Positions 1 to 33,599 of a stretch of DNA of 33,599 nt are shown piece by piece. Numbering within the stretch: the stretch's first letter is position 1; each line of letters starts with the position of its first letter. The notes under the pieces were generated by a model. It ran no database searches. It was not told the DNA's origin and saw only the letters and a list, made by a program, of their open reading frames with translations. Source of the DNA: a virus; the IMG/VR virus record IMGVR_UViG_3300032245_000445, positions 1-33,599 of that record. One strand, 5' to 3'. The translations under genes and the position numbers were made by a program.

Positions 1-1133
1 CACAAGCTGGTTACTTATCAAGTGCGGATTGGACAACATTTAACTCAAAGCAATCTGCTTTAACAAACCCGGTAACTGGAAGTGGTACAACAAACTACAT
101 ACCTAAGTTTACTGGAGCAAGTACTTTAGGGGATAGTGTTATACAAGAAGTTTCAGGTAACATAGGTATAGGTGGCTCTCCTTCTGGTAGCTATAAATTT
201 GATGTTACTGGTAGTGGTAGACTTACTGGTCCTTTATATGCTAATGCTAAATTAGAAGTTAATGATACTAATGGAATACCAATTAGATTTCAAGATATTA
301 GTGCTGCAATAACTGGGCAGACTGCTGGTTATATTGGTATGTCTACATCTGCCTTTAGTGGTAATAATGGAGACTTAGTTTTATACCCAAGAACAAGTGC
401 TACATCTAAGATTTTATTAATGGGTGGTAATGTAGGAATTAACCTTACTAATCCGACTGGCAGATTTCATATTTATAGTAATAATACACCAACTCTTTCA
501 GGCACATCACCTACTGGTGCTTTTGTAATTCAATCTGATGCTACTACTGCTATGACTATGGGTGTTAATCCAAGCAGTCCATTTAATGGATGGATTCAAA
601 TGAGACATGGTGCAGTAGCAGATTTAGTATATGGTCTTGCAATACAACCTCTAGGTGGTAATGTTCAGATAGGTGGTACATTGGGTATTGGAGGAAGGTT
701 ACAAGTATTTAATGATTCTGGCACTGGTATAAATATTATGAATAGTGCAAATACTGGCGGATTAATGTCGTTTTTAAATACAACTGCCGTACAAATTGGA
801 ACTATTACAACTAATAATAGTACAACATCATATAACACTACATCTGATTACAGATTAAAAGAAGATTTAAAAGATATAAATGGTTTAGATAAAGTATCTA
901 AAATAAAAATATATGATTTTAAATGGAAAAATTGTGATGAAAGAATGGATGGTGTATTAGCACATGAACTGCAAAAAATATTACCATATGCAGTAGTAGG
1001 AGAAAAAGATGCTATAAATGAAGATGGAAAAATTATACCACAAGGGGTGGACTATTCTAAGTTAGTTCCAGTATTAGTTAAAGCAATTCAAGAACTTTCT
1101 GATAAAGTATCAGCATTAGAGAATAAATCATAA
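1..1133 (+). CDS. Tail fibre, C-terminal part with S74 chaperone domain (5' partial)
   Basis: The reading frame (first full codon at base 3) is open from the window edge, so the start lies outside. The first residues (QAGYLSSADWTTFNSKQ) match a module repeated in the fibre genes at 29943 and 32050. Glycine-, serine- and threonine-rich shaft sequence follows. From about base 843 there is an intramolecular chaperone of the peptidase S74 type: the Ser-Asp-x-x-Leu-Lys start (SDYRLKED), then GVLAHELQKILPYAV and a C-terminal coiled coil (LVKAIQELSDKVSALENKS). In this family the chaperone trimerises the fibre and then cuts itself off before the serine. Probable role: host receptor binding at the tail tip. 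Internal ATGs such as base 339 are not the true start. Confidence 0.85.
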   Translation, partial: QAGYLSSADWTTFNSKQSALTNPVTGSGTTNYIPKFTGASTLGDSVIQEVSGNIGIGGSPSGSYKFDVTGSGRLTGPLYANAKLEVNDTNGIPIRFQDISAAITGQTAGYIGMSTSAFSGNNGDLVLYPRTSATSKILLMGGNVGINLTNPTGRFHIYSNNTPTLSGTSPTGAFVIQSDATTAMTMGVNPSSPFNGWIQMRHGAVADLVYGLAIQPLGGNVQIGGTLGIGGRLQVFNDSGTGINIMNSANTGGLMSFLNTTAVQIGTITTNNSTTSYNTTSDYRLKEDLKDINGLDKVSKIKIYDFKWKNCDERMDGVLAHELQKILPYAVVGEKDAINEDGKIIPQGVDYSKLVPVLVKAIQELSDKVSALENKS

Positions 1134-1138
1134 ATTTG
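1131..1138 (+). promoter_or_regulatory. Bacteroidota -7 promoter box
   Basis: TAAATTTG followed by TA matches TAnnTTTG. Its first three bases are also the TAA stop codon of the fibre gene. It ends 17 nt before the ATG at 1155, so it probably drives the lysis cassette. No good -33 TTTG is seen at the usual distance. Confidence 0.55.
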
Positions 1139-1154
1139 TAAAAAATATATAACC

Positions 1155-1298
1155 ATGACATTAAGCAACGAACAATTACAACAATTAGAAGCTATCTTAT
1201 TGGAAACTCCATTTAAGTATGCTCAACCTATTTTAAACATCTTACAAAAGGCTGCTCAAGAACAAGCACCTAAAGAAGAAGTGAAAGAAGAAGCATAA
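1155..1298 (+). CDS. Small acidic helical protein (47 aa), unknown function
   Basis: A 47-residue frame starts with MTLSNEQLQQLEAILLETPF and ends with a charged tail KEEVKEEA. It is predicted to be helical, with no membrane segment and no cysteine. Support for it as a real gene: it sits 17 nt after a -7 box, and its stop overlaps the ATG of the next gene (TAATG), a coupling used repeatedly in this genome. It is the first gene after the fibre and just before the lysis cassette. I do not recognise a family. Confidence 0.65.
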   Translation: MTLSNEQLQQLEAILLETPFKYAQPILNILQKAAQEQAPKEEVKEEA

Positions 1299-1900
1299 TG
1301 ATTCGCATTAAGGACATTTTATTGGTAGCCATAGTATTAGTCGTATTATGGCTACTTTTTTTCAGGGATGCTACCTATATAGGTAAAGCTGACTTTAGTG
1401 ACATGAAAAACTATCGCAAATTGGTAGAAGTACATGATACAGTTTACCAACAGAAAACTTTTACTAAGTACAAGAAAGGAAAAGATATACAATCCTATAT
1501 CATTTTAACCGATACAGAAAAGGTATTAATACACGATACGGCATATATATTATCCGATTATATGCGTAAATATGCGTACAATGATACTATTTACCAAGAT
1601 AGTAATAACTTTGTGATTACAGACACTATAAGCCAAAATAAGATACTTTCTAGGTCTTTTAAGGCTAATTTGACTGAAAAAACCATCATTACCAAGCAAC
1701 TTTATGTAGAGAAACCTAAGAATACCCTTTTTTGGGGCTTTAGAGGCGATTTTAGACCATCTGATGGCTTACAAGTACTAAGTCCTTCTTTGATGCTAAA
1801 TGCCAAAAATAAGGCTCTAATTGGTCTTAGTTTAGATTTGTATAAAAACAATAGTATTGGCTACTCAGGTAGCTTGTACTTCAAAATTGGTAAAAAATAA
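1298..1900 (+). CDS. Membrane-anchored protein with DT-Y repeats; candidate envelope-spanning lysis protein
   Basis: There are 200 residues. Residues 5-22 (KDILLVAIVLVVLWLLFF) form one N-terminal membrane segment. The extracytoplasmic part carries repeated DTVY, DTEK, DTAY, DTIY and DTIS motifs, each about 18-30 residues apart. The C-terminal 60 residues look like alternating beta strands ending in SLYFKIGKK, as in outer-membrane-associated strands. It is the first of several membrane proteins upstream of holin and endolysin. Proteins of this build are frequent near lysis genes in Bacteroidota phages, but I know of no proven function. A role linking inner and outer membrane is an inference from layout only. 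Confidence 0.6.
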   Translation: MIRIKDILLVAIVLVVLWLLFFRDATYIGKADFSDMKNYRKLVEVHDTVYQQKTFTKYKKGKDIQSYIILTDTEKVLIHDTAYILSDYMRKYAYNDTIYQDSNNFVITDTISQNKILSRSFKANLTEKTIITKQLYVEKPKNTLFWGFRGDFRPSDGLQVLSPSLMLNAKNKALIGLSLDLYKNNSIGYSGSLYFKIGKK

Positions 1901-1903
1901 AAG

Positions 1904-2209
1904 ATGGCTCCGAAAAAAGGCTTAAATGTGAGTGCTAATCCTCTTCCGATTAGCTTTAAAGACTTCGCTAAAAATCCCATTGTGGGAACCCTATTCCTAG
2001 TTATCGTAGGAATCTCTGCATTATATGTAGACATTAGGAGTAATTTCAATAGTAGAATAGACAATCAAGAACAGCGTATCAATAACCTTGAGTTTAAGGA
2101 CAGCCTAAAGACTCAAGCCCTAATAGAGTGTAAAACAGCCCTTTCATCTACTACAACTAAGCTAGAGACTTTAGATGCTATGGGGGCAATTAAAAAATCA
2201 GTTAAATAA
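1904..2209 (+). CDS. Small membrane protein with coiled coil, Rz-like layout
   Basis: There are 101 residues. A short positively charged N-terminus is followed by one membrane segment (about residues 28-45, PIVGTLFLVIVGISALYV). A predicted coiled coil follows (RIDNQEQRINNLEFKDSLK onward). One membrane anchor plus a periplasmic coiled coil is the layout of inner-membrane spanin subunits, though it fits many other phage membrane proteins. The stop codon overlaps the next ATG. No lipobox is present. Family not recognised. Confidence 0.55.
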   Translation: MAPKKGLNVSANPLPISFKDFAKNPIVGTLFLVIVGISALYVDIRSNFNSRIDNQEQRINNLEFKDSLKTQALIECKTALSSTTTKLETLDAMGAIKKSVK

Positions 2210-2541
2210 TGAAAGCGACCTTCTTAATTTTATTATTATCTGGTGCCGTAGTAGTTGGTCATAAGGTAATCGACAAGCCAGTAATACATCCTACAGAGGA
2301 CAAAGAGTTTCAACAGTTAATGAATGAGTTTCATCAAACATTGTCTAAAAACAAAGAAATCCAGGTTAAGGCTGACAAGGTTAAAGAAGCCATAGTAACG
2401 CAAACCATTAGTAAGGTAACTGAATTGAAACAAGAGACTATAGCCCTAAAAACAGAATTAAATGAAGTTAAGATTAAGCTTGATAGCGTTAGTGTTGATA
2501 CTGGCACCAACTTTAATATTCTCGCAATACCCAAAAACTAA
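2209..2541 (+). CDS. Putative inner-membrane spanin-like protein
   Basis: There are 110 residues: an N-terminal signal anchor (MKATFLILLLSGAVVVGHKV), then a long, highly charged coiled coil to about residue 95 (KVTELKQETIALKTELNEVK). No cysteine and no C-terminal membrane segment. The 3' end overlaps the next gene by 80 nt in another frame. This resembles the nested or overlapping inner and outer spanin pairs of other phages. The assignment rests on topology and gene order, not on sequence similarity. Confidence 0.5.
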   Translation: MKATFLILLLSGAVVVGHKVIDKPVIHPTEDKEFQQLMNEFHQTLSKNKEIQVKADKVKEAIVTQTISKVTELKQETIALKTELNEVKIKLDSVSVDTGTNFNILAIPKN

Positions 2542-2845
2542 GAAGATAGGTCAAGATTCTGTGGTGATTATTACCATAGGTCAAGCAGATACCATCAATA
2601 ATCTTTATAGGTCATATCATGATTCTATAAATAATTTACAATCTAAAATTAAAAAGAATGACTCTTTACTCAGCGTTAGAACTATTGAAAAGGATAGCTT
2701 CTATAATTGGAAATATAAATACTCAGTTAACAAATCTTTGTACGAAGATTGGGAAGAAAATCAACGCAAAATAGACAAGATACACGCAGCAAGTAAACTC
2801 ATGCTGATTTTTATTATCATTTTACAATTTAGTCAATTACATTAA
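2462..2845 (+). CDS. Putative exported spanin-like partner
   Basis: There are 127 residues. The start lies inside the preceding gene, so the signal peptide (MKLRLSLIALVLILAPTLIF, cleavage near SQ) is encoded in the 80-nt overlap. The middle is charged and helical (SINNLQSKIKKNDSLLSVRT). The C-terminus is hydrophobic (KLMLIFIIILQFSQLH) and could be a second membrane segment. There is no lipobox cysteine, so it is not a standard outer-membrane lipoprotein spanin. A signal sequence plus C-terminal anchor resembles a one-polypeptide spanin. Function inferred from context. Confidence 0.5.
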   Translation: MKLRLSLIALVLILAPTLIFSQYPKTKKIGQDSVVIITIGQADTINNLYRSYHDSINNLQSKIKKNDSLLSVRTIEKDSFYNWKYKYSVNKSLYEDWEENQRKIDKIHAASKLMLIFIIILQFSQLH

Positions 2846-2846
2846 T

Positions 2847-3071
2847 ATGAAACAATTTTTCTGTGACGAATCAGGTCAATTAAGTATGAAAAGAATATGT
2901 GGTTTATTATGTACTGTAGCATTATGTGTTACAATGTATCATAATAGTTTTAGCGATGAGCATACAGCCCCAAGCCCAGTTCTAGTAGAATCAGTAGCTT
3001 TGTTAGCGTTTGGCTGTTTAGGCTTAACATCAGTAGAGAAAATATTTAAAAAAGATAATAATGAAGCTTAG
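2847..3071 (+). CDS. Putative holin
   Basis: There are 74 residues with two hydrophobic stretches, about 16-31 (RICGLLCTVALCVTMY) and 46-62 (VESVALLAFGCLGLTSV), and a lysine-rich C-terminus (KIFKKDNNEA). Size, two segments and charged tail fit a class II holin, which forms the membrane lesion that releases the endolysin. The gene overlaps the start of the endolysin by 11 nt, the usual holin-endolysin coupling. No antiholin start is obvious. Confidence 0.7.
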   Translation: MKQFFCDESGQLSMKRICGLLCTVALCVTMYHNSFSDEHTAPSPVLVESVALLAFGCLGLTSVEKIFKKDNNEA

Positions 3072-3546
3072 TGCACACTTTGATTTAGCTGAGTTTACAA
3101 GAAGTGAATCTGCTAAAAGACATGGAGTATCAAATGAGCCAACTCCTGAACATCAAGACAATCTTAAAGTGCTTTGTGAGAAAGTGCTTGAGCCGATTCG
3201 TGTTAAATTTGGTCCATTAAATCTTTCAAGTGGTTACAGAAGTAAAACTTTGAATCACTTTATTGGTGGTGCAATGAATTCAGACCATTCTTTTGGTCGT
3301 GCCGCAGATATTGATTTAGATGGCACAAGTTATAGCTATACAAACAATGATGTATTTCATTACATAAAAAATAACCTTAAGTTTAAACAATTAATTGCTG
3401 AATTTCCCGTTAATGGTAAATTAGGATGGGTTCATGTGTCTTATGATAGCAACAACCTAAAGAATGAAATCTTAATTGCTACAGGTAAAACAGCAGGTAG
3501 AACTAATTATGTGACTTATAAAGGCAATGAGAGCCTTGTAAAATAA
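3061..3546 (+). CDS. Endolysin, M15A-type peptidoglycan peptidase
   Basis: There are 161 residues, one catalytic domain, no wall-binding domain and no signal peptide. The start FDLAEFTRSESAKRHG is typical of the zinc D-Ala-D-Ala carboxypeptidase-like Peptidase_M15_3 family. Visible motifs: SGYRS (57-61), SDHSFGRAADID with likely zinc ligands His76 and Asp83, and GWVHVSY with the third ligand His125. Expected role: cutting peptide cross-links of host peptidoglycan after holin triggering. Length is normal for the family. Confidence 0.9.
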   Translation: MKLSAHFDLAEFTRSESAKRHGVSNEPTPEHQDNLKVLCEKVLEPIRVKFGPLNLSSGYRSKTLNHFIGGAMNSDHSFGRAADIDLDGTSYSYTNNDVFHYIKNNLKFKQLIAEFPVNGKLGWVHVSYDSNNLKNEILIATGKTAGRTNYVTYKGNESLVK

Positions 3547-3568
3547 CATCTAACCAACAACCAACATA

Positions 3569-4273
3569 ATGAGCAAAAAAAATGTCCTTGTAATTGGCGA
3601 CACTCACGAACCATTTTGTCATCCACTCTATAGGCAATTTTGTTATGAAGTGGGTAATAAGTTTCAATGTTCCGAAATTGTACATATTGGAGATGAAGTT
3701 GATGGTCATGCCATATCTTTCCATGAAAGTAATCCTGATGGTCATTCTGCAGGTAGAGAAGCTGACTTAGCTCAAGCTGCAATGTATAAATGGTACAAGC
3801 AATTCCCAAATGTTAAAGTATGTATTGGCAATCACTCTGCATTGCACAAAAGAAAGGCTAAAACTACAGGCTTACCAGATAGATACATAAAGTCTTATGA
3901 ACAAGTTTGGGATGCACCAAAAGGCTGGAAATGGGCTTTAGAATGGGAAATAGATGGTGTTTTATATACTCATGGTACAGGTAGCTCAGGACAAGCAGGT
4001 GCCATCAATAGAGCAAGAGATGCAAGACAATCTACTGTTATAGGTCATATCCATAGCTTTGGTGGTGTGCTATATAGTAGTTCAGATAAAGACATGATAT
4101 TTGGCATGAATGTGGGATGTGGAATTGATATTAATGCCTATGCAATGGAGTATTCTAAACCTTTCCCCAAACGACCAACATTAGGATGTGGAGTGGTTTT
4201 AGATGGTGGAAGAATTGCTATATTTGTTCCGATGCCTTTAGGGTCTAAGATAATTAGGCTACCTAGAAAGTAA
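3569..4273 (+). CDS. Calcineurin-like metallophosphoesterase
   Basis: There are 234 residues. The five metal-binding blocks of the family are visible in order: GDTH (10-13), GDEVDGH (41-47), GNH (87-89), a His in YTHGTG (His135) and GHIH (159-162). Such enzymes use two metal ions to hydrolyse phosphomonoesters or phosphodiesters. Phage copies occur with DNA-processing or late genes and substrates are rarely known. It has its own 22-nt spacer after the endolysin and is followed by a 106-nt gap, so it may be the last gene of the lysis transcript or part of a short moron-like segment. Confidence 0.88.
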   Translation: MSKKNVLVIGDTHEPFCHPLYRQFCYEVGNKFQCSEIVHIGDEVDGHAISFHESNPDGHSAGREADLAQAAMYKWYKQFPNVKVCIGNHSALHKRKAKTTGLPDRYIKSYEQVWDAPKGWKWALEWEIDGVLYTHGTGSSGQAGAINRARDARQSTVIGHIHSFGGVLYSSSDKDMIFGMNVGCGIDINAYAMEYSKPFPKRPTLGCGVVLDGGRIAIFVPMPLGSKIIRLPRK

Positions 4274-4370
4274 CATTTAACAAACCCACTTTAGACAATT
4301 AACAAATAAGTGTGTATTGTATTGATAATCAATATGGTATGCACTTTTTATTTCTAAATTAATTAAAACG

Positions 4371-4378
4371 TAAATTTG
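4371..4378 (+). promoter_or_regulatory. Bacteroidota -7 promoter box, near-leaderless
   Basis: TAAATTTG followed by TA ends only 2 nt before the ATG at 4380. Transcription would start about at that ATG, so the transcript would be leaderless or would begin translation at the internal ATG at 4398. Confidence 0.5.
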
Positions 4379-4379
4379 T

Positions 4380-4496
4380 ATGAGTTCCGCAGAAGAGATG
4401 AAATTAGTAGAAATCCTAATGACAGAGAAGATAAAACTAGAAGCACAACTAGATTTAATCAAAAAACAACTGAGAACACTAATACAAAAACGATGA
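4380..4496 (+). CDS. Short coiled-coil peptide (38 aa), unknown
   Basis: MSSAEEMKLVEILMTEKIKL and the rest form one amphipathic charged helix with heptad-like leucines and isoleucines and a basic end (RTLIQKR). The next gene begins 4 nt after the stop. The start is uncertain: the -7 box abuts it, and a second ATG (residue 7, base 4398) would give 32 residues. No family recognised. Confidence 0.5.
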   Translation: MSSAEEMKLVEILMTEKIKLEAQLDLIKKQLRTLIQKR

Positions 4497-4499
4497 GAT

Positions 4500-4766
4500 A
4501 TGTTAATGCACATTATCAGTTTAACGGAAGACGATAGCTACGAATATGGAGACATGGTAGAGCAATCAGATGCTTACATTAATATTCATTTGGTAGAAAG
4601 TGTGCTTAGTGATGACGAAAACGAAGATAGATGCTTTGTTTATATGCAATCAGAAGATTACTTCTATGTAAACGAATCTGCTGATGCATTTATTGCTAGG
4701 TATCAAAGCATATTATACGGTTCTGTATTAACTAAATTTTACGATAGGACTAATAAAAGTTCTTAA
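4500..4766 (+). CDS. Small acidic protein, possibly FlbD-like fold
   Basis: There are 88 residues, acidic, with no membrane segment. The pattern INIHLVESVLSDD, then FVYMQSEDYFYVNESADAFI resembles the short beta-rich FlbD or KTSC-like arrangement (strand with LVESI, strand, YYVxES, helix). This is fold-level inference. It is the last rightward gene before a strong terminator at 4806. Function unknown. Confidence 0.6.
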   Translation: MLMHIISLTEDDSYEYGDMVEQSDAYINIHLVESVLSDDENEDRCFVYMQSEDYFYVNESADAFIARYQSILYGSVLTKFYDRTNKSS

Positions 4767-4805
4767 AGATGCTCTCATAAGCTGGTGTTTTGGTTTTTTG
4801 GTTAG

Positions 4806-4834
4806 AAACTGCCCTTAAAAAAGGCAGTTTTTTT
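4806..4834 (+). terminator. Rho-independent terminator
   Basis: Perfect 8-bp stem AAACTGCC/GGCAGTTT with a 9-nt loop, followed by a T tract. It lies 40 nt after the 88-residue gene and ends the rightward late transcript. Confidence 0.88.
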
Positions 4835-4855
4835 ATACCCTATAGGTTATTAAAA

Positions 4856-4873
4856 ATAGAAATATAGTTCTAA
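4856..4873. promoter_or_regulatory. Palindromic operator-like site, copy 1
   Basis: ATAGAAATATAGTTCTAA matches 16 of 18 positions of the perfect palindrome TTAGAAATATATTTCTAA shared by four sites in this intergenic region. It abuts a 7-bp hairpin (TTATACC/GGTATAA, 4874-4893). Confidence 0.5.
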
Positions 4874-4915
4874 TTATACCATAAAAGGTATAAAAATATT
4901 ATCAAAAGTTGCATT

Positions 4916-4933
4916 TTAGACATATATTTCTAA
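4916..4933. promoter_or_regulatory. Palindromic operator-like site, copy 2
   Basis: TTAGACATATATTTCTAA matches 17 of 18 consensus positions. With its left flank it also matches copy 4 over 23 bases (20 identical), so similarity goes beyond the palindrome. Confidence 0.5.
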
Positions 4934-5027
4934 TTTCAACAAATAAAATTTGGTATATTCAATACGCCTTATTAATTTTACATGACATAGTTTTCTTGAA
5001 TTTGACTTTGATTTTATTGCATGAATG

Positions 5028-5052
5028 AGCCCTATTTCTATAGGGCTTTTTT
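5028..5052 (+). terminator. Rho-independent terminator
   Basis: Perfect 8-bp stem AGCCCTAT/ATAGGGCT with loop TTCT, followed by six T residues. No coding gene lies between it and the terminator at 4806. It either backs up that terminator or ends a short untranslated transcript. Confidence 0.85.
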
Positions 5053-5062
5053 ATGATAAATC

Positions 5063-5120
5063 TGCATGAATTTTTCTAAATTTTCATGCTAAAAAGCTAA
5101 AATTGGAAATATATTTCTAA
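5063..5120 (+). repeat. Direct repeat A flanking the HNH gene (58 bp)
   Basis: Ungapped alignment with 6001-6058 gives 42 of 58 identical bases, including a shared 5' end (TGCATGAATTTT) and the 3' palindrome, with identical 39-bp spacing between GCATGAA and the palindrome. The two copies bracket the HNH endonuclease gene. Confidence 0.6.
5103..5120. promoter_or_regulatory. Palindromic operator-like site, copy 3
   Basis: TTGGAAATATATTTCTAA, 17 of 18 consensus positions. It forms the 3' end of direct repeat A, upstream of the HNH gene. Confidence 0.5.
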
Positions 5121-5170
5121 CTAGTGTCACCATACGCATTACATATATATTATTATTTTAATAACTCAAT

Positions 5171-5239
5171 GTTCACTTATAATATTTGTTCACGAAAACG
5201 TGAACGTTCACCGGTAGTGAACAAATTATATAGGTGAAC
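5171..5239. repeat. Cluster of six GTTCAC/GTGAAC hexamers forming nested palindromes
   Basis: GTTCAC occurs at 5171, 5188 and 5206, and GTGAAC at 5200, 5217 and 5234. They form GTTCACG-AAAA-CGTGAAC, the perfect 12-bp palindrome GTGAACGTTCAC, and GTTCAC-CGGTA-GTGAAC, enclosed by TTGTTCAC and GTGAACAA. The cluster lies 80-150 nt upstream of the HNH start. A multi-site operator or a cruciform is likely; no binding protein can be named. Confidence 0.7.
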
Positions 5240-5308
5240 AGTTTATAATTTACTTAATTATAGCAATATTACTACCTAATTTGTCACATATTTGTCACAA
5301 TTTTATTT

Positions 5309-5316
5309 TATATTTG
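5309..5316 (+). promoter_or_regulatory. Bacteroidota -7 promoter box for the HNH gene
   Basis: TATATTTG followed by C ends 5 nt before the ATG at 5321, so a very short leader is predicted. Upstream, TTTGTCACA is directly repeated at 5280 and 5291 and contains TTTG elements, but neither is at the ideal -33 spacing. Confidence 0.55.
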
Positions 5317-5320
5317 CTAT

Positions 5321-5731
5321 ATGAAAAAATGTAGCAAATGTAAAAAAGTAAAATTGTTAAGTGATTTTAACAATGTAAAAACAGGTAAATTAGGTGTGCA
5401 TCATTATTGCAAAATATGCCTTAGAAAAAACAAAAAAAGTCATTATAATTATACAAAAAATAAGTTGCAATCTATTAAAAATAAATATAATTTATCTGAA
5501 ATAGAATTAAATCAAATGTATGTTTTACAAGAAAAAAAATGTAAAATATGCAAAAAAGAATTTAACTTTTTATCAAAACACAAAGGTCTTTATATTGACC
5601 ATTGTCATAATACAGGAAAGGTAAGAGGATTGTTATGTAGAAATTGCAATGCATTATTGGGCAATTCAAAAGATAATATTGATATTTTGTATTCTTCTAT
5701 TTTATATTTAAAGTCACACAACTTGTCATAA
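5321..5731 (+). CDS. HNH endonuclease, recombination endonuclease VII-like
   Basis: There are 136 residues. An N-terminal zinc knuckle pairs Cys4/Cys7 with Cys30/Cys33. The C-terminal nuclease core has CKIC (74-77), YIDHCHNTGKVRGLLCRNCN (91-110) and then LLGNSKDN, the hallmark of the T4 gp49-like Endonuclease_7 family. Free-standing copies are often homing or packaging-associated nucleases. It is very lysine-rich and AT-rich even for this genome. It stands alone on the plus strand between the converging late and early operons, inside a pair of diverged direct repeats, which suggests acquisition as a mobile cassette. Confidence 0.88.
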   Translation: MKKCSKCKKVKLLSDFNNVKTGKLGVHHYCKICLRKNKKSHYNYTKNKLQSIKNKYNLSEIELNQMYVLQEKKCKICKKEFNFLSKHKGLYIDHCHNTGKVRGLLCRNCNALLGNSKDNIDILYSSILYLKSHNLS

Positions 5732-5951
5732 AAGGAACAAAATCGTAAAAAATTGTGACATAATTTGTCTAGTTTTTTATATTAAAAACGGGACAATAAG
5801 TAAAGCAATACCCTTACTTTGTAACATTTTACATGTTTTATTTGTTACTAAAACACATAAAAAAGTAACATTTGCGCTTATTTATTTTACTTTACGCCCA
5901 TAAAGTATCTTATGCGACACTTTTTGCGACACTTTTGTTCCTTTTATGACA
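5724..5951. repeat. 19-bp perfect inverted repeat pair 3' of the HNH gene
   Basis: TGTCATAAAAGGAACAAAA (5724-5742) overlaps the HNH stop codon. Its exact reverse complement lies at 5933-5951, with 190 bp between. The stretch between holds no gene. It contains TTGTGACATAATTTGTC, two GTAACATTT copies and a tandem 12-mer. The pair could form a long-range hairpin in the HNH transcript or mark ends of an inserted piece. Confidence 0.7.
5913..5936. repeat. Tandem 12-bp repeat
   Basis: TGCGACACTTTT occurs twice head to tail, and the second copy runs into the right arm of the 19-bp inverted repeat. Purpose unknown. Confidence 0.7.
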
Positions 5952-6000
5952 CGTTATTATAATTTTAGCACAACAATTTTTTAGAATTATAATTCCAATT

Positions 6001-6058
6001 TGCATGAATTTTCCAAAAATATCATTCAAAAAACAGCTTTTTAGATATATGTTTCTAA
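6001..6058 (+). repeat. Direct repeat B flanking the HNH gene (58 bp)
   Basis: Partner of 5063-5120 (42 of 58 identical without gaps), 938 bp away, on the other side of the HNH gene. Confidence 0.6.
6041..6058. promoter_or_regulatory. Palindromic operator-like site, copy 4
   Basis: TTAGATATATGTTTCTAA, 16 of 18 consensus positions, at the 3' end of direct repeat B. Confidence 0.5.
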
Positions 6059-6094
6059 TTTATCGCTCAAAAAATCCCTTTTTTGACACATAAA

Positions 6095-6123
6095 TGAGCC
6101 GAATATGATTGATAAACGGCTCA
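6095..6123. repeat. TGAGCCG hairpin element, copy 1
   Basis: TGAGCCG/CGGCTCA stem with a 15-nt AT-rich loop. The element with its flanks (AAATGAGCCGAATA at the left, CGGCTCAA then GTTTGA at the right) recurs at 17128-17166. It has no T tract, so it is not a typical intrinsic terminator. Confidence 0.6.
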
Positions 6124-6135
6124 AGTTTGATTCAT

Positions 6136-6162
6136 AAAAAAAGGTAGTATTTCTACTACCTT
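6136..6162 (-). terminator. Rho-independent terminator of the leftward operon
   Basis: Perfect 9-bp stem AAGGTAGTA/TACTACCTT with loop TTTC. Seven A residues on the plus strand give a U tract for leftward RNA. It lies just past the stop of the last leftward gene at 6190. Confidence 0.88.
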
Positions 6163-6189
6163 CTCACTTTAATTATAACAAAACACAAA

Positions 6190-6372
6190 CTATCGTTTTT
6201 TTAATTGGTCGTAACCAATTGTTGCTATTGCCACTAAGCACAAGAAATATAATGCTCTAATTGCAACATGCCATTCCAAAGGATTCCAAATATTCTGAAT
6301 AAATGCGAAGGGCAAATAAAGAATAGCCAAAACTAATAATAAATTTGCTGTTGCAGAAATAATACTTTTCAT
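6190..6372 (-). CDS. Small membrane protein (60 aa), two membrane segments
   Basis: Two hydrophobic stretches are visible: about 10-25 (NLLLVLAILYLPFAFI) and 36-53 (VAIRALYFLCLVAIATIG). The C-terminus is short and basic (YDQLKKR), which would place both ends in the cytoplasm. It is the last gene of the leftward operon, and its ATG overlaps the stop of the gene upstream. Early-operon location argues against a lysis role and for superinfection exclusion or host membrane interaction, but this is guesswork. Confidence 0.65.
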   Translation of the reverse strand: MKSIISATANLLLVLAILYLPFAFIQNIWNPLEWHVAIRALYFLCLVAIATIGYDQLKKR

Positions 6373-6623
6373 TAGAATGGTAATTTTTCTTTTTTGCCAT
6401 CAGCTACCCATGTGTCCATTTCTACATAGAAATTAGTTTCACCAGGCCCTGCTGTTTTCTTGTTCTTAATTAATAAGTTAGCCCAACCTTTATTGTTCTT
6501 TGCAAATTCATTAATTTTCTCTAAGTCATCTGGACCTAAAGATACTTTTTTAAATTCTCCGTAGGCTGTTTTCATACTGAAACATCTGCCTAAATAAATC
6601 TTGTCTGTCTTGTTCGCTGCCAT
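6372..6623 (-). CDS. Conserved-looking small phage protein (83 aa), unknown
   Basis: There are 83 residues, soluble, basic start (MAANKTDKIYLGRCF) then KVSLGPDDLEKINEFAKNN, GWANLLIKNKK and an acidic-aromatic end (FYVEMDTWVAD). Proteins with this build occur among early genes of Bacteroidota phages, but I cannot assign a function. The YLGR...KVSL...GWANL strand-like layout could be a small OB-like fold; this is inference only. No cysteine pairs and no membrane segment. Confidence 0.65.
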   Translation of the reverse strand: MAANKTDKIYLGRCFSMKTAYGEFKKVSLGPDDLEKINEFAKNNKGWANLLIKNKKTAGPGETNFYVEMDTWVADGKKEKLPF

Positions 6624-6641
6624 TGTTTTATTTTTTGATTA

Positions 6642-6848
6642 TTAAATACTCTTTTTGATTGTTTGTTTTAGCTTGGTTAGATAAAGGCTTAAATCTAAAG
6701 CCTCTTCTATTGCATGGTCTAGCCATTGTTCAGTTGTTAAATCATCTCTATCTAAGGTAGTGCCATATTTATTTAAACCTAAATTAGCCCTGTCCTTGTA
6801 GCGATTAATAACTTCCGTTACAACGCTGTCATAATTTTCATTATCCAT
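6642..6848 (-). CDS. Short MazG-like all-helical protein
   Basis: There are 68 residues. The sequence RANLGLNKYGTTLDRDDLTT followed by WLDHAIEEALDLSLYLTKL resembles small MazG-like nucleotide pyrophosphohydrolase-related proteins of phages: an EExLD motif in one helix and a short second helix. Only one acidic motif is clear and the protein is shorter than active MazG domains (about 100), so activity is doubtful. The start overlaps the upstream gene by 8 nt. Confidence 0.6.
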   Translation of the reverse strand: MDNENYDSVVTEVINRYKDRANLGLNKYGTTLDRDDLTTEQWLDHAIEEALDLSLYLTKLKQTIKKSI

Positions 6849-7023
6849 TCTTTTTGTATTCGTTAACTAATTGCTTTATAAAAGGTCTATACTTTAAATC
6901 TATAGCATAGTCTTTTAGTATATCTTCAAAAGTAGCTATTGTTTCTTCTGAAACAAATTCTTTTTGCTTTTTAGTAACCTTTGGTGCTTTTAATTCTTTG
7001 TTTTCTAATTCTATGTTTTCCAT
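6841..7023 (-). CDS. Small charged protein (60 aa), unknown
   Basis: A lysine- and glutamate-rich start (NKELKAPKVTKKQKEFVSEE) is followed by a helical C-terminal part (DYAIDLKYRPFIKQLVNEYK). There is no membrane segment and no metal site. It sits 1 nt from the zinc-ribbon gene upstream and overlaps the MazG-like gene downstream, so it is translated within the operon. I do not recognise it. Confidence 0.55.
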   Translation of the reverse strand: MENIELENKELKAPKVTKKQKEFVSEETIATFEDILKDYAIDLKYRPFIKQLVNEYKKNG

Positions 7024-7024
7024 A

Positions 7025-7219
7025 TTATCTATTTTTAGTAGGTGTTCTTATTGATATAATTTGTCCAGTTTTTTTTGTGTTTAACTGGACATTAGTTAAT
7101 TCCTTGCCACATTTAAAGCAGTTAACCTTATGTTCTGCTAACTGAGACTCCCAGACATAATCTTCGGTTAATCTTCCGCAGTTGCAGCTATATGTTCTTT
7201 TGCCGTAGGTATCTTTCAT
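7025..7219 (-). CDS. Small zinc-ribbon protein (64 aa)
   Basis: CNCG near residue 12 and CFKCGKEL near residue 34 give a Cys-x-Cys plus Cys-x-x-Cys pair, which is enough to bind one zinc as a ribbon. The rest is basic (QLNTKKTGQIISIRTPTKNR). Such proteins often bind nucleic acid or partner with RNA polymerase, but no partner is evident here. The ATG overlaps the stop of the gene upstream (TAATG). Confidence 0.65.
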   Translation of the reverse strand: MKDTYGKRTYSCNCGRLTEDYVWESQLAEHKVNCFKCGKELTNVQLNTKKTGQIISIRTPTKNR

Positions 7220-7344
7220 TATCTTCCTTGTCTGTTGTACTTTTTAACTGGTTTGTCTTTAGGTCCTTTACGTTTCTTTGCTTTACCTTCTCTTCTTTTA
7301 CCGAAGTTCACCTTCGTGGAACTTGTAGTCTTTGCTTTCGCCAT
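7219..7344 (-). CDS. Very basic 41-aa peptide, nucleic-acid-binding-like
   Basis: The frame starts MAKAKTTSSTKVNFGKRREG and continues with repeated KAKKRKGPKDKP before YNRQGR. About 40 percent of residues are Lys or Arg, with no acidic cluster and no hydrophobic core. It overlaps the 3' end of the VRR-NUC gene by 47 nt and couples to the zinc-ribbon gene by TAATG. Such a disordered tail suggests RNA or DNA binding. The sequence pattern and tight overlaps at both ends support it as real. Confidence 0.6.
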   Translation of the reverse strand: MAKAKTTSSTKVNFGKRREGKAKKRKGPKDKPVKKYNRQGR

Positions 7345-7657
7345 ATTGATTAAATATTTTAACAATTATAGTTTCGTCTCTAACTTGCTGACATAACATT
7401 GCAATTCCACCACTCATTCCCAAATTCGTAAGGAACTCCATTTGCTCTACAGATAGTCTATCACCTATAGCCTTCACTTCACATCCTATAAACTGACCAT
7501 ACTTTTTAGAATAGCCAATAATATCAGGAACGCCTTTTCTACCTATAAAGCTCCTGCCTTTTACAGCAAGGTTGTTATTCCTCCAAACATCGTTGCCTCT
7601 TCCCTTTAAATAGTCCATCATCATCTTAGTTAATTCTGCTGCTGTTTGGTATGCCAT
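7298..7657 (-). CDS. VRR-NUC domain nuclease
   Basis: There are 119 residues forming one PD-(D/E)xK domain of the VRR-NUC family: GVPDIIGYS with Asp45, FIGCEVKAIGDRLS with Glu60 and Lys62, then EQMEFLTNLGMSGGIAMLC, the usual helix with Gln72. Single-domain phage copies are thought to act as structure-specific or Holliday-junction-type nucleases in recombination or replication. It has its own -7 promoter box 5 nt upstream and lies after a 34-nt gap from the paralogous pair upstream. Confidence 0.88.
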   Translation of the reverse strand: MAYQTAAELTKMMMDYLKGRGNDVWRNNNLAVKGRSFIGRKGVPDIIGYSKKYGQFIGCEVKAIGDRLSVEQMEFLTNLGMSGGIAMLCQQVRDETIIVKIFNQYGESKDYKFHEGELR

Positions 7658-7661
7658 AAAT

Positions 7662-7669
7662 CAAAGTTA
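7662..7669 (-). promoter_or_regulatory. Bacteroidota -7 promoter box, near-leaderless
   Basis: On the minus strand TAACTTTG ends 5 nt before the ATG of the VRR-NUC gene, the same short distance as at 5309 and 24027. It lies in the AT-rich gap between two operon genes and may be an internal promoter. Confidence 0.45.
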
Positions 7670-7691
7670 CTATATATTTTAATATATTATA

Positions 7692-8063
7692 TTAAGCCCA
7701 TCTTATTAATTCAGATGTTGGCATCTTAACATAGCATACTCCATCCTTCTTTTTTATGTCTCCAATCTTATAATATCTTCTAGCTTTAATCCTTAAAAAC
7801 TCTGCTCTGATAAATACTATTCTGTCTCTAAGGTCCAAGTTAAAAGCAAAAAACTCTACTTTAGCATCAGTAATGCCAGAAGGTTGTCCATCCCTTTCAT
7901 ACTCTAATAAAAAATAACCTTTACGCAAAGCATCACTATTGTGAATGATTAATACTTTAGTGTTTTTAGCGAATAACCTTAATACCTGATAATAACCATC
8001 ATTATTCTTTGCTTCTTCTATTTCAAACTTGGTCTTTTTTCTATCTGTATAAAACTTACCCAT
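7692..8063 (-). CDS. Degenerate paralogue of the nuclease-like protein upstream (123 aa)
   Basis: The central and C-terminal parts align with the upstream neighbour: GYFLLEYERDGQPSGI versus GNVFIEYESRGQKSGI, then a hydrophobic stretch, then RRYYKIGDI versus RNYYQLDMY, and a similar end (MPTSELI versus VPISVLM). The neighbour's EVKHD segment is replaced here by LIIHN, so the candidate catalytic residues are missing while the fold seems kept. The start overlaps the neighbour by 8 nt. Likely a structural or regulatory partner; function unknown. Confidence 0.65.
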   Translation of the reverse strand: MGKFYTDRKKTKFEIEEAKNNDGYYQVLRLFAKNTKVLIIHNSDALRKGYFLLEYERDGQPSGITDAKVEFFAFNLDLRDRIVFIRAEFLRIKARRYYKIGDIKKKDGVCYVKMPTSELIRWA

Positions 8064-8433
8064 CGTTCATTGTCATTAATACTGATATTGGAACTAAAAA
8101 CCCTTTAGAAGTATTATCATCACCTCCATTACTTTTATACATATCTAGTTGATAATAGTTCCTTAATCTATTTTTAAGATATCCTGTAGGTAGAATAATA
8201 GAGCAATTAGTCCTTTCAATCTTATAAATCCAGTAGTCTGCATCAGTAGTAGCTATACCACTTTTTTGACCTCTAGATTCATACTCAATAAAAACATTTC
8301 CTGTTTTATGAGCAATCCTATCGTGCTTTACTTCTATCTTTATTTTGCTTGGGTTATTAAATAAATCATTTACCCAATCTTCTGCTTGTTCGCCAAAAGC
8401 CAAGTCATGGCTAAAACTTGATGAATATTTCAT
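8056..8433 (-). CDS. Putative PD-(D/E)xK-like nuclease (125 aa)
   Basis: An early helix carries GEQAEDWVNDLF. Then come IKIEVKHDRI (Glu34, Lys36, Asp38) and GNVFIEYESRGQKSGI (Glu50, Glu52), followed by DADYWIYKI. The order acidic helix, beta strand with E-x-K and D, and a second acidic strand fits a restriction-endonuclease-like fold, seen in small phage proteins with this SGI-tt-ADyW signature. It overlaps its degenerate paralogue by 8 nt and the small gene upstream by 4 nt. Biochemical role not established by sequence. Confidence 0.6.
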   Translation of the reverse strand: MKYSSSFSHDLAFGEQAEDWVNDLFNNPSKIKIEVKHDRIAHKTGNVFIEYESRGQKSGIATTDADYWIYKIERTNCSIILPTGYLKNRLRNYYQLDMYKSNGGDDNTSKGFLVPISVLMTMNDG

Positions 8434-8624
8434 AGTTTTTCTATTTCTTGTTTAACTTCTAACCAATAAAAATAATCATTAGCCATTGGATGCTCTGTTA
8501 ATATTAAATCTACTGATATTATTGCACATTTTTTAGCTAAATTGTAATCAATAGTCATTTTATCTAATGGAATAATACGATAATATTTATTTACTAATTC
8601 TTTTGCTTTTTCTTTTGGTGTCAT
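8430..8624 (-). CDS. Small helical phage protein (64 aa), unknown
   Basis: MTPKEKAKELVNKYYRI at the start, AKKCAIISVDLIL in the middle and YWLEVKQEIEKL at the end. This arrangement is very common in small early proteins of Bacteroidota phages and prophages; no function is known to me. It lies 2 nt after the helicase stop and overlaps the nuclease-like gene by 4 nt. Confidence 0.75.
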   Translation of the reverse strand: MTPKEKAKELVNKYYRIIPLDKMTIDYNLAKKCAIISVDLILTEHPMANDYFYWLEVKQEIEKL

Positions 8625-8626
8625 AT

Positions 8627-9958
8627 TTATTGGTTTTGAAAGGTTACTGTTTCTCCTATAAATCTTAATGGTATATTCTTAGTTACTCCATGTCTATTCT
8701 TTTCTACTTTACATATAACTAAAGAATCACTATTGTATTCAGTACCTCCTATAGTCACAGGCTCAGTCATTTCGTAATAAGATGGTCTCATCAACATGAT
8801 TACAATATCAGCATCTTGCTCTAAACTACCAGACTCTCTAAGGTCTGATAACTGAGGCATTTTATCTGCTCTTTCTTCTACTCTTCTAGAAAGTTGAGAT
8901 AAGGCGATAATAGGTACCTCCAACTCTTTTGCTAGGGCTTTTAAGCTTCGTGAGATAGTACTCACTTCTTGCTCTCTGTTTTGGTTTTGCTTACTATTAG
9001 CTGTCATTAGCTGCAAGTAGTCTATAAAAATTACTTTTATACCATACTTCTGCTTCATGACAGTAGCTTTAGCCCTGAGTTGTTGGATGCTAATACCGCC
9101 TGTATCTTCTATATAGATGGGTGACTGCAATATCTTATCATCAGCCTTCATAACCTCTACTTTTTCATACTCATTCATATTATTCGTTCTAAGGCGTTTT
9201 AAGGGCACTTGAGACACGATTGACTCTAACCTTTCAACTAACTGTTCGGAGCTCATTTCGAGGCTAAAAATGGCCGTAGGAACGCTATTTAGGATTGCTA
9301 GGTGATAAATACTTGAAAGCATCATGGCTGTCTTACCTGCTCCTGGTCTTGCAGCTACTATAATCATATCAGGTTTGCACCAACCTGCTATGGTATGGTT
9401 TAGTTCAGTAAATCCTGTATTAAACCCTAATAACTCACCTTTTTGAGCCATGTCTCTTTTTTCTATAACTGCTAATACTATATGGTCTATAGTTTTTTCG
9501 TAAATATTACCAAACTCTTGTAAACCTATAAGTTTACTATTTACTGTAGAAAGTAAATCTATAACTTCACTTTCCATATCTAAACACTCTACTTCTGAGT
9601 GCTTAAACAGAAAATAGGCTTGTCTTTTCTTATATAGCTCAACAGCCATAGCAATATGCGTATTAAGGTGGTTTGTACGAACTATACTGTCTGTTAGTTT
9701 TGATAGGTAGTAAGCACCACCGACTTCGCTTAATGATTGTTCATTAGACATCATTTGAGCTACTGTTGTTATGTCAATCGCAATATTACGATTGTACATA
9801 TCATTTAAAGTTCTGAATATACGCTGGTGTTTAAGGTCATAAAATACCTCTTCTTTAAGCATACCAATGACTAATGGTATTACATTCTTATCTATTAATA
9901 ATGAGCCAAGTATATTTTGCTCAAGTTCTATGTTTTTTGGTAATACGACTGCTTCCAT
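8627..9958 (-). CDS. dnaB: Replicative DNA helicase, DnaB family
   Basis: There are 443 residues, full length for the family. The N-terminal domain (about 1-150) starts ELEQNILGSLLID, the DnaB signature. The RecA-like C-terminal domain has Walker A ARPGAGKT (203-210), FSLEMSSEQL, Walker B VIFIDYLQL (309-317, Asp313), ALSQLSR (352-358) and LSDLRESGSLEQDAD (370-384). It unwinds the fork as a hexamer and recruits primase and host polymerase. The ATG overlaps the stop of the winged-helix replication gene, so loader-like protein and helicase are made together. Confidence 0.96.
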   Translation of the reverse strand: MEAVVLPKNIELEQNILGSLLIDKNVIPLVIGMLKEEVFYDLKHQRIFRTLNDMYNRNIAIDITTVAQMMSNEQSLSEVGGAYYLSKLTDSIVRTNHLNTHIAMAVELYKKRQAYFLFKHSEVECLDMESEVIDLLSTVNSKLIGLQEFGNIYEKTIDHIVLAVIEKRDMAQKGELLGFNTGFTELNHTIAGWCKPDMIIVAARPGAGKTAMMLSSIYHLAILNSVPTAIFSLEMSSEQLVERLESIVSQVPLKRLRTNNMNEYEKVEVMKADDKILQSPIYIEDTGGISIQQLRAKATVMKQKYGIKVIFIDYLQLMTANSKQNQNREQEVSTISRSLKALAKELEVPIIALSQLSRRVEERADKMPQLSDLRESGSLEQDADIVIMLMRPSYYEMTEPVTIGGTEYNSDSLVICKVEKNRHGVTKNIPLRFIGETVTFQNQ

Positions 9959-10587
9959 TATTTAAGGGTTATTTTAGGTTTTTCGTTTGTTATTGGTTGG
10001 AAGTTTTTAGAGTTCTTTTTCCATGTTCTAACTACAGCTTTCCAATCTTTAATTTTGTTTTTTCCGTAAGTCCATCCTCTAGCATCATTCCAATCACAGA
10101 AATATTCCCCATCTAAATTAAAGTCAATAGATTTTGCATAAATATTAACTTCTTCAGGTGTAGGTTTATTAAATGTATTTTTAGATGTTTTTTTAATTGT
10201 ATTACTATATGGTATAGGTGTTGCATTTTCGTTACTTCCATTTTGCAAATCTGCAATATCCTTGTTGCAATTCTGCAAAAATGATTTCTCATCTACAAAA
10301 GCATACCAACAAGTTCTATCATATCCACTTTTATTATAATTTTCCCTTAATAAAACCTTTTGTTCAACTAAAGAATCTAATATTCTTTTCATTTTATGTT
10401 CGTTCCAATAGGGGAATATTTCACTAAAAGCTTTATATGTATTATAAGTCCAAGTACGTTCATTGTAAAAATGCTTTCTATTAGCCAAGTTTTTAGTTAT
10501 CCAAAACTGCAAGTTATTAATAACTATAGCTTCTTCAATCCCATATTTTAATGCGTAATCTGTGTTAAAGTGATGCTCCATCTTCAT
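9958..10587 (-). CDS. Winged-helix replication protein, helicase-loader-like
   Basis: There are 209 residues. Residues about 1-110 look like the winged-helix region of phage replication proteins: HFNTDYALKYGIEEAIVINN, FSEIFPYWNEHKMKRILDSL, YDRTCWYAF. A polar linker (NGSNENATPIPYSNTIKKTS) follows. The C-terminal part has DWNDARGWTYGKNKIKDWKA and VRTWKKN, a motif at the ends of DnaD-like and replisome-organiser proteins. Being directly before dnaB, it probably binds the origin and loads the helicase. An alternative start is Met3. Confidence 0.75.
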   Translation of the reverse strand: MKMEHHFNTDYALKYGIEEAIVINNLQFWITKNLANRKHFYNERTWTYNTYKAFSEIFPYWNEHKMKRILDSLVEQKVLLRENYNKSGYDRTCWYAFVDEKSFLQNCNKDIADLQNGSNENATPIPYSNTIKKTSKNTFNKPTPEEVNIYAKSIDFNLDGEYFCDWNDARGWTYGKNKIKDWKAVVRTWKKNSKNFQPITNEKPKITLK

Positions 10588-10939
10588 TAATTATTTTGTC
10601 ACAAAATTTCTTTACTAAATTCAATTCATATGGATTCATCAATGCACAATAATTTACAATATTCTCAAATTCATATAATTGGTCATATTGAATTGTTCTA
10701 ATAGTCTCTTTTACATTTCTTTGAGCAATCGTATGTGCATAATGACAACTGGAACACAAGGTAAACATAGTTGAGTCATCATAATCCCAAATTTCCTTAC
10801 CAAACTCATAATAACTGTGATGAACATGAATTTCAGATTCTGAATCACCACAATGTGTACATTGAAAATTGTCTCTTTGTAAAATCTCCAATCTTTTACG
10901 CTGCCATCTTGGGTCAGCTAATTTTTGTTTATAACTCAT
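10565..10939 (-). CDS. HNH endonuclease (124 aa)
   Basis: The domain begins MSYKQKLADPRWQRKRLEIL, the usual start of this small HNH family. Then CTHC (27-30), IHVHHSYYEFG (His40/His41) and CSSCHYAH (62-69) give the zinc and catalytic ββα-Me site. The frame is open for 33 more codons upstream to a TTG, but that stretch reads as a structured leader, so I place the start at the ATG at 10939. It overlaps the winged-helix gene by 23 nt. Such nucleases nick or cut DNA and may be homing-type or involved in DNA processing. Confidence 0.85.
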   Translation of the reverse strand: MSYKQKLADPRWQRKRLEILQRDNFQCTHCGDSESEIHVHHSYYEFGKEIWDYDDSTMFTLCSSCHYAHTIAQRNVKETIRTIQYDQLYEFENIVNYCALMNPYELNLVKKFCDKIINEDGASL

Positions 10940-11033
10940 AAAATAAAAAATGGGCTTCAGACTTACAGGTAATGCGACTACCTGCTTATCCTCCACCCAG
11001 AAAAATTTATATTGGAATGTCGCATATTCCAAG
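10940..11033 (-). ncRNA. Candidate structured RNA or 5' leader with complementary hairpin loops
   Basis: Read on the minus strand from just after a -7 box, the RNA starts with a perfect 7-bp hairpin (TTGGAAT/ATTCCAA, 11032-11012) with loop ATGCGAC. After 27 nt comes a perfect 6-bp hairpin (CAGGTA/TACCTG, 10984-10966) with loop GTCGCAT. The two 7-nt loops are exact reverse complements, so a kissing interaction or dimer is possible. The second hairpin is enclosed by TGGG/CCCA (10999-10996 with 10954-10951), followed by six U residues. It could be a small RNA with a weak terminator or a leader controlling the HNH gene. Confidence 0.5.
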
Positions 11034-11035
11034 CA

Positions 11036-11043
11036 CAAAGTTA
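11036..11043 (-). promoter_or_regulatory. Bacteroidota -7 promoter box before the structured RNA
   Basis: TAACTTTG followed by T on the minus strand. Its TAA is the stop codon of the 75-residue gene, as at 1131. The predicted transcription start falls on or next to the first base of the first hairpin. A -33 TTTG is not evident. Confidence 0.5.
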
Positions 11044-11268
11044 CAAATCTTTTCGTATCCTGAAAGCCACCACTCTATCTTTAGTACCATCGTTAATCAG
11101 AAACTTCTTACGAGCTAATGGATTTAATCCGTCTCTTAAAGCCTGAGCATTAATCTTATACTTTCTAGCTGCTTTAGAAACCGAATCAAAATATACCTCT
11201 TCTCTTGTGTCTATATACACCATTCTTACTGGTATATTATTCTCTAATCCTTTAAGCTCTTTTGCCAT
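11041..11268 (-). CDS. Small NUMOD1-like or helix-turn-helix protein (75 aa)
   Basis: The central part, VYFDSVSKAARKYKINAQAL, has the F-x-S-x-x-x-A-A-x-x-x-x-I pattern of NUMOD1 and related helix-turn-helix modules found in homing nucleases, followed by DGLNPLARKKFLIND and VVAFR. Here the module stands alone without a nuclease domain, but an HNH gene lies directly downstream on the same strand. It may bind DNA for that nuclease or act as a regulator. The start overlaps a small membrane-protein gene by 17 nt. Confidence 0.65.
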   Translation of the reverse strand: MAKELKGLENNIPVRMVYIDTREEVYFDSVSKAARKYKINAQALRDGLNPLARKKFLINDGTKDRVVAFRIRKDL

Positions 11269-11371
11269 TTAATAATCTTTTTGTTTCAAAATATATGTTA
11301 CCTGTAACGTATAAGACACATGCCAATGGCACACTAATAAAGAAAAATTTAATAAAGTCTAATATTTTCAT
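11252..11371 (-). CDS. Small membrane protein (39 aa)
   Basis: MKILDFIKFFFISVPLACVL continues YVTGNIYFETKRLLNGKRA: one membrane segment (about 4-22) and a basic tail. Its 3' end overlaps the NUMOD1-like gene by 17 nt in another frame, which fits translational coupling. Unknown function; one of four tiny membrane proteins in the early operon. Confidence 0.5.
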   Translation of the reverse strand: MKILDFIKFFFISVPLACVLYVTGNIYFETKRLLNGKRA

Positions 11372-11453
11372 TTGTTAACTAATTTATAAAATAACCATTT
11401 AGAAAACTCCCAAATGATTATTATTTTTAAAATATGCATAAATAAAATTTAAA

Positions 11454-11513
11454 AGCCCCCAAGTTTAGACATAACTAACACCCCTGTTTTGTAAATGATA
11501 AATTTTGGGGGCT
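11454..11513 (-). terminator. Possible terminator or attenuator hairpin
   Basis: A perfect 9-bp stem (plus strand AGCCCCCAA 11454-11462 with TTGGGGGCT 11505-11513) encloses a 42-nt loop. For leftward RNA it is followed by TTTTAAATTTTATTT. It lies just after the stop at 11520. The loop also carries CAGGGGTG, which could pair with the C-rich arm, so an alternative fold is possible. Confidence 0.5.
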
Positions 11514-11519
11514 ATGAGG

Positions 11520-11984
11520 CTATTTCTTTAAGGAAATTTTAAATGTTGTTGTAGAGTATTTGGGTGCGGGAAAAATCATCTCGCCAGTTTCAGGGTCTAC
11601 CAATGGCTCTTTAATTGCCTTTAATAAGCCTTCTCTTTCCTTTAGCTTATACTTTACAGCTTCTACTTCTTGATTCAATTTTTGCCATGTGTAATCACCA
11701 TCATAAGCATACTTAACACCTGATTCCATCTTGCTTAATTCAGCACCTAAGATGTCAGCTTTGCCTTGAGGATACTTCTCTAATTCAGCTATCACATCTT
11801 CTTTTAATTCTGCTCTAATGCCATCTAAAAGTTGTTGTATAGCTTCTGACTTAACTAGCATTTCCAATGGAGACTCACCAGTCTCTCTAAAGTGTGCTAC
11901 AATGGTTTGCTTCAACAATTCAATGTTAAACTTGTTCGGCTCTATAGAACTTAATTCTATTTTTGGTAATAATTCTAAACTCAT
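11520..11984 (-). CDS. Charged helical protein next to the recombinase (154 aa)
   Basis: The protein has an N-terminal part rich in short hydrophobic motifs (LLPKIELSSIEPNKFNIELL). Two helical stretches follow: SEAIQQLLDGIRAELKEDVI and a coiled coil around WQKLNQEVEAVKYKLKEREG. The C-terminus is VDPETGEMIFPAPKYSTTTF. No catalytic motif is visible. It starts 4 nt after the annealing recombinase and is probably its partner, perhaps in the way that Gam or single-strand binding proteins accompany such recombinases. Family not recognised with certainty. Confidence 0.65.
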   Translation of the reverse strand: MSLELLPKIELSSIEPNKFNIELLKQTIVAHFRETGESPLEMLVKSEAIQQLLDGIRAELKEDVIAELEKYPQGKADILGAELSKMESGVKYAYDGDYTWQKLNQEVEAVKYKLKEREGLLKAIKEPLVDPETGEMIFPAPKYSTTTFKISLKK

Positions 11985-11988
11985 AGTT

Positions 11989-12657
11989 TTATTTTTTGGT
12001 TAAATTATCTTTTTTAGCTTTTAATACAGTCATCAAAGTTTCATCAGCATCAAATATTTGCTTATGACTAAAGTAAATATCAGTTAATTGCTTAATCTTT
12101 GTACACTTGGCAATATCCATCATCAATGCTTCACGATTAGGTTCTTCATCAACAATTTCAGCAACTACTTCAACTACTGGCTTTGAAGGTTTTTTTAGCT
12201 CATCATGTTGGAAATCCATTTCCTCAGCAGGAGTAGCCTCGAATCCAGCAGCTTTCATTAACCATGCCAACAAGTTTCTATACGCTTTTCCAATAGCACG
12301 AGTCTGAGCCATAGAGAGAATAGCATATTCGTCAAAATACCTTTTTGTTTTCTCGGCATTGGAGCATAACGCAATACCAGTAGCAACAACATTGCCAGTG
12401 TTAATATTGCGTACTTCACAAGTAGCCATATACTTAATAGTAGTTTCATTTGACAAATCTTTTGTGTCTGTAATAATAGGCATCAATCCTAAAGAAGCAC
12501 CAGCAAATTGCCATCCTTCTACATTTACGAATTGTTTACCTTGAATGTTTGAACTTAAACCTTTTTCTTTGATTAGTTTACTAAGTTCATTAGATAATTG
12601 AAGCATTGAGTCTTTATTGATTAACTCATAGCTTGGGTTAGTTTTTTGTAATTCCAT
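11989..12657 (-). CDS. Putative ssDNA-annealing recombinase (Erf/Rad52-like)
   Basis: There are 222 residues. The core has VNVEGWQFAGASLGLMPIIT, TIKYMATCEVRNINTGNVVATG in part, and the signature YAILSMAQTRAIGKAYRNLL followed by AAGFEATPAEEM. The aromatic strand plus AQTRAIGKAxR helix is characteristic of phage annealing proteins of the Erf/Rad52-like group. A linker rich in Glu and Pro (about 150-175) leads to a small C-terminal helical part. It would anneal ssDNA during phage recombination, working with the VRR-NUC and other nucleases downstream. Confidence 0.7.
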   Translation of the reverse strand: MELQKTNPSYELINKDSMLQLSNELSKLIKEKGLSSNIQGKQFVNVEGWQFAGASLGLMPIITDTKDLSNETTIKYMATCEVRNINTGNVVATGIALCSNAEKTKRYFDEYAILSMAQTRAIGKAYRNLLAWLMKAAGFEATPAEEMDFQHDELKKPSKPVVEVVAEIVDEEPNREALMMDIAKCTKIKQLTDIYFSHKQIFDADETLMTVLKAKKDNLTKK

Positions 12658-12832
12658 TGTTTATTGTGTTTTGTGTAAAAAAATGTGCTTGTCTGGTTGG
12701 ATATTGCTCCCATACCTTAATCAAAGATTGAATAAGCTCAAATGAAGCTTGTGAGTAATTAATCTCGTGCAAAATTTTTGCAACTAAGAGTTTTTTGTCA
12801 TTGTCTGACCATTGGTGGAAATTAGATAGCAT
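12638..12832 (-). CDS. Small helical protein (64 aa), unknown
   Basis: MLSNFHQWSDNDKKLLVAKI and SQASFELIQSLIKVWEQYP suggest two helices; the end is polar (FTQNTINNGITKN). It overlaps the recombinase start by 20 nt and the DnaA-domain gene by 11 nt, which supports translation within the operon. No family recognised. Confidence 0.55.
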   Translation of the reverse strand: MLSNFHQWSDNDKKLLVAKILHEINYSQASFELIQSLIKVWEQYPTRQAHFFTQNTINNGITKN

Positions 12833-13205
12833 AAAGTGATTTTTTAAGTTTTGGTTTTGATTTGTAAAGTTTCATTAAAAATACGATTTCATCAAACTTT
12901 TCTTTGTACGTTTCATTCTGCTCATAGTCGTTTTTGTGCATCCTTAATCCATGTAGGACTGTACTATGGTCTCTGTTAAAATAGTGGCCAATAGCAACCG
13001 ATGTCATACCAACCTGATGAAGCAAAATAAAGTAGCACATATTTCTAGCTTGAACATAAATCCTATTTCTATCTGGTCTTTTAAGTTTCTGTGGGTTTAT
13101 ATCCAACTCGGTAGCTACAAAATCTACAATAGATTTTTTATCTGTAGCTTTTACGGTTGGTAATCCTGGCACCACATAGTAGGATAAATTAGCCTTCATA
13201 GTCAT
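12822..13205 (-). CDS. DnaA domain IV-like DNA-binding protein
   Basis: There are 127 residues. The central part ARNMCYFILLHQVGMTSVAI followed by GHYFNRDHSTVLHGLRMH (about 53-90) is the DnaA C-terminal helix-turn-helix with its DHSTVLHG signature (79-86), which reads the DnaA box. There is no AAA+ domain, so it cannot load helicase alone. It may mark the phage origin, compete with host DnaA or regulate early transcription. The start at Met1 overlaps the next gene; Met3 is equally possible. Confidence 0.88.
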   Translation of the reverse strand: MTMKANLSYYVVPGLPTVKATDKKSIVDFVATELDINPQKLKRPDRNRIYVQARNMCYFILLHQVGMTSVAIGHYFNRDHSTVLHGLRMHKNDYEQNETYKEKFDEIVFLMKLYKSKPKLKKSLYAI

Positions 13206-13386
13206 AAATTTGGTCTCTCAACGTCTTTAATTTAGCCTCGTAAAATGTTTCTATAATGTCAATAATAAATTGGTCTGCTCTAGCTAAACCTGAGTTAATT
13301 CTATACGGAGTAAGGCCTGTCTTTTCACATATTTTCTTAATATCTCCGTATTGTAATAATTGTCTGTAATCCTTAATCTCAATCAT
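13189..13386 (-). CDS. Small helix-turn-helix protein (65 aa)
   Basis: YGDIKKICEKTGLTPYRINS has the spacing of a helix-turn-helix (hydrophobic-x-x-hydrophobic-C-x-x-x-G-hydrophobic), followed by a helical C-terminus rich in aromatic and charged residues (FIIDIIETFYEAKLKTL). It could be an early regulator or replication accessory. It overlaps the DnaA-domain gene by 17 nt and the gene upstream by 4 nt. Confidence 0.6.
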   Translation of the reverse strand: MIEIKDYRQLLQYGDIKKICEKTGLTPYRINSGLARADQFIIDIIETFYEAKLKTLRDQIYDYEG

Positions 13387-13619
13387 GATAATGTTCTTTT
13401 ATATAGTTTGTAATGTCTGTCTATTGCTCTCATGCAGCCTTCAATCGAAGTGTAAAAGTGAGTCCTCCAATAGTAAAACTTACAAAGGGGTTTTTTGGAG
13501 TTCCAGCTAATTAGCATCTTACGGTAGGTATACTGCTTTTGCATTGTACCTCCTGGCCCAATGGAGGTGTAATATTCTTTAAGGCCTTTTTGTCTTAATG
13601 ATGGGTTAATAAATTCCAT
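13383..13619 (-). CDS. Basic aromatic protein (78 aa), unknown
   Basis: The protein is rich in Tyr, Lys and Trp: QKQYTYRKMLISWNSKKPLC, KFYYWRTHFYTSIEGCMRAI, RHYKLYKRTL. It has no membrane segment. A short beta-rich fold with one C-terminal helix is likely. Overlap of 4 nt with the downstream gene supports it. Function unknown. Confidence 0.55.
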   Translation of the reverse strand: MEFINPSLRQKGLKEYYTSIGPGGTMQKQYTYRKMLISWNSKKPLCKFYYWRTHFYTSIEGCMRAIDRHYKLYKRTLS

Positions 13620-13621
13620 GT

Positions 13622-13822
13622 TTATTCTGTTGGTGAGTAAATAGTTTCAATAGTATCATACTTTTCAAATTGTTCTTTGTTTGTTGCTTTAATAAACAAG
13701 TCATAGGCTTTTTGTTTGTCTCTAGAAAAAGTTTGGCTTAAAAAATAGCCATCTTCTCTAGTAAAATAAAACTCTTCGCCTGTTACTAAATCAGTCTTGC
13801 ATACAAATTCATACTTTTTCAT
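13622..13822 (-). CDS. Small protein of unknown function (66 aa)
   Basis: MKKYEFVCKTDLVTGEEFYF is followed by a helical part KQKAYDLFIKATNKEQFEKY. I place the start at the ATG at 13822. The 27 codons upstream (to 13903) are low-complexity Asn, Lys and Thr and overlap the neighbouring gene's coding end, and this ATG leaves a 19-nt spacer with the A-rich leader typical here. No family recognised. Confidence 0.6.
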   Translation of the reverse strand: MKKYEFVCKTDLVTGEEFYFTREDGYFLSQTFSRDKQKAYDLFIKATNKEQFEKYDTIETIYSPTE

Positions 13823-13841
13823 AATTAAGGGTTTTTTGGTG

Positions 13842-14024
13842 TTATTTGTTAAGTTTTTGGTGACGTTGGAAATATTGTTGTTGGGGTTTTTTGGGCTGTT
13901 CATACTCTAAAGGATGAATACATGTTTTTGTCGTGTAATTAAAATAGAAGTCTTGTCCTTTTTTAATAAGCCGACCTGATATTGCACAATGGCAATCAAA
14001 TTTAGCGGTGATTAATTCAAACAT
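13842..14024 (-). CDS. Small Cys-containing protein (60 aa)
   Basis: FDCHCAISGRLIKKGQDFYF and TKTCIHPLEY give three cysteines and a histidine in the arrangement of a short zinc-binding treble-clef-like motif (CxC, SGRxIKKG, then CxH). The C-terminal tail is basic and Gln-rich. It is preceded by about 300 nt of non-coding DNA. A nucleic-acid-binding role is possible but not shown. Confidence 0.6.
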   Translation of the reverse strand: MFELITAKFDCHCAISGRLIKKGQDFYFNYTTKTCIHPLEYEQPKKPQQQYFQRHQKLNK

Positions 14025-14327
14025 ATTTTAGGTTTTTTGGTTAGTGTTTTGTAAAATTAAGGAGTTTTTGTTATTATTTAAGATTTTTATGTGGTTTTTT
14101 GTTAAAGAAATCATAAAAGATTTTTGCTGGATTTTTGGGGAGTTTTTGGATAGGGTTTTTGGCGGCCCATGATATTACATATCAATGTTTAAACATCAAT
14201 ATATAATATGCATACTATTAACCTATAGACAATATCAATTTATTGCCTATTTATAGCCCTATTTTGGCCCTATCTTTTGCGGTTAGTATAGATATATCAA
14301 CCAAAAAAATAAAACCTTTATTTAGCC
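14025..14327. other. Non-coding stretch with palindrome and TTTTTGG repeats
   Basis: No gene is supported here. It contains TTTTTGG at 14132, 14143 and 14156 (CCAAAAA in the leftward transcript), the perfect 12-bp palindrome ATGTTTAAACAT (14185-14196) with TATCAAT-type flanks on both sides, and an AT-rich tract after it. It may hold a leftward leader or promoter, or a secondary origin element. I found no good -7 box. Confidence 0.5.
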
Positions 14328-14471
14328 TTATTTGGATAAATATTCGGTCCATCTTTTTGCCTCCCTTATTGCATCGTCATAACTTTTAAAAGATTGCTCA
14401 ATTAATAGCTTACCAGTGCTTTTATCAATAACATAAAAAAAGCCGCTGTAAGATGTAATTTTGTAGCTCAT
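14328..14471 (-). CDS. Small protein (47 aa), unknown
   Basis: MSYKITSYSGFFYVIDKSTG followed by LLIEQSFKSYDDAIREAKRW suggests a beta hairpin then a helix, a common small DUF-like layout. It has an A-rich leader and is separated from the next gene upstream by a hairpin. Codon use matches neighbouring genes. Function unknown. Confidence 0.6.
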   Translation of the reverse strand: MSYKITSYSGFFYVIDKSTGKLLIEQSFKSYDDAIREAKRWTEYLSK

Positions 14472-14496
14472 TGTATTTTATTTTTGGTTAAGATAA

Positions 14497-14514
14497 AACC
14501 CCTATAAAGGGGTT
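14497..14514 (-). terminator. Weak hairpin between two early genes
   Basis: Perfect 6-bp stem AACCCC/GGGGTT with a 6-nt loop, followed leftward by TTATC, only a short U tract. It may partly end or attenuate transcription between the 72-residue and 47-residue genes. Confidence 0.4.
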
Positions 14515-14538
14515 CTATTTCGGCTACTCAAGCCATCA

Positions 14539-14757
14539 TCAGTTAACCTTTACCAGTGTGACAGGTTCTTGTAAATTGTACAATAAATCAAAATATTTAT
14601 CGTAAAGCTGGTTAAATAACTCTTGAGCCTCGTCTGTATATACTATACAATACTCGTCCTCGTCTGAATATAGTTCTAAATCATCTGAAAAATATTTTAT
14701 CATTTCTTTTTCGGCTAGTTCACTAGCTACCTCGATAATGTTTATTTTAATAGTCAT
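14539..14757 (-). CDS. Very acidic small protein (72 aa)
   Basis: The protein is rich in Asp and Glu (YFSDDLELYSDEDEYCIVYT, DEAQELFNQLYDKYFDLLYN) with almost no basic residues after position 20. High acidity in an early phage protein can indicate DNA mimicry against host restriction or nucleoid proteins, but no known anti-restriction motif is visible. It lies 18 nt downstream of the larger unknown gene at 14776. Confidence 0.6.
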   Translation of the reverse strand: MTIKINIIEVASELAEKEMIKYFSDDLELYSDEDEYCIVYTDEAQELFNQLYDKYFDLLYNLQEPVTLVKVN

Positions 14758-14775
14758 TTTAGTATGTTTTATATG

Positions 14776-15612
14776 TTAAAATAATTGAGACCCAAAGCGT
14801 AATAAATAAGGCTTTGTAAACGTGTGACAGCCTATTTTTATTTCTTGCCCTACCTTATCAACTGAAAAATTTAATACTTTGTCGCCAACTGATAAAGAGC
14901 CGTTTTTTATGCTTAAATATAGACGCTTTGCCAATTCAAGGGGTATTTTTACGGCTTGTGTAGTTTCTATTCTGTCATCTTTGACCCTTAAAAAGTCATA
15001 TTTATAATTAGTATATAGGCGGTCGGTTTCATCATTTAGCCACTTTTTAAATTGCTCTTTGAATTGTATTTTTTGCTCCTTTAATCGTCTTTTTTGTTCT
15101 TGTTTTTCGAACTCAATTTGCTTTTCATATAAACTTAAATACTCTTGTTTATTGCTAATATTAAAAATGTTATTTAGATTTTCTGGTATATCAATACCGA
15201 AAAACTCGCAATATTGTTCGGCCTGTCTTTTGTTATAGGATATTTCGGTTAGATATTTTTCAGGCTTTCTAGCGTTAATTAGATTTTTTGCTATTGTTTC
15301 CGAACTATTCAACCATGCTTTAAAATTTTCATCATGTGAGCCTTTAGGGTTGTAACATGCTATTTTTTTGTATTGTCTGGTTGCTGCATGTACTATACTA
15401 ATATGCTTAGCTGTAGTATTAGAATAAGAACGAGTAGTAAATAATAAAACATCTTGACCTTGTTCATTGGTTATAAATTTACAGATAGGGAAATGATGGC
15501 CGTAACTGTAAATCGTTGACCCCTCAAAGAACATAGAGCCAGAACGTCCGCTATTTTGTAGGCGGTTTGCGTATGCGTGTGCTAAATCTGAATTGTTAAA
15601 TACGTTTTTCAT
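14776..15612 (-). CDS. Conserved phage protein of unknown function (278 aa)
   Basis: The N-terminal domain (about 1-90) carries the recurrent motif FFEGSTIYSYGHHFPICKFI and then FTTRSYSNTTAKHISIVHAA, seen in unrelated phages and plasmids in proteins with no assigned function. Residues 160-200 form a long charged coiled coil (EKQEQKRRLKEQKIQFKEQF). The C-terminal part (about 210-278) is beta-rich with GDKVLNFSVDKVGQEIKIGC. It is the largest early gene near the divergent control region and so among the first expressed, which suggests host takeover or defence avoidance. Confidence 0.7.
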   Translation of the reverse strand: MKNVFNNSDLAHAYANRLQNSGRSGSMFFEGSTIYSYGHHFPICKFITNEQGQDVLLFTTRSYSNTTAKHISIVHAATRQYKKIACYNPKGSHDENFKAWLNSSETIAKNLINARKPEKYLTEISYNKRQAEQYCEFFGIDIPENLNNIFNISNKQEYLSLYEKQIEFEKQEQKRRLKEQKIQFKEQFKKWLNDETDRLYTNYKYDFLRVKDDRIETTQAVKIPLELAKRLYLSIKNGSLSVGDKVLNFSVDKVGQEIKIGCHTFTKPYLLRFGSQLF

Positions 15613-15622
15613 AATGTTAAGT

Positions 15623-15736
15623 TTATTGGTTGTTTTTATTGTTTTTGTAAAGAAAAATAAAGGCTAACATTATTATTACAACTAATGCAAAGCCTAAATA
15701 AAAAGGAATGTTTTCCTGTAAAGCTGTTTGATGCAT
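15623..15736 (-). CDS. Tiny membrane protein (37 aa)
   Basis: MHQTALQENIPFYLGFALVV continues with IIMLAFIFLYKNNKNNQ. One membrane segment (about 11-30) with a basic-polar tail. Only 1 nt separates it from the next tiny membrane gene, and it lies 10 nt before the 278-residue gene. Unknown function. Confidence 0.55.
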   Translation of the reverse strand: MHQTALQENIPFYLGFALVVIIMLAFIFLYKNNKNNQ

Positions 15737-15737
15737 G

Positions 15738-15842
15738 TTATTTAGTTTTTAATTGGTTAATGATTAATCTAGCAACATTAAATAGAAAAGCTGCAAAAAT
15801 TGTTAATTGAATAGCTGGTAAAATGTAGGTTAATTGTTCCAT
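15738..15842 (-). CDS. Tiny membrane protein (34 aa), first gene of the leftward operon
   Basis: MEQLTYILPAIQLTIFAAFL then FNVARLIINQLKTK. One membrane segment (about 5-22) and a basic tail. It is the first plausible gene leftward of the divergent control region and is paired with another tiny membrane protein, suggesting a two-part membrane complex or early superinfection function. Confidence 0.55.
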   Translation of the reverse strand: MEQLTYILPAIQLTIFAAFLFNVARLIINQLKTK

Positions 15843-16123
15843 AATTAAGGTATTTAATTGGTTAATTGATAGAGTAAAGATATAAAACAATATCAAACAA
15901 ACAAAAGAAATATAAATAAATATTCATAATAAAATGTTAAAATAGATTAATGTTACAACATTGATTAGTTAATACCGATATACAATTACTTATATACTTA
16001 TATATTATATAAATGTACTTATATAATATATATATACATTATATAGTAACCAATGTACTTAGTTAATCAATATATATATTGGGTATATTATAATAAATTC
16101 TAACTATTAACCCTATAGATTGT

Positions 16124-16131
16124 TAGCTTTG
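16124..16131 (+). promoter_or_regulatory. Possible rightward -7 box, copy 1
   Basis: TAGCTTTG followed by C matches TAnnTTTG and lies inside an 11-bp direct repeat (TTAGCTTTGCC). No clear -33 element. It may serve the packaging and head operon. Confidence 0.35.
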
Positions 16132-16169
16132 CCACTTGACAGGGTAACATATCATAACATTAAAATTAT

Positions 16170-16177
16170 TAGCTTTG
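16170..16177 (+). promoter_or_regulatory. Possible rightward -7 box, copy 2
   Basis: Second copy of TAGCTTTG followed by CC, 46 bp from the first and about 250 nt upstream of the terminase small subunit gene. Confidence 0.35.
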
Positions 16178-16399
16178 CCTATTGTAAGAGGGTGGGGGAG
16201 AGGAGCTATTTAACATAATATTTATTATTGGTTGATTAGATAACAGGATAAAGACCCCCTAGCCACTTTTTTAGCGTCAAAGTTTTGGGGAGTGCCTTGT
16301 GCCCTCCAATATTCTGATATAAAACATTAACTTCACATTTCTTGAGATTGTAATTTTTTAATTTTTCCTATAACCCATTAAAATAAAATATAATATGTA

Positions 16400-16407
16400 C
16401 AAATGTA
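16400..16407 (-). promoter_or_regulatory. Possible leftward early promoter -7 box
   Basis: TACATTTG followed by TA on the minus strand matches the consensus seen elsewhere in the window. It would start leftward RNA near 16396, giving a long AT-rich leader before the first small gene at 15842. Confidence 0.4.
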
Positions 16408-16430
16408 AACCCAAACCTAAAAAGTAATCT

Positions 16431-16958
16431 ATGAATGCACAATTTAAAGACATAACCAAACAAGCCTTTATATTGGCTTATAAAGAGAACTTCGGCAACA
16501 TCACTATTGCTTGTACAGCAGCAGGGGTATCTAGAGGAGCTTACAGCAAGTGGATTAAAGAAGATGAAGAGTTCAGAAACACCTTAGCTGAAATTGAACC
16601 AGAAGAAATTATGTTAGACTTTGGAGAACACAAGCTAATGGAAAGAATTGCCAAAGGAGACACCTTAGCAACCATGTTCCTTTTAAAAACCAAAGGCAAA
16701 AGAAGAGGTTACATTGAAAGACAAGAAGTAGCTCATGAAGGTGATGTGGTAAAACAGATTACCGTTAATGTCCTAAGACCTGAAGAATTAGAAAATACCG
16801 TTACACAGCAATTAGATGGTGATGAGAACTTGCAACTAGAAGATAGTGGCATGACTGTACCAGCTACGATGGCTGGCGAAATTGATGAAATTCCACTTTA
16901 TGACCATGATAAAGGGGAATTATTGGACTTAAATGAGCAAGAAGAGTATGAAGAGTAG
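16431..16958 (+). CDS. terS: Terminase small subunit
   Basis: There are 175 residues. The N-terminal helix-turn-helix (about 10-45, FGNITIACTAAGVSRGAYSK) and LMERIAKGDTLATMFLLKTK then RRGYIERQE match the phBC6A51-type small terminase group. The C-terminal 50 residues are acidic and probably bind the large subunit or portal. It recognises the packaging site and regulates the motor. The gene for the large subunit follows after an unusual 275-nt gap. Confidence 0.85.
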   Translation: MNAQFKDITKQAFILAYKENFGNITIACTAAGVSRGAYSKWIKEDEEFRNTLAEIEPEEIMLDFGEHKLMERIAKGDTLATMFLLKTKGKRRGYIERQEVAHEGDVVKQITVNVLRPEELENTVTQQLDGDENLQLEDSGMTVPATMAGEIDEIPLYDHDKGELLDLNEQEEYEE

Positions 16959-17233
16959 AGTGAAACTAATTAGGAGCATAGCGACTAATTGTTTAAAATG
17001 AATTCTTTGCCTATTTTAAGGCGATTTAAGACACTTTAATATCAAAATAGTATATATGTGTCAAAAAATGAATAAACTGACTTATATCGGCTTAAAATGA
17101 GTCAAGATGAAATAGTACTATGAAATCAAATGAGCCGAATAATGGCTGTAATCGGCTCAATGTTGAATAAATTACACAATATGACAAGATATGATGAAAA
17201 TGTTCAACATATAATAACCAAAAACCAACATGA
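16959..17233. other. Non-coding gap between the terminase genes, possible packaging site
   Basis: No gene is supported. It contains the imperfect inverted repeat CTAATT...CTAATT near 16971-16991, a small GCCT/AGGC hairpin near 17007, and the TGAGCCGA hairpin element near its end. Small terminase subunits often bind near their own gene, so a packaging site here is plausible but unproven. Confidence 0.45.
17131..17159. repeat. TGAGCCG hairpin element, copy 2
   Basis: 8-bp stem TGAGCCGA/TCGGCTCA with a 13-nt loop. It shares AAATGAGCCGAATA and CGGCTCAA with copy 1 at 6095, over 11 kb away. Confidence 0.6.
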
Positions 17234-18370
17234 ATGAACGTAACTACCAACAAAGTATTCCAAATCTTGCAAGAGAGTCCAAAAAAAATCTCAGTTATGC
17301 AAGGAGGAACAAGAAGTGGCAAGACATATAATATCTTGACATGGTTTATTGTAAAACTATTACAAGAAAAGGGAAAGACGCTGACTATATGTCGTTCCTC
17401 GCTACCGTCTATCAAGGGTTCTGTAATGAGAGACTTCATCGAGATACTTTCGAAGTATGGGCTTTACTCAGAGGACAAACACAACAAATCAGAAAATTTA
17501 TATTTTCTAGGAGGGAATACCGTAGAGTTTGTGTCTACCGACCAACCTCAAAAAATCAGAGGTCGTAAAAGACATTATTTGTTTATAAACGAGGCCAACG
17601 AGGTAAACTACGAATCTTGGATGCAATTAGCCCTTCGTACAACCCATAAGATTGTAATTGACTACAACCCTTCAGATTATTACTCTTGGATTTATGATAA
17701 GGTGATTCCTCGTGAAGATGCCGACTTTACCATCACAACCTACAAAGACAACCCATTTTTAGAGAAGTCTATTGTCGAGGAGATTGAAAGACTAAAGGAA
17801 GCTGACCACGAATATTGGAGAGTCTACGGTTTGGGTGAACGTGCTATAAGTGAAGCTACCATCTATAGTCATTGGAGAAGAAGAAGAAACTTCCCTGAAG
17901 GTGGAGAGGTATTCTACGGATTGGACTTCGGGTATAACAATCAGACCGCTTTGGTTAGATGTAAAATGCATGATGGTGAAATTTATGTGGAGCAAATGAT
18001 TTACGAAACAAAGTTATCTACTGCCCTACTAATAGAAAAATTAAAATCTTTTGGTATGTCTCGTAGAGATGAGATATTCGCAGATGCCGCAGAACCTAAG
18101 ACCATAGCTGAGGTAAACAAATCAGGATTTAATTTGAAACCAGCCGTTAAGGATGTGTTTGCTGGTATCAACAAGGTGAAATCATTTCCGTTGTTCGTTA
18201 AATCAGAATCACTTGATTTGTTAGATGAGATTAAGAATTACAAATGGAAGACAGACCATGATGGCAATATCATGGATGAACCTGTTAAGTTTAGAGACCA
18301 CTTAATGGATGCAATGAGATATGCCATATACACAAAATTTGCGAAACCTAAGAGAGGATGGGTTGTATAG
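17234..18370 (+). CDS. terL: Terminase large subunit
   Basis: There are 378 residues. The ATPase has Walker A GGTRSGKT (24-31) and Walker B LFINEANEV (116-124, Glu120). The RNase H-like nuclease has YGLDFGYNNQTALV (Asp231), IFADAAEP (Asp284) and FRDHLMDAMRYA (Asp355/Asp359). It translocates and cuts concatemeric DNA at the portal. It is slightly shorter than many relatives (about 400-450) but has all core motifs. The start at 17234 is preferred over the out-of-frame ATG at 17230, and the leader is A-rich with AACCAAAAACCAAC. Confidence 0.95.
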   Translation: MNVTTNKVFQILQESPKKISVMQGGTRSGKTYNILTWFIVKLLQEKGKTLTICRSSLPSIKGSVMRDFIEILSKYGLYSEDKHNKSENLYFLGGNTVEFVSTDQPQKIRGRKRHYLFINEANEVNYESWMQLALRTTHKIVIDYNPSDYYSWIYDKVIPREDADFTITTYKDNPFLEKSIVEEIERLKEADHEYWRVYGLGERAISEATIYSHWRRRRNFPEGGEVFYGLDFGYNNQTALVRCKMHDGEIYVEQMIYETKLSTALLIEKLKSFGMSRRDEIFADAAEPKTIAEVNKSGFNLKPAVKDVFAGINKVKSFPLFVKSESLDLLDEIKNYKWKTDHDGNIMDEPVKFRDHLMDAMRYAIYTKFAKPKRGWVV

Positions 18371-18391
18371 GTTAAAAATTTGTTACTTTTG
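18363..18391 (+). promoter_or_regulatory. Promoter with -33 and -7 elements before the portal gene
   Basis: TTG (18363-18365), an 18-bp spacer and TACTTTTG (18384-18391) followed by TA. This is the best full match to the Bacteroidota promoter layout in the window. It ends 18 nt before the GTG start of the portal gene and probably drives head gene expression. Confidence 0.65.
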
Positions 18392-18408
18392 TAAAAACAT
18401 AATATAGC

Positions 18409-19818
18409 GTGAAATTAAAGGACATAATAGTGGGCTTGACCCCTTTTAAGAAAAAAGGTGTTGCCAACATAGGGTTCCCTTCAAATCCATTAAAAGATTT
18501 CGCTGGTTTAATCGCTGGTAGAATTTTATATCCTGATTTAAACGGAAAGAAGTTTGTAAACGACTACGATAACAATAGTGAAGTATATGCTATTGTAAAA
18601 CGTATATCTAAAACTATTTCTACCGTTCCTTTCTATGTGTATCAGGTTAAAAACAAAAAGGAGCTTACTCGTTATAAGGCGATGATGTCAAATGCTTCTA
18701 CAGGAGCAGACGTTGCTAAAGCGGAGTTAACTAGAGTTAAGGCGGTAAGTGAGATAGCAGATTCTCCATTAAACAAGTTATTAGAAAAACCTAACGAGTA
18801 TCAATCTTTCTCTGAGTTTGTAGAGAATGTAGTTGGATACAAGTTGATTACAGGTAACTCTTACATTTGGGCTAACAGATTGTCTAATGGTAAGGTTCAA
18901 GAATTAGTAGTACTCCCATCCCAATATGTAGCTATCATTTCTGATGGCACAATAAATGGGGTTGAAGGATATACTTTTACTTTGGTAGGATGGGATAATT
19001 TACCTGCAAAGGATGTAATCCATTTAAAGTACTTCAACCCTTACTTTGACACTAACGGACAGCAATTATACGGTTTGTCACCTTTACAAGCCGCCTATAG
19101 AACTGTACAGCGTTCTAACGATGCTAAAGATACATCTGTTGGTATGTTGCAGAATCAAGGACCTAAAGGTATCTTGTATGCTAAGGATGGCAACAATGAT
19201 TTTGGACCAGAGGCTGCAGGTAAGCTAAAAGAAGACTTCTACAATCAATATGGAACCAAGACTCAAGGTCAAATTGTACAAAATGCTGGTAGAGTGCTAA
19301 TAGCAGGTGCCGAACTTGGATGGGTAAACATGGGTATGTCTCCAGTAGACTTGCAGTTATTAGAATCTGAGAAAATTACTCTTAGAGAATTGTGTAACGT
19401 GTATGGCGTTAACTCTGCGTTATTTAACGACCCAGATAACAAGACTTATAACAACATGAAGGAAGCTAAGAAGGAAATGTTAACCCAAGTGGTACTTCCT
19501 GAACTTGTGGCACTTCGTGATGCTTTCAATAGATTCTTTGCTACTGAAATAGGAGAAGGATATTATATCGATTTTGATATTACCGTATTCCCAGAGTTAC
19601 AAGAAGACATGAAAGAATTATCGGCTATTCTTTCTCAATCATGGTGGACTACGCCTAACGAGAAAAGACAAGCAATGCGTTATGATACTATACAAGACCC
19701 TGTAATGGATGAGATATTTATTCCAGCTGGTTACTTGCCTATAGATGAATTGACAATGTTACAAGACCCTCGTAATGCTCAGCAACAAGGTGATTATAAC
19801 TTGCCTCCAGTAAAATAA
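18409..19818 (+). CDS. Portal protein, HK97 family
   Basis: There are 469 residues with a GTG start. Recognisable parts are ISKTISTVPFYVYQVKNKK, SPLNKLLEKPNEYQSFSEF, TGNSYIWANR, LPAKDVIHLKYFNPYF, LYGLSPLQAAYRTVQRSNDA and LGWVNMGMSPVDLQLLESEK, in the order of HK97-type portals. It forms the dodecameric ring at the capsid vertex through which DNA is packed and ejected. Six nt separate it from the minor head gene. Confidence 0.93.
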   Translation: MKLKDIIVGLTPFKKKGVANIGFPSNPLKDFAGLIAGRILYPDLNGKKFVNDYDNNSEVYAIVKRISKTISTVPFYVYQVKNKKELTRYKAMMSNASTGADVAKAELTRVKAVSEIADSPLNKLLEKPNEYQSFSEFVENVVGYKLITGNSYIWANRLSNGKVQELVVLPSQYVAIISDGTINGVEGYTFTLVGWDNLPAKDVIHLKYFNPYFDTNGQQLYGLSPLQAAYRTVQRSNDAKDTSVGMLQNQGPKGILYAKDGNNDFGPEAAGKLKEDFYNQYGTKTQGQIVQNAGRVLIAGAELGWVNMGMSPVDLQLLESEKITLRELCNVYGVNSALFNDPDNKTYNNMKEAKKEMLTQVVLPELVALRDAFNRFFATEIGEGYYIDFDITVFPELQEDMKELSAILSQSWWTTPNEKRQAMRYDTIQDPVMDEIFIPAGYLPIDELTMLQDPRNAQQQGDYNLPPVK

Positions 19819-19823
19819 CATGA

Positions 19824-20654
19824 ATGCCCAAAATACTTTTACCATCACAGCAGTACGAATTGCAGCAAAGAATTGCAAGGAAATCTGTAAGAGAATATCA
19901 GGCCAAAATTAAGTCTGCTCTACAAAATGATTTTAATAAGGCTGCTTTGATGGTTGAAGAATTAGGTGCTTCTCAAGTGGCTAACTTCAGAAAGTCATTT
20001 TTTAACTCTACTGAAGTTTCTAATATTTTACGAACTTTGTATGAAGGTACAGGTGGATACACAGGAATGAGGTATCAGAAGATATTTGACAGTTATAAGA
20101 AAGAAGAAACTATTGACATTAATACGGATTCTATTAGTGACTTTTGGTTAACGTTCATGCTTTCATATTGGACAGCTATTAGCGGTTTAAAAATGTACGG
20201 CATAGAAAACACTACCAACAATGAAATTATCAGGTTATTAAACGATGCCATTAAATACGGCAGAGAAAATAATTTGTCTCAAAGTGAGGTAGATAATTTA
20301 GCTATCCAGTTGTTAAGAGAAGGGAAAATTAATAATGCAAGAAGTTTATTGATTGCAAGAACGGAATCTCATCAGGCACTTTCGACAGGAGCTATGGGAG
20401 CAACACAAACAATTAATATACCTTTGCTAAAGCAATGGATTCATTCTGAATATGTAGGGCAACCTAGAATATGGCACAGAGAATTAGATAGACAAACAAA
20501 TCCAGATGATGGAGGAGTTAGAATTGGAGTTAATCAGCCGTTTCTAGTAAATACCCCTAACTACGGAGTAATTGAAATGCAATACGCACATGACTCATCA
20601 GGAGGAGCAATTAATAACTGCAACTGTAGATGCTGTACTGTGTATGTAGCTTAA
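19824..20654 (+). CDS. Minor head morphogenesis protein, SPP1 gp7/Mu F-like
   Basis: There are 276 residues. The N-terminal half is helical. The C-terminal module has LLIARTESHQALSTGAMGAT, WIHSEYVGQPRIWHRELDRQ, then YAHDSSGGAINNCNCRCC, the pattern of the Phage_Mu_F family (acidic-His motif and C-terminal cysteines). The family acts in head assembly and is carried in few copies near the portal. Position between portal and protease agrees. Confidence 0.88.
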   Translation: MPKILLPSQQYELQQRIARKSVREYQAKIKSALQNDFNKAALMVEELGASQVANFRKSFFNSTEVSNILRTLYEGTGGYTGMRYQKIFDSYKKEETIDINTDSISDFWLTFMLSYWTAISGLKMYGIENTTNNEIIRLLNDAIKYGRENNLSQSEVDNLAIQLLREGKINNARSLLIARTESHQALSTGAMGATQTINIPLLKQWIHSEYVGQPRIWHRELDRQTNPDDGGVRIGVNQPFLVNTPNYGVIEMQYAHDSSGGAINNCNCRCCTVYVA

Positions 20655-20664
20655 AAAATAGAAT

Positions 20665-21438
20665 ATGAGTAATTTTTATAACAAAAAGGCGGTAAGTGGA
20701 GCTCCAGTCGATATGGCTGATGACTCAAGAACTATTACAGTTTACTATTCTGCTTTCGGAAATGTAGATAGCGATGGCGATATTATTATGCCAGGTGCTT
20801 TTACTAAATCAATTAAAGAGAACGGACCAGGTGCTAAGAACAGAATATGGCACTTGTTTAACCACTCTACAGACAAACCTGTTTCTAAGCCATTTGAATT
20901 AAAAGAAGATTCTTTTGGTTTATTAGCAAGAGTTAAAATGCCAAATACAACTTTAGGTAGAGACACTTATGAGTTGTATAGAGATGGGCACATTACTGAG
21001 CATAGTATTGGATTTAAGACTATCAAGTCTCAAGCTAAAGCTACAGCTAATGAAATCACAGAAATTCAATTGTTTGAAGGCTCTTCAGTTTTATGGGGAG
21101 CTAATGCTAATACACCAACAGTAAGTGTTAAATCAGAAATCAAAGCTACGGTTATTGATGAGATAGCTAAAACTATCAAGTCTTTAAGAAATGGCTTTTA
21201 TACTGATGAGACTTTCGGACTATTGGAGTTGAAGTTGAAACAATTACAACAATATCTCGCAGAGATGGAAGACGAAGAGTCAGTTACTTCTGAAGACCAA
21301 CCGCAGACGGACTTTCCTGGTGAACTAGATAATCCAGAAGACCAAGCAGAAGATGCATTGGAAGAAGAAGAAAACCCGACTATTTCTATTGAAATCGAGG
21401 TAAACAAATATTTACAATCATTTAAAATTTTCAACTAA
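20665..21438 (+). CDS. Prohead maturation protease, HK97 family
   Basis: There are 257 residues. Protease domain at about 20-165: SRTITVYYSAFGNVDSDGDI, GAFTKSI, IWHLFNHS (His67), EHSIGF (Ser114) and IQLFEGSSV (Glu138). This serine protease removes the scaffold part of the capsid protein. The C-terminal 70 residues are very acidic (ALEEEENPTISIEIEV) and may serve as extra scaffold. The stop overlaps the capsid ATG, so protease and capsid are coupled. Confidence 0.92.
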   Translation: MSNFYNKKAVSGAPVDMADDSRTITVYYSAFGNVDSDGDIIMPGAFTKSIKENGPGAKNRIWHLFNHSTDKPVSKPFELKEDSFGLLARVKMPNTTLGRDTYELYRDGHITEHSIGFKTIKSQAKATANEITEIQLFEGSSVLWGANANTPTVSVKSEIKATVIDEIAKTIKSLRNGFYTDETFGLLELKLKQLQQYLAEMEDEESVTSEDQPQTDFPGELDNPEDQAEDALEEEENPTISIEIEVNKYLQSFKIFN

Positions 21439-22604
21439 TGGTAGAAGAAATTAAAAGTGCTTTTGAAGGTATCAAGTCTGAATTAAACGGACAATTTGAT
21501 GCAGCAAAAGCTGAAAACGTAGCTGCAGTAGACGCAGTAAAATCTGAATTAGAAGAATTAAAATCTCAAGTAGCTGTAGTTAAAGATGCTGCAGACAAAC
21601 TTGAAGCAAAAAACAATCGTATTAAAATGAACGAAAATCAATCAAAGGGTTTCAATGGTGCTTTAGCTGAAGCAATTGAAAAACACGCTGACGTTTTAGG
21701 TAAAATTGGTGCTGGTGAATTAAAGAGCCACGCATTTGTAATGGACACTAAGGCTGTAGGAAACATGACAGAAGCTTTAAGCTTAACTGGTGATATTCCT
21801 CGTCAATATGCTAACCAAGTTTATGGTTTACCTTCTCGTAAAGTGCACGTTAGAAGTTTGTTACCAGTAGGTTCAATCTCTCAAGGTTTATTTACTTTCC
21901 CTCTTGAAACAGGTGGTGAAGGTGCTCCTGCTGCACAAGTACAAGGTTCTAGCAAAGCACAAGTTGATTTTGACATCACAATGACTAATGCTCCTGCACA
22001 AGTTATTGCTGGTTATGTTAAAATCTCTCGTCAAATGTTAGATGATGTACCTGCTATGACTTCTTTCTTACAACAAAGATTGTTAGAGAAGTATTTAGTT
22101 GCTGAAGATGCTCAGTTATTAAGTGGTAACGGTACTGCTCCAAACTTAACAGGTTTGACTACAGTTGCTTCTGCTTTCTCTGGTGCTGCTACAGTTGACG
22201 TTGAGCAATTAGTTCAATCTATTGCACAAGTTGAAGCTAGTAACTACACTGCTACTGGTATCTTGATTAACCCAACAGATTGGGCTAACATCATCAATAC
22301 TAAGAACGTAAACAGTGCTTACTCTTTACCAGGTTCTACAATCGTTACAACTAACGGTCAATTATCTATCGCTGGTATTCCTATCTACACTTCTACAGCT
22401 ATTGCTGCTGACAAGTTCTTAGTAGGTGACTGGTCTATGGGTGCTCAAATCATGCAAAGAGATGGTATTTCTATTCGTTTCGCAGAATTCGAAGGAAATG
22501 ACTTTACTCAAAACATGATTACTGTTAGAGTTGAAGCTCGTATCGCATTCCCTATCTACTACGCTGGTGCGTTTGTGTATGGTGATTTCGGTAACATCGC
22601 TTAG
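21438..22604 (+). CDS. Major capsid protein, HK97 fold
   Basis: There are 388 residues. Residues about 1-60 are a coiled-coil delta domain (FEGIKSELNGQFDAAKAENV), expected to be cut off by the protease. The body has VRSLLPVGSISQGLFTFPLE, APAQVIAGYVKISRQMLDDV, LINPTDWANII and FLVGDWSMGAQIMQRDGISI, typical of Phage_capsid family proteins. Its codons are less AT-rich and more uniform than neighbours, as expected for a highly expressed protein. A strong terminator and a new promoter follow. Confidence 0.95.
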   Translation: MVEEIKSAFEGIKSELNGQFDAAKAENVAAVDAVKSELEELKSQVAVVKDAADKLEAKNNRIKMNENQSKGFNGALAEAIEKHADVLGKIGAGELKSHAFVMDTKAVGNMTEALSLTGDIPRQYANQVYGLPSRKVHVRSLLPVGSISQGLFTFPLETGGEGAPAAQVQGSSKAQVDFDITMTNAPAQVIAGYVKISRQMLDDVPAMTSFLQQRLLEKYLVAEDAQLLSGNGTAPNLTGLTTVASAFSGAATVDVEQLVQSIAQVEASNYTATGILINPTDWANIINTKNVNSAYSLPGSTIVTTNGQLSIAGIPIYTSTAIAADKFLVGDWSMGAQIMQRDGISIRFAEFEGNDFTQNMITVRVEARIAFPIYYAGAFVYGDFGNIA

Positions 22605-22624
22605 TCTTAGACTAATCTAAATAT

Positions 22625-22653
22625 AAGGGGTAGCCAAAAACTACCCCTTTTTT
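22625..22653 (+). terminator. Rho-independent terminator after the capsid gene
   Basis: Perfect 9-bp stem AAGGGGTAG/CTACCCCTT with a 7-nt loop and a T tract. It lies 20 nt after the capsid stop and separates head expression from connector and tail genes. Confidence 0.9.
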
Positions 22654-22671
22654 AATGCGTTAAATTTTGAC

Positions 22672-22679
22672 TATTTTTG
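22672..22679 (+). promoter_or_regulatory. Bacteroidota -7 box before the connector genes
   Basis: TATTTTTG followed by TA ends 16 nt before the ATG at 22695, directly after the capsid terminator. No clear -33 TTG. Confidence 0.5.
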
Positions 22680-22694
22680 TAAAAAACATATAGG

Positions 22695-23240
22695 ATGCAA
22701 ATTGTAAGAGATATAGCGGTTTTGTCTGATACTATAGCAGAGCCAATCACACTTGAAGAAGCTAAAAACTACCTAAGAGTAGACTACCCTGAAGATGACC
22801 TTTTAATTGAGGCTTTGATTACTTCAGCGAGAGTTAGATTGGAGCAATATGCTGGAGTAGCTATGACACAAAGGAACTTGCAGGTTGTTGCTTTTATGTC
22901 TGAATTTATTGAACTTCCATATGTACCTATTGGTGTATTATTATCAGTTGAGTACTGGAATAACACAGAGTGGATTCAATTAGAAGAAGGCGATTATAAT
23001 ACTTTAGGAACAAATACAATGAAGGTTTATGCTGTAGCTTATGGCGAAGGGGAATATAGATTTACATATACTTGTGGATACTGCGACCCTACTCCAACCA
23101 TGAGAACGGCTGTATTTAAAATGTTAGCTGACCTATATGAATACAGAGAGTCTAGCGTTGAATCAAGCAAACCTAGTCCAAACCTAACTACGGCTTATGA
23201 ATTAATGAAGCCTTATAAAAGAATAAACTATATCTTATAA
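22695..23240 (+). CDS. Head-tail connector, HK97 gp6-like
   Basis: There are 181 residues. ITLEEAKNYLRVDYPEDDLL, ITSARVRLEQYAGVAM and a C-terminal PTPTMRTAVFKMLADLYEYR match the Phage_connect_1/gp6-like helical adaptor family, which binds below the portal. The middle (TEWIQLEEGDYNTLG) is a beta insertion usual in longer members. The stop overlaps the ATG of the next gene. Confidence 0.88.
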   Translation: MQIVRDIAVLSDTIAEPITLEEAKNYLRVDYPEDDLLIEALITSARVRLEQYAGVAMTQRNLQVVAFMSEFIELPYVPIGVLLSVEYWNNTEWIQLEEGDYNTLGTNTMKVYAVAYGEGEYRFTYTCGYCDPTPTMRTAVFKMLADLYEYRESSVESSKPSPNLTTAYELMKPYKRINYIL

Positions 23241-23560
23241 TGATAGAGCAATTACGCAACAGAATCACTTTTAAGAGCCTTACAGGCGTTTCTGACGGTG
23301 CTGGTGGGTTTGTTAATACTGCAGCTACCTATTATACTTGCTGGGCTGAAATAGTACGTCAAAATCAAAATAAGGATAATATAGCAATGAAAGATAATAT
23401 TGATGATAATATTACTTTTAGAATTAGATACACTACATCAAAAACTTTTGATAACAAACTTATCATAGAGTTTAAGAATAAGAAATACCTTATCAACTCA
23501 GTAATCAATGAAGGAGACATTAATAAGTACTTCTTGATTGGTTGTGCAACATTGAAATAA
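23240..23560 (+). CDS. Head closure protein, SPP1 gp16-like
   Basis: There are 106 residues. IEQLRNRITFKSLTGVSDGA GG is the common start of Phage_H_T_join proteins, followed by YYTCWAEI, FRIRYTTSKTFDNKLIIEF and YLINSVINEGDINKYFLIGC. It caps the connector after packaging. Overlaps at both ends are TAATG-type. Confidence 0.85.
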   Translation: MIEQLRNRITFKSLTGVSDGAGGFVNTAATYYTCWAEIVRQNQNKDNIAMKDNIDDNITFRIRYTTSKTFDNKLIIEFKNKKYLINSVINEGDINKYFLIGCATLK

Positions 23561-24015
23561 TGGCTACATTTAATGTACAAGTTCAAGGACTTAAAGAACT
23601 TAAAAGTAAATTTCAAAAAGCTCCACAAAGTGTTGAGAATCAAGTAAAAAAAATTATTGACGAATCTGTTATTGATATGCAAAACAGAGCAAAACGTCAT
23701 GTACCTGTAAAGACTGGAGCCTTAAAATCTAGCATTACTCATAGGCCGTTTAATTATAAAACAGGTGCTATGTTAATTGCTGGTAATCAAACTACTGTAA
23801 AATATGCTCCTTATGTAGAATTTGGTACTGGTTCAAGATTCCAAATACCTGCTTATCCAAATGTTAATTTAGATGACCTTGAAGCTTATGCATTTACATT
23901 TAAAAGGCCAAATAGCAAAAAACAAGTAAATTTACCACATAGGCCATTTATGTTCTTAGCTTATTACGAAGTTTATAGTAATATGATTAAGAGAATTAAA
24001 GGGATAAAGATATAA
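23560..24015 (+). CDS. HK97 gp10-like tail or neck protein
   Basis: There are 151 residues from the ATG at 23560, which overlaps the upstream stop (a longer frame from 23542 is less likely). FNVQVQGLKELKSKFQKAPQ, MQNRAKRHVPVKTGALKSSI, YAPYVEFGTG and LPHRPFMFLAYYEV are the hallmarks of the HK97-gp10_like family, which joins head and tail. Confidence 0.9.
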   Translation: MATFNVQVQGLKELKSKFQKAPQSVENQVKKIIDESVIDMQNRAKRHVPVKTGALKSSITHRPFNYKTGAMLIAGNQTTVKYAPYVEFGTGSRFQIPAYPNVNLDDLEAYAFTFKRPNSKKQVNLPHRPFMFLAYYEVYSNMIKRIKGIKI

Positions 24016-24026
24016 ATATATTTCAC

Positions 24027-24034
24027 TAAATTTG
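24027..24034 (+). promoter_or_regulatory. Bacteroidota -7 box, near-leaderless
   Basis: TAAATTTG followed by TG ends 6 nt before the ATG at 24040. No -33 element seen. It would allow tail gene expression separate from connectors. Confidence 0.45.
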
Positions 24035-24039
24035 TGTAA

Positions 24040-24465
24040 ATGAAAGACTGCGGATACGCTATAAGAAAAGCTTACATTGATAAGTTAACTGCGGCTTCCT
24101 ATTCTTTAGGAGTTTATGATACCATAGCTCCTGATAGCGTAGAACCTCCGTTCCTTATTATAAGCAGTCAGACATCGGCAGAGAATAGCGACAAGCAAAA
24201 CTATAATTTTGATGTTACTATTCAGTTTGACATAATTTATAAGACTTCTAAGACTGGTGAAGTTGGACAGAAATCAGTAGACGATTGGTCTAATGAGCTT
24301 TTAGGTATTATTGGTGTTTATCCAATAGATTATCCAAATGCTGGTCCATACTTCAAGATAGTAACTAGAAAGGTTGGCTCTAATCAAGCAATGTTTGATT
24401 ATATCGACCAAGCTTATATTTTTAGAAGAGTTATGGTATTTGAACATTTCGTAAATCAATTATAA
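24040..24465 (+). CDS. Tail completion protein, gp17-like
   Basis: There are 141 residues. CGYAIRKAYIDKLTAASYSL, VYDTIAPDSVEPPFLIISSQ and FDVTIQFDIIYKTSKTGEVG resemble DUF3168/gp17-like tail terminators, which end tail-tube growth and dock to the neck. Position directly before the tube protein agrees. Confidence 0.8.
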   Translation: MKDCGYAIRKAYIDKLTAASYSLGVYDTIAPDSVEPPFLIISSQTSAENSDKQNYNFDVTIQFDIIYKTSKTGEVGQKSVDDWSNELLGIIGVYPIDYPNAGPYFKIVTRKVGSNQAMFDYIDQAYIFRRVMVFEHFVNQL

Positions 24466-24485
24466 AAAAGATAAAATAAAATAAA

Positions 24486-24923
24486 ATGGCAACAACAGGC
24501 GTATTTAACGGAACCTCATTAGTTGTAATGGTTGGAACAGAAGTAGTAGCTCACGCTACATCTTGTTCTTTAAGCTTTTCAGTAGACTTACCAGAAACTA
24601 CAGACAAGCAAAGTGGTGGATGGGTAGAGCATTTAGGCGGTGCTAAATCTTGGTCTTTGACTACAGATGGTTTAGCTACAGTTGACCCTGCTGCTACAGC
24701 AAATTACTATACAACTGGAGAGTTAATGAGTGCTATTGCAAATAGAACAGCTGTAACTGTTTGGTTTACAACCGTAAGTGGTACAACTAAAGTAACAGGT
24801 GATTTGTCTTGGACTGGTTCTGCATTTGTAGAAAGCATGGATATTACTGCTGACATGGAGTCTCCAGTTACTTATTCTGCTACATTTACAGGAACTGGTG
24901 CTTTGACTCAAGCTACTAACTAA
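24486..24923 (+). CDS. Major tail tube protein
   Basis: There are 145 residues, mostly beta: FNGTSLVVMVGTEVVAHATS, CSLSFSVDLPETTDKQSGGW, LTTDGLA and SPVTYSATFTGTGALT, typical of the Phage_tail_2 (TP901-1-like) tube family. It polymerises in hexameric rings around the tape measure. A related domain is found in the gene at 29237. Confidence 0.9.
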   Translation: MATTGVFNGTSLVVMVGTEVVAHATSCSLSFSVDLPETTDKQSGGWVEHLGGAKSWSLTTDGLATVDPAATANYYTTGELMSAIANRTAVTVWFTTVSGTTKVTGDLSWTGSAFVESMDITADMESPVTYSATFTGTGALTQATN

Positions 24924-24944
24924 TAACCAAAAAATAACCAAAAC

Positions 24945-25310
24945 ATGAGAGGACACTATGAATTAACTCTTTCCGATGGAAAGAAAATACCAATGCGTTT
25001 TTGTACTTGGAGTCTTAAAAGATTCTGTCAATTACAAGGCATTGGACCAGCTGAAATTGGTGAATCATTAAGCGGTTCTGATACTCTTGATGCAATCACT
25101 AATTTATTAAGAGCAGCAGCGGAATATCCTTTATACAAAGAAGGTATTACGCCAAACTTTACTGATTTGGATGTATGTGATTGGATTGATGACATAGGAG
25201 GTATGTCAAGTGTAAAGTTTAATCAAATGATTGCTGTTTTAAATGAAAGCATGAATAGTGGATTAGAGCAACCTACGAAGTCTAAGAAAGATGGAGTAAA
25301 AAAAAATTAG
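24945..25310 (+). CDS. Tail assembly chaperone, short form (gpG-like)
   Basis: There are 121 residues. YELTLSDGKKIPMRFCTWSL, RFCQLQGIG and CDWIDDIGGMSSVKFNQMIA fit the first part of a split tail chaperone. It ends DGVKKN at TAG just after nine A residues. The position between tube and tape measure is the classical G/GT place. A -1 shift on the A run joins it to the downstream frame and makes the long form. Confidence 0.88.
   Translation: MRGHYELTLSDGKKIPMRFCTWSLKRFCQLQGIGPAEIGESLSGSDTLDAITNLLRAAAEYPLYKEGITPNFTDLDVCDWIDDIGGMSSVKFNQMIAVLNESMNSGLEQPTKSKKDGVKKN
25298..25306 (+). other. Programmed -1 frameshift site
   Basis: Nine A residues (GTA AAA AAA AAT in the 0 frame) provide A-AAA-AAA slip sites, immediately before the TAG of the short form. 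Reading one base back continues LEWIDIERYTMGECQV into the next frame. A GC-rich hairpin (GGGGAG...CTTCCCC, about 25337-25360) lies about 30 nt downstream, farther than a classical stimulator. Confidence 0.8.
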
Positions 25311-25624
25311 AGTGGATTGATATTGAAAGATATACAATGGGGGAGTGCCAAGTGCTTCCCCATTTGTTTTGGGAGATGACGATGGCAGAGTTAGATTTTT
25401 TATGGTATGGATATAGGCATAAAGAAGAGCAAGAGTGGGTTAGATTAAGATGGCAAACTACTATATTAGTTAACTTAGTGGCACCTAAAAACAAAAAAAT
25501 AAAGCCAAAAGACCTTCTTGAGCTTGATTGCGATAATCGTAACTTTGTGAAACAAAAGGTAATGAATCAAGATGAATTAAATGAAGTCTTGAAAAAATAT
25601 GAAAACTCTAAACCAATAGTATAA
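25307..25624 (+). CDS. Tail assembly chaperone extension (T part of gpGT-like)
   Basis: This frame is read after the -1 shift: LEWIDIERYTMGECQVLPHL, then FWEMTMAELDFLWYGYRHKE, WVRLRWQTTILVNLVAPK and an acidic-helical end. The FWxMTxxELxxLWxGY pattern is that of T-type extensions. It could not be a free-standing gene up to the ATG at 25337 without losing the conserved EWIDIERY stretch. It overlaps the tape measure ATG at 25624. Confidence 0.85.
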   Translation, partial: LEWIDIERYTMGECQVLPHLFWEMTMAELDFLWYGYRHKEEQEWVRLRWQTTILVNLVAPKNKKIKPKDLLELDCDNRNFVKQKVMNQDELNEVLKKYENSKPIV

Positions 25625-27300
25625 TGGCTGACGAACAAATTAAGATTAGGATACAAGCTGATGCGGAACAATTTAAAATGGTATCAGCTGCTGTAGAAAG
25701 AGCATTAGCTGGTATAGGTAAAGAAGCTGATATAACTGCTGGAAAGATTAGAGGTGCTGGTAATGCAGTTAAATCTGCTAATCAACAATGGACAAGCTTA
25801 GCTTTAGTTATTCAAGATTTACCATATGGTTTTAGAGGTATCCAAAACAACTTACCTGCATTAGCAAGTGGTGTAGCAAATTTAGCTGGTCCAGCTTATC
25901 TTGCATTTTCTGCATTAGTTGCCGCTGTAACAGCATATGATATGGGTATTTTTGGTGCTAAAGAAAAAACAGATGATTTTAATAAAAGTTTAGCTGAAAC
26001 AAATAAAGAATTAAAAGGAGCAGTTAATTATATGAATGCTGATATAGCTTCATTAAATAGTTTATTAACAGTAACGACTAATCTTAATTACTCAGAAAGA
26101 GAAAGAAAACAAGCATTAAGTGATATTAAGGATATTATTGGTAAAGTAAATAAAGTTGAAGCTGAAAAAATAAAAAATGATGGTACTGCATATTGGGCCG
26201 TTGTTAAATATACAGAGGCTTTAAAACAGCAACAAATTGTTGAACTTACTGGTAAAAAAATTGCCGAGTTACAGATTGGCATAATGGAGAAAAGGGATAA
26301 ACTTGACATTGCTAGAAGAAAAACGCAAAGAGGTGGACCAAGTCAATGGTTACAAGCTTTTTTAGGATACCCAGATTTACAAACAGCTGAAGAAGATGTA
26401 ATAGGTGCTGAGTCATTGCTAAGGAAACTTGAAAATATGAATGCATCTGCATTAGTAGCAGCAGGTAAAAATAAATTTTTAAATCCTGATAAGCAAGGTC
26501 CAACCGATAATAGTATGTATAAAAACCTTAAGTCAGAAACTGGTTTATGGTTAGCTGAATATAAAAAAAGACAAGAATTTGCAAAGAAAAATGCAAAAAT
26601 AATTGCTCAAACAAAACCTCAAGACAAAGCAAAAGCAGAAGATAAAAGGTTAAGTGATATAAAGCAATTTGGCGAATATGTTATGTCAGGTGACTTTGGA
26701 AAGTCATTACAAGGAGCAACATCTTCTTTTTATGAATCTTTAAATCCTGGTTTAATAGACGCCGAAAATGAAGCTTTAGTTACTAGAAATGAATTAATTA
26801 AGCAACAAGCCGATGCTTATTTACAAATGGCTGATACTATTTCAAATTTTGCCACTAATGCCTTTATGGGATTATGGGCTGCAATGGAGCAAGGTGTGAG
26901 TATTGGTGATGCATTAGCTAATATGTTTATGGATTTAGTTAAACAAATTGCTGCTGCAGCATTTAAGGCTTTAATATTTTCTATAGTGCTTAATTTATTG
27001 CCTGGAACAGGAACATTAGGAACTGCTGCTGCTGCATCAAAAAAAGCATCAAATGGATTTGGTGGATTGTTTAAATATTTTATGGGATTTGCTAATGGTG
27101 GTATTATATCTGGACCTACTATGGGTTTAATGGGAGAATATCCTGGTGCTCAAAATAATCCTGAAGTCGTTGCCCCATTGGATAAATTAAAAGATTTAAT
27201 GGCTGGTTCAGGAGGTGGAGGTTCATTTGTGCTTAGAGGTCAAGATTTAGTTTTAGCTATGAATAGAAGCGAATCATCATTAAAACTTAGAAGAGGATAA
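25624..27300 (+). CDS. Tape measure protein (short)
   Basis: There are 558 residues. The N-terminal helical part begins IKIRIQADAEQFKMVSAAVE, the usual pattern of Bacteroidota phage tape measures. A hydrophobic stretch (about 80-108, NLAGPAYLAFSALVAAVTAY) is followed by charged coiled coils and a second hydrophobic region (about 425-470, IAAAAFKALIFSIVLNLLPG). The end carries FANGGIISGPTMGLMGEYPG, the common C-terminal tape-measure motif. At about 0.15 nm per residue the tail would be near 80 nm. It fixes tail length and exits first on ejection. Confidence 0.88.
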   Translation: MADEQIKIRIQADAEQFKMVSAAVERALAGIGKEADITAGKIRGAGNAVKSANQQWTSLALVIQDLPYGFRGIQNNLPALASGVANLAGPAYLAFSALVAAVTAYDMGIFGAKEKTDDFNKSLAETNKELKGAVNYMNADIASLNSLLTVTTNLNYSERERKQALSDIKDIIGKVNKVEAEKIKNDGTAYWAVVKYTEALKQQQIVELTGKKIAELQIGIMEKRDKLDIARRKTQRGGPSQWLQAFLGYPDLQTAEEDVIGAESLLRKLENMNASALVAAGKNKFLNPDKQGPTDNSMYKNLKSETGLWLAEYKKRQEFAKKNAKIIAQTKPQDKAKAEDKRLSDIKQFGEYVMSGDFGKSLQGATSSFYESLNPGLIDAENEALVTRNELIKQQADAYLQMADTISNFATNAFMGLWAAMEQGVSIGDALANMFMDLVKQIAAAAFKALIFSIVLNLLPGTGTLGTAAAASKKASNGFGGLFKYFMGFANGGIISGPTMGLMGEYPGAQNNPEVVAPLDKLKDLMAGSGGGGSFVLRGQDLVLAMNRSESSLKLRRG

Positions 27301-29234
27301 TGGCATACGGACAAAAATACTCGGTATTATTTGCTACAAGAGCAGATAAAAACGTTGAGCTTAAAATGTGGCAAGATGGATATTCTGACTCTATTATTAG
27401 CTTACAAGGTATTGATGTTAATTTACAGTATATACCAAATTCAGATGACCCTTATGAACCAATATATGCATCGCAATTAGGTGTCACAATAGATTTTACT
27501 GATAATTTATCAGATATTATAAACTTTACTAATATAGATGATAGATATACATATGTTGAAATGTATGTAAATTCAGTTATTGAATGGGTTGGATTTGTTA
27601 TTAATGATAATGTTCAAGTGTCTTATTCAACAGGTAGAAAGTTAGTTTCATTTAATGCTACTGATGGATTAGGAATGTTAAAAGATATTGTATTTGTTCC
27701 TAAAGCTGGTAATACTGGTGTTAATGATTCGACTAGCTTATTTAATATACTTGCTATATGTTTTAACGGAATTGGCTTTAAAAACAACAGAAACATTATT
27801 ACAATGTGCTCTTATTTTGCCAATGGTATGAGTAATAGGTCTGTAAATTCATGGAGAGACCCATTTGCACAAACTTATATAAATTATAGAACATTTTTAG
27901 AAAATGAATATACTTATATAAATTGCTTAGATATTATTTCTAATATTGCTAAGTCATTTGGATGTAGAATATTTCAAGCTAAAGGGAAATGGTGGGTAGT
28001 ATCTGTAAATGAATTTGCAAGTATAAATGCATATTATACTGAATATACATCAACAGGTACAGTAGTTAATAATGGTGATGGTAATTTAATTAACACGTCA
28101 TCTATTGTTCAACCATATGCTACAAATACTTCAGGTTTATATTTTATTGACAATAGTCAATTAAAAATTATAAAGAAGGGATTTTATAAAATTATAGCAG
28201 AAGGAAATGTAGAAGTGTCTGAAAATTATATACCTAATGGCAATTTAATAGACAATAATGGAACAGAAGCTACTTTTTGGACTAGAAGTTCAACTGGTGA
28301 CGGTACTTGTTTATTACAGCAAAATGCTATTACAGATTCTTATTATTTTGAGCTTACTGCTCCTTCTGGAGGACCAGCTGGTACTGCAGGAATAACATTA
28401 GAATCTACTTCTAATGCTTATGTAACAGCAGGAGATTCATTACAATTAAACATATTAATTGGTGCAGCTACTGGAACCACTCCAATAGGTTTTATAGATA
28501 TATCAATAAACACTGGAAGTATTATTTATTATTTAAACAATGATAAAAAATGGCAAACAACATCTACTTCATATACAGTATATAATCCAAAGACAACTGG
28601 TGCTACAGAAGACTTTACTTTAGATTTAAAAACAGAGGCTTTTCCTGGAACTGGTCAGTTAAGTTTTACATATAAAATATCAGAAGGCATAGCTTTTGTT
28701 TCTTTGACTAATTTTGTTATGAAAATTAAATCTGGCATTGGTTCATATAATCTTACTGGAACATTATCAGAAAGTGAACAATACACAAAAAAGATTAGTT
28801 TACCTTATGGAAGTACAGGCAGTGATTCATATTATCCATCTGCAAAAGGAACTTTATTATTAAGCAATAATTCAGTTGCGGCAGGATGGTACAGGTATGG
28901 AATGGAACCTGTAGGAGAATTTTTCACTTTAGCAGAATTAATAGTTCAACAATATGTAAACACATTTGCATTAAATATAATTAATGTTGATTGTGATTTA
29001 AGTAGTTTTTATACAACTAATACTAACTTTAGAACATTAAACGCATCAAAGCTTATTTTTGCAACAGATACAGACCCTGCATCGATAAATATTAGCAGCA
29101 AATCATATATGTTAGGTAATGCAACAATATCATATCCATCTAATAGTGCGAATGCTACATTGTTACAAATATCAAATACTGAGATAAGTTGCACAAGAGT
29201 AAATAAATATACACCTCAAACAAGTACATTTTAG
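27300..29234 (+). CDS. Tail tip or baseplate-type protein (644 aa)
   Basis: The N-terminal part, MAYGQKYSVLFATRADKNVE followed by YEPIYASQLGVTIDFTDN, is common in proteins encoded directly after the tape measure in Bacteroidota siphophages. NCLDIISNIAKSFGCRIFQA then GKWWVVSVNEF is a further recurrent block. The C-terminal 300 residues are Gly, Thr and Ser-rich beta sequence (about 325-475 may be a carbohydrate-binding-like sandwich). Likely distal tail or hub protein. No lysozyme or protease motif seen. Confidence 0.75.
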   Translation: MAYGQKYSVLFATRADKNVELKMWQDGYSDSIISLQGIDVNLQYIPNSDDPYEPIYASQLGVTIDFTDNLSDIINFTNIDDRYTYVEMYVNSVIEWVGFVINDNVQVSYSTGRKLVSFNATDGLGMLKDIVFVPKAGNTGVNDSTSLFNILAICFNGIGFKNNRNIITMCSYFANGMSNRSVNSWRDPFAQTYINYRTFLENEYTYINCLDIISNIAKSFGCRIFQAKGKWWVVSVNEFASINAYYTEYTSTGTVVNNGDGNLINTSSIVQPYATNTSGLYFIDNSQLKIIKKGFYKIIAEGNVEVSENYIPNGNLIDNNGTEATFWTRSSTGDGTCLLQQNAITDSYYFELTAPSGGPAGTAGITLESTSNAYVTAGDSLQLNILIGAATGTTPIGFIDISINTGSIIYYLNNDKKWQTTSTSYTVYNPKTTGATEDFTLDLKTEAFPGTGQLSFTYKISEGIAFVSLTNFVMKIKSGIGSYNLTGTLSESEQYTKKISLPYGSTGSDSYYPSAKGTLLLSNNSVAAGWYRYGMEPVGEFFTLAELIVQQYVNTFALNIINVDCDLSSFYTTNTNFRTLNASKLIFATDTDPASINISSKSYMLGNATISYPSNSANATLLQISNTEISCTRVNKYTPQTSTF

Positions 29235-29236
29235 AT

Positions 29237-29941
29237 ATGGCATCAGTAATTAACGGAACAAACATAGTACTTTACTACTTTAATCCTGCTACAAGCACAG
29301 CGGTTCCTTTTGGAGCTGCTACTAATTGTTCTTTTGAAACTAGCGTAGAACAAGTAGAAGTTACTAGCCAAACTTCAGCATGGTTTAGAGAATACAAAAA
29401 TGATGTAATAACATGGTCGGTAAATTGTGATGGATTTGTTTCTCTTAGCGATAATTACAATTATGCTTACTTGCTACAATTAGTTTTAGATAAGACTCCA
29501 ATTACAATCAAGTTTTCTATAGATAATGATAACGGAAATGGTAGTGGTTTATTAGGATATACCATCCTTACAGGACTTGCTAATATTACTTCTTTGTCTT
29601 TAAGTGGACCAGTAGAAAGTGCGTCTACTTACAGCGTAAGCTTACAAGGGACTGGTGGATATTCTATAGATGGTGTAGAGGTAACTCAAGAAGGTATTAA
29701 TATCAGTAGTCAGATTGTTAAGATGTACGACTATACTGCTACAGGTGCAGAAACAACAGTAACATTGCCTGGTGCAATTGGATTTACTTGCTTTAGTGTA
29801 ACACGAGGTGGCGTAGAGGTGCAAGACATTAATCCAGTAACAGTAGATGCAAATGATGTATCATTCAATTCAGTTACAGGTATTTTAACATTTGGCTCAT
29901 CATTGGCTGCAGGAGAACATATAAGAGCATTATTTAAATAA
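29237..29941 (+). CDS. Tail-tube-like protein with extra C-terminal domain
   Basis: There are 234 residues. Residues about 1-150 resemble the tail tube protein at 24486: INGTNIVLYY, CSFETSVEQVEVTSQTSAWF, WSVNCDGFVSL and GPVESASTYSVSLQGTGG. Residues about 165-234 form a second small beta domain (TVTLPGAIGFTCFSVTRGGV, ILTFGSSLAAGEHIRALF). It could be a specialised tube ring at the tail end or a decorating protein. Two nt separate it from the fibre gene. Confidence 0.65.
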   Translation: MASVINGTNIVLYYFNPATSTAVPFGAATNCSFETSVEQVEVTSQTSAWFREYKNDVITWSVNCDGFVSLSDNYNYAYLLQLVLDKTPITIKFSIDNDNGNGSGLLGYTILTGLANITSLSLSGPVESASTYSVSLQGTGGYSIDGVEVTQEGINISSQIVKMYDYTATGAETTVTLPGAIGFTCFSVTRGGVEVQDINPVTVDANDVSFNSVTGILTFGSSLAAGEHIRALFK

Positions 29942-29942
29942 T

Positions 29943-31172
29943 ATGGCACAATTAGTACTTAAAAATATCCTAGCAGGTTCAGGGAACGTACTTGCAGGAG
30001 GTGATAACGTAGGTAACGTAACCAAGATAACCATAGGTAGCGGACTTACACTAACTAGTGGTGTTTTATCTTCTAGTGGTGGTGGAACAGCATTAACCTT
30101 AACAACTACAGGAACAAGTGGAGCTGCAACTTACAATAGTGGTACAGGAGTATTGAACATTCCTATTTACTCAGCAGGTGCTGGAGCAGTTTCTAGTGTA
30201 TTCGGAAGAACAGGTGCTGTAGTGGCTGTAAGTGGCGATTATAATACTGATTTAGTTACTGAAGGTTCTACTAACCTATACTATACTAATGCTAGAGCAA
30301 GGGCAGCTTTTAGTGCCAATGTAGGCTCAGCATTGACATATAATAGCTCAACTGGTAGATACACCTTACTTGCTGCAGATAGTGGCACAGCAGGGTATTT
30401 AACAGCTTCTGATTTCAACTATTTTGCTGCTAAACAAGCGTCTTTAGGAACTGGCACAACCTCACAATATCTTAGAGGCGATTTAGTATGGGCTACTCCA
30501 CCTGCTCCATCTTTAAATGATTTATCAAATGTAAGCATAACAAGCCCATCAAATGGTCAATTATTACGTTATCAAACTGGTACTTGGATTAACTTTACTC
30601 CAACTTATGTAGCAGCAGGTTTCTTTTCAGCTACAGCTCCTTTATCATATAATAGTTCTACTGGTGTATTTAGCATTAGTCAGGCTGGTTCAGGTTCTAA
30701 TGGTTATTTATCAAGTACAGATTGGAATACCTTTAATGGTAAGCAAAATCAAATCAATGGAACTGGTTTTGTAAAGGCTAGTGGTACAACTATATCTTTT
30801 GATAATAGTACTTATCTAACTACTTCAAGTGCTGCTAGTACCTATTTAGCTTTAACTGGTGGTACCTTATCAGGCACATTGACTGCAACTGGTTTCTTCG
30901 AATCATCAGATAAGCGTCTTAAAAAGCAAATAGAGGCTAATTACGCCCCTAAAAACATTCAGGATATACAAACCTACCTTTACCAAAAAGACGGCAAAAT
31001 TGAGGTAGGATATTACGCACAAGAGGTATCTGAGATTATGCCTTATGCAGTAGCTGAGGGTAAGGATGGTTTCTTAGCAGTAGCTTATAACCAAGTCTTG
31101 GTTGCAAAGGTTCAATACTTAGAAAATCAATTAAAAGCATTAATATATGAGTTGGGCAGGAATAGCAAGTAA
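29943..31172 (+). CDS. Tail fibre with S74 chaperone domain
   Basis: There are 409 residues. Shaft modules shared with the other fibres are VFGRTGAVVAVSGDYNTDLV, STNLYYTNARARAAF and SNGYLSSTDWNTFNGKQ. Then NGTGFVKASGTTISFDNSTY leads to the chaperone: SSDKRLKKQIE (Ser322, Lys327), VGYYAQEVSEIMPYAV and a C-terminal helix (VQYLENQLKALIYEL). The catalytic Ser and Lys are kept, so self-cleavage is expected. Host-binding or fibre trimer role. Confidence 0.88.
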   Translation: MAQLVLKNILAGSGNVLAGGDNVGNVTKITIGSGLTLTSGVLSSSGGGTALTLTTTGTSGAATYNSGTGVLNIPIYSAGAGAVSSVFGRTGAVVAVSGDYNTDLVTEGSTNLYYTNARARAAFSANVGSALTYNSSTGRYTLLAADSGTAGYLTASDFNYFAAKQASLGTGTTSQYLRGDLVWATPPAPSLNDLSNVSITSPSNGQLLRYQTGTWINFTPTYVAAGFFSATAPLSYNSSTGVFSISQAGSGSNGYLSSTDWNTFNGKQNQINGTGFVKASGTTISFDNSTYLTTSSAASTYLALTGGTLSGTLTATGFFESSDKRLKKQIEANYAPKNIQDIQTYLYQKDGKIEVGYYAQEVSEIMPYAVAEGKDGFLAVAYNQVLVAKVQYLENQLKALIYELGRNSK

Positions 31173-31638
31173 TCAATGTATAAGCTGGGATAACCTAAAA
31201 GATTCTGTAACGACTGGTGTTTTTATGGGAGCTCAAGCTGCTGTGCCTCCAGGTTCTAAGCAAGTAACAAGGGCTGAGGCAGAATACTATGTGGTTATTA
31301 ATGCCATTACTTCTAAAGCTACAAATCAATTGCCTGTTAAATCAGATTTAGTTGCTAGGACTGGTGTCTACAAATGGAACATATCTGATAATGGAGACAC
31401 TAATGCTAATGCTTGTTCTTTATTTTTAGACCCTAATACAATAGCTTGGACTAATACCGCAACACCAACTACAGGAACCACATTCTACGCAGACTATAAT
31501 TTTACTACAATATTCCCTATGAGTGGTTATGCAGGTTTGTTTTTGCATTATAGAGCATTTGGTGATACTGGTAATGGATTTAGAGCAAGATTTAACTTGT
31601 CTACTTCTACTATAAACAACTCTCCAACGGCTTGTTAG
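31147..31638 (+). CDS. Tail-associated protein of unknown function (163 aa)
   Basis: The start overlaps the fibre gene by 26 nt. MSWAGIASNQCISWDNLKDS resembles the N-termini of small tail-region proteins in other Bacteroidota phages. The rest is a beta-rich, cysteine-containing domain (NANACSLFLDPNTIAWTNTA, FPMSGYAGLFLHYRAF). It is probably part of the tip or a fibre accessory. Confidence 0.65.
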   Translation: MSWAGIASNQCISWDNLKDSVTTGVFMGAQAAVPPGSKQVTRAEAEYYVVINAITSKATNQLPVKSDLVARTGVYKWNISDNGDTNANACSLFLDPNTIAWTNTATPTTGTTFYADYNFTTIFPMSGYAGLFLHYRAFGDTGNGFRARFNLSTSTINNSPTAC

Positions 31639-31657
31639 GCATTGTCTAATAATTGGT

Positions 31658-31665
31658 TATTTTTG
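31658..31665 (+). promoter_or_regulatory. Bacteroidota -7 box
   Basis: TATTTTTG followed by TA ends 17 nt before the ATG at 31682. TTG triplets upstream (31632, 31642) are not at the ideal spacing. Confidence 0.5.
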
Positions 31666-31681
31666 TAGAAATATATATATA

Positions 31682-32050
31682 ATGTCTTGTTTAAGTACAA
31701 ATGCTGATTTTAGACCAGCACAATACAATATCTCAATTTGGAAAAGTAACACATGGAGTCAGATTTTCTTATTGACTGCCAATACTGTGCCAATAAATTT
31801 AAGTACTGCAACTGTTGAAATCCAAATCAGAAAGAAGATTACTTCTACTAATGCTGAATTAACCCTAACCGAGAATGGTGGAGGTATAGTGGTTGGGGGT
31901 GTCAACAATAACATGATTACCATTAATAAGGATATAGACCTTGATGCAGGTAACTATGTTTATGACATGGCAGTTCAATTTTCTAATTCTAACATTAAAA
32001 CATATATCTGGGGTAACTTCATCGTTTATCAAGATATTACACAATTATAA
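31682..32050 (+). CDS. Small Ig-like baseplate or fibre-linked protein
   Basis: There are 122 residues, beta sandwich-like: VPINLSTATVEIQIRKKITS, ITINKDIDLDAGNYVYDMAV and TYIWGNFIVYQDITQ. The gain-of-YDm plus G-x-F-x-V-x-x-D-x-T ending is the pattern of BppU-like N-terminal or fibre-attachment domains. The stop overlaps the start of the large fibre gene, suggesting it links the fibre to the tail. Confidence 0.7.
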   Translation: MSCLSTNADFRPAQYNISIWKSNTWSQIFLLTANTVPINLSTATVEIQIRKKITSTNAELTLTENGGGIVVGGVNNNMITINKDIDLDAGNYVYDMAVQFSNSNIKTYIWGNFIVYQDITQL

Positions 32051-33599
32051 TGAGTACAGAGATAACAATAACCGAGACCACGATTGACATTAATGTCACC
32101 GAGTATCCAATAACAATTGAAGCTCCTTCAGGTGCCTATCCACTACCTACGAGTGTTTATAGTGTGTTTGGTAGAACAGGTAATGTTGTAGCTACTGAAG
32201 GTGACTATACTTTAACTCAATTAGCTGGTGTAACAATCACTAGCCCTATTGCTGGTCAAGCCTTAGTATATAACGGAACAAGTTGGGTAAACAATACCGA
32301 GACTTATGTGGGTACTGTTACTTCTGTAAATATGAGTGTACCAACTGGGCTTACGATAAGCGGGAACCCTATTACAACGGCTGGTACATTAGCCTTAGGT
32401 TTAGCGAGTGGATACTCAATCCCTACAACAGCTAAACAAACTACTTGGGATACTGCTTACAACGATTCAATCGTTTCTGCTGCGGTTACTGGAACTACTA
32501 CTAAAACTTTAACACTTAACCAACAAGATGGTGGAACTGTTACTGCAAGTTGGACTGATTACGATACTGCTCCAGTAACTTCGGTATTTGGCAGAACTGG
32601 TGCTATAACTGCTCAAAGTGGAGACTACAATACTTTACAAGTAACAGAGAATACTAACTTATATTTTACTAACCAAAGAGCAAGATATGCTATTAGTGGC
32701 GACTCTAACTCTGGTGTGGTATATTCAAATACAACTGGTATTATTGCTTTAGACGATATACCAAATACAAGTCTTTTGCATGATTCAATGACCATCAATG
32801 GTTATTTAACTGCATTAGGTGGGACAGTAACTTTAACTACTACGGATGTAGCAGAAGGCACAAATTTATATTATACTCAAGCAAGATTTAACTCTGCTTT
32901 TGCTGCTAAAACTACAACTGATTTAACAGAAGGTACTAACTTATACTTTACAAATGCAAGAGCACAAGCTGCTATAACTGGTACTGCTCCTATTAGCGTA
33001 GTTGGCGGTAATGTTTCTATAAGTCAAGCTGGTGCATCTACAAATGGCTATTTAAGTTCTACAAACTGGAATACATTTAACAATAAGCAAAACGCAATAA
33101 CACTAACAGTAACTGGTAATAGTGGTTCTGCTACTTTAGTTGGTGCAACATTAAATATTCCTACATATACTTTAGCTGGATTGGGCGGTATTAGCTTAAC
33201 TGGTTTAAGTGCTTCTTCTCCTTTACTATATGATAACACGACTGGTAATTTTAGCATACAAGTTGCGAATGTATCTCAAAATGGTTATTTGTCAAGTACT
33301 GATTGGTCTACTTTTAATTCTAAACAAGCTGCGTTAAATGGTACTGGTTTTGTTAAGATTAGTGGTACAACAATTAGCTACGATAACTCAACATATTTAA
33401 CTACTATCAGCGGTATAGCTGCTGGTGGAGAATTAAGCGGTACTTATGCTAACCCAAGTTTAGTAAACTCTGCGGTTACTGGTAAGTTGTTAACTGGTGT
33501 AAATATTACTGGCGGAACAATTCAAGATACTGACTCAATTTTAATTGGCTTTGGTAAATTACAAAATCAAATTAATGGTTTAGTTGGTGGTTCAATTTA
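32050..33599 (+). CDS. Large tail fibre (3' partial)
   Basis: The frame opens at the ATG at 32050 with MSTEITITETTIDINVTEYP and stays open for 516 codons to the window edge. Shaft modules repeat: VFGRTGNVVATEGDYTLTQL, VFGRTGAITAQSGDYNTLQV, two NLYFT/NLYYT-x-AR segments, and GYLSSTNWNTFNNKQ then GYLSSTDWSTFNSKQ, followed by NGTGFVKISGTTISYDNSTY. No chaperone domain is reached, so it must lie beyond the window. The sequence at 1-1133 may be that C-terminal end. Confidence 0.85.
   Translation, partial: MSTEITITETTIDINVTEYPITIEAPSGAYPLPTSVYSVFGRTGNVVATEGDYTLTQLAGVTITSPIAGQALVYNGTSWVNNTETYVGTVTSVNMSVPTGLTISGNPITTAGTLALGLASGYSIPTTAKQTTWDTAYNDSIVSAAVTGTTTKTLTLNQQDGGTVTASWTDYDTAPVTSVFGRTGAITAQSGDYNTLQVTENTNLYFTNQRARYAISGDSNSGVVYSNTTGIIALDDIPNTSLLHDSMTINGYLTALGGTVTLTTTDVAEGTNLYYTQARFNSAFAAKTTTDLTEGTNLYFTNARAQAAITGTAPISVVGGNVSISQAGASTNGYLSSTNWNTFNNKQNAITLTVTGNSGSATLVGATLNIPTYTLAGLGGISLTGLSASSPLLYDNTTGNFSIQVANVSQNGYLSSTDWSTFNSKQAALNGTGFVKISGTTISYDNSTYLTTISGIAAGGELSGTYANPSLVNSAVTGKLLTGVNITGGTIQDTDSILIGFGKLQNQINGLVGGSI

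Follow-up and report, generated by a model that had tools for sequence, protein, structure and literature searches.

What is the short stretch with two hairpins that lies directly before an HNH endonuclease gene in this viral DNA, and which gene does it serve? The window (the whole stretch of DNA that was analysed, 33,599 nt) contains this element on the minus strand, followed in the order of transcription by the HNH gene, a replication initiator gene and a DnaB-type helicase gene. The features discussed in the text are as follows.

11041..11268, minus strand: gene for a small conserved protein of 75 aa, upstream of the RNA (without a match in Pfam or PHROG)
11036..11043, minus strand: Bacteroidota-type -7 promoter box, TAACTTTG (direct reading)
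11033-10940, minus strand: whole element, about 95 nt, two hairpins
11012..11032, minus strand: hairpin 1, TTGGAAT-ATGCGAC-ATTCCAA, 7 bp and a 7-nt loop (direct reading and RNAfold)
11019..11025, minus strand: loop 1, ATGCGAC, the reverse complement of loop 2 (reading and covariation)
10951..10999, minus strand: hairpin 2, TGGGT...GCAGGTA-GTCGCAT-TACCTGT...GCCCA, terminator-like (reading and predicted fold)
10972..10978, minus strand: loop 2, GTCGCAT (reading and covariation)
10940..10950, minus strand: U-rich tract TTTTTTATTTT, right after hairpin 2 and abutting the next start codon (reading)
10565..10939, minus strand: HNH endonuclease gene, 124 aa, an optional insert between RNA and initiator (PHROG HNH families, best 1.6e-12)
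9958..10587, minus strand: replication initiation protein (phrog_11233, 5e-33)
8627..9958, minus strand: DnaB-like replicative helicase, same operon direction (Pfam DnaB_C, 1.6e-89)

Two hairpins with complementary loops

Read directly along the minus strand, the order of parts is TAACTTTG TGC TTGGAAT-ATGCGAC-ATTCCAA TATAAATTTTTC TGGGTGGAGGATAAGCAGGTA-GTCGCAT-TACCTGTAAGTCTGAAGCCCA TTTTTTATTTT ATG. The -7 box shares positions with the upstream gene's stop codon, 12 nt link hairpin 1 to hairpin 2, and the ATG of the HNH gene at 10939 adjoins the U tract. In the earlier note on this DNA the upstream gene was described as NUMOD1-like, a label for which neither Pfam nor PHROG offered a match. RNAfold predicted that both hairpins form (-28.8 kcal/mol, z = -3.7), and equal stability was reached in none of 200 shuffles. 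In the predicted fold, hairpin 2 comprises a base (UGGGU/GCCCA), an internal loop, the short helix GGAU/GUCU, another internal loop and an apical 7-bp stem (GCAGGUA/UACCUGU) capped by the 7-nt loop. The enclosure by TGGG/CCCA that had been noted earlier was retained in this fold, and the lone 6-bp hairpin thought to lie inside it was replaced by one long interrupted stem. A simple terminator scan of the window gave no call at hairpin 2, probably because of its internal loops. A kink-turn in the internal loop of this hairpin was considered and ruled out, since the columns concerned (47/77 and 45/79 of alignment A3) behave as ordinary covarying pairs.

We also scanned the whole window for two hairpins of at least 6 bp with loops of exactly 7 nt, the loops being fully complementary and the hairpins within 75 nt. 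The only match was the ATGCGAC/GTCGCAT pair, and none was obtained in 300 dinucleotide-preserving shuffles. The exact complementarity pointed out in the earlier note was thus confirmed. Elsewhere in the window, a non-coding stretch at 5880-5940 carries a third ATGCGAC along with a repeated GCGACACTTTT motif, and two adjacent long AT-only palindromes occupy 15988-16045 in the gap before the rightward genes.

Relatives and covariation

With the HNH protein as query, two IMG/VR contigs were obtained that have a 70% identical HNH and whose leader (TGCTAT-CCGTAC-ATAGCA followed by ...GTGTACGGAC...) differs from that of the window in its letters and has the same plan. A profile search yielded 80 HNH loci, about 27 of them bearing the element. 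An unbiased set was obtained by pattern scans of IMG/VR that were independent of HNH, and consisted of 84 type A, 25 type B (the type of the window) and 14 type C contigs; related phage contigs with the element number about 120. The -7 box that had been proposed before hairpin 1 proved to be general, as TAnnTTTG was present upstream of this hairpin in all of the 80 distinct elements of types A and B.

In an alignment of 15 distinct sequences, 97.2% of cells were paired and two-sided changes occurred at 18 of 26 pairs. With 20 sequences, the respective values were 97.9% and 22 of 26 (versus 12.4 in shuffles); no shuffle reached the observed pairing or covariation values in either set, and sliding the partner by 1-3 columns reduced pairing to 33-43%. 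Two-sided changes were seen at all 6 aligned pairs of hairpin 1 and in 6 of 7 columns of the loop-loop helix, and the stems of hairpin 2 were both kept and covarying. Three sequences scored as unpaired in the loop-loop helix contain CCGTAC/GTACGG, which is complementary in a 6-nt register shifted by the alignment. Thus, the compensatory changes in both stems and both loops that the earlier note had proposed to look for were present, and a search for homologues that had lost the stems or the complementarity found the opposite. Within the unbiased set, exact loop complementarity was observed in 121 of 123 instances, with 12 distinct loop pairs; of the two exceptions, one was truncated and the other had complementary loops on a short apical stem. 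One type A/B relative (L046, 33-122) has the loops swapped, with GTCGCAT as loop 1 and ATGCGAC as loop 2.

Element lengths fell in all three classes modulo 3, and therefore the open reading frame that crosses the element in the window is not conserved coding sequence. The position of hairpin 2 and the U tract was conserved among relatives, with the start codon directly after, and the distance from the element to that codon varied very little; the U tract was weak in some members (TATTTT, TCTTTT). These data strongly support the element as a genuine structured non-coding RNA, and the covariation supports a predicted pairing of loops 1 and 2 with each other. Hairpins arising by chance in an AT-rich intergenic stretch have the low complexity of the region in their favor and nothing else; the shuffled windows and the covariation rule this explanation out, and we assign it a negligible probability.

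A sequence-unrelated version and other HNH leaders

Type C elements, which occur in other phages, have no recognizable sequence similarity to types A and B and share the same design. They combine a TATAGT box of sigma70-like type with a hairpin 1 that has a bulge and a hairpin 2 of the form CCCCTGAAG..CTTCAGGGG TTTTTT, with complementary 7-nt loops (GGACTAG, GTACGAG, GGTCGAG and GGACAAG, and GGTTCAG in MW202710). In this type, 98.6% of cells were paired, and two-sided changes were found at 16 of 41 pairs, including 4 of 7 in the loop-loop helix. The distance between the two loops is 47 nt in the window and about 54 nt in type C. We estimate that the two type C arms, of approximately 18-19 layers and joined by an 8-nt linker, would need a sharp kink for an intramolecular contact, which would otherwise be intermolecular; such a kink could come from a 3-nt bulge that is conserved in hairpin 1.

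Leaders of HNH genes outside types A-C were also analyzed. In 8 of 40 cases, an upstream segment was complementary at p<0.05 to the loop that caps the last long hairpin. In a new set of HNH leaders, 9 of 64 showed such complementarity (binomial p = 0.004) versus 2 of 150 control windows; the combined p-value of this set, 0.11, was not significant, and one of the nine (L232) lies on the contig of L046, the type A/B relative. The greater than expected frequency of apical-loop complementarity in these leaders is therefore taken as a lead only. Complementary segments of 7-10 nt were seen just upstream of HNH in L017, L020, L041, L056, L057, L058, L062, L066, L261, L266, L298 and L313, and it is possible that these leaders represent further RNA families of the same design.

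Distribution

Neither the whole window nor representatives of types A, B and C matched any Rfam 15 model at the curated gathering threshold, and loose thresholds returned only matches at chance level. Our covariance model matched in 1 of 395 sampled genomes of the phylum Bacteroidota, which indicates a phage element. Among known phages whose initiators are related (epsilon15, TL-2011b, Tyrion, Olaya, Rac ydaU and others), most have hardly any space or none ahead of the initiator gene, and inspection of the larger gaps by eye revealed no such element. The literature covered, mostly open-access papers, contained no matching HNH-linked or replication-linked kissing RNA in phages. The proposal of the earlier note that this is a new structured RNA is upheld by the covarying loop complementarity and the lack of an Rfam match.

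The constant downstream partner is a replication initiator

The order in the window (RNA, HNH, initiator, DnaB) places the HNH gene next to the RNA, and control of this gene by a leader had been one of the options raised at the start. However, HNH was the next open reading frame in only 33 of 122 elements of the unbiased set; the other 89 were followed by something else. Where the family was checked, these non-HNH frames either were inserts or had products in several mutually unrelated PHROG families, of replication initiators (phrog_2562, 1408, 2509, 26426/678 and 428/270) or of primosomal proteins (9327/6451). We found other inserts with an initiator-like gene next, including GIY-YIG (L123, its Pfam match below the curated cut-off), MUG113/T5orf172 (L165) and small open reading frames (L196, L199). 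Thus, the constant downstream partner of the RNA is the replication initiator, not HNH.

L203 and L192 form an occupied/empty pair. The two align upstream as far as the end of the RNA, after which about 400 bp of HNH precede the initiator in the occupied contig; the insertion point of HNH is precisely the junction of the RNA and the initiator ATG. The RNA is identical in the two over 114 of 114 positions and the upstream flank is 64% identical; besides constraint, co-conversion in the course of homing may account for the identity over these 114 nt. We take the HNH gene to be an insert of the homing type and not the functional partner of the RNA. Its 124-aa product had no Pfam match, and its PHROG matches were of HNH type only. 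The idea that RNA and HNH travel as one mobile cassette was dropped when HNH-less copies were found. The HNH, GIY-YIG and MUG113/T5orf172 genes (L203 vs L192; L123, 6639-6995; L165, 1012-1530) share the RNA/initiator junction, which appears as a homing-endonuclease hot spot. On the other side of the RNA, the upstream gene encodes a winged-helix HTH_39 protein in the type A contig L087 and, by a weak match, in the type C contig L202.

HEARO RNAs, a family included in Rfam, and omega RNAs are found upstream of IscB/IsrB genes with an HNH domain. The position of our element directly upstream of an HNH gene, and the several other phage HNH genes preceded by hairpins with loop complementarity, could likewise suggest that the RNA assists the HNH protein as cofactor or guide. 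However, the gene is here inserted and dispensable, the RNA is unchanged with or without it, is about 95 nt long and matched no Rfam model. A cofactor or guide role is largely refuted by the HNH-less copies, and we consider it highly improbable.

The uncatalogued, strongly conserved kissing-loop RNA heads a DNA-replication operon. Its location at a replication module, and the fact that loops 1 and 2 form inverted repeats on DNA, raised the question of whether an initiator or regulator might bind these repeats at a replication origin, the hairpins being secondary. Against such a DNA site, each repeat exactly fills a hairpin loop, the stems covary independently, a promoter box precedes and a U tract follows, and the loop spacing differs by type; this explanation is very improbable.

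A possible attenuator leader

The predicted promoter, hairpin 2 and the U tract have the layout of an attenuator leader. With the promoter box on one side and the terminator-like hairpin 2 and its U tract at the start codon on the other, a transcript from this promoter would have to pass hairpin 2 to express the initiator. The reading that we prefer, with a probability of about 0.5, is a promoter-to-terminator leader of the attenuator type, in which loop-loop contact would set the amount of transcription entering the replication operon. Transcription would start at the element's own promoter, immediately 5' of hairpin 1; most transcripts would end at hairpin 2 and build up as a short RNA, and only the remainder would extend to the genes for the initiator and helicase. 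Contact between the loops, either within one molecule or between a finished and a nascent RNA, may alter the frequency of termination at hairpin 2, and the dose of the RNA would in this way feed back on replication. The weak U tract in some members and the silent terminator scan at hairpin 2 count against this model, as does the lack of an antisense TAnnTTTG box in the 120 nt downstream of 79 elements.

A further point against it is that the downstream replication genes lack homology among themselves, so that the RNA may have a function independent of the next gene. For example, it could be a free-standing small RNA, which like a dimerising RNA had been an option in the earlier note. Such an RNA could work in trans, with host or phage RNAs or RNA polymerase as its target, or serve as a scaffold for proteins, the transcription of the operon starting elsewhere or reading through. 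The element is a complete promoter-to-U-tract unit, its 5' hairpin, located where transcription is predicted to start, would shield it from decay, and the RNA was 100% identical between phages whose flanks were 64% identical; these features and the unrelated initiators are consistent with such a role. However, the loop 7-mers were not consistently enriched elsewhere in carrier phages (a twofold excess of ATGCGAC appears to be due to coding sequence common to related phages), and a role in cis is favored by the distance to the next start codon, which varies very little. We therefore view a trans-acting RNA as unlikely, if worth keeping in mind.

A more doubtful possibility is a self-antisense device. 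Each RNA carries both kissing partners, and finished copies might bind nascent leaders of the same phage genome, so that the replication operon would be turned off with increasing copy number, the variable loop pairs acting as specificity types. If so, loop types would decide interference among co-infecting phages, as incompatibility types do among plasmids, with no antisense transcript involved. For this promoter type, an antisense TAnnTTTG box was found inside the element in 5 of 79 cases and within 120 nt downstream in 0 of 79.

It has been reported that the put RNA of phage HK022 forms two stem-loops just after an early promoter and acts on polymerase over a distance (PMC9378689). Our element is also a phage RNA with two stem-loops right after a promoter box, from a predicted transcript start, and its size (about 70-95 nt) resembles that of putL (PMC9378689), which would suit a nascent RNA that binds RNA polymerase and renders it resistant to later terminators. 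Unlike put, for which no kissing loop is described (PMC9378689), the element has kissing loops and closes with a terminator-like hairpin and U tract; it also exists in two sequence-unrelated versions. We regard a put-like action as quite improbable.

Relationship to other systems

The attenuator-type reading has its closest parallels in plasmids. In ColE1, RNA I and RNA II pair through 7-nt complementary loops and are two RNAs made from opposite strands. The phage element resembles them in what would be full-loop kissing of hairpins in replication control, and differs in being one RNA from one strand, with no indication of a primer function. IncI, IncB and IncL/M plasmids have a leader with a loop-loop pseudoknot before repZ/repA and an antisense RNAI, and the top-loop sequence sets specificity (PMC10724649). 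Similarly, the phage RNA precedes a replication initiator gene, either directly or behind an insert, and contains two structures with mutually pairing loops, the pairing being predicted from covariation. In contrast to these plasmids, both partners are located in one short promoter-to-U-tract RNA, in phages, translational control is not indicated, and the downstream search for a TAnnTTTG antisense promoter found none. Lacking the defining antisense RNA, it is not filed under plasmid rep-leader control despite what would be a similar working. Attenuators of the pT181 type combine an intrinsic-terminator hairpin in the rep 5' leader with an antisense RNA, an interaction that starts by kissing, and an antiterminator fold (PMC4878617). 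In the phage element, hairpin 2 with its U tract, conserved in position between the predicted promoter and the rep gene, may correspond to this terminator, and the predicted interaction would also involve loop-loop kissing. In pT181 the kissing partner is the separate antisense RNA; neither such an RNA nor an antiterminator fold was seen here.

Implications for phage replication

The control of phage replication operons is ascribed mainly to protein switches. An uncatalogued RNA with unusually clear loop-loop covariation, present on about 120 phage contigs in two sequence-unrelated versions ahead of replication initiators, offers a concrete RNA layer for phage DNA replication that is open to testing. 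It also provides 7-nt kissing pairs in several natural versions, and a genome site where several kinds of homing endonuclease settle.
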